IMG/VR virus record: IMGVR_UViG_3300010354_000067
Span: 1-64,000 of that record
DNA length: 64,000 nucleotides
Direction: 5' to 3' (one strand)
Source of the DNA: a virus
The position numbers were made by a program, and so were the translations under genes. Positions within the stretch are counted from its first letter, which is position 1, and each line of letters begins with the position of its first letter. This document shows positions 1 through 64,000 of the stretch, one piece after another. The notes below the pieces were generated by a model. That model was not told the origin of the DNA. It ran no database searches and saw nothing but the letters and a program-made list of their open reading frames with translations.

Positions 1-63
1 AAAGTCACTAATAGTAAAAGTTCATTACTTGCAGCATTTTTTGAATTTTATCGTTTCTATGAA

Positions 64-91
64 TTGCTAGGTATAGAAATCGCTGCTATAC
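64..91 (+). promoter_or_regulatory. Promoter for ribonucleotide reductase
   Basis: TTGCTA and TATACT separated by 16 nt, followed by a 35-nt leader that carries AAAGGAC before ATG 127. The match is a reading of consensus hexamers only. Confidence 0.45.
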
Positions 92-126
92 TAATGACTT
101 ATTACAATTCAAAGGACGGTGTTCAT

Positions 127-2070
127 ATGTCATTCATCAATGACAATGGATCAATTTCAGATCCATACAGAAACTTTATTCATGTATCAAGATACTCTCG
201 TTGGCTAGAAGAAAAGGGCCGCAGAGAAACTTGGGTGGAAACAGTAGATCGTTACATGGACTTTATGAAGAATCATCTTGTAAAGAACTATAACTATGAT
301 CCAAATGATATTAAGTTTTCACAGGTAAGAGATGCAATTCTTAATCACAAGGTTATGCCCTCCATGCGTGCTATGATGACCGCAGGGCCAGCATTAGAAA
401 GAGACAATATCGCAGCATATAACTGCTCTTTTATTGCTGTAGATAGCCTCAGAGCCTTCGATGAGGCTATGTATATTCTTATGAACGGAACTGGAGTAGG
501 ATTCTCCGTGGAGCAAAAGTATGTCAGCAATCTTCCAGTAATTTCAGAGGAATTCTATCCAACAAACACAACAATTGTTGTTGAAGATAGCAAGTTGGGT
601 TGGGCTAAGGCATATAAGGAACTAATTGGACTTCTTGTTACTGGACAGATTCCAGAATGGGACATGAGCAAGGTACGTCCAGCAGGAGCACGACTTAAGA
701 CATTTGGTGGTCGTGCATCAGGCCCAGAGCCACTTCATGATCTGTTTAATTTTACTGTTGAGCAATTCCAGATTGCTAAGGGCCGTCGCCTTAAGCCAAT
801 TGAGGCACACGATATTATGTGTAAGATTGGCGAGGTAGTTGTTGTTGGAGGAGTTCGTCGTTCAGCACTTATCTCACTCTCCAATCTTGATGATTTTGAG
901 ATGGCTAAGGCAAAGTCAGGACAATGGTGGGAGCAGGAGCCACAGCGTGCCCTTGCCAATAACTCAGCGGTATACAACGCAAAGCCAAACGTAGCACAAT
1001 TCCTAAGAGAATGGAGAAACCTTTATGAATCAAAATCGGGGGAGCGAGGAATTTATAATATGGATTCTGTTCGTAAGCATATTGATCGTTTCGGGCGTCG
1101 TGATTCTTCTAGGGTAATGGGAACAAACCCCTGTGGAGAAATTCTTCTTCGTCCAAATCAATTCTGTAATCTAACTGAGGTAGTTATTGATGCCAATGAT
1201 ACTGTTGACGATCTATTTGAAAAGGTTCGTGTTGCAACAATTCTTGGAACTTGGCAGTCAACATTGAGCAACTTTAAGTACATCCGTAAGACTTGGAAGG
1301 ATAATACTGAAGAGGAAAGACTTCTTGGCGTATCCCTAACAGGAATCTTTGGAAATAAGTTGACTGGAACTCTTCATAAGGATCTTGCAAACATGCTTGA
1401 GGAAATGCGTGGTTTAGCAGTATCTGTAAATATGGATGAGGCAGACACCTTGGGTATTGAGCACTCAGCATCAGTCACTACTGTTAAGCCATCTGGTACG
1501 GTGTCTCAGTTGACTGGAGTTTCTTCTGGAATTCACCCATGGTACTCAAAGCATTACATTCGCACTGTTCGTGCAGATAACAAAGATCCGCTAACTCAAT
1601 TCCTCAAGGACTTTGGAGTTCCAAATGAACCAGATGTAATGAAGCCAGATGCTACAACGGTATTTTCATTCCCAATTGCTGCACCAAAGAACGCGGTAGT
1701 TACAGAAGATCTTTCTGCTATTGATCATCTTGAAATATGGAAGACATACCGAACACATTGGACAGAACATAATCCATCTGTGACAATCAATGTTAAGGAA
1801 GATGAGTGGGTAGACGTAGCCGCTTGGGTATACAACAACTTTGATCATATTGGAGGAGTTTCTTTCCTACCAGCATCAGAGCACTCTTACAAGCAGGCTC
1901 CATACCAGCCAATTTCTGAGCAAGAATACAAGGATGCTGTTGCTGCCATGCCAAAGAGCATTCCTTGGGCATCACTTCCTCTTTATGAAATAGAAGACTC
2001 TACAACAGGATCTCAAGAACTGGCATGTACTGCTGGCGCATGTGATATTGTTGATTTAGTTTCTGCATAA
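127..2070 (+). CDS. nrdJ: Adenosylcobalamin-dependent (class II) ribonucleoside-triphosphate reductase
   Basis: Reduces ribonucleotides to deoxyribonucleotides using coenzyme B12, supplying dNTPs for phage replication. The protein (647 aa) follows the monomeric Lactobacillus leichmannii type. A first active-site Cys lies near residue 100 (AAYNCSF), the radical Cys near 336 in NPCGEI, and a second Cys 11 residues later in QFCNL. A TVKPSGT motif follows, and a C-terminal CxxxxC pair sits near 634/639 for re-reduction. These spacings match C119, C408/C419 and C731/C736 of the Lactobacillus enzyme. It is about 90 residues shorter than that enzyme. The frame stays open upstream to base 1, but ATG 127 has an AAAGGAC site and a promoter-like pair (TTGCTA at 64, TATACT at 86), so I start here. 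No intein is visible. Confidence 0.93.
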   Translation: MSFINDNGSISDPYRNFIHVSRYSRWLEEKGRRETWVETVDRYMDFMKNHLVKNYNYDPNDIKFSQVRDAILNHKVMPSMRAMMTAGPALERDNIAAYNCSFIAVDSLRAFDEAMYILMNGTGVGFSVEQKYVSNLPVISEEFYPTNTTIVVEDSKLGWAKAYKELIGLLVTGQIPEWDMSKVRPAGARLKTFGGRASGPEPLHDLFNFTVEQFQIAKGRRLKPIEAHDIMCKIGEVVVVGGVRRSALISLSNLDDFEMAKAKSGQWWEQEPQRALANNSAVYNAKPNVAQFLREWRNLYESKSGERGIYNMDSVRKHIDRFGRRDSSRVMGTNPCGEILLRPNQFCNLTEVVIDANDTVDDLFEKVRVATILGTWQSTLSNFKYIRKTWKDNTEEERLLGVSLTGIFGNKLTGTLHKDLANMLEEMRGLAVSVNMDEADTLGIEHSASVTTVKPSGTVSQLTGVSSGIHPWYSKHYIRTVRADNKDPLTQFLKDFGVPNEPDVMKPDATTVFSFPIAAPKNAVVTEDLSAIDHLEIWKTYRTHWTEHNPSVTINVKEDEWVDVAAWVYNNFDHIGGVSFLPASEHSYKQAPYQPISEQEYKDAVAAMPKSIPWASLPLYEIEDSTTGSQELACTAGACDIVDLVSA

Positions 2071-2086
2071 TAGGTCGATGGGCAGG

Positions 2087-2115
2087 GGAGGGTAGTTGGT
2101 TGAGGACTACCCTCC
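2087..2115 (+). terminator. Hairpin terminator after the reductase
   Basis: A perfect 10-bp stem (GGAGGGTAGT / ACTACCCTCC) with a 9-nt loop follows the reductase stop codon. Only a short T run follows, because the next promoter -10 begins 5 nt downstream. Confidence 0.7.
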
Positions 2116-2117
2116 TT

Positions 2118-2126
2118 TGCTATAAT
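2118..2126 (+). promoter_or_regulatory. Extended -10 promoter for the LamG-like gene
   Basis: TGC followed by TATAAT, located immediately after the terminator stem. The leader then contains AGGAGA before ATG 2143. Confidence 0.65.
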
Positions 2127-2142
2127 TAATTAGGAGATCTTA

Positions 2143-5100
2143 ATGAGCGTTGTTTCAAATCTTTATGCAGCCAAACTTTATTCAGAACATCCTCTTGCCA
2201 TTTGGCCCCTAGACGATGATGTTTCATACATATCTTTAATTACAGATCAGCAAAGAACTTTTGAAGCAGATTCTCCATATGCTGGATGGACAATTACTGG
2301 GGGAACAGCAAACGATAGCCTTCCTTTGCCAGATCAAGGATCACCATTTGATAGTGATATTTATGCGGGGATAGAGGGAAGTGTCCCCGCTGTTGATAAT
2401 ACAATGATTGAGGCAATAAGCCCAGCGCTATTCTCTTTTGATCAATGTAGTGAAGAGTTAGGAACATTTTCTGTTGGAATGTATTTATATCAGCAATCTG
2501 TATATGTAAACTACTACGAATTTGGATATAAGTATTATGATAACTTTTTGTCAAACTGGGTAGAGGTTCTTGAAACAGTTGATGCTACTCCAATAGAACA
2601 GTGGATTAGACTTGAGGCAACATTCAATATTGAAGAGTTTGATACAGACGACTGCTACCTTATTGTCCGCGCTAATGTTGATACTGGAGGTCTATCTGGA
2701 GATTACAACTTTATAATAAATGGTCTTACTGTTGGTCAATGGTCAGAAATCAGTTCGTCACAGAGCCTTGGAGCAACTACAGAAGCAGCGCCAGTATCTT
2801 CTGGAATTGTAAACGATGTTGTTCCAGCAGATCAGTATGGAATTCTTGAAGACAACGGATATTATGTAGTTGAAAATGGAAAACTTTTAGCAAAAAATGA
2901 AGGAATTCCAATGGTCTTTGGATCAAGTAATGTTACAAAAATATATCCTTCATCAGATGAAACTGCTTCGTTTATATTTCCTGGAAAAACTATGCTTTCT
3001 GAGGACGGAAGATATAAAGACTTCACCCTTGAGTTTTGGCTAAAGATAAGACCAACGACAAAAGAATCAAGAAAGATAATTGGACCACTAGATTCTGAAG
3101 ATGGATTATATGTAACAGAAGGATTTATAGCCCTTGTTATTGACGGAAAATTTACTGCTCACAATATCTCTGAATGGTATAGACCAATGATTGTTCATAT
3201 ATCTTTAAGAGAAGAAACAGTATCTCTCTTTATCAATGGTGAGCAGGTCGGTCAAATAACAATTGATAGAGAAAACATGGAATTACAAGACAGCGATTGG
3301 TTCGGAGTCTATAGTTATTCAGATATAAATGTAATGGAGATTGACTGTATATCAATATTCCCATATTCTATTCCATCTATCATTGCTAAGAAAAGATTTG
3401 TGTGGGGACAAGGAACAGATCCAATAGAAATTGTTAATGATTCCTTTAATGGAGAAGAGGCAGTTATTAGTTTTGCAAATGCAAATTATACTGCAAACAG
3501 AATATATCCAGATAAAGAAAGATGGGATGCTGGATACTATAACAATCTTGTTGCAACAACATCATCTATTTCTGTTCCGCAATATTCTTTACCAGATGTA
3601 TATTTAAGTGGTAGAGATATAAAAGAATGGTATGAAGATAATAAACTAGTTAATGATGCAGAATATCCCTTAGGAGATCATCCAAAATTTATTACGTTTA
3701 GGCCAAATCTAAATGCTGGTTCATGGGAGCCTGTTGGTGGAACAAACTGGACAGAACAATGCTACATAAACTTTACATCACTAACATTCCTATCAAATCC
3801 ACTAAGTGCAATTTATGGAATTTTTGAGGTAGAAGAAGAGGTATTAGAATCAAGGCCTCTTATAAAAATTGTTAATGGAATAAATGGAAAGGTATTTGAG
3901 GTTGCAATTGATGGATATGATGTTACATACGTTTTTGATGGAACAGAATTAGACGGAACAGGGTTTACTGTAACAAATAGTCACTTTGCTGTCGGTTTCC
4001 ACATCCCTACCCTATCAAATGCATTTAATTATGAACTTGCATCATTCTTTGGATCTCCAGAAGTTCTTCAGATGTATGTCGGTGGAGATGGGACAACAAC
4101 CTTTGAAGGCAAAATATATAGAGTGGGATTTTCTGATCAACTAAACTATGGAGAAATCGAAGATCAGTTTGACAATGAAACTGGAATTGTAGATTACACT
4201 AGTGATGAACTTCTTGAAGCACATTATGCATCCTATACGCTGTCTCCATTCTTCAGATACAATCAATTCTTTTTAGACATTTCAGTTTCTTCTCAGTGGG
4301 AAGAGTATTTTCCACTATCATCTTTTGCTTCATACATATCTCAAAGAAACGGATCAAGATTTTATGATCTTGATTACTTGCAAATAAATTTTGGATACCC
4401 ATCTCTAATTGAAATAGTTGAAACTATTATTGATAATCCAAACTGGGTATATCAAGAGTTACTTGAAGAATATGCTTATCCAATTCAAAAAAGTTATGCA
4501 ATTTTAGATAACTCAGCGCTTACTGGATACACAGACTATGCAGACCTTGCAGAAAATACTACAGTAGTATTTGAAATTGATACATCTGGATCATCCTTGG
4601 ATGCATTTGTTACGTTCCAACTTTTAGCAGAGGGAGCAGATGAGCCTCTTACAAGTTTTACAAATCTTAAAGAGTTAACAGATTCCTATACAATATATGC
4701 AGATGAGGAAAATACAAATCTTGATCCATTTAAAGCATATAAGACAAAGTTTAGAATAGTAGACGGAACAGTAATATATCCACCAAAAACAATTAACTTT
4801 AAAAATGTGGCTATTGTTGTTCATTTTGTTATTCAACAAGATGGAATTATCAGCAACCCACTTAGAGTTAGGAATCTTGAAATTACGTCTAAGGCACTCA
4901 ATGAGAGTTCCCTCACGCCCATTGGAACAAAGTCTGGTATGCAGATTTATCCATATACAAAGACTGGAATATATTACAGCGGAAAGTCAAAGAATCCTGT
5001 TATGATTGGAAAGGACAATCTTCCATATCTATATCTCACAGAAAAGGGCGGCATAAAGGTTTTACAAACTGATCAAGATAAAGAATACGGAATTATTGTT

Positions 5101-5805
5101 CCAATAAATGCTGCAAAGAGTTCTAACTACATTCTTGGTGCTGCACAGTTATTTATGAAGTATGATATTTTCAATACCCCCGTGGTAGAGTTCCCAGTAT
5201 TCTCATTGACACATCAAGATGGATTTATTGAGTTTACAGTAGAGCCAGATATTAATGCTAATAGATTTAAGATTGCAGCAAGAAATGGAATTACAAAACA
5301 AGAGTATAGTGGAATAACATTTTATCAAAACGGTATACCAGTAAAGAATCCATACGTTATGAAAAACCAGTGGAATGTTATAGGCTTTACATTTGACTCT
5401 CCTCTAGATATGTCTAACTTCACTGGATCTATAAATCTTTTGTATGGTGCTTCATATGACAACGTTTCATTCTTTAAGACCAGTGGACTTAATGAGTTTA
5501 GTATTGTAATTCCAAGACCATGGAGCAGCGTCTTATTTGATGCAGATATTGATCCAATAAACAACCTTGATTGGCAGTATTGGTATGATGAAAATGGAGT
5601 GCTTACCATTCCAAATGAATGGAGAGATGTTTATATTCTTGATGAAGCAACCGTATTTTCTACAACTCCATCAAACATCTATTCCTCATATGTAGGAACA
5701 AATATTGTTGTGATGGATGATAATACTGGAATTTCGATTGCAGAGGATGACTTTAGCATGTATGCAGACGCAACATGGCTAAAAGTTGTTGATAAACCAG
5801 TATAG
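2143..5805 (+). CDS. Large virion protein with LamG/concanavalin-like domain
   Basis: A 1220-residue protein I place among virion or receptor-binding proteins by composition: rich in Tyr, Asn, Ile and beta-strand patterns, with few charged helices. Around residues 285-400 there is a LamG/concanavalin-like stretch (FTLEFWLKI ... SLFINGEQVGQI), a fold often used for carbohydrate or surface binding. Similar FEVAIDGYDVTY and FTGSINLLYGAS segments further on suggest repeated jelly-roll domains. It has its own terminator-promoter boundary and an AGGAGA site. It lies upstream of the portal gene, unusual for an adsorption protein, which normally follows the tape measure. A tail fibre or a head-attached fibre are both possible; no catalytic motif is visible. 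Confidence 0.6.
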   Translation: MSVVSNLYAAKLYSEHPLAIWPLDDDVSYISLITDQQRTFEADSPYAGWTITGGTANDSLPLPDQGSPFDSDIYAGIEGSVPAVDNTMIEAISPALFSFDQCSEELGTFSVGMYLYQQSVYVNYYEFGYKYYDNFLSNWVEVLETVDATPIEQWIRLEATFNIEEFDTDDCYLIVRANVDTGGLSGDYNFIINGLTVGQWSEISSSQSLGATTEAAPVSSGIVNDVVPADQYGILEDNGYYVVENGKLLAKNEGIPMVFGSSNVTKIYPSSDETASFIFPGKTMLSEDGRYKDFTLEFWLKIRPTTKESRKIIGPLDSEDGLYVTEGFIALVIDGKFTAHNISEWYRPMIVHISLREETVSLFINGEQVGQITIDRENMELQDSDWFGVYSYSDINVMEIDCISIFPYSIPSIIAKKRFVWGQGTDPIEIVNDSFNGEEAVISFANANYTANRIYPDKERWDAGYYNNLVATTSSISVPQYSLPDVYLSGRDIKEWYEDNKLVNDAEYPLGDHPKFITFRPNLNAGSWEPVGGTNWTEQCYINFTSLTFLSNPLSAIYGIFEVEEEVLESRPLIKIVNGINGKVFEVAIDGYDVTYVFDGTELDGTGFTVTNSHFAVGFHIPTLSNAFNYELASFFGSPEVLQMYVGGDGTTTFEGKIYRVGFSDQLNYGEIEDQFDNETGIVDYTSDELLEAHYASYTLSPFFRYNQFFLDISVSSQWEEYFPLSSFASYISQRNGSRFYDLDYLQINFGYPSLIEIVETIIDNPNWVYQELLEEYAYPIQKSYAILDNSALTGYTDYADLAENTTVVFEIDTSGSSLDAFVTFQLLAEGADEPLTSFTNLKELTDSYTIYADEENTNLDPFKAYKTKFRIVDGTVIYPPKTINFKNVAIVVHFVIQQDGIISNPLRVRNLEITSKALNESSLTPIGTKSGMQIYPYTKTGIYYSGKSKNPVMIGKDNLPYLYLTEKGGIKVLQTDQDKEYGIIVPINAAKSSNYILGAAQLFMKYDIFNTPVVEFPVFSLTHQDGFIEFTVEPDINANRFKIAARNGITKQEYSGITFYQNGIPVKNPYVMKNQWNVIGFTFDSPLDMSNFTGSINLLYGASYDNVSFFKTSGLNEFSIVIPRPWSSVLFDADIDPINNLDWQYWYDENGVLTIPNEWRDVYILDEATVFSTTPSNIYSSYVGTNIVVMDDNTGISIAEDDFSMYADATWLKVVDKPV

Positions 5806-5816
5806 TCTGCTATAAT
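5789..5816 (+). promoter_or_regulatory. Promoter giving a leaderless transcript for the pre-portal gene
   Basis: TTGATA, 16-nt spacer and TATAAT preceded by TGC. Exactly 6 nt separate the -10 from ATG 5823, so the start codon should be at or next to the transcription start. Confidence 0.65.
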
Positions 5817-5822
5817 TTAACC

Positions 5823-6191
5823 ATGAGCAATACAAGAAAGCCAAAAATTGGCAAGTCTAAGGCCACAGTCATTCATAAGAACTCCGACTGGGGACTTTAC
5901 TTCTGGAAACTTCCAAGTGGACACCTTTTTCATGACGGACAAGGAAACCTCCTTAATATTCCCGCAATGAAGCACGACCTCGCCAAGATTGCAGAACTTA
6001 GAAAGGCTGCTGCCCATTATGGACAACCAGAAGGAACCCCATGGTTTTATCCTGGAATTAAGAGAGCATCTGAAGAAACATATTCTGAGCAGGTAGATAG
6101 AATGAAGAATGGTCTAATTCCTAACCTTAATGATATGGGAGCCGTATACGATGCTCAGCAAACTCTAAGAAAGTATGGCGACGAAGGATGA
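5823..6191 (+). CDS. Small basic protein of unknown function upstream of portal
   Basis: A 122-residue protein with a basic N-terminus (TRKPKIGKSK) and a central FWKLPSGHLFHDGQGN segment. I do not recognise the family. There is no Shine-Dalgarno site: the promoter -10 ends 6 nt before the ATG, predicting leaderless translation. The stop overlaps the portal ATG (GATGACAG), so the two are translationally coupled. The position suggests a role in head assembly or packaging, but nothing in the sequence shows it. Confidence 0.75.
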   Translation: MSNTRKPKIGKSKATVIHKNSDWGLYFWKLPSGHLFHDGQGNLLNIPAMKHDLAKIAELRKAAAHYGQPEGTPWFYPGIKRASEETYSEQVDRMKNGLIPNLNDMGAVYDAQQTLRKYGDEG

Positions 6192-7831
6192 CAGAAAGAC
6201 AAGAAATTGTCATCAGATACTCTGATGAAATTGATGCAGAAAATGAATTTTCTTCACAAGATCCATTTAATAAATCTTGGGAGGAAATCAAGGATATGCG
6301 TGGGCTAAATGTCAATTTCAAAAGAAGAACAAGTCGTGCAGAAAATAAGATAGAGAAGGCAATTTCTAATATTCCTACAAATAGGATGGGCCAAGTTACT
6401 GGAGTATATGCTCAGACTGCTCATGTAAGAGCCTCTGGAATTGACAATACTGAATCAAAGCAGTTAAACCCAGGAGAAGTTTTTAGAAATGGTTACGGTG
6501 TTTTTGATGTAATTACTCCACCATACAACCTATATGAACTTGCTAGTTTTTATGATACAAACTTTGCGAATCACGCAGCCATTGATGCCAAGGTAGCAAA
6601 TACCGTTGGCCTTGGATATTATTTTGATACTGCTCCAGACGTTGTTATGCGAATGGAAAACATGGAAAACGAAAGCGCCATGCTCAAGGCTAAGAGAAGG
6701 CTAGAGCGTATCAAGGGTGACGCAATGGAATGGCTAGAAAGCCTTAATGACGAAGATAGTTTTCTTACAACTATGGAAAAGATTTATACAGACCTAGAAT
6801 CCACAGGCAATGGATACATGGAGGTTGGAAGAACTGTAACAGGTGAAATTGGCTATATTGGTCACATTCCATCAACAACAATGAGAGTAAGAAGAATTCG
6901 TGATGGATTTACTCAAATTGTTGCTGGACAGATTGTATACTTCAGAAATTTTGGTGCTACAAATCCAAATCCAATTACAGATGACCCAAGACCTAATGAG
7001 GTTATTCATTTCAAGGCATATTCACCTTTGAATACCTTCTATGGAGTTCCTGATATTCTTTCTGCATATCTTTCTCTCAAGGGAGATCAGTTGGCATCTC
7101 AGTTTAATATTGATTACTTTGAAAATAAGGCTGTTCCTCGTTATATTGTTGTGGTCAAGGGCGCTAGACTTGATCGTGAGTCAGAGGACAGACTCTTTAG
7201 ATTCTTGCAGACAGGTCTTAAGGGACAGAATCATAGAACACTTTATGTTCCACTTCCAGCAGACTCTGAAGGAAATAAGATTGAGTTTGAGATGAAGCCA
7301 ATTGAGGCTAATGTTCAAGAAGCCTCGTTTGAAAAGTATCACCAAAAGAATCGTGATGATATTCTTATGGCACATCAAGTTCCGCTATCTAAGTTGGGTG
7401 GTGTTGATACAGGCGGCTTGGCTGCTGCTTTGGCACAGGATCGCACATTTAAGGAGCAGGTAACTCGTCCAGCACAACGTTATGTAGAAAAGATGGTAAA
7501 TAAGATTGTAAAGACAAAAACTGATCTTATTAACCTTAAGTTTAAGGAACTTACTCTAACAGACGAAGTTGCACAGTCTCAAATCTTTGAAAGATATGTC
7601 AAGACGCAAATTATGACACCAGATGAGGCTAGGGAGAAGTTGGGTATGCCCTCAAGACCAGATGGTGATGGAAATGCTCCGTTCTCTATGAGTCCAAGGC
7701 AGGCAACAGATGCTCGTGCCAATCTTGCACAGAACAGAGAGCGAGATTCAGAAAGGACCAACAATGCGTCTGATAGTGTCGCTACCACAAATGGAAGAAA
7801 CCCTCAAGGTGAGGGAAGAAGGACACAGTAA
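6188..7831 (+). CDS. Portal protein
   Basis: A 547-residue protein that would form the dodecameric ring through which DNA enters the head and to which the tail attaches. Recognised from the LYELASFYDTNFANHAAIDAK start of the core, the conserved YMEVGR and IVYFRNFG segments around residues 210-255, EVIHFKAYSPLNTFYGVPD around 275-290, and a C-terminal helical region with QVPLSKLGGVDTGGLAAA, which is typical of HK97/SPP1-family portals in actinophages. It is followed by the maturation protease and capsid genes in the usual order. The C-terminal 60 residues are polar and low complexity. Confidence 0.9.
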   Translation: MTERQEIVIRYSDEIDAENEFSSQDPFNKSWEEIKDMRGLNVNFKRRTSRAENKIEKAISNIPTNRMGQVTGVYAQTAHVRASGIDNTESKQLNPGEVFRNGYGVFDVITPPYNLYELASFYDTNFANHAAIDAKVANTVGLGYYFDTAPDVVMRMENMENESAMLKAKRRLERIKGDAMEWLESLNDEDSFLTTMEKIYTDLESTGNGYMEVGRTVTGEIGYIGHIPSTTMRVRRIRDGFTQIVAGQIVYFRNFGATNPNPITDDPRPNEVIHFKAYSPLNTFYGVPDILSAYLSLKGDQLASQFNIDYFENKAVPRYIVVVKGARLDRESEDRLFRFLQTGLKGQNHRTLYVPLPADSEGNKIEFEMKPIEANVQEASFEKYHQKNRDDILMAHQVPLSKLGGVDTGGLAAALAQDRTFKEQVTRPAQRYVEKMVNKIVKTKTDLINLKFKELTLTDEVAQSQIFERYVKTQIMTPDEAREKLGMPSRPDGDGNAPFSMSPRQATDARANLAQNRERDSERTNNASDSVATTNGRNPQGEGRRTQ

Positions 7832-7851
7832 CAATTTGATAAAATTGTTGG

Positions 7852-7857
7852 TATAAT
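7852..7857 (+). promoter_or_regulatory. Extended -10 promoter at the protease gene start
   Basis: TGG followed by TATAAT directly abuts ATG 7858. A transcript starting 6-7 nt downstream would begin just before the second in-frame ATG at 7867. Confidence 0.5.
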
Positions 7858-9147
7858 ATGAATAGTATGGATATTTGTAAGGCGCACTGGGTGTCTGATG
7901 GGAACAATCTCCGTCTTTCAATGCCAATAGCCAAAGTAGACAAAGAGCGAAGAATGGTTTCAGGATTCGCTACTCTTGATAATATTGATCGTCAGGGAGA
8001 CATTGTTCCATCTGATGCTAGTGTTAAGGCTTTCGAAAAATTCCGTGGCAACATTAGAGAAATGCACGATGAGAAGAAGGCCGTAGGAAAACTCGTATCA
8101 TTTAAGGAAGATTCTTTCTTTGATCAGGAATCAGGAAAGATCTACAAGGGTGTTTTTGTATCTGCTTATGTAAGCAAGGGCGCTCAGGATACATGGGAAA
8201 AGGTTCTTGATGGAACACTTACAGGCTTTTCAATCGGTGGCAGCGTAAAAGATTATGAAGATACATATGATGAAAAAATGGATAAGTCAATTAGAATTAT
8301 TAAAGAATATGATCTTTTTGAACTATCACTAGTTGATAATCCTGCCAACCAATACGCAAATGTCATTAGCATTGAAAAGGGTCATACTGGAGGGTATCTT
8401 TCTAAGGCTCTCATTGAGAACGTATTTTGGTGCAGTGAGGACGATATCGTTCAACTATCTGCTGGTAGCACATCAGACTGCCCACGATGCGACAAGGGTA
8501 TGAATAACATTGGTTTCGTAGAAACTAGTGACGCAGAAAAGGCAGAGGTAGTAAAGTCTCTTCTTTCTACTATTAAAAATGATGTAAAGGAGGTAAGCAA
8601 GATGAACGAAGAAACAATTGAGACAGCCTCCACAGAAGAAGCAGCAGAAACTGTTGTAGAAGAAACTGTAGAAAAGGCTGTTGAATCAGAAGTAGAAAAG
8701 TCTGATGTTGATGTTGAAAAGGCCGTAGTCGAAGAAGAAACAGTTCCTGAGGCTGGTACGGCAGATGAGACAGAAGCAGAATCCATGGACGAAGAGGACG
8801 ACATGGAGGATAAGGCAATGAGTGCTGGCGGCAAGGGTTATGATGATGAACTCAAGCCAACAAAGGCTCTTGCCGATGAGATGAATTCTGCTTTCAACGC
8901 TCTTGCTGACACCATTAAGGCTCTTAATGAGAAGATTGAAGAACTCAACAAGACTGTTACAGGTGTTAAGCAGGAAGTTGATACAGTAAAGAATGAGTTT
9001 GGAAAGCGCGTAGATGCTGTGGAAAAGGATACCGCTTTCCGTAAGTCTGGCGATCTTGGCGAGGTCGTGCAGGAGCCAATTTTCGAAAAGGCTCAAAAAT
9101 CACTATGGGGCGGTCGTTTCCTCACAAAGTCCGACCTATTTGCATAA
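7858..9147 (+). CDS. Capsid maturation protease with C-terminal scaffold domain
   Basis: A 429-residue protein. Residues about 20-170 are an S78-type (HK97) prohead protease: VSGFATLDNIDRQGD, a probable catalytic His in REMHDEKK, the Ser in GTLTGFSIGG, and ELSLVDNPANQ. Around 185-220 there is a small Cys cluster (WCSEDD, CPRC). From about 245 the protein becomes a Glu/Val/Thr-rich low-complexity stretch and then a coiled coil ending in a basic tail, as in scaffolding proteins. Neither ATG 7858 nor ATG 7867 has a ribosome site; 7867 fits the promoter better. A strong internal start lies at 8602 (see the nested gene). The major capsid gene follows, as expected. Confidence 0.87.
   Translation: MNSMDICKAHWVSDGNNLRLSMPIAKVDKERRMVSGFATLDNIDRQGDIVPSDASVKAFEKFRGNIREMHDEKKAVGKLVSFKEDSFFDQESGKIYKGVFVSAYVSKGAQDTWEKVLDGTLTGFSIGGSVKDYEDTYDEKMDKSIRIIKEYDLFELSLVDNPANQYANVISIEKGHTGGYLSKALIENVFWCSEDDIVQLSAGSTSDCPRCDKGMNNIGFVETSDAEKAEVVKSLLSTIKNDVKEVSKMNEETIETASTEEAAETVVEETVEKAVESEVEKSDVDVEKAVVEEETVPEAGTADETEAESMDEEDDMEDKAMSAGGKGYDDELKPTKALADEMNSAFNALADTIKALNEKIEELNKTVTGVKQEVDTVKNEFGKRVDAVEKDTAFRKSGDLGEVVQEPIFEKAQKSLWGGRFLTKSDLFA
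8602..9147 (+). CDS. Nested in-frame scaffold protein
   Basis: Inside the protease gene, AAAGGAGGT at 8587-8595 lies 6-8 nt before ATG 8602, which is in the same frame. This is a near-perfect anti-Shine-Dalgarno match in the middle of a coding region. Translation from it gives a 181-residue acidic protein: a Glu/Val-rich N-terminal half, a coiled coil (ALNEKIEELNKTVTGVKQEV) and a basic C-terminus ending in KSDLFA. That is the make-up of a scaffolding protein that binds capsid subunits. The arrangement matches lambda gpC/gpNu3, where a protease and scaffold share a C-terminus. Expression of the short form is inferred. Confidence 0.7.
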   Translation: MNEETIETASTEEAAETVVEETVEKAVESEVEKSDVDVEKAVVEEETVPEAGTADETEAESMDEEDDMEDKAMSAGGKGYDDELKPTKALADEMNSAFNALADTIKALNEKIEELNKTVTGVKQEVDTVKNEFGKRVDAVEKDTAFRKSGDLGEVVQEPIFEKAQKSLWGGRFLTKSDLFA

Positions 9148-9178
9148 AATACTAAAAGAAAAACGGAGGTGAAATACA

Positions 9179-10282
9179 ATGTCTGAAGAAATTTTGAAGA
9201 ACCAGCCCAGCGAGACAGGCGAATATGGCGATCCTAACCCAGGTCTATATCAGGGTCAGGGTGCATTCGCTGCTGGTGGAATTGGTACTGTAACAGACCC
9301 CGCCGCTGGCGTATTGGGAAACATCCCAACAGCCAACTACGGAGATACCACAGGCCCAAACGCCGTTAACCCAACAGGTGTTGCTTCAGGTCTACTCAAT
9401 CCTGAGCAGGCTCGTCGCTTCATCGATTATGTTTGGGACGCAACAGTTCTCGCTAACGATGGTCGTCGTGTAACCATGCGTGCAAACACCATGGAAATCG
9501 AAAAGGTCAACGTTGGAGAGCGTGTTATTCGTGCAGCAGCCCAGGCTCTTGGTGAGTACACCAATGCTGGCGCTACCTTCACAAAGGTTGAACTTACAAC
9601 CAAGAAGATTCGCCTTGACTGGGAAGTTTCAACAGAGGCATTGGAGGATAACATCGAAGGTGGTGCTCTTGAGGATCATCTCGTTCGTTTGATGACAAAT
9701 GCTTTTGCAAACGATATCGAAGATTTGGCTATTAATGGCGATGGAGGTGCTGATCCATTCCTTGGAATCATGGACGGTTTCGTCAACCAGGTAACAACTG
9801 GTGGCGACGCTCATGAGGCAGTCGTTACTGTTACAGGTAACGAGTGGACTCCAGAGGTAATGCAGCAGATCATTTACGCTTTGCCACGCAAGTACCGCGC
9901 ACTAAAGAGTGGCCTGAAGTTCTATGCAGGCACAGACACATTCGCAGGAATCGTTGCTAGCAACGGTACTCTTGCTGATGCTGTTTACACATTCGGCGCA
10001 CGCGATACCTACCTTTCTGGTGCAGACCAGACCCTTGGTAATGCTCGCGTAACTCGCGTTCTCGGTATTCCAGTTCTAGAAGTTCCTTACTACCCTGCTG
10101 ATTATGTCGATTTGACATTCCCACAGAACCGTGTATGGGGCTTCCAGCGCGATATCACAGTTAACCGTGAGTACAAGCCAAAGAAGGACACAATCGAATA
10201 CACAGTATTCGTTCGCTTTGGTATCACTTGGGAAGAACTAGACGCAGTTGCTTACGCAGATGCTGGTGCAGATCCTTCCTGA
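9179..10282 (+). CDS. Major capsid protein (HK97 fold)
   Basis: A 367-residue shell protein. After a Gly/Asn-rich N-terminal arm (about residues 1-60) come LLNPEQARRFIDYVWDATVLAND, TMEIEKVNVGERVIRAAAQ, a spine-helix region with DHLVRLMTNAFANDIEDLAING and the P-loop-like LGIPVLEVPYYP, then NREYKPKKDTIEYTVFVRFGI. This pattern is typical of actinophage HK97-fold capsids. A strong ribosome site (GGAGGTG) precedes ATG 9179. Codons here end in C more often than in neighbouring genes, as expected for the most highly expressed protein. It is followed by a terminator hairpin. Confidence 0.92.
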   Translation: MSEEILKNQPSETGEYGDPNPGLYQGQGAFAAGGIGTVTDPAAGVLGNIPTANYGDTTGPNAVNPTGVASGLLNPEQARRFIDYVWDATVLANDGRRVTMRANTMEIEKVNVGERVIRAAAQALGEYTNAGATFTKVELTTKKIRLDWEVSTEALEDNIEGGALEDHLVRLMTNAFANDIEDLAINGDGGADPFLGIMDGFVNQVTTGGDAHEAVVTVTGNEWTPEVMQQIIYALPRKYRALKSGLKFYAGTDTFAGIVASNGTLADAVYTFGARDTYLSGADQTLGNARVTRVLGIPVLEVPYYPADYVDLTFPQNRVWGFQRDITVNREYKPKKDTIEYTVFVRFGITWEELDAVAYADAGADPS

Positions 10283-10305
10283 TAACTAAATAACCACATG
10301 TTTGT

Positions 10306-10332
10306 GGGGGGCTGGCCTTAAACCAGTCCCCC
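10306..10332 (+). terminator. Hairpin terminator after the capsid gene
   Basis: A 10-bp stem (one G-U pair) with loop CCTTAAA: the GGGGGGCTGG arm pairs with CCAGTCCCCC. No U tract follows. Confidence 0.65.
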
Positions 10333-10344
10333 TCAAGCATATTC

Positions 10345-10353
10345 TGATATAAT
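10345..10353 (+). promoter_or_regulatory. Extended -10 promoter behind the capsid terminator
   Basis: TGA then TATAAT, 13 nt after the stem. The leader carries GAGGAAAGG before ATG 10378. Confidence 0.6.
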
Positions 10354-10377
10354 TACAATGAGGAAAGGTTAATAACT

Positions 10378-10821
10378 ATGTCGGATTTTTCTACAATGAC
10401 GGTCGCTCAACTTAAATCATATGCAGATGATAATGATATTGACTTGGGAGATGCAAAGAGAAAGTCAGAGATTCTTGGAATTATTAATGGATTTACTGTA
10501 AAGGTAGAAGAGCAGAAGATTATCGGATCAGATAAGATTGTTACAGAAAAGAGAATCCCAAAGTCTGCAACAAAGGCAGATGAAAATGGAATTATGACAA
10601 CAGCAACTGCTGATAATTTTAAGGATAAGACTTTTTCAAAGTCTGAGCCAGATAATTCAAAGACAGCAATTCATTCAGAAAAGAACCTTCACTGGAATGG
10701 CGTTGGATCTTTAAAGAAGGGTTACAATATTGTTACAAAGGAGGTAGCCGAAAAGTGGCTTACTCGCAGGGGTATTCGTCAAGCAACTCCTGAAGAAGTA
10801 GCGTCATATTACGGTCTATAA
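10378..10821 (+). CDS. Head-tail region protein with SAP/Rho-N-like N-terminus
   Basis: 147 residues. Residues 5-38 (TVAQLKSYADDNDIDLGDAK then RKSEILGIING) resemble the short two-helix SAP or Rho-N fold that often binds nucleic acid. A polar middle follows, then a C-terminal segment (GYNIVTKEVAEKWLTRRGIR) that resembles the end of actinophage head-tail joining proteins. It sits between capsid and connector genes, so a role at the head-tail interface is inferred from position. It ends one base before the next ATG. Confidence 0.6.
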   Translation: MSDFSTMTVAQLKSYADDNDIDLGDAKRKSEILGIINGFTVKVEEQKIIGSDKIVTEKRIPKSATKADENGIMTTATADNFKDKTFSKSEPDNSKTAIHSEKNLHWNGVGSLKKGYNIVTKEVAEKWLTRRGIRQATPEEVASYYGL

Positions 10822-10822
10822 A

Positions 10823-11785
10823 ATGGATATATTACGTCAAACACCATTTCCATTGCAGGTTTCATATGATGGATTTGCAAATAACACAGACTATGCTCTA
10901 GAAATTTATGACGATCACACAAATTTGGTTGAATCATATGTCGTAACCTCTAATGGTTCTGGAGTAATTACTTACGATCTTGTTGGAGATTTTGAAAAGT
11001 TTGACGATACATACTCTCTTTATATTTATACCCTTGATCTTAATGATGAACCAGATGAAACAGTTCTCATTGACAATCTTTATATTTATAGGCCATACAT
11101 AAATCCTCTTTCACTAGCAGATACCCCAGGAGAAGAAGAAGAGTATATTAATTTAGAAAAAACAGCGAGACAAATAATAGATACCCTGGTGGGTGGATTC
11201 TATTATCAAAGGGGAGAAGTAGAAACCGTTGGTTTGGGTGCAGACTATTTAGCATTACCAAGAAGAGCAAATAAAATAAACAGTGTATATGAAAATAACG
11301 TAAAGGTATATGACAGAATAGATCCAATTGACGGACAGTATACATATGTTATTTCTCCTGATAAGAGTGCAATGACTATCCAAGTAACTGGAACAGAGTC
11401 CTACAATCGTATGCAGGGTAAGTCTGTTCATCTACCAGTCGCAGCATCTGATTCCTTTATGCTTTATGGAGATGACTATGATGCCGTAACTGCCCTGACA
11501 GAAATCAGGGGGGCAGCAATGTTTCCAAAGGACTGGGACTACACTGTTTATGGAGAGTGGGGTTGGCCCGTAGTACCGCAGGATATTAGAGATGCAACAA
11601 AGATGCTTATCAATGATATCAAGTGCAATAATCTTTCATATGTAAACAAGTATATAACAGAATATCAAACTGATCAGTTCAGAATAAAGTATTCAGATCT
11701 TTCTCTGAAGGGAACTGGCAATCTAATTGTTGACAGAATTTTAGAAAATTATACAATTCCCATTTATAAAATAGGAGTGTTATAA
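10823..11785 (+). CDS. Probable head-tail adaptor protein
   Basis: 320 residues in two parts. The N-terminal 100 residues form an Ig-like/beta domain (FPLQVSYDGFAN, YALEIYDD, SLYIYTLDLND). The C-terminal part carries INLEKTARQIIDTLVGGFYY, a YLALPRRANKINSVYENNVKVYD stretch and DIRDATKMLINDIKCN, the helical pattern I associate with gp6/gp15-like connectors binding the portal. Gene order supports this. The stop is adjacent to the next start, whose AGGAG site is inside this gene. Confidence 0.55.
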   Translation: MDILRQTPFPLQVSYDGFANNTDYALEIYDDHTNLVESYVVTSNGSGVITYDLVGDFEKFDDTYSLYIYTLDLNDEPDETVLIDNLYIYRPYINPLSLADTPGEEEEYINLEKTARQIIDTLVGGFYYQRGEVETVGLGADYLALPRRANKINSVYENNVKVYDRIDPIDGQYTYVISPDKSAMTIQVTGTESYNRMQGKSVHLPVAASDSFMLYGDDYDAVTALTEIRGAAMFPKDWDYTVYGEWGWPVVPQDIRDATKMLINDIKCNNLSYVNKYITEYQTDQFRIKYSDLSLKGTGNLIVDRILENYTIPIYKIGVL

Positions 11786-12235
11786 ATGCTATGCTGTCAC
11801 GAGACACTGTTTTCAATGAAGATGGACATATATTATGCAACAGAGTCTCAGGACAGATTTGGTAAAGAGGTAAAGACTTGGGAGTTTGACAGATCTTTGC
11901 TTGGTTATGCAGAAATTCTTGGATCAGTAAGTAAGGATGGACTTAAGGCATCACAATTTTTTGAATATGAAGGAAAATTGATCGGTAGATCAAAGCAAGA
12001 TCCCAGAGTATCTATTGAAGGAATAAACTATCCAATAACAAGCATAATTATTACTGATATTAGAGATGCTGGAACTGATACACAGTTTTATACAGAGTCA
12101 TATGGCGAAAGAGCGGGAGAGTCAACTATCTTTGAAATAATGGCAGTTGAGCCATACGTTAATCCATGGAACCAAATTGAATACTATAAGATATTATTCA
12201 ATAGATCTGATAAGCAGGTGATTGTCAGTGATTAA
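11786..12235 (+). CDS. Probable head-tail stopper protein
   Basis: 149 residues, mostly beta: MDIYYATESQDRFGKEVKTWEFD near the start, and the IEGINYPITSIIITDIRD segment around 75-95. Stopper proteins that close the portal channel are small beta barrels at this position in siphovirus maps. The call is mainly positional. ATG 11786 follows AGGAG with 8-nt spacing; a later ATG at 11819 would drop the odd MLCCHETLFSMK start and is a possible alternative. Confidence 0.45.
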   Translation: MLCCHETLFSMKMDIYYATESQDRFGKEVKTWEFDRSLLGYAEILGSVSKDGLKASQFFEYEGKLIGRSKQDPRVSIEGINYPITSIIITDIRDAGTDTQFYTESYGERAGESTIFEIMAVEPYVNPWNQIEYYKILFNRSDKQVIVSD

Positions 12236-12908
12236 AACAAACTTCGACACACGAAACCTAAGCAAAATTTTAGGCAATACAGTAAAGTATTCAAATGGTT
12301 TTATTGATGGAATAAATATTTCTCAAACAAATTTTAATAAAGATTTAGGAAACTTTATCAAAGATGCTTTGAATAAATATATTGATGCAAAAGCCAGATC
12401 AAATCCAGAATCCTTTCATCACATATACGAATGGGAAATGACTGGTCAGCCAAATGGCAGACTATTTGATTTTTCAATTTCTTATACAAAAAATTTAATA
12501 AAGTTTACTGGTAAACTGCTTCCATCTAGAACCCCCTCCCCTAACTCTGGAGATGTTTTTAGGGATAAAGCAACAATTATGGAAGACTCGGTTACAATAA
12601 CTATTGAACCAAAAGATGCAAATGTTTTGGTTTTCGAAAATGATGGGGAAACAATTTTTACATCGGCTTCAGTCACCATAGAAAATCCAGGAGGGGCAGA
12701 AGTTGGTGGTAGTTTTGAAAATGCAATACAAGATTTTTTCAATAATTATATTAGTGCTGGACTATTAAGGGGATCTGGAATTTTTGATAAACTTGGATAT
12801 CCAAGAGAATACTTACAAAAATTTTCTCAAGGAACAAAATACGGTAAAAATCCAGGCATCGTTGCTGGTAAAGAATATCTAAACATAAGGGGAATTGGTA
12901 TAGAATGA
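12228..12908 (+). CDS. Head-tail joining protein of unknown exact role
   Basis: 226 residues from GTG 12228, which has an AGGTG site 7 nt upstream and overlaps the preceding stop; TTG 12222 is less favourable. The sequence is lysine- and asparagine-rich with a C-terminal helical part (FENAIQDFFNNYISAGLLRG). It may correspond to an HK97 gp10-like or neck protein by position, between the stopper and terminator candidates. I see no diagnostic motif. Confidence 0.5.
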   Translation: MIKTNFDTRNLSKILGNTVKYSNGFIDGINISQTNFNKDLGNFIKDALNKYIDAKARSNPESFHHIYEWEMTGQPNGRLFDFSISYTKNLIKFTGKLLPSRTPSPNSGDVFRDKATIMEDSVTITIEPKDANVLVFENDGETIFTSASVTIENPGGAEVGGSFENAIQDFFNNYISAGLLRGSGIFDKLGYPREYLQKFSQGTKYGKNPGIVAGKEYLNIRGIGIE

Positions 12909-13432
12909 GTTTTGCTGACTTAGGAGTAGCACCACTTGCAGTAAATGGTTATTTGTGGGATACTATGAAGGCAATTGAACCTACTCTTCAAAATAAGTAT
13001 AAAACAAAAGTTCCAATTTTTCCTCTTAGTGATCAGGCATCGGGAACAAAGTCTTGGGAAAACAAGACGTATATCATTTATGATAGAATGTTTAAACTTG
13101 GTGGTGGACCATTTTATCCAAAGAAGAAAGAGCAACTTCTTTATTATGTTAAAGGAAATGAAGAAGATACCTTTTTGTGGGGGGCAGCATTACAAACTAT
13201 TTTAGATAGAATGGACGATGCTGGAAAAGATATTAATCAGTGGATTAGGGAAAATGGTGGAAACGATGCTTTTCCAGTATTCTTTCATTATTTGAGAATT
13301 TATCAAACAGATTCATCAATTTCATCATCCTCTGAAATGAAACGAGACTTCTCCTCTAGAGCATACTATATAACAGAATTTGTTATTGATATATGTTATC
13401 ACTATACAAAGTCCCTTGAAGACTATTTATAA
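12905..13432 (+). CDS. Probable tail terminator protein
   Basis: 175 residues, alpha/beta pattern: KTYIIYDRMFKL and LYYVKGNEEDTFLWGAALQT around 55-95, then a C-terminal beta strand YYITEFVIDICYHY. Tail terminators cap the tube and sit just before the major tail protein gene, as here. Its ATG overlaps the previous stop (ATGA), so it is co-translated with its neighbour. Positional inference. Confidence 0.5.
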   Translation: MSFADLGVAPLAVNGYLWDTMKAIEPTLQNKYKTKVPIFPLSDQASGTKSWENKTYIIYDRMFKLGGGPFYPKKKEQLLYYVKGNEEDTFLWGAALQTILDRMDDAGKDINQWIRENGGNDAFPVFFHYLRIYQTDSSISSSSEMKRDFSSRAYYITEFVIDICYHYTKSLEDYL

Positions 13433-13441
13433 AAAGTCCTG

Positions 13442-13447
13442 TATAAT
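13442..13447 (+). promoter_or_regulatory. Promoter -10 for the major tail protein
   Basis: TATAAT flanked by a short TCCT/AGGA inverted repeat, with a 60-nt leader to ATG 13509. No clear -35 is seen. Confidence 0.5.
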
Positions 13448-13465
13448 AGGAAATGAGGAAACACC

Positions 13466-13490
13466 CCATAGTTAACACAAATAACTATGG
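13466..13490 (+). promoter_or_regulatory. Hairpin in the leader of the major tail gene
   Basis: A perfect 9-bp inverted repeat, CCATAGTTA and TAACTATGG, with a 7-nt loop. It lies between the promoter and the AGAGGTG ribosome site, so it may stabilise the mRNA 5' end or control translation. Confidence 0.6.
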
Positions 13491-13508
13491 AAGTAGAGGT
13501 GAAAAAGT

Positions 13509-14189
13509 ATGGCATATACACGCGGAGATTCTAAGAACATTATTGTTGGCGCAGCCGCAATGTTCGTTTCAACAGGAGCAGAGTTTGATCCAGATACAGT
13601 AGTCTTCCCAGACTTTGTTGAGGACGATTCTTACCTTGACACTCTTACTGATTCAGTAGAGGGTCAGGCTCTCGTTCGTAACATTGGCTTCACAACCAAT
13701 GGTCTTGAGTTGCAGTTCCAGCCAGATTTTGGTGAGGTGCAGGTAGACCAGTTGCTTGACGTTGCAAAGTTGTACAAGCAGGGTATGCAGGTTAACCTTG
13801 CTACAGCATTCGCAGAGGCAACTCTTGAGAACCTTCTTGTTGCAATCGCAGCACCATCAGGTGACTATGATGCAAGCGTCACATTGGACAGCCCAATGGA
13901 CACAGGAACAATTTCTCAGGCTTCAACACTTGAACTAACATCAGGTGCTATTGGAGAATGTCCTGTAGAGCGTGGACTCGTTGCAGTAGGCCCAGGCACA
14001 GGTGACTGTGATCCTAACGCCTACATTGAGCGTATCTACGTTGCATACCGTGCGCTGTCAATTGACAACGTAACAGTATCAGCAAAGCGCGACGAGGCCT
14101 CAATGTTTGAGGTTTCATTCCGTTTGCTTCCTGCAAACAATGGCTCATATGGAAAGATTGTTGACCGCACAGTCAACAGCACTACCTGA
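13509..14189 (+). CDS. Major tail tube protein
   Basis: 226 residues that would polymerise into the tail tube. Evidence: the position immediately before the frameshifted chaperones and tape measure, a strong AGAGGTG site, high-expression codon use (C-ending codons, as in the capsid gene), and tube-protein features such as NIGFTTNGLELQFQPDFGEV in the N-terminal half and MFEVSFRLLPANNGSYGKI near the end. A terminator hairpin follows. Confidence 0.85.
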   Translation: MAYTRGDSKNIIVGAAAMFVSTGAEFDPDTVVFPDFVEDDSYLDTLTDSVEGQALVRNIGFTTNGLELQFQPDFGEVQVDQLLDVAKLYKQGMQVNLATAFAEATLENLLVAIAAPSGDYDASVTLDSPMDTGTISQASTLELTSGAIGECPVERGLVAVGPGTGDCDPNAYIERIYVAYRALSIDNVTVSAKRDEASMFEVSFRLLPANNGSYGKIVDRTVNSTT

Positions 14190-14213
14190 TAAAAAATAAC
14201 TTAATAGTCGATT

Positions 14214-14235
14214 GCCCCTCTGGAAACAGGGGGGC
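14214..14235 (+). terminator. Hairpin terminator after the major tail gene
   Basis: A 9-bp stem closing a GAAA tetraloop (GCCCCTCTG / CAGGGGGGC, one wobble), followed by TTTCGTC. Confidence 0.75.
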
Positions 14236-14243
14236 TTTCGTCA

Positions 14244-14252
14244 TGCTATAAT
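14244..14252 (+). promoter_or_regulatory. Extended -10 promoter for tail chaperone and tape measure unit
   Basis: TGC then TATAAT 8 nt after the terminator stem. The leader has AAAGGA before ATG 14280. Confidence 0.6.
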
Positions 14253-14279
14253 TGTGTAACCAAAAAGAAAGGATAAATT

Positions 14280-14615
14280 ATGGCAACGTCAGTTTATGAA
14301 ACATCTGAAATTGAACTTTTGGATGGTACAAAGATTAAGATGCGACCACTGAAGATTTCTCTTCTTCGTGAATTTATGAAGAAGTTTGAGGGTATTGCAA
14401 AGGTTTCAGAAAGCAATGATAAGTCAATGGATATTCTTATTGATTGTGTTCAAATTGCTATGAAGCAGTATGCGCCAGATCTTTCTACAGATCGTGAAAG
14501 ACTTGAGGACAATATTGATCTTCCAAGTGTATATAAGGTAGTAGAGGCAGCATCGGGAATCAAGTTTGATGACGAGGGAAACGCACAGGCGACGGGGATT
14601 CGTGGTCAGATCTAG
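14280..14615 (+). CDS. Tail assembly chaperone, short form
   Basis: 111 residues. Tail chaperones bind the tape measure and recruit tube subunits; they are not kept in the virion. N-terminus SEIELLDGTKIKMRPLKISL and the helical KQYAPDLSTDRERLEDNIDL are typical of the gpG-like family. A GGGAAAC slippery heptamer, correctly phased at 14576-14582, lies 11 codons before the stop. It would let some ribosomes shift -1 into the following frame. Confidence 0.85.
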   Translation: MATSVYETSEIELLDGTKIKMRPLKISLLREFMKKFEGIAKVSESNDKSMDILIDCVQIAMKQYAPDLSTDRERLEDNIDLPSVYKVVEAASGIKFDDEGNAQATGIRGQI

Positions 14616-14974
14616 ATCTTGCTGATCTAGAGTCTAAAGCGTTCCTACTTGGAATCTGGAAAGATTTTTCAGAATTAGAAGATTCTGTTTCTATGCCAGA
14701 ACTTGTTGCAATCCTCGTCGCTAAGTCAGAAAAAGATAATCAAGATAGAAAGTTTTTTGCTGCTCTCCAAGGGGTTGATCTTGATAAGAATTCTGGATCT
14801 AATTCTCAGAAAAAATGGGAAGATCTAAAAGCAAGAGCCTTTAGCAAGGGTTCTGTTACAGACTCTAATGATATAGTTTCACTCCAAGGGCAGACCGCAA
14901 AGCAAAAGGGTTTCGGCATAGGTAGAGGACTTGAATATTCAAATGCCAACACACTTAAAAACCCATTTGGTTAG
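14280..14974 (+). CDS. Tail assembly chaperone, frameshifted long form (gpG-T type)
   Basis: The long product is made by -1 slippage at 14576-14582: 101 codons of the short frame followed by about 130 codons starting RTGDGDSWSDLDLADLESK, about 231 residues in total. The second part contains KAFLLGIWKDF and EKDNQDRKFFAALQGVDLDK and lacks its own ribosome site. The first ATG in that frame is only at 14693, well inside the conserved part. Homologous fusions occur in lambda (G-T) and most siphoviruses immediately before the tape measure gene, as here. The coordinates contain the frameshift, so a simple translation will not reproduce it. Confidence 0.8.
14576..14582 (+). promoter_or_regulatory. 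-1 ribosomal frameshift site GGGAAAC
   Basis: Codons GAG GGA AAC read as G GGA AAC, the canonical X XXY YYZ pattern. Slippage re-pairs on GGG AAA and continues at CGC 14582. The -1 frame is open from here to 14974. Confidence 0.85.
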
Positions 14975-14976
14975 TG

Positions 14977-14982
14977 TATAAT
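14977..14982 (+). promoter_or_regulatory. Possible promoter -10 before the tape measure
   Basis: TATAAT 20 nt before TTG 15002, without a clear -35 or extended TGN. An AGAGGTG ribosome site follows. Confidence 0.35.
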
Positions 14983-15001
14983 TATATAGAGGTGCAGACC
15001 C

Positions 15002-18000
15002 TTGGCTGATAATGTAAATGCAAATATTAGAGTTGATTTAGACACCTCTGATGCGCTTGCGTCCCTAAGAAATCTTCAAAATCAAATATCTTTATTTAAT
15101 AAATCTGTTATACAAAGCAATGCTACAGCCGTGGCAGCGCAAAAGAGTATGCTGTCTACGCTTTCTGCCCAAATTGATTCAACAAGACAATTTACCGCAT
15201 CAATGGTAAATGTTGAAACTAGTGTTTCAAGACTTGGTAGGACAATTGATAAAAATAAACTATCTCTTGGTGAATATTTTAGATATGGTGTGGCCTCAAG
15301 TAAAAGTTTTGGCAGGGTGTTTGGAAGAGAACACACTGCAATTATGGAACTTGCAGCAGATAGAGTAAAAAGACTACAAACCCAGTACGTTGCTATGGGT
15401 CAAGCACAAAATGGTGTAATGAAGGCAATGGCTATTAGGCCAATGAACTTGTTCAATGCAGATGCCGCAGTAGCCATACAAAGACAACAAATTTTTAACA
15501 AACTTCTTCATGATGGAAGCACAAGCCTTATCAACTTTGGTAAAAATACTCAGTGGGCTGGCCGACAACTTATGGTCGGCTTTACTGTACCCTTGACAAT
15601 TTTTGGAGGAATGGCTGGAAAAATTTTCATGGATCTGGAAAGGCAAATTGTAAACTTCCGTAGGGTTTATGGAGATGCTACTACACCTCTAGAAGAAACA
15701 AATGGAATGATTTTGCAAATTCAAGAACTTGCAAAAGAATTTACAAAATATGGTATTGCTGTAAGGGATACCATTGCTCTTGCTTCAGACGCTGCTGCCG
15801 CTGGCGCACAAGGAAAAGATCTTCTTGCTGCAACGGCTGAGGCAACCAGGTTGTCTACACTGGGCATGATTGATCAGCAACAAGCGCTTACAGCAACCAT
15901 TGCTCTTCAGTCAGCATTTGGACTAAGTGCTGAAAAACTTGCTGAATCAGTAAACTTCTTGAACGCAGTAGAAAACCAAACGGTTGTGTCTCTTGCAGAT
16001 ATTACTGAGGCAATTCCTAAAGTTGCTCCAGTTATCAAGGGCTTGGGCGGAGATGTTGAAGACCTTGCAGTATTCATGGCAGCACTTAGAGAGGGTGGTG
16101 TAACGGCGGCAGAAGGAGCAAACGCACTAAAGTCTGGTTTAGCATCACTTATTAATCCAACAAAGAATGCAAGGGAGCAACTTGCAAAAGTAGGAATTAA
16201 TATTGATGCAATACTAAAGACTAATAAGGGTGATATACAAGGAACAGTAAGAGCATTTGGGGATGCATTAATGACCCTTGGTAAATTTGAGCGTCAGCAA
16301 ACATTGGCTAAAGTTTTTGGAAAATATCAGTTTGCTAGACTTGGTGCATTATTTGAAAATATTTCTAGAGATGCATCACAGGCACAAAGAGTAGTAGATC
16401 TTACAGGAATGAGTGTCGAAGAACTAGGAAATCTTGCAGAGAAAGAACTCGGTGCTATTGAAGAATCCATTGGGGTTAAGTTTACGGGTGCTGTAGAAAG
16501 ACTTAAACTTGCAATTGCTCCAATAGGAGAAGCGTTTTTAAGAGTTGCTACGCCAATAATTGAATTTGCTACAAAGTTAGCAGAAAAATTTAATGAACTT
16601 GGTCCAAATGTTAAAAATTTTGTCGTTGTTCTTGCTGCTGGTCTAGGAGTTGTAGTTCCAACAATAATCATGCTTATAGGTTTGTTTGCTAACTTTGCAG
16701 GAAATGCTGTAAAGGGTTTGTCATTAATGAATAACTTCTTTAATAGATTAAAGGGGGGCGCTGGAACTCTTGATTATTTAAGTGGCGAACAACTTGATGC
16801 CGCTGCTGCTGCTGCTTCACTAGAGGGCCAAACATCATCCCTTACTGGGGCGCTTAACGTACAAAGAAACGCCGTAGACCAACTTGCTAAATCATATGGA
16901 AGATATATTACTGCTGCTCAAGCAGCCGCATCCAATTTACCTCAAGGATTTCGTGGACCAGCAAAAAGAATGGCATCTGGGGGATTAGTTAGTGGATCAG
17001 GAAACAAAGATACTGAGCCAGCCTTGTTAACACCTGGGGAATTTGTTATGAACCGTGGTGCCACAGAAAAATTTGGCCCAATTCTTGATGCAATGAATCG
17101 TGGAACAGTTAAGGGACTTCAAGAAGGAAGCAGATCTTCAAAGCAATCTGGTGCCGCATCTAGACAATTTAAGTCGGGTGCTTTTGTACTCAGAGGACTT
17201 GGAGCAAATATTGGGGCAGGCGGTGCTGGATCAGGAATTCTATCAGATATCCTTGGAGTTAGTGCTAGAAGCATTGCTGATGTAACATCGCTATTTGTTT
17301 CAGAAATTTCTCAATCTGCTGGAGTAACAGTAAGTGCAATAAACAAGGAAATTAAGGCTTGGCAACAGCAAAATAGATCATATCTTGAGCAATTAAATAG
17401 ACAACTTGCAGATGCAATCATCAATAATGATGTAAAAGAGCAACAGAGATTGCTTGACGAAGCAAATTCAAAATTTGTTGCAGACATGAAGAGGTCTAGT
17501 GGACCACTTTCTAAATTTGCAACCGAAGCAGAAAGAAGATATCCAGAGTTAAGTGCTGATCTAGAAAATACTCAAAGAATTATTAGAAGCACTAAACTAA
17601 ACTTGTCTGATGCAAATCAATCTGCACAGTTTTTTGAAGAAAATATGAAAAAAACTGCTCTTCTTTCAAAACTAGGAAAACCAGGAACATATCAACCACA
17701 AGCAAGAGTTGCATCTGGAGCATTGCCATTTTTTGGTTCAGGCATAGGAATGGGTATTCCAGCACAACTTATTGATCCTAGAGTTAGGGCAACAGCAGGA
17801 AGAGAAACTTCCATGGGCCTATCTGCTGCACAATCTGCTGCACTTTATAGAGCAGGAACATCTGCTGAGCATGTTATGAAAACTCCTCAACAAGTAGCAA
17901 AAGAGGCAAGAACGCTAGCCGTTGTTGCTTCAAAATCAGCAGGAGGCACAATAATAAAAGAAATGCAAAAGGCTTCTGTTCGTGCAGGAAGCGTAATTGG

Positions 18001-21000
18001 TCCTAGTGTCATGAGAGGTGCTAGTGCTGCATCACCCCCACCATGGTCAACACAACTTGGTATGTGGATTGGCGAAGGCATTCAGCAAGGAATGACAACA
18101 AGCCTAGCAGACGTTTCTGCAAGACTAAAGCAACAAATGACTGGTCCAAATAGAGGATTTTTGCTTCCTGCGGGACCATCATCTCCTTTCCCTCAGGGAA
18201 ACATAAATGCTCCAATGAACAATATGTCAAATCAAACAAATCAGGCTGCTGGAGCAATGGCAAAAGTAAAGGTGGCAGCAGGAAATCTAGGAAGATCTTT
18301 GATGAAGGGTGGAGGCAAACTTAGTGGGGCAATGTTTGCCCTTGATGGCCTTGTGTTTGGCCTTTCTATGATGGATAATAGTATCGGTCAGTTTGCTCAA
18401 AATATTATGCCAGTGGTTTTCGGTTTACATGGACTAAAAATGGTTCTTCCCCTATTGGCTTCACCTGTTGGCCTTCTTGTGGGTGCTCTTGCTGCACTAA
18501 CAGCAGTCGTTATTGTTGGTAGAAATAGAATTGAGGAAGCCCTTGATGAAGCAGTAAATCGTGGAAAAGAAGCAGCAACGTCAATGAAGGATGTTGCAAG
18601 TATTGGAAAAATATTTGGAAAGTCCTTAAGAACTTTAAATGTTCAAAAAATAGGTTTTCAAACAGCACAAAAAACAAGGGCACAAGAATATTTTGCAACA
18701 GAAGAAGGTGCCGCTCAAATATCTGCTCTTTCTGAACAAAGAGCAACAATGGGTAGGGAAAAGTTTACTTTATCAATGGCACAAGATATTGCAACAGCAG
18801 CAATAACACAGGGACTTTCTGGAAAACAAATTGATGCATATATAAGTGCTGTAGCAGAAAAATTAAACGATAAGCAACTTTACTACAATTTAAGGGGGGA
18901 ATTGGTAGAACTTCTTGATCCAGAAAACAAAGAAGATATATTAAAGAATGGTCTATTAATTAAAGTAAAGGCTGAAACAGCAACAGAATTTTTGAAGGAA
19001 TCAATGCAAATTCCAAAAACAACACTTGATCAATTAAGAGCAGATATTGGACAAATTTATCGTGAGGCTACACCTAAAGGTGTTATGGAAACAGCAGTTT
19101 CAGAAGCAGATAGGCTTGCTCAAGAAATTCAAAAATTAGAGCAGGAAAGAGTTGATTTAGCAAATGCAATAGCAGAAGAGGGTCCAGGCGGTCCAGCAGA
19201 AACAAGATGGAAAGAATTGACATATATTATTATTCCAGAATTAACAAGACAAATGAATTCTGCATCAAGAGAAATAAATTATAATAACGTTGAACTTGAA
19301 GATAGAGCAATGGCACTAGAAAATGCTACTAAGTGGGGAGCAATTTTTGGAGAAAAACTATCTTTGTCAAATCAATTTTTAGCGTATCAGAAACAACTAC
19401 TTGATAGCGGAAAAATAAAACAAAAAGAATATAATAAGCAGATGGCAGAAGCAAATAAAGTAATTGCACAAAATACTGTGTCAATGAAGCAAGCAGCGAA
19501 ATCTCTACAGGGACTTGAGGATGGCGGAGAAGCACTGGGTGCTTTTATGAAGCAATTAGGGGATCAAATATTCGCAGGTTTAGACGAAGAGTTACGAACA
19601 AAGATTTCTGATGCACTAGCATCTATTAAAGATGTTTCCGCGTCTATTGATCTACAAGTTGCATATGCTCAAGGAAGTATAACTACACAAGATTTAATAG
19701 ATTTATCTTCTGTTGTTGATTCTTTTCCACCATTTGCAAGAACAGATTTAATTATTGCATACGGTAAAGGTTCGCTTACATCTGAAGAATTAGTCTATAT
19801 AAAAGATAATGCAGATGCACTCGTTGGACTTGATGGAACACAAATTGATTTCTTAATTTCTGTTAGTGGTCTAGATAATATGATAGCCGCTATAAATCTT
19901 ATGAAACAAGTTAATGCATTAGGACCAATTACTGATGCAAACTTTATGCAATATTCTGCATTGCAAAATCAATTGTCTGCCTTAGCAAAGGATATTCCAC
20001 AGCCCACCATGGGAGACACAGGAGATGATGGCCCGAAGCCACCACCACCTCCCCCAGGCGGTGACGGAGAAAAGACAAAATCTTGGCTTGAACAACTTAT
20101 AGCAGACACTGAAGCAACATTATCTTTATTGCCAGGAATGATTAATAAGATAAAGAGCAAATATCCTAATATTCCTGTACAAATTCTTGAGGCTATTGGA
20201 GTTGGAGAAGAGGGACAAAAAAGGGCGCAGGAAGTTCTTAACATGTCTGCTAATAAATTTAAAGAATTTATGGCAAAATACAGAGAAAGTTTAATCAGAA
20301 CATCACAAAGTGCCTTGGGCATAAAAGTTGCTCAGAGGGAACAACAAGATTTGGCAAAAATGCAGTTGCAGCAAACCACAGTTGATGGAAGAAAAGTTGA
20401 AAAACAAGTTATTGAAGATATTCTTCAAGACGAAGGAGCAATTGCTGCAATTCTTTCTAATAATGTAAAAAAGATTAATGAATATGTCCGTGAATACAGA
20501 AAGTTGCAAGAAGAGCAAGATCCTGTAAAAGAAAAAATTGAAGAAATTACAAAAGAAAATGAAAAAATTATAAAAGCAATTGATAAGCAAATTAAAAAGC
20601 AGCAAGATGTTGTAAAGGTAATTCAAGATCAAATTGATGCTCTTGAAAAGAAGAACGAAGAGGATCAGTGGTCTATTCGTGGCAAAGAAAGAGAAAAAGA
20701 ACTTATTGATAGGCAGATCGAATCTCTTGAGCGTGCCAACGAAATGGATCAAAGGCGTATAGATGTTCTTCAAAGACAAGATGAGTTGCGTAATAGAGAG
20801 GCAGATGCTTTAAATTATGAATTAGATGCAATGTCCTCTATTGAAGAAAAAATTAAAGAAACATATCAACAAAGAATAGACGCCCTTGATAAAGTAACTC
20901 AACTTAATGATCATATTCTTCAGCAGGAAAGACAGAGACTTGGACTTTCTCAAGCGCTATCTGAAGGAGATATTTATGCTGCTACTGCCGCTGCACAAGA

Positions 21001-22105
21001 AATGCGTCAAACACAAACTCAGTTTGCTCAGCAACAAGTCAGGGCTGGTCTTGAGCAAGGAATGGAAAATGCTATTGCTGGCCTTACAACCTCAGAAGGC
21101 CTCACAAGAGAGCAAGCAGAAGCAAGGATTAAAGTTATTAAAGATCAGTCATATCAAACATCTCTATTAATTAGAGATATTGAAGACAGAATTTTTGAAC
21201 GCAATCAGCAAATAATTCCACTCAAGGATCAGCAGTACCAACTTGACCTACAAATAAGAGAAATTTCAGATAGAATATTTGAAAGAGAAGGTCAAATATA
21301 TGATATTAGAACTAAGCAACTAGATCCAGCCCAACAAGTTCTTGATAAACTAAATGAACAAAGAAATAGGGTACAAGAAACAACTGATGAGGTTATTGAC
21401 ACTTATAAGGCAACAGCAGATTTAGCAGATGTGACTAAAGATGCCACTGGTCAAGCAGACAATTTGGCGGCAGCGTGGCACGATGTAGCAAAACAAATTG
21501 ATGCTGCAAATAAATTAGCAAAAGAAGAAGCGGCACAACTTATTGCTCCTCAAAGAAAGAAGGGCGAAACTGAAGTTTCATATGCTGATAGAGTTGCTAG
21601 ATATAATGCTTCTTTAGCAGGAATTAGGGAAAGAAGAGATCGTGCAGTTGCGGCAGCACTAGCATCTGGCAGAGCAAAAATGGGAACAGGAATGTATGGG
21701 GGAGGAATGGTCAAGAAATATGGTAGTGGCGGAATGATGAGAAAATATGCCTATGGTGGAAGCGTACTGGGTGTTGGTTCTAGGGACTCAATTCCCGCCA
21801 TGCTTACTCCTGGAGAATTTGTAATTCGTAAGGCAATGGTGGATAAATATGGAAAGCCACTTATATCTGCACTCAACCAAGGATCTTTTGCAATGCCAAC
21901 CTACAAAACATCAGAATCTACAGCAGGCAATGTCTCAGTTAAGTCAGAAAACAATACAAATGTTCTTGCTCCAATGTATAATAACTATAGCGTTAATGTT
22001 AGTGTAAGCAATGCTAATGCTTCCGCTGATGAAATTGCGAATAAGACAATTATGAAGATTAAGCAGATGCAGGATACAAGAGTTAGGGGCAGCCGTGGCT
22101 ACTAG
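15002..22105 (+). CDS. Tape measure protein
   Basis: A 2367-residue protein that sets tail length and helps DNA entry; at roughly 0.15 nm per residue it predicts a tail of about 350 nm. TTG start with AGAGGTG. The N-terminal 250 residues are helical with MVGFTVPLTIFGGMAGKIF. Hydrophobic segments lie near 545-575 (VVLAAGLGVVVPTIIMLIGL) and 1140-1180. Long coiled coils occupy about 1800-2120 (repeated Glu/Lys/Arg/Gln heptads), preceded by a Pro-rich linker near 1680. A motif with GGLV...LTPGEFVM near 660-690 recurs near 2250-2280 as GGSV...LTPGEFVI. No lysozyme or peptidase motif was recognised. Confidence 0.95.
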   Translation: MADNVNANIRVDLDTSDALASLRNLQNQISLFNKSVIQSNATAVAAQKSMLSTLSAQIDSTRQFTASMVNVETSVSRLGRTIDKNKLSLGEYFRYGVASSKSFGRVFGREHTAIMELAADRVKRLQTQYVAMGQAQNGVMKAMAIRPMNLFNADAAVAIQRQQIFNKLLHDGSTSLINFGKNTQWAGRQLMVGFTVPLTIFGGMAGKIFMDLERQIVNFRRVYGDATTPLEETNGMILQIQELAKEFTKYGIAVRDTIALASDAAAAGAQGKDLLAATAEATRLSTLGMIDQQQALTATIALQSAFGLSAEKLAESVNFLNAVENQTVVSLADITEAIPKVAPVIKGLGGDVEDLAVFMAALREGGVTAAEGANALKSGLASLINPTKNAREQLAKVGINIDAILKTNKGDIQGTVRAFGDALMTLGKFERQQTLAKVFGKYQFARLGALFENISRDASQAQRVVDLTGMSVEELGNLAEKELGAIEESIGVKFTGAVERLKLAIAPIGEAFLRVATPIIEFATKLAEKFNELGPNVKNFVVVLAAGLGVVVPTIIMLIGLFANFAGNAVKGLSLMNNFFNRLKGGAGTLDYLSGEQLDAAAAAASLEGQTSSLTGALNVQRNAVDQLAKSYGRYITAAQAAASNLPQGFRGPAKRMASGGLVSGSGNKDTEPALLTPGEFVMNRGATEKFGPILDAMNRGTVKGLQEGSRSSKQSGAASRQFKSGAFVLRGLGANIGAGGAGSGILSDILGVSARSIADVTSLFVSEISQSAGVTVSAINKEIKAWQQQNRSYLEQLNRQLADAIINNDVKEQQRLLDEANSKFVADMKRSSGPLSKFATEAERRYPELSADLENTQRIIRSTKLNLSDANQSAQFFEENMKKTALLSKLGKPGTYQPQARVASGALPFFGSGIGMGIPAQLIDPRVRATAGRETSMGLSAAQSAALYRAGTSAEHVMKTPQQVAKEARTLAVVASKSAGGTIIKEMQKASVRAGSVIGPSVMRGASAASPPPWSTQLGMWIGEGIQQGMTTSLADVSARLKQQMTGPNRGFLLPAGPSSPFPQGNINAPMNNMSNQTNQAAGAMAKVKVAAGNLGRSLMKGGGKLSGAMFALDGLVFGLSMMDNSIGQFAQNIMPVVFGLHGLKMVLPLLASPVGLLVGALAALTAVVIVGRNRIEEALDEAVNRGKEAATSMKDVASIGKIFGKSLRTLNVQKIGFQTAQKTRAQEYFATEEGAAQISALSEQRATMGREKFTLSMAQDIATAAITQGLSGKQIDAYISAVAEKLNDKQLYYNLRGELVELLDPENKEDILKNGLLIKVKAETATEFLKESMQIPKTTLDQLRADIGQIYREATPKGVMETAVSEADRLAQEIQKLEQERVDLANAIAEEGPGGPAETRWKELTYIIIPELTRQMNSASREINYNNVELEDRAMALENATKWGAIFGEKLSLSNQFLAYQKQLLDSGKIKQKEYNKQMAEANKVIAQNTVSMKQAAKSLQGLEDGGEALGAFMKQLGDQIFAGLDEELRTKISDALASIKDVSASIDLQVAYAQGSITTQDLIDLSSVVDSFPPFARTDLIIAYGKGSLTSEELVYIKDNADALVGLDGTQIDFLISVSGLDNMIAAINLMKQVNALGPITDANFMQYSALQNQLSALAKDIPQPTMGDTGDDGPKPPPPPPGGDGEKTKSWLEQLIADTEATLSLLPGMINKIKSKYPNIPVQILEAIGVGEEGQKRAQEVLNMSANKFKEFMAKYRESLIRTSQSALGIKVAQREQQDLAKMQLQQTTVDGRKVEKQVIEDILQDEGAIAAILSNNVKKINEYVREYRKLQEEQDPVKEKIEEITKENEKIIKAIDKQIKKQQDVVKVIQDQIDALEKKNEEDQWSIRGKEREKELIDRQIESLERANEMDQRRIDVLQRQDELRNREADALNYELDAMSSIEEKIKETYQQRIDALDKVTQLNDHILQQERQRLGLSQALSEGDIYAATAAAQEMRQTQTQFAQQQVRAGLEQGMENAIAGLTTSEGLTREQAEARIKVIKDQSYQTSLLIRDIEDRIFERNQQIIPLKDQQYQLDLQIREISDRIFEREGQIYDIRTKQLDPAQQVLDKLNEQRNRVQETTDEVIDTYKATADLADVTKDATGQADNLAAAWHDVAKQIDAANKLAKEEAAQLIAPQRKKGETEVSYADRVARYNASLAGIRERRDRAVAAALASGRAKMGTGMYGGGMVKKYGSGGMMRKYAYGGSVLGVGSRDSIPAMLTPGEFVIRKAMVDKYGKPLISALNQGSFAMPTYKTSESTAGNVSVKSENNTNVLAPMYNNYSVNVSVSNANASADEIANKTIMKIKQMQDTRVRGSRGY

Positions 22106-22739
22106 TGCGTATATGACGGGTAGAAGAGGCTATTTGGCTGGAGCCACGAGGCCACAGGCCATTCTGCTTTCAGACAATGCTGGAACACTTCAGAGTGGCA
22201 AGTATATACCAAATGGAACTGAGTGGGAAGACTTTATCATTCTTACTGACGGTAATCGTGGAGAAATTTCATTGTCTCAACAAAGAATAGAATCAAGACA
22301 AAGAATGATAAATGGAAATATGCGTTCCTACTGGATTGCAGACAAACTTAATCTATCAACATCTTGGACAAGAATTCCATCACGAGCATATTCTGAAAGC
22401 GTTGATTTTGATCCATCAAATGGATCAATTACAAACAATCCTGAGACTTATTCAATGTATACCGTCGATGGTGGTGCAGGAGGGGTGGACATTGTAAACT
22501 GGTATGAAGATCATCCTGGCCCATTCTATGTATTCTTGGCATATGATAAGTTTAGGGTTGACGGAGTAGAAAACTTTGATAGACTTGATGGATATAATCA
22601 GGTACTAAAGATGTATTTTGCATCATTTGACTATAATATTGAAAAAAGAGGCGGAACAACAATAGGAAACATGTGGTCTAACAATAAGACAACTGGATTT
22701 GATTTCTGGAATATCAGTATGTCTCTGGAAGAGGTATAA
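22095..22739 (+). CDS. Probable distal tail protein
   Basis: 214 residues starting at GTG 22095 inside the end of the tape measure gene. Siphovirus gene order (tape measure, distal tail, tail-associated hub) suggests a Dit-like ring protein at the tail tip. The sequence is beta-rich with WEDFIILTDGNRGEISLSQQ and NGSITNNPETYSMYTVDGGAGG. Its stop shares a base with the next ATG (TAATG). Confidence 0.6.
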   Translation: MATSAYMTGRRGYLAGATRPQAILLSDNAGTLQSGKYIPNGTEWEDFIILTDGNRGEISLSQQRIESRQRMINGNMRSYWIADKLNLSTSWTRIPSRAYSESVDFDPSNGSITNNPETYSMYTVDGGAGGVDIVNWYEDHPGPFYVFLAYDKFRVDGVENFDRLDGYNQVLKMYFASFDYNIEKRGGTTIGNMWSNNKTTGFDFWNISMSLEEV

Positions 22740-25700
22740 TGTTTCAGTCCACCGAATTAGCAGATCATCTCAGAACATCTGACACAATTAAAACAGAAAC
22801 TTCAATATATGCTGAATGGAACATGAATCGTCCAGGAAATATTGCAAGGCTGGGAAACTATAGATACCGACCAACATACACTGGATCTCAATACTTCTTA
22901 ATTCCAATGAACTATGATCCAATTGACAGCGGATACTATTATACTGACGCTACTGATTCTGACATTGCAATAGATAGCGGATTTGATGACAACGATGATC
23001 CAACTTTGTTTATTTCAAAAAAAGAAAAAATGAAGTTGCTCTATTCACTAGAAGACTGCATCAAGCCACATAGACCAAGGTCTGGGATAAATAAGCCCCT
23101 TTACCTAGGAAACATTGGTGCGCCATATAGTCAAGCACAATATATTACAAATCCATCACCAATAAATTCAGTTACTGACGCACAAGAATTAAATCAAGGG
23201 TATATTGTTAATAGGCCAAGATACTACATGGGACATAGAGATGATATTTTTAAGTATTGGACTTCATATAGAACAGAATACGGTATGCCAACCCCAAGAC
23301 CAGGGCAAGTTGATGCAGAGGTTCTTAGGCAGGTAGAAAGAGGAATATCATTTTCTCAAAACAATCAGTTTTATATTGAAGATGCTGCCCCATTTGTTGT
23401 ATATAACGATCAAATTCCAACAAATAAAATAGTTGTAAAGATGCAAACAAATGTGGGAGATATTAACCTTGGAAATGTAAGGTATGGAAACGAATCTATT
23501 CCAGATCCCCTATACGGAACTGCAAATCAAACTACTCCAACAGAGTGGAGAATAGAAAAACTCAACGCTGATAGTTCTTGGGAAATCATAGCGGAATTTG
23601 ATTCAACATCCCTTGATGAAGAAGACAATCCAATTATTGGTCCAGATGGATATATTGAGATATCATATGGCCTACAACTTCCAGATCAATATAAAGATGT
23701 ATATGTGTTTGCTGATACCATTACAAGCGCTACCCTTCTTCCTGAAGTTGCCCCTGAAGGATATGCATACTTAGTTAAAGAATCAGAACACGATCTTGGA
23801 ACAATGTGGATTTATTATGAAGATGATTGGGAGTCATTTGTTCCTGACTACTCTTGGCAACTTTCTAACGAGGAAATAAGTCATACTAGTAATTTTGTTA
23901 CTCAGCCAGCAAACCCAGACTACTTTATCAATGTTAATGGAAATGTTCAATTTAGAGAATTTGAATTTATCAATGGCATAAGAATTGTTGTAAAGACAAT
24001 GAACAAGGCAAACTGCACATTTGATCTTATTGAATTTTCTCCTAGGCTTATTGTTGATATTGGAAATATTGTTCAGGGATTCAATGTAACAAAGTCATTG
24101 TCTGATCTAGGAAATGGATCAATTCCAGTAGGAAGCCTTTCTGTATCAGTTGGACAACTTGACATATTTGATACAGATTTTTCTTTCAATCAAAACAATA
24201 CTTTTGATCCAGAAACAAATACAGGAAGCATTTTAGCCCCATATTTAGATATGCCAGTTAAATTTCTTTTTTATGATATTGTAAGACAAGTAAATGGATA
24301 TGACTACTTTATTCCAGTAAAGTCAATGTACAGCGAATCATTTCCACAATCAAGCGGTACAGGAGCGATTGTTAGCATACAGTTAAGGGACTTTTTCTTC
24401 TATCTAGAATCTACTCCAGCGCCACAACTTCTCCTTACTGATGTATCTCTGAGTTGGGCCATAACAGTTTTAATGGACTATATTGGGTTCTCAAATTATA
24501 CATTTAAAAGAATTGCTGGATATCCAGAAATGACAATTCCCTACTTCTTTGTAGAGCCAGATCAAAACTGTGCAGAAGTTCTTCAAAAACTTGCAATAGC
24601 AAGCCAGTCTGCAATGTTTTTTGATGAATATAATAATCTTGTCGTAATGTCAAAAGAGTATCTGCTTCCAAGCAGTGCAGATGAAAGAGCAACGGATATG
24701 ACACTTTATGGTCAAGTAGAAGATTCTTCTCTACCAAACATTGTAAATCTTTCATCAGATGAGAAAAAAGTATATAATGATGGTCAAATAAACTATACAA
24801 CAAGATATATCCAAAGATCAATTGGGTCTACTCAAACCGCACAGAAACTAGACCAATATAAGCAATATATTTATAAGCCAGTACTGCTCTGGGAAGTTCC
24901 AGGAAGAGAAACATTAAAAACAATCAACGATCTTGTAGCACAAAATAGCGGGTATACATTGGGTGCAGTTCCGCTCAACACCAACCTTACTGCTGATTTA
25001 CCATATGTAAGACTAAATACAATATACAACAACATTATTGATGTTGGAGAAAATATATTTTGGATTCCATCATGTTCTGGATATTTTTATGCCAACGGAG
25101 AAATTATTCGATATGATGCTATAGAATTTGCCATAACTGGTCAAGCAGAACCAATATGGATTACAAGCAATCAGCAATATCAAGATTACATGGCATCTCT
25201 CCCATTTAATGGCAAAATGTATGCTACTGGCAACGTCCGTATTTATACAAAGCCAGAATATGAAATAATTGATGACACAATAAATCTTAAAGACGGGGTA
25301 ATTAAAGAACATGGGCGTGGACAATTTGGAACACCAGTAACACAACATATTGCTGGTCTAACTGATGATAACTATTGGACCAACTCAAACTATGTTGGCG
25401 GCTGTATTATGGATTCAGCAAAATATCTTTTTACAACTAACTCATATGTTGAATATCCAACAACTATGACGACTGGTATAGCAGGAAAAATTCAGGAAAC
25501 TCCGTATGTTAATTCAGATATCTTTGCTCAATCATCAACACGAAATGGAATAATTAAGAACTTCCTTGCTGACAAATACTATGCAGAAGAAGAAATAAAT
25601 TATCTAAAAACAACTGGTCCAGGAACAATACAGGCATCTGGTCTTGTATTCAATGGACCAGTGTTTGGAGATGTTTCTATACCAGAGCAGGGCGTTCCCT

Positions 25701-27550
25701 CACTTGGTCCATCATCATTTATCTCTTATGTATACAAAGATTTTGTTGATCAAAATGGGCAAAGCATTCCATATAAGCACTTTGGTACGAGAATGAGAGT
25801 TGTTGGAAGAATAGAGGGAGGAACTGAAAAATCACAAACTCCTAGTGGATCATACCCAATTTTCGAAGGATCTGCTGGAGAAAACCTCTACTCATCATCT
25901 GGTCCTTTAGTAGAAACTTCTTCAGATCAGCAGGTAAAAATATATGGGGGATCTGGGGGAATTGGTATTGGTGTAAATAAGCAAACAAACAACGGATACT
26001 TTTTTGAAATAGTCGCCTTGACAGCAGACAATGTTGAAAGTTATGTTTCAGATAATAATGCAAATGCAAATGTTGCAAAAATTCTTAGTTCTCCAGCACC
26101 GTCTTGTACGAATAATGTTGTTACTGTAAATACTGAAAGCCAAGTTAATTTTCAGGTAGGACAAAGAATAACAATTTCTGGTCTTGTCGATGCAAACGAC
26201 CCACTAAATACAAGAACAAAACTTAATGGAGAGTATGTCATTACAGCAGTAAACACAAATAAAAAATCTTTTCAGTATACTATCGATGCTAGTCCAGCAC
26301 TTACTACTACATCTAGCACAGGAGGAATTGCATCATCAATTGATCAAGAAGAAACAAATATTTCAAACATATATTTTTATAAAATAGTTTCTGATGGAAA
26401 TGGAAATGCTATTCCATATAGACTTTGGAGAGGTTTAGCACAAATTAATGTTGATTCTGGAGAATTCTTAGGACAAAATAGATTAGCGGGTGAGTCTTCT
26501 ACTACAGTATATGATCTTTCAGTTGAGTATTCTAATATTGGATCGTCTAGAAGGTTTTATCTTTATATGAATGGCAAGCAGATTGCCACGGTAGATGATA
26601 CCAATCCTCTTCCAGAATTTAACAACATGGTTATTTTCACCAGAGGCTCTTCAAGATGCATATTTGAAAATGTCTATGCTCTTGCAAATAATTATTCTCA
26701 AAATACTTCGTTTACTGCCCAAAAAGGAATTTCCGCCGTGTTTGGTGATGGAGAAGTCGATGCAACAGAGGCTCTAAGAAAGTATGCTCTAAGCGGAATA
26801 ATTCAAAAAACATATTTGTCTGGAATAAGTAGTGCTGAATCTCCACAATACTTAATGTATTTTGAAGAGTTTGGAACAATTCTAAGAGAATGTGCATACT
26901 TTAATATAAAATATGACAGAGCCTATCCTGCCCTATATGCAAAAATGATGAAGACGCTAAACAGAGTAAAAGGCTACAGCGTTTCTGGATTTTATGCAGG
27001 ATCTTACGGAGCAGACTTCCTAGTATTTAACTGCACAGACTTTAATCTTAATCTAGACGACACATCTGGAAACTATTTGAGAATTCAAGGTGTTGCATTT
27101 ACTCAAAATACAACGTATACTCTTACTGTAGATGAGTATTTCAAAAATAAATCCACTGTATCAGAAACTGAACTTGGAACTTCAAGTACAATAACTAATC
27201 CATTTAGAGTTATAGAAGAATACAATAGGATTAAGAATAGTAGAATTCGATATGGAGTAAATCAGTTTACCCCAATTGATAGTCCATATATTCAATCAAC
27301 TGATGTTGCCGAAGGAATTTTTGGATGGGTTGTTGATAAGGTTTCAGTTCCCAAGAAGGTGGTTGGCCTAAATCTCTTTGGTACGAATAATATGCAAATC
27401 GGAGACATTGTAAATATTGACTACAAGGATCAACAAGGATTAGGAATTGACATTATTTCTCCACAAGACAAACGATTTGTTGTTTATAATATTGAATATA
27501 AGAAAAGTTTTCAAGGAATAGAAACTACAGCATATTTGGTGGAGGTATAA
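22739..27550 (+). CDS. Tail hub / tail-associated protein with C-terminal lectin-like region
   Basis: 1603 residues. About 470-650 resembles a tail-hub domain of the gp27/Tal family: VKFLFYDIVRQVNGYDYFIP, IQLRDFFFYLES, then a helix-rich segment with CAEVLQKLAIASQSAMFFDE. Residues about 1060-1330 look like a LamG/concanavalin-type beta sandwich (TRMRVVGRIEG, GYFFEIVAL, RRFYLYMNGKQIATVDD) that could bind glycans. The last 100 residues (VSVPKKVVGLNLFGTNNMQI and after) return to a compact beta domain. It follows the distal tail gene and probably forms the base of the tail tip, contacting the host. Confidence 0.7.
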   Translation: MFQSTELADHLRTSDTIKTETSIYAEWNMNRPGNIARLGNYRYRPTYTGSQYFLIPMNYDPIDSGYYYTDATDSDIAIDSGFDDNDDPTLFISKKEKMKLLYSLEDCIKPHRPRSGINKPLYLGNIGAPYSQAQYITNPSPINSVTDAQELNQGYIVNRPRYYMGHRDDIFKYWTSYRTEYGMPTPRPGQVDAEVLRQVERGISFSQNNQFYIEDAAPFVVYNDQIPTNKIVVKMQTNVGDINLGNVRYGNESIPDPLYGTANQTTPTEWRIEKLNADSSWEIIAEFDSTSLDEEDNPIIGPDGYIEISYGLQLPDQYKDVYVFADTITSATLLPEVAPEGYAYLVKESEHDLGTMWIYYEDDWESFVPDYSWQLSNEEISHTSNFVTQPANPDYFINVNGNVQFREFEFINGIRIVVKTMNKANCTFDLIEFSPRLIVDIGNIVQGFNVTKSLSDLGNGSIPVGSLSVSVGQLDIFDTDFSFNQNNTFDPETNTGSILAPYLDMPVKFLFYDIVRQVNGYDYFIPVKSMYSESFPQSSGTGAIVSIQLRDFFFYLESTPAPQLLLTDVSLSWAITVLMDYIGFSNYTFKRIAGYPEMTIPYFFVEPDQNCAEVLQKLAIASQSAMFFDEYNNLVVMSKEYLLPSSADERATDMTLYGQVEDSSLPNIVNLSSDEKKVYNDGQINYTTRYIQRSIGSTQTAQKLDQYKQYIYKPVLLWEVPGRETLKTINDLVAQNSGYTLGAVPLNTNLTADLPYVRLNTIYNNIIDVGENIFWIPSCSGYFYANGEIIRYDAIEFAITGQAEPIWITSNQQYQDYMASLPFNGKMYATGNVRIYTKPEYEIIDDTINLKDGVIKEHGRGQFGTPVTQHIAGLTDDNYWTNSNYVGGCIMDSAKYLFTTNSYVEYPTTMTTGIAGKIQETPYVNSDIFAQSSTRNGIIKNFLADKYYAEEEINYLKTTGPGTIQASGLVFNGPVFGDVSIPEQGVPSLGPSSFISYVYKDFVDQNGQSIPYKHFGTRMRVVGRIEGGTEKSQTPSGSYPIFEGSAGENLYSSSGPLVETSSDQQVKIYGGSGGIGIGVNKQTNNGYFFEIVALTADNVESYVSDNNANANVAKILSSPAPSCTNNVVTVNTESQVNFQVGQRITISGLVDANDPLNTRTKLNGEYVITAVNTNKKSFQYTIDASPALTTTSSTGGIASSIDQEETNISNIYFYKIVSDGNGNAIPYRLWRGLAQINVDSGEFLGQNRLAGESSTTVYDLSVEYSNIGSSRRFYLYMNGKQIATVDDTNPLPEFNNMVIFTRGSSRCIFENVYALANNYSQNTSFTAQKGISAVFGDGEVDATEALRKYALSGIIQKTYLSGISSAESPQYLMYFEEFGTILRECAYFNIKYDRAYPALYAKMMKTLNRVKGYSVSGFYAGSYGADFLVFNCTDFNLNLDDTSGNYLRIQGVAFTQNTTYTLTVDEYFKNKSTVSETELGTSSTITNPFRVIEEYNRIKNSRIRYGVNQFTPIDSPYIQSTDVAEGIFGWVVDKVSVPKKVVGLNLFGTNNMQIGDIVNIDYKDQQGLGIDIISPQDKRFVVYNIEYKKSFQGIETTAYLVEV

Positions 27551-27551
27551 A

Positions 27552-28214
27552 ATGGCAATTGATTTTGATACATTGTCTAGAATTATTCGTGAGACAGATG
27601 CTGCATATGCGGCAGGAAATGATGCACAGAAGCAGGCAGCAGTAGCACAGAGAGAGTCCGTGGTCAATCAGTGGGCTTCACAGGGGTATCAGAACGTTGC
27701 TTCTGCTCCCGCTCCTGCACCACCATCTAGCAGTGGTGGAGGATATTCTCCTCCTCCCGCACCATCCCCAGTGCCTAAAAGCCCTTGGGTTACCACATCA
27801 TCATATGTGCCACCAAGCGGAGTAAAGCAGGCAGAGCCAGACATTATTTTAGATCCAGAAACAAATACAAGCGGGGACTATATTGCAGAAAGATTTTTTG
27901 AGGAAATTGGTGGCACAGAACTTATTAGTATTTCTAGACATGATCTTATAGATGGAATAAACGTAACATATAGCGCTATTGCAAATCTTTCTCAAATAAG
28001 AAGAAGGTTTAATCCAAACAATATTATTGCAATGGATATTTATTCAGATAACGAATTTTCCAAGTCTGCAATTGATCTTATTTCTAGAGGAATGAATGAG
28101 CCATATTTTGATGATAATGGAGATCTCATTGTTGAAGTTGATATAATAAGACCAGAGGAAAATATTGAGGCACAGATTTCTCAGCAGGGAACTATAACAA
28201 GGATAGAGATATGA
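27552..28214 (+). CDS. Tail-tip protein with Ala/Pro-rich linker
   Basis: 220 residues: an N-terminal helix (RIIRETDAAYAAGNDAQKQA) to about residue 50, a flexible Ala/Pro/Ser linker to about 95, and a C-terminal alpha/beta domain including FFEEIGGTELISISRHDLID and IDLISRGMNEPYFDDNGDLI. ATG 27552 follows GGAGG inside the previous gene end. The linker suggests a bridging role in the tail tip; I do not recognise the family. The stop overlaps the next ATG. Confidence 0.65.
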   Translation: MAIDFDTLSRIIRETDAAYAAGNDAQKQAAVAQRESVVNQWASQGYQNVASAPAPAPPSSSGGGYSPPPAPSPVPKSPWVTTSSYVPPSGVKQAEPDIILDPETNTSGDYIAERFFEEIGGTELISISRHDLIDGINVTYSAIANLSQIRRRFNPNNIIAMDIYSDNEFSKSAIDLISRGMNEPYFDDNGDLIVEVDIIRPEENIEAQISQQGTITRIEI

Positions 28215-29548
28215 TTACAAATAGCGGAAAAGAGATAATTTCCAAGTACCTCCTTGGTCAGACACCATCATATGCAACACATGTTGCCATTGGTTGTGGT
28301 GCAACACCACTTGATGGAAATGATCCAGCACCTTCACCATCTACATTGGCAGCAAAAACCAAACTTGATTTTGAGATGGCTCGTGTTCCAATTACATCAA
28401 AGGGGTTTGTTGATGATAACGGCACAACTAAGGTATCTTTTACTGCTGAGTTGCCACAAGAAAATAGATATGATATTACAGAAATAGGACTTTGGTCTGC
28501 TGGTAATAATAGTCTTGCAAAAAACTTTGACAGCAGGGTGGCATTTAATTTTTCTGAACCGTGGCAGGCACATAATACAGCAATTTCTGAAATTACTACT
28601 CCAGCACCTCTAGGAAGCAGCGGGAATATTACAACTTCCCTAAAATATTTTAGAGCATCAAGTAATAATACAATTTTTGCAGATGCTGATAGAAAAGCAC
28701 GACAAGAGGGACCAAGATTCCTTAACTCTAAGATATTTTTACGAGGAGATTCTTCTATAATTCAGGGTGCAACAGGGTCTTGGTCAGGAGATTCTCCAAC
28801 ATACTCTGTTACAAACAAGGTTGCTGCAACTGGAACTGCCACCCTTACTACCTCAACTGATCATTTACTTAATGTTGGAGATAGCATCATTGTTGATATT
28901 GCAGATGCAAATTTTGATGGAGTAAAGACTATTACTGCTAGGACAGACAACACTGTAAGTTTTGCTTCTGCCGCTACAGTAGGCTCCGCAGCAGCAAGCG
29001 GAACAATAGTAATGGAACTTTCTACCCATATTCACCTTAATGCAATTAACTTTGATATTTCTAGAAATTCACCATCAGACATTATTTCTGTAGCATTTAG
29101 CGTAATTAATAAGGATGCGCTAGCACCAGCGGTAGATCCAGATTATGTAAAGATTCTTATTGAGTTTTATAGAAACGAAATCTCAACAACATCTGGATAT
29201 GCTAAGGCAGAGATTTATGTTGATGGAGTAGATCTTGTGGATAATAGATATCAGGTAGTGGAGATTCCCATCTCTGATTTGATTACTAGCGCAGACTTTA
29301 GTTCAACACAGGCGAGGGTATGTAGAATCTTTGCCTCTGTTGTTTACACTGACAGCGGAGAGCAAATGACCTCGCCAATACACTATGTTGATCTAGAGGG
29401 AATTAGAATTGAAAACGTAAGCACACAAAATCCTTTGTATGGTCTTGTAGGCTATTCAATAGTAAGAACAACTGATGGTCAGCCATTATATAAGTATCAG
29501 AATACAAACAACTATGTAGAGTTCAGGTTCAATTTGGATGTGGGATAA
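28211..29548 (+). CDS. Minor tail / fibre protein
   Basis: 445 residues. The N-terminal 130 residues (ITNSGKEIISKYLLGQTPSY, THVAIGCGATPL, YDITEIGLWSAG) resemble the particle-attachment part of phage tail fibres, as in tail-collar families. A Thr/Ala-rich beta segment around 195-260 (TGTATLTTSTDHLLNVGDSI) is followed by another beta domain. It would be attached at the tail tip and project outward. The stop TAA and the following ATG overlap (TAATG). Confidence 0.65.
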   Translation: MITNSGKEIISKYLLGQTPSYATHVAIGCGATPLDGNDPAPSPSTLAAKTKLDFEMARVPITSKGFVDDNGTTKVSFTAELPQENRYDITEIGLWSAGNNSLAKNFDSRVAFNFSEPWQAHNTAISEITTPAPLGSSGNITTSLKYFRASSNNTIFADADRKARQEGPRFLNSKIFLRGDSSIIQGATGSWSGDSPTYSVTNKVAATGTATLTTSTDHLLNVGDSIIVDIADANFDGVKTITARTDNTVSFASAATVGSAAASGTIVMELSTHIHLNAINFDISRNSPSDIISVAFSVINKDALAPAVDPDYVKILIEFYRNEISTTSGYAKAEIYVDGVDLVDNRYQVVEIPISDLITSADFSSTQARVCRIFASVVYTDSGEQMTSPIHYVDLEGIRIENVSTQNPLYGLVGYSIVRTTDGQPLYKYQNTNNYVEFRFNLDVG

Positions 29549-30345
29549 TGCCAAAAATCATTATTCCTAGAGAAAATCTTCCAGAGATTGATATTTATAC
29601 TCAAAAATATAATGTCAGGTATAGAATTGTTTCTGAAAACCAAAATAATATTTCATACTGGTCGCCCATTTTTGAGGTAGATCCAGAAATAATTTTTTGG
29701 AGAGGAACAATTGATTCTCCAGGCTATATGTATTTAGAAAAACTTGGATCTTCTTTTGTAACCATTACTTGGGATTCTGTATCAATATATAAAGAGGTAG
29801 ATGAAGAACTTACAAATATAGGAGAACTTTCTGACTATGATCTGTGGATAAAGTGGGCGCAAAATGGTGGGGCAAATCCCAGTGACTGGATATACAAAGA
29901 AAGAATTTCTTCAACCTCTGTAAACATAAATATTCCCGCTACATACATTGACTCAACAGGAACATCAAGATCATCTATCAAATATATGTATGTAGAAATA
30001 TACAGACCAGGAAGACCAATTTTAAGATATGAACAAACCTACGAGTTTCCACAAAACTCAACAACTGTTGATATAACAAATAATTGGATTGATTTTGGTC
30101 AAGGGCATGGGTCAGCAACTGGAACTCCAGGCTTATATACTTCTACTACCCCAATCGGTGGACTAACTAGTGGAAATACCTATTACACTAGAACAATAAA
30201 CTACACAACAATAGCGCTATATCCAACAAAACAAGACTCGCTTGATGATACTAATAGAATTAATCTAACATCTACTGGATCTGGGGTTGGCTCATTTACT
30301 GGATTTCCATTTAGAATGTATGACTCAGTAATAACAACGCTCTGA
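29548..30345 (+). CDS. Tail structural protein
   Basis: 265 residues, entirely beta-like, with a fibronectin-type flavour in the first half (NVRYRIVSENQNNISYWSPI, then FVTITWDSVSIYK). Fn3-like domains are common in tail proteins. The second half contains Gly/Thr-rich turns. The function is inferred from its place between two fibre-like genes. Confidence 0.55.
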   Translation: MPKIIIPRENLPEIDIYTQKYNVRYRIVSENQNNISYWSPIFEVDPEIIFWRGTIDSPGYMYLEKLGSSFVTITWDSVSIYKEVDEELTNIGELSDYDLWIKWAQNGGANPSDWIYKERISSTSVNINIPATYIDSTGTSRSSIKYMYVEIYRPGRPILRYEQTYEFPQNSTTVDITNNWIDFGQGHGSATGTPGLYTSTTPIGGLTSGNTYYTRTINYTTIALYPTKQDSLDDTNRINLTSTGSGVGSFTGFPFRMYDSVITTL

Positions 30346-30351
30346 TATAAT
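30343..30351 (+). promoter_or_regulatory. Extended -10 promoter for the last fibre gene
   Basis: TGA then TATAAT overlapping the stop of the preceding gene. AAGGAG lies before ATG 30367. Confidence 0.6.
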
Positions 30352-30366
30352 TAACAAGGAGAAAAA

Positions 30367-30810
30367 ATGGCAAAAGTACCTTTACCAGATCGTGGGCAAC
30401 CATTAGACGTTACCTACATCTATCAAATTGCTAACGCTGTCAACGATCTTGCAGATACAATTTCAACAGCAACATATAACTACACAACTGTTGACACTAG
30501 GACTGTGGGAAAGCAAGACGTAAAGAATAATAATGCAAAGTTCTATGCTGGATATAAGGATGTTGTAACAGAAGAAACTGTTTCAGCAAACACCACAAAA
30601 ACTTGGGCAATTGATTTTGCATCAGACTTTAAGTACCCACCAATTGTAACTGCCAGTCCAGTAAATACTGGAACGAGCACGGTAGGAAATGACGTTACTG
30701 TTGCCATTACGTCTATCACAACAGCAAGAGTAGAGGGAATCGTTAGATTTAACTCCTCTGGATCTGTAAGCACATCTGTAAACATTATCGCCATTGGCAT
30801 ACCTGCATGA
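30367..30810 (+). CDS. Short tail fibre-like protein, possible H-type lectin C-terminus
   Basis: 147 residues. An N-terminal attachment helix (YIYQIANAVNDLADTIST) precedes a beta domain from about residue 60: KTWAIDFASDFKYPPIVTAS then a run of Thr/Val strands ending NIIAIGIPA. The FxYPPxVxxSP pattern resembles H-type lectin domains used for sugar binding. It closes the virion gene block. Confidence 0.55.
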   Translation: MAKVPLPDRGQPLDVTYIYQIANAVNDLADTISTATYNYTTVDTRTVGKQDVKNNNAKFYAGYKDVVTEETVSANTTKTWAIDFASDFKYPPIVTASPVNTGTSTVGNDVTVAITSITTARVEGIVRFNSSGSVSTSVNIIAIGIPA

Positions 30811-30816
30811 TATAAT
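30808..30816 (+). promoter_or_regulatory. Extended -10 promoter, leaderless type
   Basis: TGA then TATAAT, with 8 nt to ATG 30825. The TGA is also the stop codon of the fibre gene. Confidence 0.6.
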
Positions 30817-30824
30817 TAACCGCT

Positions 30825-31019
30825 ATGCTAGTGTGTAAAAGATGCAGCGGAAGAATATTTGTTGACAGCATGTACAATGCTGAAAATCATGTTGAAATAT
30901 TTTGCATAAATTGTGGTTTTAGAAAGTTTTATCACAACTGGCAGCCAGATGATAGGGAGGCGTTATGGTTTCTAGCGGCAGAGAAGATCAGGGCAAAGAG
31001 ATCAATCTCTCCGTTATAA
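30825..31019 (+). CDS. Zinc-ribbon protein
   Basis: 64 residues with two Cys pairs (CKRCSG near 4-7 and CINCGF near 27-30) that would bind one zinc ion. No ribosome site; the -10 ends 8 nt upstream. It overlaps the following gene by 55 nt in another frame. A nucleic-acid-binding or regulatory role is possible; position marks the start of the early/replication block. Confidence 0.65.
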   Translation: MLVCKRCSGRIFVDSMYNAENHVEIFCINCGFRKFYHNWQPDDREALWFLAAEKIRAKRSISPL

Positions 31020-31507
31020 AGCGACCCAGACGCAAGGTTTGGTTTTTAAATGGAGATCTTGTTCGTGTAGAGCATACTAGTCGTGCAGCAGGAATCGTAA
31101 CCCTATATAATCTTACTCAGGATAGAAGAGAAACTACCACAGTAATAGATTTTAAAAAGAAAAGGAAGCGTGCTTTTACAGTTAAAGAAACAGCACAACT
31201 GCTGAACTGCCATAGAAAGCATATTCCAAGACTAGTAAAAAGAGGCATCATTCCAGATCCAGTGGGGGAACTTCCAAATGGAGAAAGAGCCTTTCACCAC
31301 TTGTCATATTACTCAGAAGACGTTATAATGGAAGCACGCAAGGCTATGTCTCAAATACACCATGGCGCTGCTCGTAAGGATGGTCTTATTACTAATAACA
31401 AGACTCCTACTGAGCAGGAGTTGCGTTATGCAATGGGAGATGGTATCCTGTTGTATACGAAAACCGAAGACGGTAGATTCGTACCAATTTTCAACGAAAC
31501 CATCTAG
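30965..31507 (+). CDS. MerR/HTH_17-type DNA-binding protein
   Basis: 180 residues. A small beta domain (KVWFLNGDLVRVEHTSRAAG) occupies about 25-60, and a winged helix of the excisionase/MerR type about 72-125: RAFTVKETAQLLNCHRKHIP then RLVKRGIIPDPV. Good GGGAGG site before ATG 30965. It is likely a transcriptional regulator or replication-associated DNA binder at the start of the early region; there is no integrase nearby, so excisionase function is unlikely. Confidence 0.7.
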   Translation: MVSSGREDQGKEINLSVIKRPRRKVWFLNGDLVRVEHTSRAAGIVTLYNLTQDRRETTTVIDFKKKRKRAFTVKETAQLLNCHRKHIPRLVKRGIIPDPVGELPNGERAFHHLSYYSEDVIMEARKAMSQIHHGAARKDGLITNNKTPTEQELRYAMGDGILLYTKTEDGRFVPIFNETI

Positions 31508-31521
31508 CGAAAGGATCGTAC

Positions 31522-31719
31522 ATGGAACCTACTAAGGTTCAGTGGTCCCTTGGATACACACTCAATACAGGTAATTTTCAGTCACTTAGGCTGGATTGTC
31601 AAGTAAATGATTTTGTGCGCGAGGGAGAATCAACTAAGGATGCATCAGATAGGATCTATGCATTTGTAGAGCAGCAACTAATTGAGAAGTTAAACGAGGC
31701 CAAGGAGGAACTGGCATGA
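31522..31719 (+). CDS. Small conserved-looking protein of unknown function
   Basis: 65 residues; the beta N-terminal half (VQWSLGYTLNTGNFQSLRLD) is followed by an amphipathic helix rich in Glu/Lys. A GAAAGG site precedes ATG 31522. It overlaps the next gene by 4 nt (ATGA). Similar small proteins occur beside helicase genes in actinophages as far as I recall. Confidence 0.65.
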   Translation: MEPTKVQWSLGYTLNTGNFQSLRLDCQVNDFVREGESTKDASDRIYAFVEQQLIEKLNEAKEELA

Positions 31720-31925
31720 AGAAGAATCACGCATATCTAGCATGGGGTGAGTCCCCCTTTGTAGTCTGCTCATGGGGAGAGACACCAGGCAAGGCTCTAA
31801 GGAAGTTGGGTCGCCTAATTGATCAGCAGGTTAAGGAAGACGAAAGTGTAATTGTGCTTAGCACAAATTGTCACTATGATGAGGATGGCGTTTTTAACGC
31901 AAACGCAACTCTGTCAAGGTTTTAG
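31716..31925 (+). CDS. Small protein of unknown function
   Basis: 69 residues with WGESPFVVCSWGETPGKALR, in which WGE(S/T)P is repeated, and a C-terminal beta segment. AAGGAGG lies upstream inside the previous gene. Part of the helicase operon; function not recognised. Confidence 0.6.
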   Translation: MKKNHAYLAWGESPFVVCSWGETPGKALRKLGRLIDQQVKEDESVIVLSTNCHYDEDGVFNANATLSRF

Positions 31926-31927
31926 TC

Positions 31928-32248
31928 ATGGCTGATCGCAAGGAAAGGTTTGCGATTCTAAGTAGATTTGAAAAGCATTACAAGATGAGCGGCCTGCCAC
32001 CCACAATGATTAACAAGTACAATGAACAGTGGGCGGCAGACGCTCTGATTGAATCGTTTTCTCTAGACGAAATCTATGAGGCTATGGAATACTACTTTCA
32101 AATTAATCCACGCCCGTCGTGGAAGGGATTTGCAAACAATGTAGATCGTCTGCTACAATCCAAGGCAGATAAAGAAGAAGATATGAGGCTGCGTGCTGAG
32201 AGGCGTGCAATGGCAAAGGAGTGGTTGAGTGAGCAATCTAGAGGCTAA
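31928..32248 (+). CDS. Putative helicase-loader-like protein
   Basis: 106 residues, all helical: ERFAILSRFEKHYKMSGLPP, then a C-terminal Lys/Arg/Glu-rich helix (LQSKADKEEDMRLRAERRAM). It directly precedes and overlaps the DnaB-type helicase gene, the usual site of helicase loaders in phages. No Walker motif is present, so it would be a non-ATPase loader such as those with only a DnaB-binding domain. The assignment rests on position and helical content. Confidence 0.4.
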   Translation: MADRKERFAILSRFEKHYKMSGLPPTMINKYNEQWAADALIESFSLDEIYEAMEYYFQINPRPSWKGFANNVDRLLQSKADKEEDMRLRAERRAMAKEWLSEQSRG

Positions 32249-33443
32249 GACAATTTCTGCTGTACTGAATGATAAGCAGGTACACGTTCTTCTACAGGCA
32301 AACGTAGACACTCTTCTTAGGACACATGGAGATATCTGGGAGTTTGTTCGTGAATATTATGAACAGAATTCAACCGTTCCCCCAGTAGATCTTGTAACCA
32401 AAAAGTTCTCAGACTTTGATTATGACAACGATACTGGTGCAACAAAGTACCATCTTGAAGAGTTACGCTCAGACTATCTCAATGACAGTCTAAAAATGAT
32501 TCTTAGGTCTGCTGCTACAAATATGCAAGAGGGTAGAACTGCGGAGGCATTGGATGGACTTATTGTAGAAACAGCAAATGTCAAGCGCATTACATCGTCA
32601 GTAAGAGATCTAGACGTATCAGATATTGATAGTGCTGTCGCTCACTTTGAGAATATCAGAAAGATGCAGGAGGCAGGAACACATGGAATCTACACAGGAC
32701 TCGCAGGATTTGACAACTATCTACCTGCGGGAATTACGCCAGGTCAGTTGGGCGTCCTTCTGGCTTATCCTGCTATTGGTAAGTCTTGGATGGCTCTTTA
32801 TCTCGCTGTTCAGGCTTGGAAGAATGGCAAGTCGCCGCTCATCGTATCACTGGAAATGACTGAGGCAGAGGTTCGTAATAGAATTTATGCAATCATTGGT
32901 CAGGGTATGTGGAGTCATAGAAAGTTGTCCTCTGGTCAAGTAGAAATTGACATGTTCAAGAAGTGGGCAGAGAAGACTTTTGATGGCAAGCCAAGCATTA
33001 ATATTATCTCTAACGACGGAATTGGTGAGGTGTCTCCTAGTGTTCTCAGAGGAAAGATTGATCAGTATAAGCCTGATATTGTTTTCGTTGATTATCTTAA
33101 TCTAATGACCAGCAATACTCGTACAGAAAGTGAAGTGGTTAAGATGAAGAATCTTAGTCGTGAACTTAAGTTGCTGGCTATTGGAGAGCAGATTCCTATT
33201 GTGGCTATCTCATCTGCCACCCCAGACGATGTTACGGACATGAATAGTGTGCCAACGCTTGGACAGACCTCTTGGTCACGACAGATTGCCTATGATGCTG
33301 ACTGGCTGCTTGCACTAGGTCGTGCCCCAAACAGCGACGTTCTTGAGGCGGTATTTAGAAAGAACCGCAACGGATTCCTTGGAGAATTTATGGTTCAGGT
33401 AGATTTTGATAGTGGTCGTTTTATTTACAAAGATTTTGAGTAA
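32229..33443 (+). CDS. Replicative DNA helicase (DnaB/RecA-fold)
   Basis: 404 residues; GTG start overlapping the previous gene. N-terminal helical domain to about 140, then the RecA fold: a Walker A variant near 176-185 (AYPAIGKSW instead of GxxGxGK[ST]), SLEMTEAEVRNR typical of DnaB helicases near 205-217, Walker B VFVDYLNLM near 283, and the FRKNRNG arginine-finger region near 376. It unwinds the fork for the DnaE-type polymerase encoded at 36.3 kb. Confidence 0.87.
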   Translation: MSNLEAKTISAVLNDKQVHVLLQANVDTLLRTHGDIWEFVREYYEQNSTVPPVDLVTKKFSDFDYDNDTGATKYHLEELRSDYLNDSLKMILRSAATNMQEGRTAEALDGLIVETANVKRITSSVRDLDVSDIDSAVAHFENIRKMQEAGTHGIYTGLAGFDNYLPAGITPGQLGVLLAYPAIGKSWMALYLAVQAWKNGKSPLIVSLEMTEAEVRNRIYAIIGQGMWSHRKLSSGQVEIDMFKKWAEKTFDGKPSINIISNDGIGEVSPSVLRGKIDQYKPDIVFVDYLNLMTSNTRTESEVVKMKNLSRELKLLAIGEQIPIVAISSATPDDVTDMNSVPTLGQTSWSRQIAYDADWLLALGRAPNSDVLEAVFRKNRNGFLGEFMVQVDFDSGRFIYKDFE

Positions 33444-33447
33444 CTTG

Positions 33448-33475
33448 TTGCAAAAATACAAAGTAATGGTACAAT
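33448..33475 (+). promoter_or_regulatory. Promoter giving a leaderless transcript inside the replication block
   Basis: TTGCAA, 16-nt spacer, TGG-TACAAT, then 6 nt to ATG 33482. Confidence 0.6.
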
Positions 33476-33481
33476 GATATT

Positions 33482-33760
33482 ATGACTACACATAATCTAG
33501 TTACACTAAGCAGCACAGAAGATACACTTCTTTCTCCAAACGGGGTACATTCTGGAGTAAATATTTCAATTCAGAATGTAAACGCATCTGGATACATCTA
33601 TCTTGGCGGAGAGGGAGTAACAACGTCAGACTATGGATTTAGGCTTGCTGTAGGCAACGCTATTTCTTTTGAACTTGATGCACTTGATTCTATCTATGCA
33701 GTATCTCAAACTAACGGACTGTATGCTGCTGTTATTATTACAACTTTGGCTGAATTATAA
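33482..33760 (+). CDS. Structural-looking beta protein
   Basis: 92 residues, beta-rich and Gly/Ser/Thr-rich: VNISIQNVNASGYIYLGGEG and FRLAVGNAISFELDALDSIY. It has the composition of a virion decoration or fibre component, not an enzyme. No ribosome site; leaderless promoter. The stop overlaps the next ATG (TAATG), so the two proteins are made together. Its position between helicase and primase is unexpected. Confidence 0.6.
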   Translation: MTTHNLVTLSSTEDTLLSPNGVHSGVNISIQNVNASGYIYLGGEGVTTSDYGFRLAVGNAISFELDALDSIYAVSQTNGLYAAVIITTLAEL

Positions 33761-34281
33761 TGATTAGATTTGATAATCCACAGGCTGGCAATACGCTACT
33801 GCCCTCCACTTTTGGGGCATACTATGGAGCATTCTATAGTAGCGTGGATCAATCATTGGCAGCCAATACAGCGGGGGCAATGAAATTTGAAAACACTCAA
33901 CTATCAAATGGTATTTCAATTACTAATAATGCTCTAGGATTTCCAACAAGAATTACATTTGATAATATAGGAATATATAATATTGCTTTTTCTGCACAGT
34001 TGCATAATACTGGTGGAGGAGGCTCTGGAACAATTGTAGATATTTGGTTAAAGCATAATGATCAGACAGAGCCAGATACAAATACTAGAACTACTGTAAA
34101 TACAAATAGCCCATATATTGTTGCGGCTTGGAACTTTTTTGTAGAAGTAGATACTTTGCCACAGTGGTTTGAAATCTTCTGGCAGACAGAAAATGCTAAT
34201 ATTCGTCTAGAACAACTAGGGGCTAGTGGTAATATGCCAGCAACGCCATCTATTATTCTAACAGCAAATCAAGTTGGATAA
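33760..34281 (+). CDS. Jelly-roll (C1q/TNF-like) structural protein
   Basis: 173 residues. From about residue 22 the pattern AFYSSVDQSLAANTAGAMKF, ITFDNIGIYNIAFSAQLHNT, IVDIWLKHN, and a final TPSIILTANQVG resembles the TNF/C1q-like trimeric jelly roll found in phage head fibres and decoration proteins. Coupled to the preceding gene by TAATG. Probably a virion surface protein, encoded away from the structural block and with its own promoter. Confidence 0.6.
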   Translation: MIRFDNPQAGNTLLPSTFGAYYGAFYSSVDQSLAANTAGAMKFENTQLSNGISITNNALGFPTRITFDNIGIYNIAFSAQLHNTGGGGSGTIVDIWLKHNDQTEPDTNTRTTVNTNSPYIVAAWNFFVEVDTLPQWFEIFWQTENANIRLEQLGASGNMPATPSIILTANQVG

Positions 34282-34284
34282 TAC

Positions 34285-34293
34285 TGATATAAT
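34285..34293 (+). promoter_or_regulatory. Extended -10 promoter, leaderless type
   Basis: TGA then TATAAT, followed by 6 nt and ATG 34300. No -35 match. Confidence 0.6.
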
Positions 34294-34299
34294 TTATGC

Positions 34300-34638
34300 A
34301 TGAACAACTTCATACATAAATCAATCAAACGTTTTTATTTAGACGGACAGATTCATGATGATGCGTTCATACCTCGCTTGCGCGAAGAATACATAAAAAT
34401 ATTAGAAACACAAATGAAGTTACAGGGCTATGCCCCACGACTTGACATTGACCCAGATTTTACAATAGAATATACAGGAAAATACTACGAATTTAAATTA
34501 TCAGTTTACGGTACTTTTGTAGGGAAAAGGAATGCAGAATGTCTAAGAGGAATCGACAAGAACAAACCAATATTTATACCCCAGAACAAGTTAGGCGAGT
34601 CGTCCTTGGATCAGGAATACAGATCGAATCAGAAGTAG
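34300..34638 (+). CDS. Protein of unknown function upstream of primase
   Basis: 112 residues. The core GYAPRLDIDPDFTIEY then YYEFKLSVYGTFVGKR looks like a conserved domain seen near actinophage primases, ending about residue 85. The last 30 residues overlap the primase gene by 100 nt in another frame, and may be a neutral extension. Leaderless promoter upstream. Confidence 0.6.
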   Translation: MNNFIHKSIKRFYLDGQIHDDAFIPRLREEYIKILETQMKLQGYAPRLDIDPDFTIEYTGKYYEFKLSVYGTFVGKRNAECLRGIDKNKPIFIPQNKLGESSLDQEYRSNQK

Positions 34639-35483
34639 ACTCTGACTATATTGTATTCTGCCCATTTCACAATAACTATCGTACTCCAGCAGGAGAGGTT
34701 TCAAAAGAAAGAGGAACCTTCTTTTGTTTTTCCTGTCAAACCTCAAAGTCTCTTGTTGAATTCGTAATGTTTGTAACGAGAAAGTCATACTTTGAGAGCA
34801 TCAGGCTCATTGAGTCTTTTGAAACAGAGTCAAATATCCTTGACATTATTGATAATACCCTAGTAAAAACTAATGACTTTAAGCCGTTTGATGAACTTCT
34901 TATTAGAAGGTTGCATCAGCAAGCGCTTGATTCCCCTAGGGCTATGCGGTACTTTGAGGGACGTAGGATATCGGAAAATTCAATTAAGACATATCTATTG
35001 GGATATTCAAATAATCAAGATATGGTAATTGTCCCAATGTATGATCCAAGCGGGAAAATCTGTGTTGGCTTTGTTGCAAGGTCTGTAGAGGGTAAAGAGT
35101 TCAAGAATACCCCAGGACTTCCAAAATCTAAGATTCTTTTTAATCTTAGTCGTGCAAAGCAATATAATTCTGTCTATGTTGTAGAATCATCCTTTGATGC
35201 AATTAGGCTCAATCAAAATGGTGTAGCCGCTGTTGCTACACTAGGAGCAAATGTATCAAGAAATCAGACCGACCTCTTGACAAAATACTTCAATGATGTT
35301 ATAGTTGTCGGAGACAATGATGATGCTGGAAAAGAGATGCAGGGCAAGATCCTAGATCGCTTAGGCAATCGTGCTACACTTATCGGTATTCCAAGCAGAT
35401 TCAAGGATATCGGAGATATGTCAGATTCTGATATCCAAGAGTTAGTAAAAAGAATAAAAGATCCACTATTAAACTACATTTAG
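34539..35483 (+). CDS. DNA primase (DnaG type: CHC2 zinc finger and TOPRIM)
   Basis: 314 residues. Zinc-binding motif at about 42-66 (FCPFHNNY ... GTFFCFSCQ: C, H, then CxxC), a helical core with RALFEG-like RYFEGRRISENSIKTY near 147-162, and TOPRIM near 210-275: VVESSFDA with the catalytic Glu, VAATLG, and VVGDNDDAGKEMQ. It makes RNA primers for the lagging strand. It lacks the C-terminal helicase-binding domain of cellular DnaG. AAAGGAA site before ATG 34539. Confidence 0.87.
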   Translation: MSKRNRQEQTNIYTPEQVRRVVLGSGIQIESEVDSDYIVFCPFHNNYRTPAGEVSKERGTFFCFSCQTSKSLVEFVMFVTRKSYFESIRLIESFETESNILDIIDNTLVKTNDFKPFDELLIRRLHQQALDSPRAMRYFEGRRISENSIKTYLLGYSNNQDMVIVPMYDPSGKICVGFVARSVEGKEFKNTPGLPKSKILFNLSRAKQYNSVYVVESSFDAIRLNQNGVAAVATLGANVSRNQTDLLTKYFNDVIVVGDNDDAGKEMQGKILDRLGNRATLIGIPSRFKDIGDMSDSDIQELVKRIKDPLLNYI

Positions 35484-35491
35484 GAGATATC

Positions 35492-36172
35492 ATGGGAATT
35501 ATGAAGGGACTAAAGGCCATGGAACAGGCCATTGACAAGCCCCGTGCAACAGATAACAGCGGAGGCATGAAGGTTCGCTGGGTTAAGATTGACGATGGTC
35601 AGTCAGCAAAGGTTCGTTTTGTAAATGAACTTGACTCTGATTCACCAAACTATAGCGAGGATCGTGACCTTGCTATCGTTGTTTCAGAGCATACAAATCC
35701 AAAGGATTACAAGCGTAAGGCTGTTTGTACAATGGATAGCGAGGGACGTTGCTACGGATGTGAGATGGCTCGCAAGGAAACAATGGAAGATCGCAAGCGC
35801 GGTGGATCGTGGCGACCACGACTGCGCTTCTACACCAACCTTTTGGTTGATGACGGCATTGAAGAGCCATACGTTGCAGTATGGTCACAGGGTGTAGGCA
35901 AGCAGTCTGCATTCAATAACATTCGTGAGTACGCCTTGGAGACTGGAAGCATCAGTAACCTTGCGTGGAAGTTGAAGCGTCAGGGCACAGGCACTGATAC
36001 AACGTATGTTCTTCTTCCAAGTGCTCCCGATAAGGAGCCATTTGAGTGGAATGGTGTTGAGCCATTCAATCTTGAGAAGGTAGTTCGTGAACTGCCATAT
36101 GCAGAGCAGGAGTCATTCTACCTTGGCTTTGATGGTCCAGTAGGTTCTACCACATCAAATATTGATTGGTAA
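35492..36172 (+). CDS. gp32-like single-stranded DNA-binding protein
   Basis: 226 residues. The core resembles the T4 gp32 OB fold: WVKIDDGQSAKVRFVNELD, a zinc-type Cys cluster (VCTMDSEGRCYGCEMARK, about 73-90), LRFYTNLLVDDG and the YVAVWSQG segment. The C-terminus is acidic. It would coat ssDNA and contact the helicase, primase and polymerase encoded around it. AGGAGAT site before the ATG. Confidence 0.75.
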   Translation: MGIMKGLKAMEQAIDKPRATDNSGGMKVRWVKIDDGQSAKVRFVNELDSDSPNYSEDRDLAIVVSEHTNPKDYKRKAVCTMDSEGRCYGCEMARKETMEDRKRGGSWRPRLRFYTNLLVDDGIEEPYVAVWSQGVGKQSAFNNIREYALETGSISNLAWKLKRQGTGTDTTYVLLPSAPDKEPFEWNGVEPFNLEKVVRELPYAEQESFYLGFDGPVGSTTSNIDW

Positions 36173-36179
36173 TTAGACT

Positions 36180-36290
36180 GGTGGGGGAGGGTACGCGATT
36201 CGTGTATGGTATTTCGTGTAATAACTTAGGATGGTTGTAGTTAGTCGGCTGAGTTACGGTTGAGATTCCTACAGAAGTCCCTCCCCCACC
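36180..36290 (+). ncRNA. Long-range paired RNA element or complex terminator
   Basis: GGTGGGGGAGGG at 36180-36191 is perfectly complementary to CCCTCCCCCACC at 36279-36290, enclosing 87 nt. Inside are a 6-bp hairpin (TACGCG/CGTGTA, 36192-36206, one G-U) next to the main stem and a second helix TTGTAG/CTACAG (36235-36240 with 36269-36274). The direct repeat CGTGTA (36201, 36215) allows an alternative pairing. It lies between the ssDNA-binding protein and polymerase genes, so it may be a terminator, a regulatory leader or a separate RNA. Confidence 0.5.
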
Positions 36291-36305
36291 TTATTAGAAA
36301 GGATT

Positions 36306-39300
36306 ATGTTGTATACCCCTCTTCATGTACATACACACTTTAGCCAGATGGACGGCGTAGCAACTCCAGAAGAGTATGTTGCACGAGCAGCAGAGGTTGG
36401 AATGTCTGCCATTGCAATTACAGATCATGGAACGCTATCAGGTCATCGCCCAATGTATCGTGCAGCAAAGTCTGCTGGCATTAAGCCAATTCTTGGAATT
36501 GAAGGCTACATCACAGCAGATAGGCACGACAAGAGAGATAAGTCAGAGAGAACTACTCCGCTTGACCTTGTTTATAATCATATTGTTATTCTTGCTAAGA
36601 ACGATCAAGGCCTAGAGAATCTAGGAAAACTTAATGAGATTTCGTGGAATGAGGGGTATTACCGTAAGCCAAGAATAGACTTTGAGGTCTTGGATAAGTA
36701 TGGCGACGGACTCATTATTACATCAGCCTGTATGTCTGGCCTTATTAACAAGGCTATTGAGGCTGGAGAATTTGCTGTAGCAAAGCAGCATCTGAAGTGG
36801 TTTGGGGACCGCTTTGGGGAAGACTTTTATGTTGAGGTAATGCCTCATAATCCTCCTGAAATTAATCAAGCACTAGTACAACTTGCTGATGCTGGAGGGT
36901 ATAAGTTAGTGGTTACTCCAGACTGTCACCATGCAACTCTTGATCAGAAAGAGATTCAGGAGATGATGCTTATTCTTAATACTCATGCCAAACTTGAGAA
37001 GGATATCTCCTTTGAGAAGTCAAGGAAGCATGAGAATATGATGGAGAGACTGGACTATCTCTATGGTAAGGATAGAATGATGAGTTTCAATAAGTTTGAC
37101 ATTCATCTTCTTTCACCAGAAGAGATGGTAGAGGCGATGAATAATAACGGAGGGTTCCGCGATGATATGTTTTCTAATACGCTTGAGATTGCAGACAAGG
37201 TTGAGGATTATACAATTAGTCGCAATCTCAACCTGCTTCCTGTCGAATACCGCGACCCTGATTCAGAAATCAGGAAGGAATGCTTGGAGTTTCTTAGTGC
37301 AAATGGTCTAGAGTCAGAGGACTATATTGCTAGACTTGATGAAGAGTTAGGCGTAATCAAGGATAAGAACTTTGCGTCTTACTTTATTGTTGTAAGGAAC
37401 ATGCTCACTTGGGCAAAGAAGAATGGGATCATGGTAGGCCCAGGCCGTGGATCTAGCGCTGGCTCTCTAGTATGTTACGCCCTTGGAATCACAGACATTG
37501 ATCCCATTAAGCATGGGCTTCTCTTCTTCCGATTTATCGATCCAGAGCGTGATGACTTCCCAGACGTTGATTCTGATATTCAGGACAGCCGTCGTGAAGA
37601 GGTAAAGGATTATCTAGAAAGGCAATATCGACATGTTGCATCAATCGCTACCTTCCTTCAGTTCAAGGATAAGGGGGTCGTCAGAGATGTTTCTCGTTGT
37701 CTCAACATTCCACTGTCTGATGTTAACCGTGCGCTTAAGGCAGTTGATACTTGGGAGGAATATATAACCTCAAAGAATACCTCATGGTTTAGGGAGAAGT
37801 ATCCAGAAGTTGAGGTATATGGAGATAAGTTGCGCGGAAGAATTCGTGGAACAGGAATTCACGCAGCAGGAGTTGTTACTTCTAAGATTCCTATCTCTAA
37901 GGTTGCTCCAATGGAGACTCGCTCAGTTACAGGATCAGAGGGACGTATTCCTGTCGTTGCAGTAGACATGGAAGAGGCAGCAGATATTGGCCTGATTAAG
38001 ATTGACGCACTTGGCCTTAAGACTCTAACAGTAATTAATGATTGTCTCTCTATTATTGAAGAGAGAACTGGAAAGCGACCAGATCTCCATAAGATTAATA
38101 TGGAAGACAAGAACATCTATACAATGCTCTCAGATGGTCACACCAAGGGAGTATTCCAGTGTGAAGCAACTCCGTATACCAACCTTCTCGTAAAGATGGG
38201 TGTGCATAAGTTTGATGAACTAGTAGCCTCAAATGCTCTAGTACGCCCAGGCGCAATGAATACTATTGGTAAGGACTACATTGCTCGCAAGCAGGGAAAG
38301 CAGGGGATCGTCTATCCTAGCCCTATTATGAAGGAGTTTACAGAGGATACTTACGGTACAATTCTATATCAAGAGCAAGTTATGCTTGCTTGCGTGAAAC
38401 TTGGTGGCATGACCATGGGTGAGGCTAACAAGGTTCGCAAGATTATTGGTAAGAAGAAGGATGCCCGTGAGTTTGACCAGTTCAAAGAGTTATTCGTTCG
38501 GAATGCTACTGGGCCGCTTGGCGGGTCGGCTGCTGAGAAGATGTGGCATGATTTTGAAGCCCACGCAGGGTACTCGTTCAATAAGTCTCATGCGGTCGCT
38601 TACTCAACTGTGTCGTACTGGACGGCATGGCTAAAGCATTATCATCCACTAGAGTTTATGTTTGCCCTTCTCAAGAATGAGAAGGATAAGGATGCTCGTA
38701 CAGAATATATGATTGAGGCAAAGCGTATGGGCATACCTATGCGTCTGCCACACATCAATGATTCAGATATTGACTTCAAGATTGAGGGGAAGGGTATTCG
38801 CTTTGGGCTGGCTAGCATTAAGTTTATTTCTGATAAGATCGCTGAGCGATATATTGCTGCACGGCCCTTCAGAAGTTATAAGGATGTTCAAGAATTTACA
38901 TTCACTAAGGGTAATGGAGTAAATTCTCGTGCCCTTGAATCAATGAACAAGGTAGGCGCTCTGACATTTCCAGACAACCCAGCGAATCAGGAAACTATTC
39001 GTGAGAATATGTACGAGTATTTAAATCTACCAGAGTTTAATTTGCAAATCCCCCAGCACTATCATGCTTACATTACTACTGCTGATGAGTTTGATGAAAA
39101 GGGAGCGTTTATTATGATGGGCGTTGTCCGTGGAATCAAGCGCGGTAAGGGATGGAGCAGAGTAGAACTACTAGACAGCACAGGAAGCGTAGGTATTTTT
39201 GATGATGAGGAAACATCCATCGAAGCAGGTCGCACTTATATTATTCTTGTTGGATCTAACAGAGTCGTGGAAGCGGTTCCTATTGATGAGATACGAGAAA

Positions 39301-39575
39301 GTAACAGCCCGTTGGTACGGTTCCTAAACTATAAGCAGTTGCCGTATGGACAGGATGAGTATTTTGTGCTATCCTTTAAGCCTCGCATTACTAAGGCTGG
39401 AAAGCGAATGGCAAGCCTTGTAGTTGCTGACAGCGGAAGGGAACTTATGAGCATGATTGTTTTTCCCTCAACCTTTGCAATGGCATATACCAGAATCGAA
39501 GAGGGCAATGCATACAAGATCAACTATAGTCTTTCAAAAGATGAAGATTTAGTATTTCAGGAGGTAGTAGCATGA
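36306..39575 (+). CDS. dnaE: DNA polymerase III alpha-type replicative polymerase
   Basis: 1089 residues, C-family polymerase. PHP domain at the N-terminus (PLHVHTHFSQMDG, AITDHGTLSGH). Palm with VGPGRGSSAGSLVCYALGIT near 377-396 and PDVDSDIQDSRRE near 418-430, carrying catalytic Asp residues (E. coli PDFDVDF). YSFNKSHAVAYS near 758 is a conserved fingers motif, and an OB-fold region lies near 930-1000. It replicates the phage genome together with the phage helicase and primase. AAAGGA site before ATG 36306; coupled to the next gene by ATGA. Confidence 0.93.
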   Translation: MLYTPLHVHTHFSQMDGVATPEEYVARAAEVGMSAIAITDHGTLSGHRPMYRAAKSAGIKPILGIEGYITADRHDKRDKSERTTPLDLVYNHIVILAKNDQGLENLGKLNEISWNEGYYRKPRIDFEVLDKYGDGLIITSACMSGLINKAIEAGEFAVAKQHLKWFGDRFGEDFYVEVMPHNPPEINQALVQLADAGGYKLVVTPDCHHATLDQKEIQEMMLILNTHAKLEKDISFEKSRKHENMMERLDYLYGKDRMMSFNKFDIHLLSPEEMVEAMNNNGGFRDDMFSNTLEIADKVEDYTISRNLNLLPVEYRDPDSEIRKECLEFLSANGLESEDYIARLDEELGVIKDKNFASYFIVVRNMLTWAKKNGIMVGPGRGSSAGSLVCYALGITDIDPIKHGLLFFRFIDPERDDFPDVDSDIQDSRREEVKDYLERQYRHVASIATFLQFKDKGVVRDVSRCLNIPLSDVNRALKAVDTWEEYITSKNTSWFREKYPEVEVYGDKLRGRIRGTGIHAAGVVTSKIPISKVAPMETRSVTGSEGRIPVVAVDMEEAADIGLIKIDALGLKTLTVINDCLSIIEERTGKRPDLHKINMEDKNIYTMLSDGHTKGVFQCEATPYTNLLVKMGVHKFDELVASNALVRPGAMNTIGKDYIARKQGKQGIVYPSPIMKEFTEDTYGTILYQEQVMLACVKLGGMTMGEANKVRKIIGKKKDAREFDQFKELFVRNATGPLGGSAAEKMWHDFEAHAGYSFNKSHAVAYSTVSYWTAWLKHYHPLEFMFALLKNEKDKDARTEYMIEAKRMGIPMRLPHINDSDIDFKIEGKGIRFGLASIKFISDKIAERYIAARPFRSYKDVQEFTFTKGNGVNSRALESMNKVGALTFPDNPANQETIRENMYEYLNLPEFNLQIPQHYHAYITTADEFDEKGAFIMMGVVRGIKRGKGWSRVELLDSTGSVGIFDDEETSIEAGRTYIILVGSNRVVEAVPIDEIRESNSPLVRFLNYKQLPYGQDEYFVLSFKPRITKAGKRMASLVVADSGRELMSMIVFPSTFAMAYTRIEEGNAYKINYSLSKDEDLVFQEVVA

Positions 39576-39904
39576 TTGATCTAGACGAACTTGCATTTGA
39601 TCTACACGCAAATGCAGTTAACAAGGGCTTTTGGGAGCCTAACACAGAAGACAACCACATTGTCTTTTATCTCAAGCAACTTGCCATGGTGCATTCTGAG
39701 GTAAGTGAAGTGCTTGAGGCAATTCGTAAGGAGAAGGGACAAGACAAGGTTGTTGAGGAGTTTGCTGATATTCTTATTCGCGTTCTTGATCTTTATGCAG
39801 GCATGTTCCGTGATGGAGCGGTAACAGATTCACTACAGGCAGTTCTTCTTGCCAAGGCCCACACAAATACTCAACGACCAAAGATGCATGGGGTATTGGC
39901 GTGA
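39572..39904 (+). CDS. MazG-like nucleotide pyrophosphohydrolase
   Basis: 110 residues, four-helix MazG fold: LKQLAMVHSEVSEVLEAIRK with ExxE metal ligands near 42-46 and EEFADILIRVLDL (ExxD) near 63-75. It would hydrolyse NTPs or dNTPs to monophosphates, shaping the nucleotide pool or host stress signalling. Both ends overlap neighbours by 4 nt, placing it in the polymerase-RecA operon. Confidence 0.8.
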   Translation: MIDLDELAFDLHANAVNKGFWEPNTEDNHIVFYLKQLAMVHSEVSEVLEAIRKEKGQDKVVEEFADILIRVLDLYAGMFRDGAVTDSLQAVLLAKAHTNTQRPKMHGVLA

Positions 39905-40911
39905 GCAATGTCGAAGAGGTTCTTGCTAATCTTAATCCAAAGTTACGACAAAAGATTGGACTTGGCTCTGAGGTAGAACAGATTCAGTTTGCTAGTACAC
40001 CTAGTTTTGGACTAAACCGTGCTCTTAATGGCGGTCTTCCCTATGGTCGTCAGGTATTGGTTTGGGGCAATAAGTCAAGTGGTAAGTCATCATTCCTCTT
40101 GCAAACAGTTGCAGAGGCTCAAAAGGAGGGCAAGGTATGTGCTTGGATCGATGCAGAAATGACGTTCTCCCCAGAGTGGGCGGCACAGTTAGGCGTAGAC
40201 ACAAGCAGCCTTATTGTTTCTACCGCCCGTACAGTCAACGATATGGTGGATGTTGGTACGGATCTTATGCAGGCGGGTGCTGACATTATTGTTGTAGATT
40301 CTATCTCAGCCTTGCTGCCAGCAATTTACTTTGAGAAGGACAGCACAGACCTGAAGCAACTAGAAAATACAAAGCAGATTGGTGCAGAGGCTAGAGATAT
40401 GACCAATGCTGTCAAGATGCTCAACTATGCTAATAACCAAGACAAGCCAACACTACTTATTCTTATTAGTCAGGCTCGTAATAATATTGGAGCAATGTAT
40501 GCAACTCAGCAGCCCACAGGCGGCATGGCAGTTAAGTTCTATTCGTCTACTATCATCAAGTTGTTCTCTTCTGAGTCTGACAATCAGGCTATCAAGGGGA
40601 AGATCTATGTTGGTGATAAGATCATTGAAGAGAAGGTTGGAAGAAAGGTTCGTTGGGAAGTTCAGTTTTCAAAGACGAGTCCAGCATTCCAGTCAGGGGA
40701 GTATGACTTTTATTTCCGTGGAGCCGATTTGGGAGTTGACTCAATCGCAGACCTTGTTGATACGGCAGAAATGCTTGGAATTATTGAACGAGGTGGCGCA
40801 TGGTATACCTGTGAAGGAGAGAGATTCCAAGGAAGAGAGAAACTAGTTCTTGGGGTCAAGGAGAATCTTGATATGCAGGAATCACTTATTAAGAGGATAA
40901 AGAGTGTCTAG
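39901..40911 (+). CDS. recA: RecA-type recombinase
   Basis: 336 residues from GTG 39901. Walker A GNKSSGKSS near 56-64, AWIDAEMTFSPEWAAQLGVD near 80-99, Walker B IIVVDSISALLP near 127-138, and the conserved ISQARNNIG ... QPTGGMAVKFYSS L2-like region near 195-220. It forms filaments on ssDNA for strand exchange and recombination-dependent replication. It is followed directly by a small zinc ribbon and nuclease genes. Confidence 0.9.
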   Translation: MSNVEEVLANLNPKLRQKIGLGSEVEQIQFASTPSFGLNRALNGGLPYGRQVLVWGNKSSGKSSFLLQTVAEAQKEGKVCAWIDAEMTFSPEWAAQLGVDTSSLIVSTARTVNDMVDVGTDLMQAGADIIVVDSISALLPAIYFEKDSTDLKQLENTKQIGAEARDMTNAVKMLNYANNQDKPTLLILISQARNNIGAMYATQQPTGGMAVKFYSSTIIKLFSSESDNQAIKGKIYVGDKIIEEKVGRKVRWEVQFSKTSPAFQSGEYDFYFRGADLGVDSIADLVDTAEMLGIIERGGAWYTCEGERFQGREKLVLGVKENLDMQESLIKRIKSV

Positions 40912-41059
40912 GTATTCTAAATACTCTGGAAAGTTTTTCTGTCAAAGTTGTAAGGACGTTGTTGCTGAAGCAAGGTTCTACTCAAGTTCATATGAACTTA
41001 CATGGATGTGCAAGGACAAACATCTTTCTAAGGTAAATCTGTATGCGAGGGGATACTAG
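40904..41059 (+). CDS. Small zinc-ribbon protein
   Basis: 51 residues beginning MSRYSKYSGKFFCQSCKDVV. A CxxC pair and a later CKDKH could bind zinc. The GTG start overlaps the RecA stop by 8 nt, and the TAG stop overlaps the next GTG (TAGTG), so it is embedded in the recombination operon and likely works with nucleic acids. Confidence 0.7.
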   Translation: MSRYSKYSGKFFCQSCKDVVAEARFYSSSYELTWMCKDKHLSKVNLYARGY

Positions 41060-41358
41060 TGAGCGAGCGCGGCGAGGCCAAGAGAATCGGTGCAACTCAG
41101 CATAAAAACTCTGGAAGAGGAATGAAGAAGGGGGATGCAACATGGAAAAACTATGTTGTTGACTTCAAGGAATATTCAAAGAGTTTTAGTCTTAACCAAG
41201 ATGTGTGGGCAAAGGCAGTCACCGATTGCATGAAGGTAGATAAGAGTAAATCTCCAGCAATTATTGTTGTTCTTGGAGAAGGAAATCACAAGGTTCGCCT
41301 TGCCGTGATAGAATTAGATGAACTAGAAAGGCTAACAGAAAATGACAACAACTCTTGA
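41059..41358 (+). CDS. Putative Holliday-junction-resolvase-like (PD-D/ExK) nuclease
   Basis: 99 residues. AKRIGATQHKNSGRGMKKGD followed by VVDFKEYSKSFSL fits the small Hjc-like phage nuclease pattern: an N-terminal basic loop, a GD, then D-x-K within a VVDFKEY strand. RLAVIELDEL closes the fold. It would cut branched recombination or replication intermediates. A separate RuvC-like enzyme lies at 42.7 kb, so this may have a different substrate. Moderate certainty. Confidence 0.5.
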   Translation: MSERGEAKRIGATQHKNSGRGMKKGDATWKNYVVDFKEYSKSFSLNQDVWAKAVTDCMKVDKSKSPAIIVVLGEGNHKVRLAVIELDELERLTENDNNS

Positions 41359-41665
41359 GTTGGTAAATGAGGTAGCAGAGTTTACTGATATCTCAGAAAT
41401 AATGGAAGATGAAGAACTTACTAGCGCACTTGGACTTATTGTTAAGTTAATGATGAATCCAGATGTACCACCACAGAAGGCGGTAAATCTTATAGTGCAA
41501 CTTGAAGCATATGCAGCAAAGTTTGCAATGCTTGCATCGTATTATACAAATGTAAAGAAGGACAACAGGGCAAAGAAAAACCTTTATTTCTCTGCCAAGG
41601 AAGCCACACAGCGTTTGTGTGACAGCATGAAGTATGCAGCCAAGGCAGGAGGATATTATGGCTAA
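41342..41665 (+). CDS. Helical protein of unknown function in the recombination operon
   Basis: 107 residues, all helix: LVNEVAEFTDISEIMEDEEL, then AVNLIVQLEAYAAKFAMLAS and a basic C-terminus. It overlaps both neighbours. The four-helix look suggests an adaptor or subunit for the adjacent nuclease; the family was not recognised. Confidence 0.6.
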   Translation: MTTTLELVNEVAEFTDISEIMEDEELTSALGLIVKLMMNPDVPPQKAVNLIVQLEAYAAKFAMLASYYTNVKKDNRAKKNLYFSAKEATQRLCDSMKYAAKAGGYYG

Positions 41666-42425
41666 GAACTTTTTGAAGCAGGTTATGAATAAGCAGCCAG
41701 AGGGACCAATAGATACTAAGGCGCTTATTGAAAAAATAGAAGCAGGATATCTCGTTGGAAGAGATCCAAAGTTTACACAGAAGAAATCTTTTAGCCCATC
41801 AACACTTGTATATGGAAATGGTGCATGTCCACGATACTGGTTCCTAGCATTTACTGGAGCAGAGTTTGAAGATAATGCAGATGCCTACGCTGTAGCAAAT
41901 ATGGCAAGCGGTACAGATGGTCATGCTCGTATTCAAAAGGCTATAACAGACGCAGGAATTATGGTGGAGGAAGAGAAGAAGATTATCTCATCTGATCCTC
42001 CTATCTTTGGCTTTGCAGATGCAATTGTGCAATGGGAAGAAGAGCAGCCAGTTGTAGAGATTAAGACTATGAAGGAAGAGTCGTTTGCATATCGTAAGCA
42101 CGCTAAGCCACCTTCATACCATCTTATGCAGTTAATCATCTATATGAAGGTTCTTGGCAAGAAGTTGGGCATTCTTCTTTATGAGAATAAGAATACTCAT
42201 GAACTTCACGCAATTACTGTTGAACCAACAGATGAGTATAAGGCTTGGGCAGACTACGCATTTGACTGGATGAAGACTGTGAGAAAGTCTTGGGAGGATG
42301 GAATTCTTCCTCACAAGCCATATAGGTCTAATTCCAAGGTATGTAAGTCGTGTCCAATACAAAAGGCATGTGCAAACGCAGATAAGGGAAGCGCTAAGTT
42401 AACTCCCTTGGAGTACCTTGAATGA
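41658..42425 (+). CDS. Cas4/RecB-like exonuclease with Fe-S cluster ligands
   Basis: 255 residues from ATG 41658, which has AGGAGG 5 nt upstream. PD-(D/E)xK motifs: GFADAIVQW (Asp near 118), VVEIKTM (E-x-K near 132-136) and the QhxxY helix HLMQLIIYMKVL near 156-167. One Cys near 47 (GACPRYW) and three at the C-terminus (CKSCPIQKAC, about 229-238) would bind a 4Fe-4S cluster, as in Cas4 and AddB. It probably resects DNA ends for RecA. Confidence 0.8.
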   Translation: MAKNFLKQVMNKQPEGPIDTKALIEKIEAGYLVGRDPKFTQKKSFSPSTLVYGNGACPRYWFLAFTGAEFEDNADAYAVANMASGTDGHARIQKAITDAGIMVEEEKKIISSDPPIFGFADAIVQWEEEQPVVEIKTMKEESFAYRKHAKPPSYHLMQLIIYMKVLGKKLGILLYENKNTHELHAITVEPTDEYKAWADYAFDWMKTVRKSWEDGILPHKPYRSNSKVCKSCPIQKACANADKGSAKLTPLEYLE

Positions 42426-42715
42426 AAACTTGCGAATGGTGCTCTCAGGAGTTCCAACCAAGAGTAAGTTATCAAATTTACTGTTCTCCTGAATGCAGAG
42501 ATTCTGCAACTAAAGAAAAAATAGCAGAGCGCCATCAAATAAATAGAATTAAAAATCGTTCTAACAAAGAACGAAGATGTGCTGGTGGATGTGGAATTCT
42601 AATATCTGTTTATAACAATAATGGATTTTGTAACTCCTGCATGGTAAATAAAAGAAAAGTAGATAAGATGTTAAGAGAACTAAAAGGTCTTTTTGATTAT
42701 GAACAAGAAAATTAA
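42422..42715 (+). CDS. Zinc-finger protein
   Basis: 97 residues. Two Cys groups: CEWCSQEF ... YCSPECR near 4-25 (treble-clef like) and CAGGC ... FCNSC near 53-73. The middle is basic (RIKNRSNKERR), suggesting nucleic-acid binding. The ATG overlaps the preceding stop, and the C-terminus overlaps the RuvC-like gene. Confidence 0.7.
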   Translation: MKTCEWCSQEFQPRVSYQIYCSPECRDSATKEKIAERHQINRIKNRSNKERRCAGGCGILISVYNNNGFCNSCMVNKRKVDKMLRELKGLFDYEQEN

Positions 42716-43280
42716 AACAGTAGGAAACAGTCTGCCACAATCATTTTGTGCAGTTGATGCAAGTACAAACAGCCTAGCCTTTGCGTTTTTTGTGGATGGG
42801 TCATTAGAAAAATATGGAAAAATAAGATTCTTTGGAAATGATATATACGAGAAACTTGGCGACACTTCACACAAAACAATGTCCTTTTTCAAAACACTGT
42901 CTACTGATAATATGATTATTGAAAAAACTATCTTTGCTAATAGCGCACAGGTAGCAGCAAACCTTGCACTTAGCCAAGGTGCTCTTATTGGCGGGGCAAA
43001 AATAGGTGGCGTTCGTAATGTCTATGGAGTAGCACCAATGTCGTGGCAATCATATGTAGGAACAAGATTGCTTACAACTGATGAGAAAAAGACTATACGA
43101 GATAGGAATCCAGGAAGATCTAATTCATGGTATAAGTCTCAGGAACGTGAACAGAGAAAGCAAAAAACCATTACTACTGTCAATGAAAAGTTTAATATAA
43201 AGTTATCAGATAATGATATTGCTGATGCGTGTGGTATTGGTATGTACGCTCTTGACAACTGGGAAAGGCTTATGGCATAA
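42699..43280 (+). CDS. RuvC-like Holliday junction resolvase
   Basis: 193 residues from ATG 42699. RNase H fold with four acidic sites: AVDASTNSLAFAFF (Asp near 20), IIEKTIFAN (Glu near 75), then NDIADACGIG near 170-180 carrying two Asp. A basic loop with RDRNPGRSNSWYKSQER (about 130-146) is typical of phage RuvC-like proteins. It resolves four-way junctions before packaging. The stop overlaps the next ATG (TAATG). Confidence 0.8.
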   Translation: MNKKIKTVGNSLPQSFCAVDASTNSLAFAFFVDGSLEKYGKIRFFGNDIYEKLGDTSHKTMSFFKTLSTDNMIIEKTIFANSAQVAANLALSQGALIGGAKIGGVRNVYGVAPMSWQSYVGTRLLTTDEKKTIRDRNPGRSNSWYKSQEREQRKQKTITTVNEKFNIKLSDNDIADACGIGMYALDNWERLMA

Positions 43281-43429
43281 TGAGAAACAGCGGGTTGCAT
43301 TTGAGCGAGGCATTCTTAAAAAAAAGATATGTTCAGGAAAGAAAGTCTCCAGAAGATATTGCCAAAGAGTGTGGAGTCAGTGTACAATTGATCTATAGGC
43401 AACTAAAAAAGTTTGGATTAAAAAAATGA
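43280..43429 (+). CDS. Small helix-turn-helix protein
   Basis: 49 residues. SPEDIAKECGVSVQLIYRQL near 28-47 is a clear helix-turn-helix. It starts on the A of the RuvC-like stop codon and ends overlapping the next ATG (ATGA), so it is translated in series. Probably DNA-binding. Confidence 0.65.
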   Translation: MRNSGLHLSEAFLKKRYVQERKSPEDIAKECGVSVQLIYRQLKKFGLKK

Positions 43430-43641
43430 ATGATATGGTAAATCATCCAAAGCATTATACAAGTGATCCAAGTGGCGTTGAATGTATTCAAATTGTTCGA
43501 CATAGAAATTACAATATCGGAAACGCTATCAAGTACCTCTGGCGTGCTGGCCTTAAAAATGAAGACAAGCATATTGAAGATCTTAAGAAGGCAATCTTTT
43601 ATATTCAAGATGAAATCAAAAGAATTGAGGGAGGGTACTAA
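43426..43641 (+). CDS. DUF3310 family protein
   Basis: 71 residues: VNHPKHYTSDPSGVECIQIV, the YNIGNAIKYLWRAGLKN core, and a C-terminal EDLKKAIFYIQDEI helix. This is the DUF3310/SaV-like family common in phages, sometimes annotated as a nucleotide kinase; the activity is not established. Overlaps both neighbours. Confidence 0.8.
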   Translation: MNDMVNHPKHYTSDPSGVECIQIVRHRNYNIGNAIKYLWRAGLKNEDKHIEDLKKAIFYIQDEIKRIEGGY

Positions 43642-43934
43642 TGCCTCGTCGCAAAGCAATTGTTAGTCCAAATGCTCACCTTTATCATCGTGTTCCTTAT
43701 TTCACTATGCCTGATGGTAGGATTATTGAAAAAGATGAGATTATCAAGATACAGGGTGAGCATGGTGGAAAGTTCAAGTTCCTTGAGCATGTAACACGAA
43801 CTGATTCTGGAATTGATTGGATTGATTGTTTTGAGATCCGTGGTGGTGTTCTCTGTGGTTGGAGATCTTTTAGAGTGGAGAGAATCAAGCCTCTGCCAAA
43901 AACTAGAAGGAAGCGTAGGAAGAAGGTAGTGTAG
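43641..43934 (+). CDS. Small basic protein of unknown function
   Basis: 97 residues, mostly beta, with RVPYFTMPDGRIIEKDEIIK and a strongly basic C-terminus (KTRRKRRKKVV). GGAGGG site upstream. The SH3-like look and the basic tail suggest RNA or DNA contact; not recognised as a known family. Confidence 0.6.
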   Translation: MPRRKAIVSPNAHLYHRVPYFTMPDGRIIEKDEIIKIQGEHGGKFKFLEHVTRTDSGIDWIDCFEIRGGVLCGWRSFRVERIKPLPKTRRKRRKKVV

Positions 43935-43936
43935 CG

Positions 43937-44275
43937 TTGGCTCAGGACAACCTAAAAAGGTATGTTCAACCTTTACTATTCTCAGTAGAGAAGAATAGAA
44001 AGGAAAAGCCAGAACGACGCTCTGCCAAAGACAAGAAAAAAGTCCAAGAGATGCTTGGACAGATAAAAGAAAAAAATGGCTGCAATGATTGTGGTGGAAA
44101 ATATCCATCATATATTCTTGACTTTGACCACGTTTATGGCAAGAAGGTTGCAAATATCGGACAAATGCTAAATTATTTTTCTATTGATGATATCTTAAAG
44201 GAAGTAGCAAAATGTGAGATTGTTTGTTCCAACTGCCATAGAGAAAGAACACATCAAAGAAAAAATAATAAATGA
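43937..44275 (+). CDS. HNH endonuclease-like protein
   Basis: 112 residues from TTG 43937. Zinc-HNH pattern: NGCNDCGG near 50-57, LDFDHVYGKK near 64-73 (catalytic His), and CSNCHRERTHQR near 95-106. It lies two genes before the terminase pair. Stand-alone HNH proteins next to terminase are known to assist packaging cleavage in cos phages; a homing role is the alternative. Confidence 0.75.
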   Translation: MAQDNLKRYVQPLLFSVEKNRKEKPERRSAKDKKKVQEMLGQIKEKNGCNDCGGKYPSYILDFDHVYGKKVANIGQMLNYFSIDDILKEVAKCEIVCSNCHRERTHQRKNNK

Positions 44276-44365
44276 TTATGTGATTTATGGCACATAAAAA
44301 AACATCGATTTTTATCCATAACTATGATATTCTGGATAAGTGTTGCCGCCGCAAGGAGGAAACAG

Positions 44366-44902
44366 ATGATAACGAAACTGCTAGGAGGTGTGTTAATAGT
44401 GACGGTATTGATGAGTGGATCGTCTAACGCCATTGCTAACACTTCCACCGAACAGGTGTATGCTAAGTCTGCACCGATTGCGACGGAGGCTTTTATGAAT
44501 AAGCCTGTCGTAAAAAATATACAGGCTTCATCAAAGCCAAAGGCCTGTAAAAACTGGCTCGTTAAGGAACTTAAGGAGGCAGGGTTTAAGGGCAAAGGAC
44601 TGCGAATCGCATGGGCAATTGCTATGCGTGAGAGTGGAGGAAGGGCTAACGCGATTTCCTCTACTGGAGACTATGGAGTCTTTCAGTTCAATCGCGCTGC
44701 ACATAGCGGTCAGCCTTGGTGGAATACCAAGAAGATGCTTGACCGTAATTACAACATCATGATTGCCTATCGCATTACGCAAGGAGGCAGGACGTTCTAC
44801 CCTTGGGACATTGATGGACGAGGAAATCACAAGGGAGCGTATACATCATCTGGTGTATACAACAAGTATAAGTCGTGGTATAACAAGTATCCATGCAAGT
44901 AG
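44366..44902 (+). CDS. Secreted lytic transglycosylase-like endolysin
   Basis: 178 residues from ATG 44366 (AGGAGG site 6 nt upstream). A signal peptide occupies 1-27 (ITKLLGGVLIVTVLMSGSSN then AIA). The C-terminal 110 residues are an SLT/lysozyme-like fold: AWAIAMRESGGRANAISSTG with a probable catalytic Glu near 89, DYGVFQFN, and the final YNKYKSWYNKYPCK. It would cleave peptidoglycan, exported by the host Sec system. Followed by a strong terminator. Confidence 0.8.
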   Translation: MITKLLGGVLIVTVLMSGSSNAIANTSTEQVYAKSAPIATEAFMNKPVVKNIQASSKPKACKNWLVKELKEAGFKGKGLRIAWAIAMRESGGRANAISSTGDYGVFQFNRAAHSGQPWWNTKKMLDRNYNIMIAYRITQGGRTFYPWDIDGRGNHKGAYTSSGVYNKYKSWYNKYPCK

Positions 44903-44909
44903 TGTAGTG

Positions 44910-44956
44910 GCAGGGTAGGAAACCTATTTCAACAGGTGGCAACATTCCTACCCTGC
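44910..44956 (+). terminator. Hairpin terminator after the transglycosylase
   Basis: A 12-bp perfect stem (GCAGGGTAGGAA / TTCCTACCCTGC) with a 23-nt loop that contains an inner ACCT/AGGT pairing. The outer bases extend the stem further. Confidence 0.75.
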
Positions 44957-44959
44957 TAC

Positions 44960-44968
44960 TGCTATAAT
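44960..44968 (+). promoter_or_regulatory. Extended -10 promoter for terminase genes
   Basis: TGC then TATAAT, 6 nt after the terminator stem. AAAGGAG lies before ATG 44990. Confidence 0.65.
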
Positions 44969-44989
44969 TGTTACCTCTAAAGGAGAATT

Positions 44990-45517
44990 ATGGACAGCAA
45001 AGATATCGTATTGCATATCGAAGAGGTAAACAAGGTAGCAGCAGAATATATCAAGGGCAAGGATGCCTCTGCTATCTCTAAAGAACTTGACATTCCTCGT
45101 AATCGTGTTCTTAATCTTTTGAATGAATGGCGCGAGATGATTGCCAACAATGAGGCAGTCAGAATCAGAGCGCGAGAAGCCCTCGCTGGCGCTGACCAGC
45201 ACTATAATCATCTTATTCGTCAAGCATATGAAGTAATTGAAGATGCGAACACCATGTCTAATCTCACTGCCAAGACCACTGCAATTAAACTGATCATGGA
45301 TATTGAGGGTAAGCGAATTGACATGCTTCAAAAGGCTGGCCTTCTAGAGAATAAGGAACTCGCAGATCAACTCTTGGAAGCAGAAAGAAAGCAGGAAATT
45401 CTTATAAAGATTCTTAAAGAGGTGTCTGGAGAATGTCCAAGGTGCAGAAATGAAGTGGCAAGAAGACTTGCTCAGGCATCTGGACAAGAGGAAGTGATTA
45501 CGGTTGAGCATACTTAA
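44990..45517 (+). CDS. terS: Terminase small subunit
   Basis: 175 residues. The N-terminal helix-turn-helix (AAEYIKGKDASAISKELDIP, RNRVLNLLNEW) would recognise the packaging site, followed by long helices for ring formation (DQHYNHLIRQAYEVIEDANT, IKLIMDIEGKRIDMLQKAG) and a C-terminal segment with CPRC. The position directly before the large subunit supports the call. Confidence 0.82.
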   Translation: MDSKDIVLHIEEVNKVAAEYIKGKDASAISKELDIPRNRVLNLLNEWREMIANNEAVRIRAREALAGADQHYNHLIRQAYEVIEDANTMSNLTAKTTAIKLIMDIEGKRIDMLQKAGLLENKELADQLLEAERKQEILIKILKEVSGECPRCRNEVARRLAQASGQEEVITVEHT

Positions 45518-47291
45518 TTTTGATGACTTTATTGGTGCATTAGACGATGATCCTTTTGAAGAATATCCAGTAGACATTAGAACGTTTGTTCATGATGAAC
45601 ACTATCTAGGTCAGCCAGAACTATCAGACATTCAGTATGATGTAGTTGAGGCTGGTAGCCAGATATATCGTCTTGATGATCTTAAAAGATTTATGAGTGA
45701 TACAGATGCAAAAAGACATTATGAAAAATATACAAAGAACGAAGTAATTCTCCAGTGTGGAAAGGGTAGTGGAAAAGATTACGTTTCTACTGTTACTGTT
45801 GCCTACATTGTATATAAACTTCTTTGTCTCAAAGATCCAGCAAAATATTATGGAAAGCCATCTGGTGACGCAATCGATATTATCAATATTGCTATTAACG
45901 CTCAGCAGGCAAAGAATGTTTTCTTCAAGGGCTTTAAGTTGAAGATTGAAAGAAGCCCTTGGTTTGCAGGAAAGTATGATCCAAAGGTAGACAATATTGA
46001 ATTTGATAAGTCAGTAACAGTCTATTCAGGACACTCAGAAAGAGAAAGCCATGAGGGTCTAAACCTAATCGCTGCCGTCCTTGACGAGATCTCTGGCTTT
46101 GCTCAGGAATCTGCAAGTGGTAATGAGAATGCCAAGACAGGTGACGCTATCTACAAAGCCTTTCGTGCATCAGTAGACTCTCGCTTCCCTGATTTTGGAA
46201 AGGTTCTGCTTCTATCATTCCCAAGATACCAAGGTGACTTTATTTCAAAGAGATATGAAGACGTTGTTCTTGAAAAAGAAACAGTGCTAAGGCAGCATAA
46301 CTTTTTTATTAATCCAGAACTTGGGGACATTGATGGGAATCAATATTCTATTGAGTGGGAAGAGGATCATATTGTTTCCTATAGGGTTCCGAAGGTATAT
46401 GCAATTAAAAGACCAACATGGGACGTAAATCCAACAAGAAGTATCACTGACTTTGAGCAACTATTCGTTGCTGATTATGCAGATGCGATTATGCGTTTTG
46501 CTTGTATGCCAACATTCTCTAGCGATGCATTCTTTAAGCAAAGAGATAAACTAGAGCGTGCAATGAGTTTAAGAAATCCGCTAGATAATTTTAGAAGACT
46601 TGACTCATCGTTTGTTCCACAAGAGGACAAGATATATTTTGTCCATGCAGACCTTGCACAGAAGCATGACAAGTGTGCTGTGTCAATAGCACATGTAGAA
46701 AAGTGGGTAGAAATAAAATCCTTTAATGACTATCAGCAGATTGTTCCGTTTGTAGTTGTTGATGCAGTCGCTTGGTGGGAGCCACGCAAGGAGGGTCCAG
46801 TTGATCTTTCTGAGGTAAAGAATTGGATTATTCATCTTAGAAGGAATGGGTTTAACCTTGGCCTTGTAACCTTTGACCGTTGGCAATCTTTTGATATTCA
46901 GCAAGAACTTAAGGCGGTAGGTATCAAAACAGATACCTTGTCTGTAGCAAAGAAGCACTATGAAGATCTTGCTATGCTTATTTATGAAGAAAGAGTTGCT
47001 ATGCCACACATTGATCTACTCTTGGAAGAAATGAGCGAACTAAAAATTGTTTCTGATAAGAAGGTCGATCACCCAAGAAAAAAGTCAAAGGACTTGGCAG
47101 ACGCGGTATGTGGAGCAGTGTATGATGCAATTAGCCATACTCCACGAAATACCAATCAAGAAATTAGTATCCATTCATGGAAATCTCTTAACAAAGAGAA
47201 TATGAAAAAGGATGAAATAGCAAACCTTATTGAGCCTCCAAAGGCTTCAGAGGAAATAAAAGATTACCTAACAAACCTAGGAATGTTGTGA
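45504..47291 (+). CDS. terL: Terminase large subunit
   Basis: 595 residues from TTG 45504, overlapping terS. ATPase: Walker A variant QCGKGSGKD near 84-92, Walker B AAVLDEISGF near 187-196, and coupling motif LLLSFPRYQGD near 233. RNase H-like nuclease: HADLAQKHDKCA near 379-390, LVTFDRWQSFD near 452-462, and KDLADAVCGAVYD near 531-543 with acidic residues. It packages DNA through the portal and cuts it. Together with the portal gene it defines the packaging machinery. Confidence 0.93.
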   Translation: MSILNFDDFIGALDDDPFEEYPVDIRTFVHDEHYLGQPELSDIQYDVVEAGSQIYRLDDLKRFMSDTDAKRHYEKYTKNEVILQCGKGSGKDYVSTVTVAYIVYKLLCLKDPAKYYGKPSGDAIDIINIAINAQQAKNVFFKGFKLKIERSPWFAGKYDPKVDNIEFDKSVTVYSGHSERESHEGLNLIAAVLDEISGFAQESASGNENAKTGDAIYKAFRASVDSRFPDFGKVLLLSFPRYQGDFISKRYEDVVLEKETVLRQHNFFINPELGDIDGNQYSIEWEEDHIVSYRVPKVYAIKRPTWDVNPTRSITDFEQLFVADYADAIMRFACMPTFSSDAFFKQRDKLERAMSLRNPLDNFRRLDSSFVPQEDKIYFVHADLAQKHDKCAVSIAHVEKWVEIKSFNDYQQIVPFVVVDAVAWWEPRKEGPVDLSEVKNWIIHLRRNGFNLGLVTFDRWQSFDIQQELKAVGIKTDTLSVAKKHYEDLAMLIYEERVAMPHIDLLLEEMSELKIVSDKKVDHPRKKSKDLADAVCGAVYDAISHTPRNTNQEISIHSWKSLNKENMKKDEIANLIEPPKASEEIKDYLTNLGML

Positions 47292-47298
47292 GGAAACT

Positions 47299-47466
47299 AT
47301 GACATGGTTTTTAATTTGCTGCATTGCAGTTTTTATTCTATCTCTAGTAAGCAATGTATTGTTTTTGCTCAGCCCAATGAATAACCTAAAGGGTGGATCT
47401 ATCCTTGGAATTATTGTGTTTACAGCATTGACAGTATGGGCTATATCTCTTATAATTAGTGGGTAG
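47299..47466 (+). CDS. Small membrane protein, holin candidate
   Basis: 55 residues with two predicted membrane segments: WFLICCIAVFILSLVSNVLF near 3-22, a short polar turn (NNLKGG), and ILGIIVFTALTVWAISLIIS near 34-53. GAGGAAA site. It sits between terminase and the endolysins, so a holin or antiholin role is plausible; small size and two segments fit class II-like holins. Confidence 0.6.
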   Translation: MTWFLICCIAVFILSLVSNVLFLLSPMNNLKGGSILGIIVFTALTVWAISLIISG

Positions 47467-47472
47467 TGATTA

Positions 47473-47551
47473 CGGCAGGTAGGCAAATTGGTTACGCCGC
47501 CAGTCTTATAAACTGGGATTACGATTGTGGGTTCAAGCCCCACCCTGCCGA
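47473..47551 (+). tRNA. tRNA-Ile(UAU), atypical variable region
   Basis: 7-bp acceptor stem (CGGCAGG/CCTGCCG), 3-bp D stem, 5-bp anticodon stem CCAGT/ACTGG with loop CTTATAA (anticodon UAU at 47507-47509), and 5-bp T stem GTGGG/CCCAC with loop TTCAAGC. The variable region is 10 nt (GATTACGATT), longer than class I tRNAs. Identity is from the anticodon only. No CCA encoded. Confidence 0.75.
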
Positions 47552-47576
47552 CAAGCATACCTTTTAATTGTAAAGG

Positions 47577-47585
47577 TGGTATAAT
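47577..47585 (+). promoter_or_regulatory. Extended -10 promoter, leaderless type
   Basis: TGG then TATAAT, with 7 nt to ATG 47593, just after the tRNA. Confidence 0.6.
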
Positions 47586-47592
47586 TTTTTCT

Positions 47593-47736
47593 ATGGACTT
47601 TAAAAAAATTATGTTTGAGCAAGATGAGGAAAAGGCAAAGCAGATTATTGCTGAAATAACTGAGACTGATCCTACAGATAATAGTGAAGACTATACAGTA
47701 GAAGACGAGTCTGAGATTGATTGGACAAACCTATAA
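47593..47736 (+). CDS. Small acidic protein
   Basis: 47 residues, strongly acidic (EITETDPTDNSEDYTVEDES). ATG 47593 has no ribosome site and fits leaderless translation. The stop overlaps the endolysin ATG (TAATG). Function unknown; it may couple expression of the endolysin. Confidence 0.6.
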   Translation: MDFKKIMFEQDEEKAKQIIAEITETDPTDNSEDYTVEDESEIDWTNL

Positions 47737-48455
47737 TGGCGAAACTATGTGCTGGTGGCGTAACACTAAGAGATCAAGTAAATAAGAGATGGCCCTCAAG
47801 AGATAAGGCCAGCGATGGTTGGATAGGCGATGCTGCTCACGCAGCACGAGAGGGATGGGGAACCAACGGCAAGGGGTCTTACCACAATCCAGATCCAAAT
47901 GGAATTGTTCACGCTATTGACTTGGACGAAGACTTTTTTGGTAAGGGTAAGGGTCAGGCAGAGGCAAAGAAGTTTGCTGAAGAGTTGGCAACCTATTGTC
48001 GTCAGGGCAAGGATGGTGGACGCATTGCCCATATTGTCTATGAAGATCAAGTAGCCTCTGGCACAGCCAACAACTGGCATTTTCGTGGTAGTGGGTACGG
48101 GCATACCCACCATATTCATATTAGTTTTACAAATAAGGCTGATCGTGATGGAAGCCCATTTAAACTTCCAATTTTTGAAACTGGAGATAAGCCAAAGCCT
48201 CCAGCGCCAAAGCCAGAGCAGGCTCCAGCATATCCAGGCAGATCTAAACTTCAGTTTAAGCAGAAGAACGCTGATGTAAGAGATTTACAGAAGCAGTTAG
48301 TTAAGAAGGGTTTTGAAATCCCCGCTGGTGCAACAGGATATTACGGAGATCAAACCGTAAGCGCAGTAAAGAAGTTTTATAAGTCTATTGGAAAGATTAA
48401 GGATGGAAAGTCAGTCGATCCTCAAGGATGGAACGCTCTGTGGGGTGCTAAGTAA
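47736..48455 (+). CDS. M15-like peptidase endolysin with peptidoglycan-binding domain
   Basis: 239 residues from ATG 47736. The N-terminal 140 residues resemble a D-Ala-D-Ala carboxypeptidase-type zinc peptidase: NGIVHAIDLDEDFF (His and Asp) near 60-70, and GHTHHIHISF near 124-133. A Pro/Lys-rich linker follows near 155-175, then a PG_binding_1 domain (ADVRDLQKQLVKKGFEIPAG ... VKKFYKSIG) near 180-239. It cuts cell-wall peptides at lysis. The second wall enzyme beside the transglycosylase at 44.4 kb. Confidence 0.8.
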   Translation: MAKLCAGGVTLRDQVNKRWPSRDKASDGWIGDAAHAAREGWGTNGKGSYHNPDPNGIVHAIDLDEDFFGKGKGQAEAKKFAEELATYCRQGKDGGRIAHIVYEDQVASGTANNWHFRGSGYGHTHHIHISFTNKADRDGSPFKLPIFETGDKPKPPAPKPEQAPAYPGRSKLQFKQKNADVRDLQKQLVKKGFEIPAGATGYYGDQTVSAVKKFYKSIGKIKDGKSVDPQGWNALWGAK

Positions 48456-49279
48456 TGCCATATGACATTAAGGAAAATTACATGGATTGCAACGGCTATG
48501 CTGTTGTCGGTCCAGATGGGTCAATCAAGGGCTGCCATATAAGCAGGGAAAAGGCACAGGCACAGCAAGCGGCCTTATATTCAGTAGAGGAAAAGGTTGC
48601 AAAGGCTTATTCAATGCTTGATCCATCAGAAAAGGCCTTCCACGATGCCCTTGCTTCTGTAGCAGCAAAGTATGGAAAGTTTAGCAATGAAACTCCTGTC
48701 TATGCAGGGTATGAGCCTGCTGTAGAAAATGAAAACATTCTTAAGGGAATCGTTTGCGGGAATTGCTCATTCTGGCAGGGCGATGGCGTTTGTCAAATTG
48801 TTGCAGGAGAAATTGAATACAACGGTTATTGCCGTCTTGCAGCAATTCCATCAGAACTTGTTAATGCTGATGCCCCAGAGGTTGAAGTAGAGGAGGAAGA
48901 AATGGATAAGCAATATAATGGCTGTGGCTGCCCTACATGCAAGGAGATGAATGTTGCTTGCAAAGACTGCCCAGTTTGTAATTCAGAAATGGGAAAGGCA
49001 GACGGAGTTCGTGTAGGACAAATGGTTTCTTGGAATTCTAGCGGCGGCAGAGCAGAAGGAAGAGTCAAGAGAATTATAAGAGAGGGATCATACAATGTCC
49101 CAAACTCTGATTTTACAATTACTGGCACTCCAGATAATCCAGCGGTAGTCATTGAAGTATATCGTGATGGAAAGCCAAGCGGAAGAATGGTTGGTCATAG
49201 AATGGATACTCTTTCTGCAAAGAAGAGCGTATGGCTTGGAATGTTTGATCCTAGAGTTGGGCTGATGAAGCGTGGCTGA
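48455..49279 (+). CDS. Cys-rich protein with DUF2945/TUDOR-like C-terminus
   Basis: 274 residues. N-terminal NCNGYAV-like segment (MDCNGYAVVGPDGSIKGCHI), a Cys-rich middle (GNCSFWQGDGVCQI, GYCRLAAIP), an acidic stretch, then CGCPTCKEMNVACKDCPVC near 156-174. The last 90 residues contain VRVGQMVSWNSSGGRAEGRV, matching the DUF2945 (hypervirulence-associated TUDOR) pattern. Function unknown; zinc binding likely. An internal ATG at 48902 after AGGAGGAAGAA could give a shorter form starting MDKQYNGCG. Confidence 0.65.
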   Translation: MPYDIKENYMDCNGYAVVGPDGSIKGCHISREKAQAQQAALYSVEEKVAKAYSMLDPSEKAFHDALASVAAKYGKFSNETPVYAGYEPAVENENILKGIVCGNCSFWQGDGVCQIVAGEIEYNGYCRLAAIPSELVNADAPEVEVEEEEMDKQYNGCGCPTCKEMNVACKDCPVCNSEMGKADGVRVGQMVSWNSSGGRAEGRVKRIIREGSYNVPNSDFTITGTPDNPAVVIEVYRDGKPSGRMVGHRMDTLSAKKSVWLGMFDPRVGLMKRG

Positions 49280-49649
49280 TACCTATACTCCAACTGCTGG
49301 CATGAAGGCTGCTGCTAGGCGTGCCCTCAAATGGAAGGAAGAGGGTAAGGCAACTGGAGCAGGAACTCCTGTAGGCTGGGGAAGGGCAACAGACATTGTT
49401 GCGGGTAGAGCATTGTCCCTTGATACAGTAAAGCGTATGTATTCATTCTTCTCTCGTCATGAGGTTGATAAGAAGGGTAAAGATTTCTACAACACATCAA
49501 ATCCATCAAATGGTCGCATCATGTGGGACGCATGGGGTGGAGATGCAGGATTCTCTTGGTCAAGAAAGATTGTCCAAAGAGAGGATGCAAAGAAGTTGTG
49601 GAAAGGGTCAGCATTTGATGCAGATGTTGACAAAAGACAGCGCTCCTGA
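49272..49649 (+). CDS. Conserved phage protein of unknown function
   Basis: 125 residues from GTG 49272. TAGMKAAARRALKWKEEGKA, then GWGRATDIVAGRALSLDTVK and MWDAWGGDAGFSW. I have seen this small protein in many phages, often beside capsid protease or DUF2945 proteins; its role is unknown. Overlaps the preceding gene by 8 nt. Confidence 0.7.
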   Translation: MADTYTPTAGMKAAARRALKWKEEGKATGAGTPVGWGRATDIVAGRALSLDTVKRMYSFFSRHEVDKKGKDFYNTSNPSNGRIMWDAWGGDAGFSWSRKIVQREDAKKLWKGSAFDADVDKRQRS

Positions 49650-49655
49650 TAAAAT
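49647..49655 (+). promoter_or_regulatory. Weak extended -10 promoter
   Basis: TGA then TAAAAT overlapping the preceding stop; AAAGGAG follows. Confidence 0.4.
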
Positions 49656-49677
49656 TTATATAAAGGAGTTGATGGGA

Positions 49678-50022
49678 ATGATACCCTTCATCTTGTTTAC
49701 ATTTTCTCCATCATTTTCATATTTGTGGGGAGTAATGATAAACTTAATATATCTTGTAAGAACAGACAAAGTAGATAGAGCATTTGATACGATCATAAAA
49801 GACGTAGAAGAGCCAGAGGAAGATGAAGATATGGACGAGTTTATCAGCGTAGCGGTAATAGAGGATAGGGCGTATTGGGTAGTAGACAATACGTTTTATG
49901 TCGCAGAAATAGTAGACGGAGAAATTGATAAAACATCTTCTCGCCCTATCAATGCCTTTGAAATGTCTATAAAAGATATAAATAAAATGTTGTTCATATT
50001 GGATAATCTAGTAGAAGGATAG
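49678..50022 (+). CDS. Small protein with N-terminal membrane segment
   Basis: 114 residues from ATG 49678 (AGGAG, 9-nt spacing; ATG 49672 is too close to the site). Hydrophobic start IPFILFTFSPSFSYLWGVMI, then an acidic middle (EEPEEDEDMDE) and a beta/helix C-terminal domain. Possibly membrane-anchored; not recognised. Confidence 0.6.
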   Translation: MIPFILFTFSPSFSYLWGVMINLIYLVRTDKVDRAFDTIIKDVEEPEEDEDMDEFISVAVIEDRAYWVVDNTFYVAEIVDGEIDKTSSRPINAFEMSIKDINKMLFILDNLVEG

Positions 50023-50024
50023 TA

Positions 50025-50369
50025 ATGAATATCGTTGTTCAGGGAACTAAGGAGTTCTCAGACTATAATGTATTTTTGCGTGCCATGGGCGTTGCTCTTT
50101 CAGATATTTCAGATAAGGAGTTTAACGTCTACTCCGTTGGTCCCGCGCAGGTAAATTCTTTTACTGCTGAGTTTTGTAATCGGTCAGAGAATAGCCTAAA
50201 GCAGCGAGGGATCAAGACAAAGTTCTATCGTGTTCCATCCTCATACATTGAGGAGAATCTTGATAGTTTTGACTATTTTGCTTTTCTTTCAGCACCAAGT
50301 CAGAAGCCATCACGACTGGTTGCTTCAGCAGAACTTCATGGGATCGAAGTAGGAATCTTTAGGTACTAA
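50025..50369 (+). CDS. Rossmann/SLOG-like protein
   Basis: 114 residues. IVVQGTKEFSDYNVFLRAMG at the start and FDYFAFLSAPSQKPSRLVAS near 82-101 resemble the small Rossmann-like SLOG proteins that bind nucleotide ligands, including LOG/YspA types in phages. The match is by eye and weak. Starts 3 nt after the previous stop. Confidence 0.45.
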   Translation: MNIVVQGTKEFSDYNVFLRAMGVALSDISDKEFNVYSVGPAQVNSFTAEFCNRSENSLKQRGIKTKFYRVPSSYIEENLDSFDYFAFLSAPSQKPSRLVASAELHGIEVGIFRY

Positions 50370-50377
50370 GGATAATA

Positions 50378-50758
50378 ATGATTAGTAATAGGGATAATGC
50401 CTATCTTAGTGTTGCACGCTATTGTGCAAAGAAGTCTTCCGCAAGAAAGATGCATGGCGCTATTGTTGTAAAGGGCGGAAGAGTATTGGGAACTGGATTT
50501 AACAGAAATAGGAATAATCCAAATATTGTTTCTCCAGAGCATATCAAGACAGAATGCTCGTATCATGCAGAAGAGTCTGCTATTCGTGATGCTGGAAACG
50601 ATGTTCGTGGAGCAATCATTTATGTAGCAAGAGTAAATAGACATGGAGAAGATCGTGATAGTAAGCCATGTCCCAAGTGCTTGACTCTAATCAAGGAGTC
50701 TGGAATCAAAAGAGTAATCTACACAACAAGTTCAGGGAGAATTGATGTTCATCACTAG
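50378..50758 (+). CDS. dCMP/cytidine deaminase-like enzyme
   Basis: 126 residues, zinc-dependent deaminase fold: KMHGAIVVKGGRVLGTGFN, then CSYHAEESAIRDAG (His-Ala-Glu active site near 57-59) and PCPKCLTLIKESG (CxxC near 92-95). It converts dCMP to dUMP or deaminates cytidine, feeding thymidylate synthesis and complementing the ribonucleotide reductase at 0.1 kb. Confidence 0.8.
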   Translation: MISNRDNAYLSVARYCAKKSSARKMHGAIVVKGGRVLGTGFNRNRNNPNIVSPEHIKTECSYHAEESAIRDAGNDVRGAIIYVARVNRHGEDRDSKPCPKCLTLIKESGIKRVIYTTSSGRIDVHH

Positions 50759-50963
50759 TTTGTCAGAGATGGAGCAGATTGTTGCTTCACGTTCAGACCT
50801 TCATTGGGAAGGCTGGGACGTAGTGCGTTACAAGAAGAACCCAAATGCACAGTTTGATGTGACTGGCGTTTTTAGAAATGGTTCTTGGCACAAGCGTTAC
50901 GTTTTTCCAATCACTGAGGATGGATGGTCCATTCCACATAGCATTGGAAATCGTGATGCATAA
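50745..50963 (+). CDS. Small protein of unknown function
   Basis: 72 residues from ATG 50745 (GGGAG site), overlapping the deaminase end. WEGWDVVRYKKNPNAQFDVT and WHKRYVFPITEDGWSIPHS: a small beta protein rich in Trp. Shared stop/start overlap with the WhiB gene. Confidence 0.6.
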   Translation: MFITSLSEMEQIVASRSDLHWEGWDVVRYKKNPNAQFDVTGVFRNGSWHKRYVFPITEDGWSIPHSIGNRDA

Positions 50964-51237
50964 ATGGAAAGATAAAGCAAAGTGTCTTGGAATGGACACC
51001 AATATATTTTTTGATAAGTATGAAGAGGATCAAAAGATTGCAGCGAGCATAGATCTTTTATGTAGAGATTGCCCAGTAAATAGACAGTGTTTTGCCGTAG
51101 GTGTCTCCAACAAGGAATGGGGAGTCTGGGGTGGTGTTTATTTAAAAGAGGGAAACATCGACAAGGAGTTTAATGCTCATAAGACAAAGCAGTCATGGTT
51201 TGATACTTGGCAGTCCTTGACGATGGAGAAGAGATGA
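50956..51237 (+). CDS. WhiB-family Fe-S transcription regulator
   Basis: 93 residues from ATG 50956. AKCLGMDTNIFF, then LCRDCPVNRQCFAVG gives four Cys (one plus C-x2-C-x5-C near 14, 37, 40, 46), followed by the GVWGGVYL turn near 57-64 that defines the Wbl family. Wbl proteins bind a 4Fe-4S cluster and the primary sigma factor; they are restricted to actinobacteria and their phages. In mycobacteriophage TM4 a WhiB represses host whiB2. A role in host or phage transcription switching is inferred. Confidence 0.85.
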   Translation: MHKWKDKAKCLGMDTNIFFDKYEEDQKIAASIDLLCRDCPVNRQCFAVGVSNKEWGVWGGVYLKEGNIDKEFNAHKTKQSWFDTWQSLTMEKR

Positions 51238-51497
51238 TTTATACACCCAAGATGAAGGCTCTGGTTCATTCAGTTCCAGTACCTGCTGATTTTATAATGG
51301 ACGTTGTAGAGTATGACATGTACCCGCCCTATATTGGCCTTAGATTTTATGAAAGCCACTGGAGACACATGTCTGATAGGGAGCGTCTTAAGTGTATCTC
51401 CTATCTACAAAAGGTTAAGGCTATTATTGAGTCCCATGGCGTGCCAGTAACACTTGATCCAGTGTATGACGTTCCTGGAGGACAAAAGTTAGGATGA
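51234..51497 (+). CDS. Small protein of unknown function
   Basis: 87 residues from ATG 51234, overlapping the WhiB stop (ATGA). PADFIMDVVEYDMYPPYIGL and HMSDRERLKCISYLQKVKAI; a small alpha/beta protein. Not recognised. Confidence 0.6.
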   Translation: MIYTPKMKALVHSVPVPADFIMDVVEYDMYPPYIGLRFYESHWRHMSDRERLKCISYLQKVKAIIESHGVPVTLDPVYDVPGGQKLG

Positions 51498-52453
51498 GTA
51501 TCTTTGTTTCTATAGTTTCATATCGTGATACAGAACTCTTGCCAACAATTAAAAGTATTTTACAAAATGCTGATGATCCAAGCGATCTTCATTTTGGCGT
51601 AGTGTCACAGGATCTAAAGAATAGTCATCCAGATCTTTCTTTTATCAAGCAACTCTCTTACCTTAAAATGGATTTTCGGGAGGCAAGGGGAGTTGGATAT
51701 GCTAGAAAGATTGCTATGGAAATGTATGACAATCAATCTTTTTATTTTCAAATAGACTCTCATATGCGTGCTGCTCAAGGATGGGATACAAAACTAAAAA
51801 GCATGTACGATACATGCTCTTCTTTAGAAAAAAATGAAAAGATAATCCTGAGCCAATTTCCTGCACCATATGAAATTCATACAGACGGATCAATATTCTA
51901 TCCAAAAAATCATTATGAACTTTGGGACATTCCAAGTTGGTCAAAGGTTCACAACAGAGATCACGGAGCATGGTCAGCAACAAGACAAATAATTAAAGAC
52001 CTTTCTGTGCCACATATATCAGAAACAGTTCTGGCTGGATATCTTTTTGCCCCCAAGCCTTTCGTAAAAGAAATTCCATACGATGAAAGAATATCTTTTA
52101 TGGGAGAAGAACTTTGTATAGCAATCAGAGCCTATACGAGAGGTTGGAAGATATATGCTCCAAATGAAATGCTTCTTTGGCATTTCTATAAAAGAAAGTT
52201 AAGCCCAAAGATTTGGAATCAAAATGATGATATTAAGAGGCCGCTGAAGTGGGTAGAAATGGAAATGGAGTCTAAGAAGGTACAGAAAAATATTCTGCTT
52301 GGTAATGAGACAGGGTTATATGGAATCGATAACCATGACAAGTATCTTGAGTACCAAGACTTTATTGGAATTAACTTTGCTGACTTTTATAAGAATGAGA
52401 TAAACAAAAAGGTGAACAACTCGTTAAGAGTAGAAGAAATAATGTTTCCGTGA
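51494..52453 (+). CDS. Glycosyltransferase, GlcNAc-transferase-like (GT60-type pattern)
   Basis: 319 residues. N-terminal Rossmann strand IFVSIVSYRDTELLPTIKSI, a nucleotide-sugar metal site FQIDSHMRAAQGWD near 78-91 (D-x-H/D type), and FMGEELCIAIRAYTRGWKIY near 199-218. The pattern resembles the GlcNAc-transferase family PF11397 (Skp1-type). It would add a sugar to a protein, wall or DNA acceptor. It lies on the plus strand, separate from the minus-strand glycosyltransferase block. Confidence 0.7.
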   Translation: MSIFVSIVSYRDTELLPTIKSILQNADDPSDLHFGVVSQDLKNSHPDLSFIKQLSYLKMDFREARGVGYARKIAMEMYDNQSFYFQIDSHMRAAQGWDTKLKSMYDTCSSLEKNEKIILSQFPAPYEIHTDGSIFYPKNHYELWDIPSWSKVHNRDHGAWSATRQIIKDLSVPHISETVLAGYLFAPKPFVKEIPYDERISFMGEELCIAIRAYTRGWKIYAPNEMLLWHFYKRKLSPKIWNQNDDIKRPLKWVEMEMESKKVQKNILLGNETGLYGIDNHDKYLEYQDFIGINFADFYKNEINKKVNNSLRVEEIMFP

Positions 52454-52467
52454 CTATAATCATAGTC
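52452..52467 (+). terminator. Hairpin terminator after the glycosyltransferase
   Basis: GACTAT/ATAGTC 6-bp stem with a 4-nt loop followed by ATTTTGTTT. Confidence 0.6.
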
Positions 52468-52474
52468 ATTTTGT

Positions 52475-52503
52475 TTGACCAATGAACAAATTTCTGGTAC
52501 GAT
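52475..52503 (+). promoter_or_regulatory. Sigma70-type promoter
   Basis: TTGACC, 17-nt spacer, TGG-TACGAT. Leader carries AAAGGAGG before ATG 52533. Confidence 0.65.
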
Positions 52504-52532
52504 ATATGTATCACCCAAAAGGAGGAATTTAC

Positions 52533-52688
52533 ATGAAGGCACTTTCACGCCTATTTGCGAATCTTTTCACAAGCCCTGCCACAAGCAGCATAGAAAAGAT
52601 GCACAGAGAATGGGATCGTCAGAGGGCAAAGGCAATGTCCCCAAGCGAACTTTCTGAAATTGATGCAATATTTGCCCGTCACATCTAA
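52533..52688 (+). CDS. Small helical protein (DUF3563-like look)
   Basis: 51 residues: KALSRLFANLFTSPATSSIE then an amphipathic helix ending SELSEIDAIFARHI. Strong AAAGGAGG site. Function unknown; promoter and terminator on both sides make it a single-gene unit. Confidence 0.65.
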   Translation: MKALSRLFANLFTSPATSSIEKMHREWDRQRAKAMSPSELSEIDAIFARHI

Positions 52689-52718
52689 TTGACAATCATC
52701 CACTCCATACGATATAAT
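52689..52718 (+). promoter_or_regulatory. Sigma70-type promoter within a palindrome
   Basis: TTGACA, 18-nt spacer and TATAAT at 52713-52718. The -10 lies in the loop of a 12-bp inverted repeat. Confidence 0.75.
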
Positions 52719-52732
52719 TTTGGAGTGGATGA
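52696..52732. promoter_or_regulatory. 12-bp perfect inverted repeat spanning the -10 (operator candidate)
   Basis: TCATCCACTCCA and TGGAGTGGATGA with a 13-nt spacer containing the -10 hexamer. It covers the promoter from spacer to about +8. Either a repressor site or, less likely, an RNA hairpin, since only the right arm would be transcribed. Confidence 0.65.
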
Positions 52733-52808
52733 GTCATATGATGAGGACTATCTATCATCATACTACGAAGGAGATTTAAGTGCTGGATGCCAGAGGAATA
52801 CCAACTAG
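52725..52808 (+). CDS. Leaderless small acidic ORF
   Basis: 27 codons, starting MDESYDEDYLSSYYEGDLSA. GTG 52725 is 6 nt after the -10, the same spacing as other leaderless starts in this window. Acidic and Tyr-rich. It overlaps the next gene's start, which has its own GAAGGAG site inside this ORF. No independent evidence of translation. Confidence 0.45.
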   Translation: MDESYDEDYLSSYYEGDLSAGCQRNTN

Positions 52809-52959
52809 AGAGTGTCCCAGTTGTGCATCATGCCTGTTTACTGTTCAGGTAGTGTTTGATGATCAATACGAGATCGGCATGTACCTTCTTGATGCAGAGT
52901 GTGCGATGTGTCATACCAAGGTGACCGCTCCTACACCATTGGATTTGGTAGAACAATGA
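52780..52959 (+). CDS. Actinophage-type zinc-ribbon protein
   Basis: 59 residues starting MLDARGIPTRECPSCASCLF. Two Cys pairs (CPSC near 12-15, CAMC near 42-45) form a zinc ribbon; the flanking EIGMYLLDA and VTAPTPLDL segments are familiar from many actinophage genomes. GTG start with GAAGGAG. Function unknown. The stop overlaps the next ATG (ATGA). Confidence 0.75.
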   Translation: MLDARGIPTRECPSCASCLFTVQVVFDDQYEIGMYLLDAECAMCHTKVTAPTPLDLVEQ

Positions 52960-53192
52960 CAGAGTTCTATGCAAAAATTGTGCCAACAGACAAGGGGATG
53001 TTTAGATTTCGTGCAACAATATGGAGATCAGAAAATAATATTGATAGCCCTTGGATGACTAGAGGATTTTTTACCATCAATGCAGCAAGAAGATGGTCAA
53101 TTAGAAATATAACAAAACTAGTATTCTTTCATAATAAAATGCTATTTATAAAAGAACAGGACATAGTAAGGAGAAAGTGGAATGAGCAATGA
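52956..53192 (+). CDS. Small basic protein of unknown function
   Basis: 78 residues from ATG 52956. FYAKIVPTDKGMFRFRATIW and NAARRWSIRNITKLVFFHNK; basic, beta then helix. Starts within the zinc-ribbon stop. Confidence 0.55.
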   Translation: MTEFYAKIVPTDKGMFRFRATIWRSENNIDSPWMTRGFFTINAARRWSIRNITKLVFFHNKMLFIKEQDIVRRKWNEQ

Positions 53193-53352
53193 AGAACTTC
53201 TACAGAAAGTTTTAAGCGCAACAATCGAAAGATTTGGAAAGCAGTCAATAGCACATGAAGCAGAGATTGCAAACCTTTCCTCTCAGATTTTTATTCTATC
53301 TTCTCAGATAGAAGAACTAAAGTCTGATAAGCCAGCAAAAAATAAAGAATAG
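53182..53352 (+). CDS. Small coiled-coil protein
   Basis: 56 residues: NEELLQKVLSATIERFGKQS, then IANLSSQIFILSSQIEELKS, a short coiled coil ending in Lys-rich residues. AAGGAG lies upstream. Overlaps the preceding gene end. Confidence 0.55.
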   Translation: MSNEELLQKVLSATIERFGKQSIAHEAEIANLSSQIFILSSQIEELKSDKPAKNKE

Positions 53353-53361
53353 TGATATAAT
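53353..53361 (+). promoter_or_regulatory. Extended -10 promoter, leaderless type
   Basis: TGA then TATAAT; 6 nt to ATG 53368. Confidence 0.6.
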
Positions 53362-53367
53362 CACATT

Positions 53368-53655
53368 ATGTATAGATTTATGTTGAATGACATTAGCAAG
53401 CGTGATTATAATACTGCTGCTCGCCGTAGAATGGCTGAATCAGGTCAGGCTATGCCAGACGGATCATTTCCTATTGCCAATCGTGCAGACTTGCAGAATG
53501 CCATTCAGTCAGTTGGTCGTGCGAGCAACTATGAGGCTGCTCGTCGTCATATCATCTCCCGCGCCCGTGCGTTAGGAGCAGAGGATATGCTTCCAGAGGA
53601 CTGGAAGAAGTCAGAGAAGTCAATGTTCTCTAATGTCCTATCACCAAGATGGTAA
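53368..53655 (+). CDS. DUF6582-like protein
   Basis: 95 residues. MPDGSFPIANRADLQNAIQS and YEAARRHIISRARALGAEDM, ending LPEDWKKSEK, match a small domain commonly found alone or at the end of phage prohead proteases and DUF6582 proteins. Function unknown. Leaderless promoter. Confidence 0.7.
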   Translation: MYRFMLNDISKRDYNTAARRRMAESGQAMPDGSFPIANRADLQNAIQSVGRASNYEAARRHIISRARALGAEDMLPEDWKKSEKSMFSNVLSPRW

Positions 53656-53807
53656 GCATTTTTGAAGATGATAGCGAATATGTTTGCGTATCACATAACA
53701 TGCTAATTCCATGCCCAATGGGGGACAATCATCTTGTTTCTAATTGGCCCACTGATGTTGCAAAGGTTCTTGACACCATTGCAAATCACAAGTATAATAA
53801 CGAGTAA
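53649..53807 (+). CDS. Small protein of unknown function
   Basis: 52 residues: MVSIFEDDSEYVCVSHNMLI and WPTDVAKVLDTIANHKYNNE. The ATG overlaps the previous stop. Not recognised. Confidence 0.55.
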   Translation: MVSIFEDDSEYVCVSHNMLIPCPMGDNHLVSNWPTDVAKVLDTIANHKYNNE

Positions 53808-53827
53808 CTACTACAGTTAGGCAATCA

Positions 53828-54322
53828 ATGCAAACCTTTGTTCCATTTGCAGACTTTGCTGAGTCTGCTTCTGTTCTTGACAGTAAGCGACTTAACAAGC
53901 AACTGCTTGAAGGTCGTCAAATTTATCAAATTATTTCTACCAATAAAGATCGTGGTGCGTGGGTAAATCATCCAGCAGTAAAAATGTGGCGCAACTGTGA
54001 CGTTGCCCTATTTCAATATCTTGCTGCTGTCAAGAATGAGTGCGTTAATCGCGGTATCCAGACTGATAAAAACTGGTCTACTATTCTCTACATGCATCAG
54101 AACAATTGGTATCGTGGCGATAATCTTGTTATGCCTGCATGGTGGGGCGATGAGCGGGTACACCAGTCTCATCGCAACAATCTATATGTAAAAGATCCAG
54201 ACTACTATGCACAGTTTTCACACGACAATCGTGTAACTTGTTGTGATAAGTGTAACTACTTCTGGCCTACCCATACGCTATACTATAACGCAGAATTTGG
54301 AGGATATGTAAATGTCGGATAA
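53828..54322 (+). CDS. Pyrimidine dimer DNA glycosylase-like protein
   Basis: 164 residues. The N-terminus QTFVPFADFAESASVLDSKR then LNKQLLEGRQIYQII and WVNHPAVKMW follow the family often annotated as pyrimidine dimer DNA glycosylase/endonuclease V (PF03013-like). Such an enzyme nicks DNA at UV dimers, useful for a phage of sunlit water. The C-terminal HDNRVTCCDKCNYFWPTH adds a zinc-like CC..C segment not seen in T4 DenV. The activity is inferred from family resemblance. Confidence 0.65.
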   Translation: MQTFVPFADFAESASVLDSKRLNKQLLEGRQIYQIISTNKDRGAWVNHPAVKMWRNCDVALFQYLAAVKNECVNRGIQTDKNWSTILYMHQNNWYRGDNLVMPAWWGDERVHQSHRNNLYVKDPDYYAQFSHDNRVTCCDKCNYFWPTHTLYYNAEFGGYVNVG

Positions 54323-54506
54323 GCAACTTACAGAAGAGCAGGAGAGGGCACTACGAGATCTTGAAAGTGCTAGTCAAAATCTCAGGCGTGCAGCAGGAGG
54401 TAAGGTTGGAGAGTCTGCTGAGAAGGCCTATGGTCAAGCATATACACGATGCTATCAACTTGGTCTGAAGCAATATCCGCCTACTGTTTGTAGATCAACA
54501 CGTTGA
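54312..54506 (+). CDS. Small helical protein of unknown function
   Basis: 64 residues: EEQERALRDLESASQNLRRA and SAEKAYGQAYTRCYQLGLKQ. GGAGG site inside the preceding gene. Last gene before the tRNA array. Confidence 0.6.
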   Translation: MSDKQLTEEQERALRDLESASQNLRRAAGGKVGESAEKAYGQAYTRCYQLGLKQYPPTVCRSTR

Positions 54507-54531
54507 CAAATGCCTGCCCCTAGGCTAAAAT
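54503..54531 (+). promoter_or_regulatory. Sigma70-type promoter for the tRNA array
   Basis: TTGACA, 17-nt spacer, TAAAAT. The -10 lies between CCCCTA (54517) and TAGGGG (54533), an inverted repeat. Confidence 0.7.
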
Positions 54532-54543
54532 ATAGGGGTACAC

Positions 54544-54614
54544 GCGACTGTGGTGTAGAGGTAACACAAGTGCCTTCCAAGCATTTATCGCCAGTTCGAT
54601 TCTGGTCAGTCGCT
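54544..54614 (+). tRNA. tRNA-Gly(UCC)
   Basis: Acceptor GCGACTG/CAGTCGC, anticodon stem AGTGC/GCATT with loop CTTCCAA (anticodon UCC), and T arm with TTCGATT. No CCA encoded. Reads GGA. Confidence 0.85.
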
Positions 54615-54650
54615 CGCTTGGGAAGTTGATGTTTTGTCATAATTAAATAA

Positions 54651-54723
54651 CTCGCTGTAGTTCAGGGGACAGAACGCGAAACTTCTAATTTCGATGCCGC
54701 AGGTTCGAATCCTGCCAGCGAGA
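54651..54723 (+). tRNA. tRNA-Arg(UCU)
   Basis: Acceptor CTCGCTG/CAGCGAG, anticodon stem CGAAA/TTTCG with loop CTTCTAA (anticodon UCU). Reads AGA, the common Arg codon in the tail and glycosyltransferase genes. Confidence 0.87.
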
Positions 54724-54727
54724 CTGA

Positions 54728-54810
54728 GCGGGATAGTCCCCAAGGTGGGGAAGCGGTCTGTAAAACCGTCGCCTTCGGCATGGTTGGTTCGATTCCAACA
54801 TCCCGCACCA
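54728..54810 (+). tRNA. tRNA-Tyr(GUA) with encoded CCA
   Basis: Acceptor GCGGGAT/ATCCCGC, anticodon loop CTGTAAA (GUA), class II variable arm with CGCC/GGC pairing as expected for bacterial tRNA-Tyr, ending ACCA. Confidence 0.88.
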
Positions 54811-54840
54811 TTGACAACTACATAGTGATACCGATATAAT
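54811..54840 (+). promoter_or_regulatory. Sigma70-type promoter
   Basis: TTGACA, 18-nt spacer, TATAAT, starting directly after the tRNA-Tyr CCA. A CCTATC/GATAGG hairpin lies in the leader (54847-54869 region) before the GATAGG site of ATG 54876. Confidence 0.7.
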
Positions 54841-54875
54841 ATACCTATCGTTAAAAATTAGTGATAGGATAGATT

Positions 54876-55094
54876 ATGGATACCATGACAGAAGAGAAGT
54901 CAGACACGCTCAACGCTCATGATCGATGTGATTCATGTGGCAGCCAAGCATTTGTTTGGGTTAATGGAGTAGCAGGAGATCTTCTTTTCTGCCGTCATCA
55001 TTTTCTTAAGCATGAGGACAAGTTGCGAGAGTATGCTTTTGAAATTATTGATGAGACTTGGAAGATTAATGAGAAGAGTGAATCTTCCGCATAA
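54876..55094 (+). CDS. DUF7455-like small actinobacterial protein
   Basis: 72 residues. CDSCGSQAFVWVNGVAGDLL followed by FCRHHFLKHED gives CxxC and CxHH, a zinc site, then LREYAFEIIDET. The pattern matches DUF7455, which is frequent in actinobacteria and their phages. Function unknown. Confidence 0.78.
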   Translation: MDTMTEEKSDTLNAHDRCDSCGSQAFVWVNGVAGDLLFCRHHFLKHEDKLREYAFEIIDETWKINEKSESSA

Positions 55095-55124
55095 TAAATT
55101 TTAATAGGATAAAATATAGCAAGG

Positions 55125-55166
55125 CCAGAGAACAATCCCTGCGTAAGTAAATTGCTCTGGTTACGC
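55125..55166 (+). other. Interleaved complementary segments before tRNA-Thr (possible pseudoknot)
   Basis: CCAGAG (55125-55130) pairs with CTCTGG (55155-55160), and GCGTAA (55141-55146) pairs with TTACGC (55161-55166). The A-B-A'-B' order fits a pseudoknot whose last two bases belong to tRNA-Thr. A TAAAAT at 55110 might be a weak -10. Confidence 0.35.
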
Positions 55167-55237
55167 CTCAATAACTCAGTTGGTAGAGTGTCATACTTGT
55201 AATATGAATGTCGGCGGTTCGATTCCGTCTTGAGGCT
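55165..55237 (+). tRNA. tRNA-Thr(UGU)
   Basis: Acceptor GCCTCAA/TTGAGGC, anticodon stem TCATA/TATGA with loop CTTGTAA (UGU). Reads ACA. Confidence 0.87.
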
Positions 55238-55248
55238 CCGCCATAAAT

Positions 55249-55294
55249 GATATATGAGTGCCGCACGGCGAGGCTCTGATCAGGCTCATATATC
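55249..55294. repeat. 10-bp inverted repeat between tRNA-Thr and tRNA-Glu
   Basis: GATATATGAG (55249-55258) and CTCATATATC (55285-55294) are perfectly complementary. The 26-nt interior holds a GCC/GGC hairpin and a CTGATCAG palindrome. Possibly an RNA processing element. Confidence 0.55.
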
Positions 55295-55298
55295 GCTT

Positions 55299-55371
55299 GC
55301 CCCCATCGTCTAGAGGCCTAGGATAAAGGATTTTCACTCCTTCGGCACGGGTTCGAATCCCGTTGGGGGTA
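55299..55371 (+). tRNA. tRNA-Glu(UUC)
   Basis: Acceptor GCCCCCA/TGGGGGT (one wobble), anticodon stem AAGGA/TCCTT with loop TTTTCAC (UUC), T arm GTTCGAATC. Reads GAA. Confidence 0.85.
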
Positions 55372-55375
55372 CAAA

Positions 55376-55447
55376 GGATCATTAACTCAGTGGTAGAGTG
55401 TTTCGTTTACACCGAAAAGGTCGGAGGTTCGAATCCTTCATGATCCA
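55376..55447 (+). tRNA. tRNA-Val(UAC)
   Basis: Acceptor GGATCAT/ATGATCC, anticodon stem TTTCG/CGAAA with loop TTTACAC (UAC). Reads GUA. Confidence 0.87.
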
Positions 55448-55448
55448 C

Positions 55449-55519
55449 TCCCCGTTGGTGTAACGGCAGCACAACTGACTCTGACTCAGTTAGTCGTAGT
55501 TCGAATCTATGGCGGGGAG
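55449..55519 (+). tRNA. tRNA-Gln(CUG)
   Basis: Acceptor TCCCCGT/GCGGGGA, anticodon stem ACTGA/TCAGT with loop CTCTGAC (CUG). Reads CAG. It starts 1 nt after tRNA-Val. Confidence 0.83.
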
Positions 55520-55542
55520 CGCAAGACAATCTAAGGAGAAAA

Positions 55543-55755
55543 ATGTATACAAGAATTATCCTAGGCAACGATATTTGGTTTGTTGTTGACGAGGCAGTAG
55601 AAGATATCGTTGCAAAGTTTAACGATAATTCTTCTGTCATTACTGCACGAGTTATTGACGGATATGACGTTTCAGTTATTAAGAGTAAGATTCTGTGTTT
55701 CGTTTCTGTTAGCATTACACAGGAACTAAATATTGAAGTGCCTGAAGAAGAGTAA
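55543..55755 (+). CDS. Small protein of unknown function inside the tRNA array
   Basis: 70 residues, beta/alpha: YTRIILGNDIWFVVDEAVED and VSVIKSKILCFVSVSITQEL. AAGGAG site before ATG 55543. Expressed together with the tRNAs; no known family. Confidence 0.6.
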   Translation: MYTRIILGNDIWFVVDEAVEDIVAKFNDNSSVITARVIDGYDVSVIKSKILCFVSVSITQELNIEVPEEE

Positions 55756-55761
55756 CAATGT

Positions 55762-55786
55762 TTCCCACATTCTTGTAGTGTGGGAA
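55762..55786 (+). repeat. 8-bp hairpin between the small ORF and tRNA-Leu
   Basis: TTCCCACA and TGTGGGAA with a 9-nt loop. No U tract, so processing signal or weak terminator. Confidence 0.5.
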
Positions 55787-55791
55787 CATAA

Positions 55792-55874
55792 GGCCAAGTG
55801 GTGGAACGGCAGACACGCTTGACTCAAAATCAAGTGCCCGAAAGGGCGTGAGGGTTCGAATCCCTCCTTGGCTA
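55792..55874 (+). tRNA. tRNA-Leu(CAA)
   Basis: Acceptor GGCCAAG/CTTGGCT (one wobble) followed by TG, anticodon stem CTTGA/TCAAG with loop CTCAAAA (CAA), class II variable arm GCCC/GGGC, discriminator A. Reads UUG. Its last 3 nt are the complement of the stop codon of the convergent glycosyltransferase. Confidence 0.85.
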
Positions 55875-56909
55875 CAAAGAATTGATAAGATCAATATACT
55901 TTTGTTTTAATTTAGCATGTGAAAAATTATCATATCCTATGGAGAAAGCATGTTCTTTCTGCTCATCGATATTTGATTTAGAAAAGTATTTATCTACTAC
56001 TTCTGCAAGTTGTTCTGGATTAGCATTGTATAAACTAATGCCTATTCTTGTCATAAATGTTTTGACAAAATTGCTATCTACCAGCCAGTCTTTAGGTAAA
56101 ACTAAATTGTTTGGAGATATGTCTGTCATAAATACTGGCAGTCCACTCATAAGAGCCTCATTCATGGGCAAGCAAAGGCCAGCATAGCGTCTAGGAAGGA
56201 TCATTGCATCATAGTTGCTATAAAGATCCTCCTTATTCTTTTCATTGTTTGTTAATATTGAAAGTCTTTCATCTGTGCAAGAGATATCTAGATTACTCTG
56301 TGTTTTTATTACAAGTTCGTAATCTTTTTTAGAATACTTAAGCATCTCAATTACACTATTCGTTCCATTTCTATCGTAAATAGCGGCTTTTCCAGCAACA
56401 TGCAAAAGTCTATTTGATCTATTAGAATTTATGTTTTTGTTTTGTTCAAAAAGTTTTTCGTCGGTGGGTGGGGGCAGATGAGTAACTAAGCATCTATCCT
56501 CAAACTTTTCTTTTACTTCATCAAATCTCCAAAGACTTGGTGCAAGCAAAACATCTGGTAATAATAACTTGCTATCTGAAAGATAGTCTAAGAACTCAAA
56601 GTTGTATTGCAGAATTGTCTTTATTCTCTTCTTTTTTGCAAGGGCAACAAAATGCTTGCTGTAAAAGGTTTCACAACTAATGACAACCTTTAAGCCATCA
56701 AAGAACTTTAATAGTGTTTTATTATCTGGAAAACCTTTGCTTACTACTATTGGCCTTCCCTCATACCACTCATAGTTTTGAATATTTTTATTATGAAATG
56801 TTGATGAGTCAATGATAAGAATTTTTTCTGGATCAAGCATCTTTACAAGTTCATGTGTCTGGTTTCCCAAACCAGTATTATCTGCCCTTACAACAATTCC
56901 AAGTTTCAT
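55872..56909 (-). CDS. Glycosyltransferase (GT-B, family 4-like)
   Basis: 345 residues. N-terminal VVRADNTGLGNQTHELVKML loop typical of GT-B enzymes, ISCETFYSKHFVALAKKKRI near 80-99, a central LLHVAGKAAIYDRNGTNSVI, and a C-terminal donor-binding region with ILPRRYAGLCLPMNEALMSG (E-x7-E-like) near 239-258. It transfers a sugar from an activated donor. Last gene of the minus-strand block; its stop overlaps the 3' end of tRNA-Leu on the other strand. Confidence 0.72.
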   Translation of the reverse strand: MKLGIVVRADNTGLGNQTHELVKMLDPEKILIIDSSTFHNKNIQNYEWYEGRPIVVSKGFPDNKTLLKFFDGLKVVISCETFYSKHFVALAKKKRIKTILQYNFEFLDYLSDSKLLLPDVLLAPSLWRFDEVKEKFEDRCLVTHLPPPTDEKLFEQNKNINSNRSNRLLHVAGKAAIYDRNGTNSVIEMLKYSKKDYELVIKTQSNLDISCTDERLSILTNNEKNKEDLYSNYDAMILPRRYAGLCLPMNEALMSGLPVFMTDISPNNLVLPKDWLVDSNFVKTFMTRIGISLYNANPEQLAEVVDKYFSKSNIDEQKEHAFSIGYDNFSHAKLKQKYIDLINSL

Positions 56910-57595
56910 TCTAGTCCATATCTATTTTTTAGGGTTTCTATTGAGTTTGTCTCCCAATATGAAAGCGGTAGTTGTGGATTATTAAATGGGTTTCTATATT
57001 CTCCCCACCCATCTCTTGTTCTTTCTCCGCCCCACTTATCTTTAAAGTAATCATGTACGGCATTGATATTTACTTGGCAACCATCTGTTGTAGCCCCACC
57101 ATCTGCCTGACAGATTGCATCTATTGGAATGTTCCCATATTCATCTATTCCATAGATTCCACATCGATGATCCCAATCACAGTCTTCAAAATATCCTGGA
57201 TAAAAATTTTCATCAAAATATCCAATAGAATCAACAAGTTTTTTATTAATTGCATTGCAATGCCAAGCATGGCTTGTTCTAAACATGAGTCCAGAATAGT
57301 CTTTTAGTTTTTGTAAAATGGGATCAAAGCCGTTTGGGAAATACATTGAACTTGAAACAACAAATGTCCAGTCGTGCCCTTGCCTTAGACCGATATTCCA
57401 CGATCTAGGAACGCCGATATTCTCATCTTGATAAGATATTTCTATGCCAAGGCGCTCAAACTCTTTGCATTCTTTGCTGCCACTATTGTCTATAAGAAGA
57501 ATGTTTTCATAGTTTTTAATTGAGTAGAGACAATTCCTAGTTCTTTCACTCGTCCTATAAACTGGAATGCATATTAGGTAGTCTAGTATCTCCAT
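56906..57595 (-). CDS. Glycosyltransferase (GT-A, family 2-like)
   Basis: 229 residues from ATG 57595. N-terminal LICIPVYRTSERTRNCLYSI and LLIDNSG are the nucleotide-binding GT-A strands; ENIGVPRSWNIGLRQG near 60-75; FEDCDWDHRCG near 136-146 is an ED-type metal/catalytic region. GGAGG is 11-12 nt upstream. Overlaps the FkbM gene upstream and the next glycosyltransferase by 4 nt, so the block is translated as one operon. Confidence 0.72.
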   Translation of the reverse strand: MEILDYLICIPVYRTSERTRNCLYSIKNYENILLIDNSGSKECKEFERLGIEISYQDENIGVPRSWNIGLRQGHDWTFVVSSSMYFPNGFDPILQKLKDYSGLMFRTSHAWHCNAINKKLVDSIGYFDENFYPGYFEDCDWDHRCGIYGIDEYGNIPIDAICQADGGATTDGCQVNINAVHDYFKDKWGGERTRDGWGEYRNPFNNPQLPLSYWETNSIETLKNRYGLE

Positions 57596-58233
57596 CCCCA
57601 AATCATTCCTCCACGTTCCCAACTTCCCATTGTTCTCACATGATGAGTTTCAGAAAGTTTTTGCACCATTGCTCCAAGCGAATCTCCAGCCCTAATATCA
57701 AATTCCATAGTAATGTAATTGCATTTGTTAATGGATTCTCTTGATGCCCCAAGAATAAGTTCTTTCTCGCTACCCTCAATATCTATTTTTAGAACGTCAA
57801 CTTCTTCAATAGAAAAATGAGCAAGAAGGTCATCAAAACTAATAATCTTTATAGTAGAACCAGGCTTGTTGTCCTTAATCGTAGATCCCCCGCCAGAGTT
57901 ATCGATAACGGCTACTCCATTAAAATTACTTACGCCATAGTCAATGACAAAAATTTTATCTTGCATTCCATTTAACTCTATGTTCTTTTTTAAAACCTCT
58001 AGATTATTTGGCTCTGGCTCAACAGCATATACCTGAGCACCCTTTGATGCACAGTAAACAGAGAAGCATCCAATGTTTGCTCCAATATCTAGAACAACTC
58101 CACCACGATTAAGATATTCATCTTCCATTCGATAAACATCTTCTTCCCAAATTTCTCGGATAACAACTGGATCTGTGTCCATGTCTTCTCTTACATAAAA
58201 TTTGCAAGCACCATTTACTTCTTGAATAATCAT
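57583..58233 (-). CDS. FkbM-family methyltransferase
   Basis: 216 residues from ATG 58233, which overlaps the preceding stop (ATGA). SAM-binding motif VLDIGANIGCFSVYCASKGA near 46-65, AVEPEPNNLEVLKKNIELNG near 69-88, and VLKIDIEGSEKELILGA near 145-161: the FkbM hallmarks. These enzymes O-methylate sugars or polyketides; beside three glycosyltransferases it probably caps or modifies a glycan. Confidence 0.8.
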   Translation of the reverse strand: MIIQEVNGACKFYVREDMDTDPVVIREIWEEDVYRMEDEYLNRGGVVLDIGANIGCFSVYCASKGAQVYAVEPEPNNLEVLKKNIELNGMQDKIFVIDYGVSNFNGVAVIDNSGGGSTIKDNKPGSTIKIISFDDLLAHFSIEEVDVLKIDIEGSEKELILGASRESINKCNYITMEFDIRAGDSLGAMVQKLSETHHVRTMGSWERGGMIWGWRY

Positions 58234-59174
58234 AATCCTAATTCCTCTAATATAAACTGCCACCTATCTTTGTAGGTATAGTTTCCTTTTACCAATTCAT
58301 GACCAGCAAGTCTTATCTCTTCCCTTTCCTCGTCATGATCTAAGTAATAATCTATTAATTCCTTCAACTGCTTAAAGTTCTTGTATTGATAAAAGACCAA
58401 ATGCTCTTTATCAACAAATTCTTTTTCCATTCCAGAGATATATGGATGAATAATAAAACCACCGCGCCCAATAGTTTCATAAACTCTATCTGACCAATAA
58501 TCAGAATAAGTAAAGTTTGGACAAAGTGTATCCCCAACAACTACCTTGGTGCTTGCATAAAGTTTATTTAAGTTTTTCCCCCTGACTGTTCCAAGACCAT
58601 CGTTACCCCAATGCTCAAACTTTTTCCCATATGTCTTTTCAAGCCAGTCAATAAGTTGAGTACGGTATTTCCACTCTGGATGATATCTTTTGCTTCCAAC
58701 AAAGATAACTTCATGGCTTAGACTTTTTGCGGGGGTGAAATAAGCCTCTTTATCATAAACTCCAGCGGGTACATAATGTCCCTTTACCGAAGTTTTTTTA
58801 TTAAACCATTCTGCCATCTTTGCATCTACTGTAAAAAAATGACCTATTTCTTTATATACTGGATCAGAAGAAAGATCTCTTTGCCTTTTTAGACCAAACC
58901 ATAGGTCTAGATGGTATGTCATCGTTGGAATACCATTTAATTTTAATTGTTTTAGTACAGTAGACATGGTTAGCCTACCCTTAGTCTTCCATCCATGAGT
59001 ATGGACCCAGACAAAAAGGTCAGCCTTTTTTGCGGCAGCAAGAATTTCCTCACTCGTAGCCTCAGTTTCTTGTAACTTAGTAACCTTGTGTCCCATGGAC
59101 TGTAAGGTTTTCACATGATGGCTTTCGGTGGTATAATCTACTCTGAAGTTTCCAAGAAAAACAATTTTTGCCAT
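58230..59174 (-). CDS. Glycosyltransferase (CgeB/GT-B-like)
   Basis: 314 residues. IVFLGNFRVDYTTESHHVKT start, DLFVWVHTHGWKTKGRLT near 52-69, VIFVGSKRYHPEWKYRTQLI near 155-174, and a C-terminal DRVYETIGRGGFIIHPYISG near 229-248 with the E-x-GRGGF motif of CgeB-type glycosyltransferases. First gene of the minus-strand operon, directly behind its promoter. Confidence 0.72.
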   Translation of the reverse strand: MAKIVFLGNFRVDYTTESHHVKTLQSMGHKVTKLQETEATSEEILAAAKKADLFVWVHTHGWKTKGRLTMSTVLKQLKLNGIPTMTYHLDLWFGLKRQRDLSSDPVYKEIGHFFTVDAKMAEWFNKKTSVKGHYVPAGVYDKEAYFTPAKSLSHEVIFVGSKRYHPEWKYRTQLIDWLEKTYGKKFEHWGNDGLGTVRGKNLNKLYASTKVVVGDTLCPNFTYSDYWSDRVYETIGRGGFIIHPYISGMEKEFVDKEHLVFYQYKNFKQLKELIDYYLDHDEEREEIRLAGHELVKGNYTYKDRWQFILEELGL

Positions 59175-59198
59175 TTTTTTACCAATCTAAGTGCATAA

Positions 59199-59207
59199 AT
59201 TATATCA
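59199..59207 (-). promoter_or_regulatory. Extended -10 promoter of the minus-strand operon
   Basis: On the minus strand TGA then TATAAT (hexamer 59204 down to 59199), flanked by an inverted repeat GTGCAT (59191) / ATGCAC (59207). About 25 nt to ATG 59174. Confidence 0.6.
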
Positions 59208-59229
59208 TGCACATTTTTGAAATAAGTAA

Positions 59230-59304
59230 TGGTGTGTGGCGCAACGGCAGCGCAATCGGCTGTTAACCGATGGGTTGGAGGTTCGAATCCTCCCACACCA
59301 GCCA
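59230..59304 (+). tRNA. tRNA-Asn(GUU) with encoded CCA
   Basis: Acceptor TGGTGTG/CACACCA, anticodon stem ATCGG/CCGAT with loop CTGTTAA (GUU), T arm GTTCGAATC, then GCCA. Reads AAC/AAU. Confidence 0.88.
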
Positions 59305-59334
59305 TTGACAAAGGCGTACCATTTTTGGTACACT
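59305..59334 (+). promoter_or_regulatory. Sigma70-type promoter for the HAD gene
   Basis: TTGACA, 18-nt spacer, TGG-TACACT. A GTACCA/TGGTAC inverted repeat (59316-59331) overlaps the -10. TTGACA overlaps the end of tRNA-Asn. Confidence 0.65.
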
Positions 59335-59373
59335 ATTGACACGGAAACTGGCGCACTGAGTTACGGAGAATGT

Positions 59374-59838
59374 ATGAAGCAGACAGCCGTCATATTTGAT
59401 ATGGACGGTACTCTTGCAGATGTGTCATCTATTAGGCATCACCTAAAGTTTTATGATGATACAAAGCGCAGAGTTATCAAGCACTTTGATAAGTTTCATG
59501 ATGAGTCTGTCAATGTACCCCCGCACTCTCATGTAGTGAGTGCAGCGCAGGTAGCGCATATGCTAGGCCATGCTGTGCTTATCGTTACTGCACGCAAGCA
59601 CATGTGGCGTCACCATACTGCATGGTGGCTTGCAATGCATAGCGTTCCTAGCGATGCGCTATTCATGCGGGGTAATGAGGATAATAGAAAAGATTATGAG
59701 GTAAAGAAAGACATACTTGACACAATTCGTCAAGCATATAATGTAATACATGCATGGGACGACAATCCTTCTATCATCAAACTATGGACAGAAGAGGGAA
59801 TTCCATGTACAATTGTGGAGGGATGGGATCATGGCTAG
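59374..59838 (+). CDS. HAD-superfamily phosphatase
   Basis: 154 residues from ATG 59374 (GGAG site). VIFDMDGTLADVS near 6-18 is HAD motif I; VLIVTARKHMWRHHTAWWL near 68-86 carries motif II Thr; YEVKKDIL supplies the Lys; HAWDDNPSIIKLW near 126-138 is motif IV. Similar to the phosphatase half of T4 polynucleotide kinase, so 3'-phosphate or nucleotide dephosphorylation is possible. Confidence 0.78.
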   Translation: MKQTAVIFDMDGTLADVSSIRHHLKFYDDTKRRVIKHFDKFHDESVNVPPHSHVVSAAQVAHMLGHAVLIVTARKHMWRHHTAWWLAMHSVPSDALFMRGNEDNRKDYEVKKDILDTIRQAYNVIHAWDDNPSIIKLWTEEGIPCTIVEGWDHG

Positions 59839-59986
59839 AAAGAAAGAGAGCCATGTCCCAGACCCTACACCAGATAGGCAACTAGAGCACCCATCTGGAT
59901 GGTGTATAACTGGACACCATGATGGATGCAAGTATCAATTTGATCATGGTAAGTGTGGATGTATTTGTCATAAGGAGAAGAAATGA
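59831..59986 (+). CDS. Small His/Cys-rich protein
   Basis: 51 residues. SGWCITGHHDGCKYQFDHGK then CGCICHKEKK: five Cys and several His that could bind metal. Overlaps the HAD stop and the next ATG. Confidence 0.6.
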   Translation: MARKKESHVPDPTPDRQLEHPSGWCITGHHDGCKYQFDHGKCGCICHKEKK

Positions 59987-60219
59987 GCAAGTCTAAGTAT
60001 GGAAATAGTAATCTTTATATGACTACCCGCGAGTTTGCGGATCTAGTTATTGAGGTTCTACATGAGCAGAATTATTTTAAGAAGGATGATACTGCTCATC
60101 CAGGCGACATTTGTTTTGCTTTCTCTACTATTTCTGAGACTATTGGCGCAGCAATGTCTTGGGCTATTCAGCAGGAGGCAAAGGTGGTTACAGATAAGAA
60201 GAACGCTGGATATCTTTAA
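59983..60219 (+). CDS. Small protein of unknown function
   Basis: 78 residues: MTTREFADLVIEVLHEQNYF and FSTISETIGAAMSWAIQQEA, helical. Coupled to both neighbours (ATGA, TAATG). AAGGAG upstream. Confidence 0.6.
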   Translation: MSKSKYGNSNLYMTTREFADLVIEVLHEQNYFKKDDTAHPGDICFAFSTISETIGAAMSWAIQQEAKVVTDKKNAGYL

Positions 60220-60398
60220 TGCCAACCTATACATACATTTGTGCAATGTGCGGTCAATTTGATTGGATTCATCCAATGAATGAAGACTTGCTATATTGTC
60301 CTAAATGTGGAATACCTGACTTCAAGAAGGTATTTGGAAATGTAGGAATATCGTTTAAGGGTTCTGGATTTTATTCTACGGATAGTAAGGGCAAGTAA
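60219..60398 (+). CDS. FmdB-like zinc-ribbon protein
   Basis: 59 residues. CAMCGQ near 8-13 and CPKCGI near 27-32 form the zinc ribbon; the C-terminal GISFKGSGFYSTDSKGK is the FmdB/CxxC-CxxC-SSSS signature. These are putative regulatory proteins. TAATG overlaps on both sides. Confidence 0.78.
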   Translation: MPTYTYICAMCGQFDWIHPMNEDLLYCPKCGIPDFKKVFGNVGISFKGSGFYSTDSKGK

Positions 60399-61447
60399 TG
60401 CAAAAATATATCGATACCGCTCTTTGTTTTGACGATATCCTTCTTGTTCCACAGAGAAGTTCAGTTTCATCACGGCATTCAGTAGATACAAAAATGATTA
60501 TTGGAAGTGGCAAGAGGGCTATCAGTCTTGATCTTCCCGTTGTTGCTGCACCTATGGATACCGTTTGTGATATTGAAATGTGCATTGCTATGGCTAACGC
60601 AGGAGGATTGGGAATCCTTCATAGATATATGACATATGAAGAGCAGGTAAAAAAGGCCAAGACGCTTGCTGATGCAGAGTTTGGATTTGGCGTTGCAATT
60701 GCATCTAACAATGGTTTTCTTGAGCAGGCTCAGGCACTTTATTACGCAGGAGTGAGAATGCTTCTTGTTGATACGGCAAATGGGCACGGCAAGTATGCCA
60801 TCAATGCGGTCAAGGCCTTGAGAGATAAGTTTGACGATGTACATATTATGGCAGGGAATGTAGCAACTGCTGACGGATTTGCTCGTCTTGCAGAGGCAGG
60901 AGCAGACTCTGTTCGTGTTGGAATTGGCGGCGGTAGCGCATGTACTACTCGTATTGTAAGTGGTCATGGAGTTCCTACACTGGCATCTATTATGGACTGT
61001 GATGCATGGCTAGAAAACTTTGGCTCAAATGGAATCGATACTTGTTCAATCGTTGCTGATGGCGGAATTAGAAACTCAGGCGATATGGTCAAGGCATTTG
61101 CTGCTGGAGCACATGCAGTCATGATAGGATCTATGCTTGCTGGAACAGATGAGTCTCCTGGCACGGTCTTTATCAATGAGCAAGGCCAGCATGTTAAGGC
61201 CTTTCGTGGAATGGCTTCACGAGAGGCACAAAAGGATGCTACAGGCAATGTAAGCGTAGCGGAGGGAATTAGCACAACAATTCCCTACAAGGGATCTGTT
61301 AAAAACATTATTGATGAAATTCGTGGCGGCATAGGAAGTGGCTGCTCATACTCAGGAGTTTATAATCTATTTGAACTATCTTCTTTTGCAAAGTATGTCA
61401 AGGTAACTCACGCATCTCTCAATGAGTCTAAGCCTCACGCACAATAG
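60398..61447 (+). CDS. IMP dehydrogenase / GMP reductase-like enzyme
   Basis: 349 residues, TIM barrel without the CBS pair of cellular [22 protein letters not shown] at the start, [15 protein letters not shown] near 127-141, [20 protein letters not shown] near 173-192 with the catalytic Cys, [20 protein letters not shown] near 214-233, [10 protein letters not shown] near 268 and a flap [11 protein letters not shown] near 288. It converts IMP to XMP, or GMP to IMP if a reductase. The presence of a Thr after the loop Cys and the EG..PYKG flap resemble IMPDH. It would raise guanine nucleotide supply. Confidence 0.82.
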
Positions 61448-61456
61448 GAGTTAATA

Positions 61457-62530
61457 ATGAACGAGTGGAAGCCTCTTAGTCGCAAGGATCAGCCTAAGGT
61501 GAGCAATGTTGAGATGGACAGCATTACCTCTCAACTTATTCTTCCTTTTGATTATGAATCAGATGGGCTTGAAAGTTTTTATCCTTATGACATTCCTGCT
61601 GATCTACCAGATCAGTGGGGCATTGGCGTTATTGTAGGAGCAAGTGGCACTGGCAAGTCTACGCTGTTGCAAGAATTCGGTACATATGAAAAAGTACAGT
61701 GGAATCATAACATGTCTATTGCATCCCATTTTGGCAGCGCAGAAGAGGCGAGCGAATTGCTAGCAGCAGCAGGACTTATGAGTGTGCCAGAATGGATTAA
61801 GCCATATGATGTATTATCTACAGGTCAGAAATTTAGGGCTGACCTAGCGAGGAGTATTAAAAATAATGCTGTTATTGATGAGTTTACTTCTGTTGTTGAT
61901 CGTAACGTTGCTAAGGCTGCTTCTACTGCACTATCACGATACGTCCGTAAAAACGGCGTTAGAAATATTGTGGTGGCTACTTGCCATAGGGACGTTCTTG
62001 AATTTCTGGAGCCTGATTGGGTCATAGATACTGATAAGGGTGCTTGGTCTATCTCTAAGGAGTGGCAAAGGCGACCTCAACTGGATCTCACAATTTATCC
62101 GTGCGACTACACCCTTTGGGGCTACTTCGCTCCATATCACTACCTCACAGGAAACATCAACAGATCAGCACATTGTTATGTTGGGATCTGGGAAGGACAA
62201 TTAGTTGCGTTTAATTCATGTATCACAGCACCGAACGGTAATTACAAGAACGCTTATCGCGGTCACCGTCTTGTCGTGCATCCTGACTATCAGGGGTTTG
62301 GTTTTGGCCCAAAGATCAGCGAGGCGGTAGCACAACATTATGTGGACAATGGCAAGCGTTACTTTGCAAAGACTGCCCATCCTAGGCTCGGGGGGTACAG
62401 GGATAGCAGCCCTCTGTGGAAGCCTACTAGCAAGAATCATATGAAGCGTAAGGATGGTGCAGGAAATACGCGATGGGAAATCAATCCAGATAGATGGACA
62501 TTTTCTCATGAGTATATTGGCACGGTATAA
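61457..62530 (+). CDS. ABC-type ATPase fused to a GNAT acetyltransferase (COG2401-like)
   Basis: 357 residues. ATPase half: Walker A VGASGTGKSTLL near 60-71, signature variant LSTGQKFRADLARS near 120-133, Walker B AVIDEFTSVVD near 137-147, and switch His ATCHRD near 173-178. GNAT half from about 205: CYVGIWEGQLVAFNSCITA, LVVHPDYQGFGFGPKISEAV (acetyl-CoA pyrophosphate loop, GFGFG) near 270-289, then YFAKTAHPRLGGYRDS. No membrane partner is encoded, so it is not a transporter. COG2401 proteins have this layout and no settled function. Starts 10 nt after the IMPDH-like stop, after a GGAG site. Confidence 0.8.
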   Translation: MNEWKPLSRKDQPKVSNVEMDSITSQLILPFDYESDGLESFYPYDIPADLPDQWGIGVIVGASGTGKSTLLQEFGTYEKVQWNHNMSIASHFGSAEEASELLAAAGLMSVPEWIKPYDVLSTGQKFRADLARSIKNNAVIDEFTSVVDRNVAKAASTALSRYVRKNGVRNIVVATCHRDVLEFLEPDWVIDTDKGAWSISKEWQRRPQLDLTIYPCDYTLWGYFAPYHYLTGNINRSAHCYVGIWEGQLVAFNSCITAPNGNYKNAYRGHRLVVHPDYQGFGFGPKISEAVAQHYVDNGKRYFAKTAHPRLGGYRDSSPLWKPTSKNHMKRKDGAGNTRWEINPDRWTFSHEYIGTV

Positions 62531-62531
62531 T

Positions 62532-62747
62532 ATGAGAGTCAATGTATTTCGACAACCATCCATGGAGCCATTCGTGGCTCACATGAGAATAATGTATGAG
62601 GAAAACATGAGAAAAGATACCGAACCATACTGGAGAGAAAGAATATCAAAAGAAATACTGTGGGCATGTGAGCACAGTATTGAGCCATGTATTGAATGTG
62701 AAGAACTGTCTTATTTTATTAAGAATGGATTGAGAAATGCCTCATGA
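62532..62747 (+). CDS. Small protein of unknown function
   Basis: 71 residues starting ATG 62532, 1 nt after the preceding stop and directly after a TATAAT that forms part of it. YWRERISKEILWACEHSIEP then CIECEELSYFI. CxxC present. Overlaps the next gene. Confidence 0.55.
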   Translation: MRVNVFRQPSMEPFVAHMRIMYEENMRKDTEPYWRERISKEILWACEHSIEPCIECEELSYFIKNGLRNAS

Positions 62748-62925
62748 GAAGTTTTGTAAATCATACTATCCAGATCTAATAAAGATTGAAGACTGCAACT
62801 GGTGTGACTCACTTAGTAAGTTACGGGTTGACATAGCAAATGACGTTGCGCTATACTTTAGTCGCCACCCACAATTTGCAAAAGTGCATACAGACTTTAT
62901 TAATAAACTTATCCTAGGAGAATGA
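62737..62925 (+). CDS. Small Cys-containing protein
   Basis: 62 residues: KFCKSYYPDLIKIEDCNWCD has three Cys, followed by a helix with DIANDVALYFSRHPQFAKVH. Not recognised. Confidence 0.55.
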   Translation: MPHEKFCKSYYPDLIKIEDCNWCDSLSKLRVDIANDVALYFSRHPQFAKVHTDFINKLILGE

Positions 62926-62926
62926 A

Positions 62927-63073
62927 ATGTTGATTGATCTTGACACGGAGCAGTGGAAGTATATTCATGATGTAATGACAAAAAGCCTGAATAACAATAC
63001 TGAAATATTGTCAATTGATGACAAGATAATGCACAACGAGATTGTTCGTCGTATTAAAAGTAGACTTAAGTAA
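62927..63073 (+). CDS. Small helical protein
   Basis: 48 residues: DTEQWKYIHDVMTKSLNNNT and HNEIVRRIKSRLK. AGGAG site. Not recognised. Confidence 0.55.
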   Translation: MLIDLDTEQWKYIHDVMTKSLNNNTEILSIDDKIMHNEIVRRIKSRLK

Positions 63074-63088
63074 GATTGGAAATAGAGC

Positions 63089-63256
63089 ATGAATCCACAG
63101 CAGGAAGATATCGAGCGCAAGGAATGGGAGGCACACAAGATGGTCTGTCTCGCAAAGAACCAGTGTCCATATTCTGGACTAGACGGTCCTGAATGTAAGT
63201 CTTGGCTTTGTGATTGTTTTGAGTTTGAAGATATTTGGGGAGTGAGCCAAAAGTGA
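63089..63256 (+). CDS. Small Cys-rich protein
   Basis: 55 residues with five Cys: MVCLAKNQCPYSG and ECKSWLCDCFEFED. Metal binding is likely. The stop overlaps the next GTG (GTGA). Confidence 0.55.
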   Translation: MNPQQEDIERKEWEAHKMVCLAKNQCPYSGLDGPECKSWLCDCFEFEDIWGVSQK

Positions 63257-63444
63257 AGGGTCATGACGGACTGTGCCCAACACCAAATCCTACAATGTTT
63301 GATCGTAAGCATTGTGCATATTGCAATTTGATTGATACTGTTCGTGAGCATTATCGTGAGAAGGGCAAGGGCAGCAAGACATATGAAGAAGGCTATCATG
63401 ATGGATGGTCTGCTGCTATTGACAAACTTAAAGAGTTGGCGTAA
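63253..63444 (+). CDS. Small zinc-binding-type protein
   Basis: 63 residues from GTG 63253. GLCPTPNPTMFDRKHCAYCN (C and CxxC) and a C-terminal helix YEEGYHDGWSAAIDKLKELA. The helix is typical of small phage proteins of unknown role. Confidence 0.55.
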   Translation: MKGHDGLCPTPNPTMFDRKHCAYCNLIDTVREHYREKGKGSKTYEEGYHDGWSAAIDKLKELA

Positions 63445-63445
63445 A

Positions 63446-63592
63446 ATGGATGCCGTTGCGCTAGTAAGGCGTGATGACTTCTACGATATTCTTATCAATA
63501 ATAAGAAGGTAGGGTCTGGCTTTTGGCGGTGGGTAGACACAGCCTATTATTTCTATCGTCTAGAAGGAATGGAAGTAAAAATCTATGAGTGA
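63446..63592 (+). CDS. Small protein of unknown function
   Basis: 48 residues: DAVALVRRDDFYDILINNKK and WRWVDTAYYFYRLEG. No strong ribosome site; follows the previous stop by 1 nt. Overlaps the next gene by 8 nt. Confidence 0.5.
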   Translation: MDAVALVRRDDFYDILINNKKVGSGFWRWVDTAYYFYRLEGMEVKIYE

Positions 63593-63836
63593 TTACAACG
63601 AACTGCCTCTTTACCTTGATGAAACTGGAGAAAAGACTACTGTAGATATGTGGGTATATACAGAGCCAAATAAGTTCTTCATTATCAATGATGTTAATAA
63701 TAATCCAGTTTGCTATCAAGGATGGTGGACGATTCCATTCATTCAATACAATCGTTACGCTACCGTACACATTGAAGCGTCTAAGGTAATGTATTTCGTA
63801 ACGATAGACAATAAAAAGGTAGAAGATTATGATTAA
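63585..63836 (+). CDS. Small beta protein of unknown function
   Basis: 83 residues: LYLDETGEKTTVDMWVYTEP and WWTIPFIQYNRYATVHIEAS. Starts in the end of the preceding gene and ends in the next start (ATGA type). Confidence 0.55.
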   Translation: MSDYNELPLYLDETGEKTTVDMWVYTEPNKFFIINDVNNNPVCYQGWWTIPFIQYNRYATVHIEASKVMYFVTIDNKKVEDYD

Positions 63837-63918
63837 AGTCCAGCCTAATAGGTCTAAGCGGGAATCTATTCAGCGTACCGAAAGTGGTACGGTTGTGCCA
63901 ACACGGGAGAAGCAATGA
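63829..63918 (+). CDS. Very small basic ORF
   Basis: 29 residues: KVQPNRSKRESIQRTESGTV plus a short tail. Chained by overlaps to both neighbours, which is the main support. A CGTACC/GGTACG hairpin lies inside it near 63874-63891. Confidence 0.4.
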   Translation: MIKVQPNRSKRESIQRTESGTVVPTREKQ

Positions 63919-64000
63919 CTAATGTAAAATGTTGGAACTGTGGCAACGATTTTGAGCATGTAAGTTCGGCGCGAAAAACAGAGACACGCGGCCAATCTAT
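63915..64000 (+). CDS. Zinc-ribbon-type ORF, cut by the window end
   Basis: Partial, 28 codons visible: TNVKCWNCGNDFEHVSSARK. One CxxC pair seen; the second would lie beyond the window. ATGA overlap with the previous ORF. Confidence 0.55.
   Translation, partial: MTNVKCWNCGNDFEHVSSARKTETRGQS

Follow-up and report, generated by a model that had tools for sequence, protein, structure and literature searches.

The stretch of viral DNA analysed here (the window, 64,000 nucleotides) is part of a 74,049-base virus record, from a large phage of the actinobacterial type, and contains, between the portal gene (6188-7831) and the gene of the major capsid protein (9179-10282), a single open reading frame (ORF) at 7858-9147. 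It encodes a prohead protease and continues in frame beyond the protease domain; at the end of this domain lies a second, in-frame ATG behind a Shine-Dalgarno sequence (SD). The conserved start of the full-length protein is probably ATG 7867 (MDICKAHW) rather than ATG 7858. The features of the locus are:

7852..7857, + strand: TATAAT, putative -10 element; its last T adjoins ATG 7858, and it lies 9 nt before ATG 7867
7858..9147, + strand: full-length ORF of the prohead protease and putative scaffold, 429 aa; phrog_9427 head maturation protease, E 1.8e-119
7885..8592, + strand: folded protease domain, residues about 10-245 (AlphaFold; matches to T4 gp21 and herpesvirus proteases)
8586..8594, + strand: internal SD AAAGGAGGT, dG -13.4 kcal/mol; conserved at the nucleotide level in relatives
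8602..9147, + strand: nested ORF of the putative scaffold, 181 aa; start ATG 8602-8604, residue 249 (MNEETIE...)
8602..8853, + strand: acidic disordered segment, residues 249-332; pLDDT under 50 throughout
8854..9048, + strand: long helix, probable coiled coil, residues 333-397 (AlphaFold secondary structure)
9082..9141, + strand: conserved C-terminal tail KSLWGGRFLTKSDLF (alignment A1) with two short helices; candidate capsid-binding tail
9165..9172, + strand: SD of the major capsid protein gene GGAGGTGA, dG -15.4, stronger than at any other start of the window
9179..10282, + strand: major capsid protein, HK97 fold family; Pfam Phage_capsid E 1.3e-10, phrog_1623

Protease fold, domain boundary and putative nested product

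Searching Pfam with the protease ORF yielded Peptidase_S78 (36 bits, cut-off 21) and Peptidase_S78_2, i.e. XkdF (34.6 bits, cut-off 24), but nothing from S49, with matches up to E 1 considered. AlphaFold models residues of about 10-165 and 187-245 of the whole ORF as folded, residues 242-332 as disordered and 333-397 as a single long helix; the pLDDT of the protease domain is about 60-84 over most of its length, with a low stretch at 164-184. Foldseek alone found no significant match of the 429-residue model in the PDB; applied to the Foldseek candidates, VIA-align recovered T4 gp21 as the top match (Z 12.6, 133 residues, rmsd 3.1), followed by a series of herpesvirus assemblins (Z about 5-7; those of VZV, pseudorabies, HCMV and HSV-2 at Z 5.6-7.0). 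Two residues, H70 and S125, are invariant in 37 sequences, and by analogy with HK97 gp4 we take them to be candidate catalytic residues. By these family and fold matches, the protease belongs to the S78/XkdF family with the T4 gp21/herpesvirus assemblin fold and is not lambda gpC-like. In a subgroup of relatives (L011, L012, L014, L027, L034, L035 and similar loci) the protease ORFs comprise about 520-550 residues, with roughly 80-100 residues more than in the window before the internal start.

The break between fold and disorder falls at residues 242-249. A sequence-only reading of this DNA had placed the internal start where the protein changes from protease to acidic and coiled-coil sequence, and the model agrees with it, the fold ending at about residue 245 and the new Met being residue 249. 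Beginning directly beyond the protease domain, the nested product lacks H70 and S125. Asp and Glu make up 28% of the whole nested product, and the helices of its tail (residues 409-417 and 424-428) are modelled with low confidence. Pfam and PHROG searches with the window's nested product gave no clear scaffold-family match; those of the phages Weasels2 and Wofford match scaffolding PHROGs weakly (3.5e-6 and 8e-4), which may reflect their coiled-coil composition. By eye, VEKS/VEKA-like repeats can be found in the acidic arm encoded by the window's nested ORF (8602-9147) and by related ones, as well as in a separate gene of the staphylococcal Kayvirus; they could be candidate cleavage sites of the protease.

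Scaffold function is proposed from position, composition and weak family matches, so a rival reading has to be weighed in which the free product is real but has another main role, such as that of an internal core or decoration protein, and the capsid protein acts as its own scaffold. The capsid proteins of HK97 and T5 have a scaffold domain of their own (PMC3185693). We nevertheless consider this unlikely: the nested ORF lies directly before the capsid gene and encodes an acidic coiled coil with a conserved C-terminal tail, in distant phages this slot is taken by a gene of its own, and no helix is predicted for residues 1-74 of the capsid protein, albeit in a model so poor (pLDDT 31) that it leaves room for a scaffolding delta domain there.

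The internal start and its conservation

Duplex energies were computed against the 3' end of the 16S rRNA, for which a Streptomyces-type tail was used. The sequence-only reading had claimed an SD before an in-frame ATG at 8602 inside the protease gene, better than the ribosome sites of most genes; indeed, AAAGGAGGT precedes this ATG with a spacer of 7 nt, and its energy is equalled or beaten by only 3 of the 71 called genes. It also ranks first among 543 in-frame internal ATG, GTG and TTG sites of the window. The ORF's own upstream start is essentially without an SD (dG -2.9). However, when the codons of the window sequence were shuffled synonymously, an equal or stronger internal site arose in 523 of 3000 shuffles (about 17%), because the peptide VKEVSKM nearly dictates the SD, which therefore is not improbable on a single sequence. 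The case for the internal site is one of comparative data and not of the window alone.

Relatives were gathered with protease and capsid protein as queries, giving 83 metagenomic loci, to which 7 isolates were added; 87 contain the homologous ORF. One pattern of the protease search (KMNEETIE) overlaps the site and yielded 3 loci, the remaining 80 being found via the capsid protein. The junction is covered by 76 metagenomic sequences including the window (L002 is 100% identical to it), and removal of sequences over 90% identical left 54 representatives; as all share ancestry, the following counts are not independent events. An in-frame ATG occupies the same alignment column in 76/76, and 7-9 nt upstream of it every sequence has AAGGAGG or something very similar, the weakest SDs (L073 and L045) still reading AAGGAG and GGAGG. 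The conservation that the sequence-only reading had named as a check was thus found in every relative covering the site, and the attempted refutation failed.

Codon usage separates the nucleotides from the residues. Among the representatives, the codon of E245 is GAG in all 54, and that of K244 is AAG in all 51 which have Lys, compared to usages in these genes of 34% for GAG and 60% for AAG. Where Glu or Arg takes the place of K244, the third base still is G; the residue after E245 varies between V, E, D, A and G (once N), and the first base of its codon is G in 53/54. Synonymous variation is absent from 15 of the 295 tested columns, those of K244 and E245 among them. Judged from these alignments, the internal SD is under selection on its nucleotides and not on the protein alone. 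In one clade (L078:3303-3434 and 28 related loci, alignment A5) the 50 nt before the internal SD are almost wobble-invariant as well. A hairpin considered there in the 29 sequences (99.5% paired, two nested helices) stayed within the range of the shuffles (142/500), and no convincing hairpin was seen upstream of the SD in the window's own clade.

When the first 25 kb of the window were compared with phage records at the DNA level, none matched, and the comparison is therefore based on protein matches. Among isolated phages it comprises 13 of 9 genera with Streptomyces hosts (Karimacvirus, Tomasvirus, Samistivirus, Annadreamyvirus, Wilnyevirus, Wakandavirus, Gilsonvirus) and Rhodococcus hosts (Weaselvirus, Trinavirus). 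Their junction peptides differ from that of the window (EGGAEQ-V, KGGAEQ-M, EGGVI-V, GGQPN-M), and all 13 encode the SD in another codon register, followed by an in-frame ATG or GTG. In each of them this junction is the strongest internal site of the protease gene (dG -12.9 to -16.7 kcal/mol), the protease's own start reaching only -1.3 to -5.2. In codon shuffles of five isolates, an internal site as good as the real one came up in 0-2.3% of shuffles for four of them and in 13.9% for the fifth. We regard the re-registered SD of the isolates as better evidence of sustained selection than the metagenomic counts. All 13 annotations give a single CDS, leaving the nested product unannotated; no paper that describes an internal start or a scaffold for these phages turned up in a search of open-access full texts, and in a 2026 survey of Rhodococcus phages a scaffolding protein is named a single time, for Cluster CA.

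Other explanations of the site fare poorly against these data. A ribosome pause that aids the folding of the protease, rather than initiation, would suit an SD sitting exactly at the domain boundary, but a pause needs no start codon, whereas ATG or GTG stands at SD spacing in every relative and shifts together with the SD when the register changes; we hold it to be very improbable. Still a little less probable is an SD-like sequence arising as an unused by-product of the conserved residues K-E-V: the 17% of shuffles that regenerate an equal site would allow it for the window alone, but it is strongly contradicted already by GAG in 54/54 and AAG in 51/51, by the G retained through the residue swaps (K to E or R; V/E/D/A/G), and by isolates keeping SD and start codon with other residues in another register. 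Least credible is a free scaffold released by self-cleavage of the fusion at the junction, with the internal start being minor. Cleavage of scaffolds by prohead proteases is known (PMC7411985), but this reading would leave the nucleotide-level conservation of the SD and the conserved start codon unexplained.

The upstream start and the transcript

Of 48 representatives, 44 have TATAAT near the 5' end of the protease gene, most often with 9-10 nt between it and the start, and the A-rich stretch preceding it is conserved, too; no clear -35 box was seen upstream of it in the representatives. Most of them lack an SD at the protease start (median dG of the own start -3.5). Leaderless genes, of which Actinobacteria have many, are marked by a TA-like -10 signal about 10-12 bp before the start and by the absence of an SD (PMC3160421). 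The first T of TATAAT at -15 or -16 in most relatives lies slightly beyond the published leaderless peak. These features suggest that the full-length protease start is leaderless or nearly so, and from the spacing of TATAAT a leader of about 0-3 nt is expected. In the Streptomyces isolates TATAAT is mostly absent, and the protease start lies near the preceding gene or overlaps it.

We also weighed whether the scaffold has a promoter of its own within the ORF; the ORF contains no TATAAT, other promoter types being possible. As the window contains TATAAT neither inside the protease ORF nor before the capsid gene, one transcript could carry all three starts, a weak one for the protease, a strong one for the scaffold and the strongest for the capsid protein, and this order would fit the expected stoichiometry.

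TATAAT boxes are also found in many short intergenic gaps of the window (for example at 2121, 5811, 10348, 14247, 14977, 30346, 44963 and 53356), with 49 on the + strand compared to 17 on the - strand. Two of these boxes, at 5811 and 53356, lie 6 nt before a start codon, and other genes may be leaderless as well.

The last ~100 nt of the ORF contain two conserved hairpins in the coding RNA (9046-9073 and 9105-9139 in the window). Over 26 relatives 99.3% of cells are paired, and covariation exceeds that of all 500 shuffles. The loop of the second hairpin carries an invariant UUUCCUC, and the first one is kept in the Streptomyces isolates, including a compensatory swap of G-C to C-G. No Rfam match was obtained for positions 7700-10400 of the window.

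A proposed two-product gene and its known counterparts

With a probability of roughly 83%, we propose that ORF 7858-9147 is a two-product gene, yielding a protease-scaffold fusion and, from 8602, a free scaffold driven by the internal SD. Initiation at the upstream ATG (7867 or 7858), probably on an almost leader-free mRNA transcribed from the TATAAT at 7852, would provide a scarce fusion, and AAAGGAGGT would drive initiation at ATG 8602, providing a larger amount of free scaffold, which would consist of the acidic disordered arm, the long coiled coil and the conserved C-terminal tail. Both products have this tail, so the scaffold part would bring the protease into the procapsid, where it would cleave the scaffold before or during DNA packaging. 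More tentatively, and at slightly less than even odds, a leaderless start for the scarce fusion and an SD start for the abundant scaffold would fix the stoichiometry of the two, making the gene a phage counterpart of herpesvirus UL26/UL26.5 with a homologous protease fold, the hairpins possibly contributing some fine-tuning.

The sequence-only reading had likened the locus to lambda gpC/Nu3. The likeness holds for the logic, one frame giving a fusion and a free scaffold, but not for the protein family, which here is S78/XkdF with the gp21/herpesvirus fold; the lambda gpC protease is an S49-type enzyme. As in lambda C/Nu3, an in-frame internal start with an SD would give the C-terminal product (here proposed from sequence), whereas the upstream start, unlike that of lambda, is apparently leaderless. 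The lambda overlap is attributed to Shaw and Murialdo (1980, as cited in PMC8508860). For the Mu-like Pseudomonas phage PaMx73, the start was inferred from sequence and lies at a Val codon; Mu and PaMx73 are of a different phage lineage from the one studied here. The Mu protease also belongs to a different family from the present protease. The same nested logic is used by the protease and scaffold of Mu (PMC4378225).

Closer relatives are the phrog_9427 proteases of Stanwilliamsviridae (Wofford, NootNoot, BillNye and others) and of the Rhodococcus genera Weaselvirus and Trinavirus, which are homologues of the full-length protein and have the internal site in 13 of the 13 examined, differing from the window by the codon register of the SD and, in several, by a GTG start. 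Staphylococcus Kayvirus, Vibrio V-YDF132, Stenotrophomonas DLP5 and Rhizobium L338C show the same order of protease, a protein of 319-408 residues and major capsid protein, but with two separate reading frames instead of the one fused frame found here. The strongly acidic product of the separate Kayvirus gene in this slot has a weak match to a scaffold PHROG.

The nested logic is already known from lambda, Mu and herpesviruses; our search of the open-access literature found no report of a nested protease/scaffold in phages with the gp21/assemblin fold. A so far unannotated gene, the putative free scaffold, would thereby be added to a widespread group of large actinobacterial phages, whose capsid protein is matched by 127 Streptomyces and 9 Rhodococcus records as well as many metagenomic contigs. 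As several carriers are culturable, the idea of a ratio set by two starts is directly testable, including the combination of leaderless and SD starts in one frame.

The closest known arrangement with the same fold is that of herpesvirus UL26/UL26.5. Both combine an N-terminal protease of the assemblin fold with a C-terminal scaffold and an in-frame nested free scaffold (the scaffolds being putative in the phage), and in both the C-terminus is common to fusion and scaffold, the tail being conserved in the phages. The herpesvirus nested scaffold is made from its own shorter transcript; here, by contrast, an SD lies inside the ORF and no TATAAT-type promoter does, and the putative free scaffold apparently is of translational origin, for which the strength of this internal ribosome site argues. 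In HSV-1 the scaffold binds the capsid through its C-terminus (PMC12005531). A nested protease/scaffold with the gp21/assemblin fold would thus link capsid assembly in phages with that of herpesviruses.
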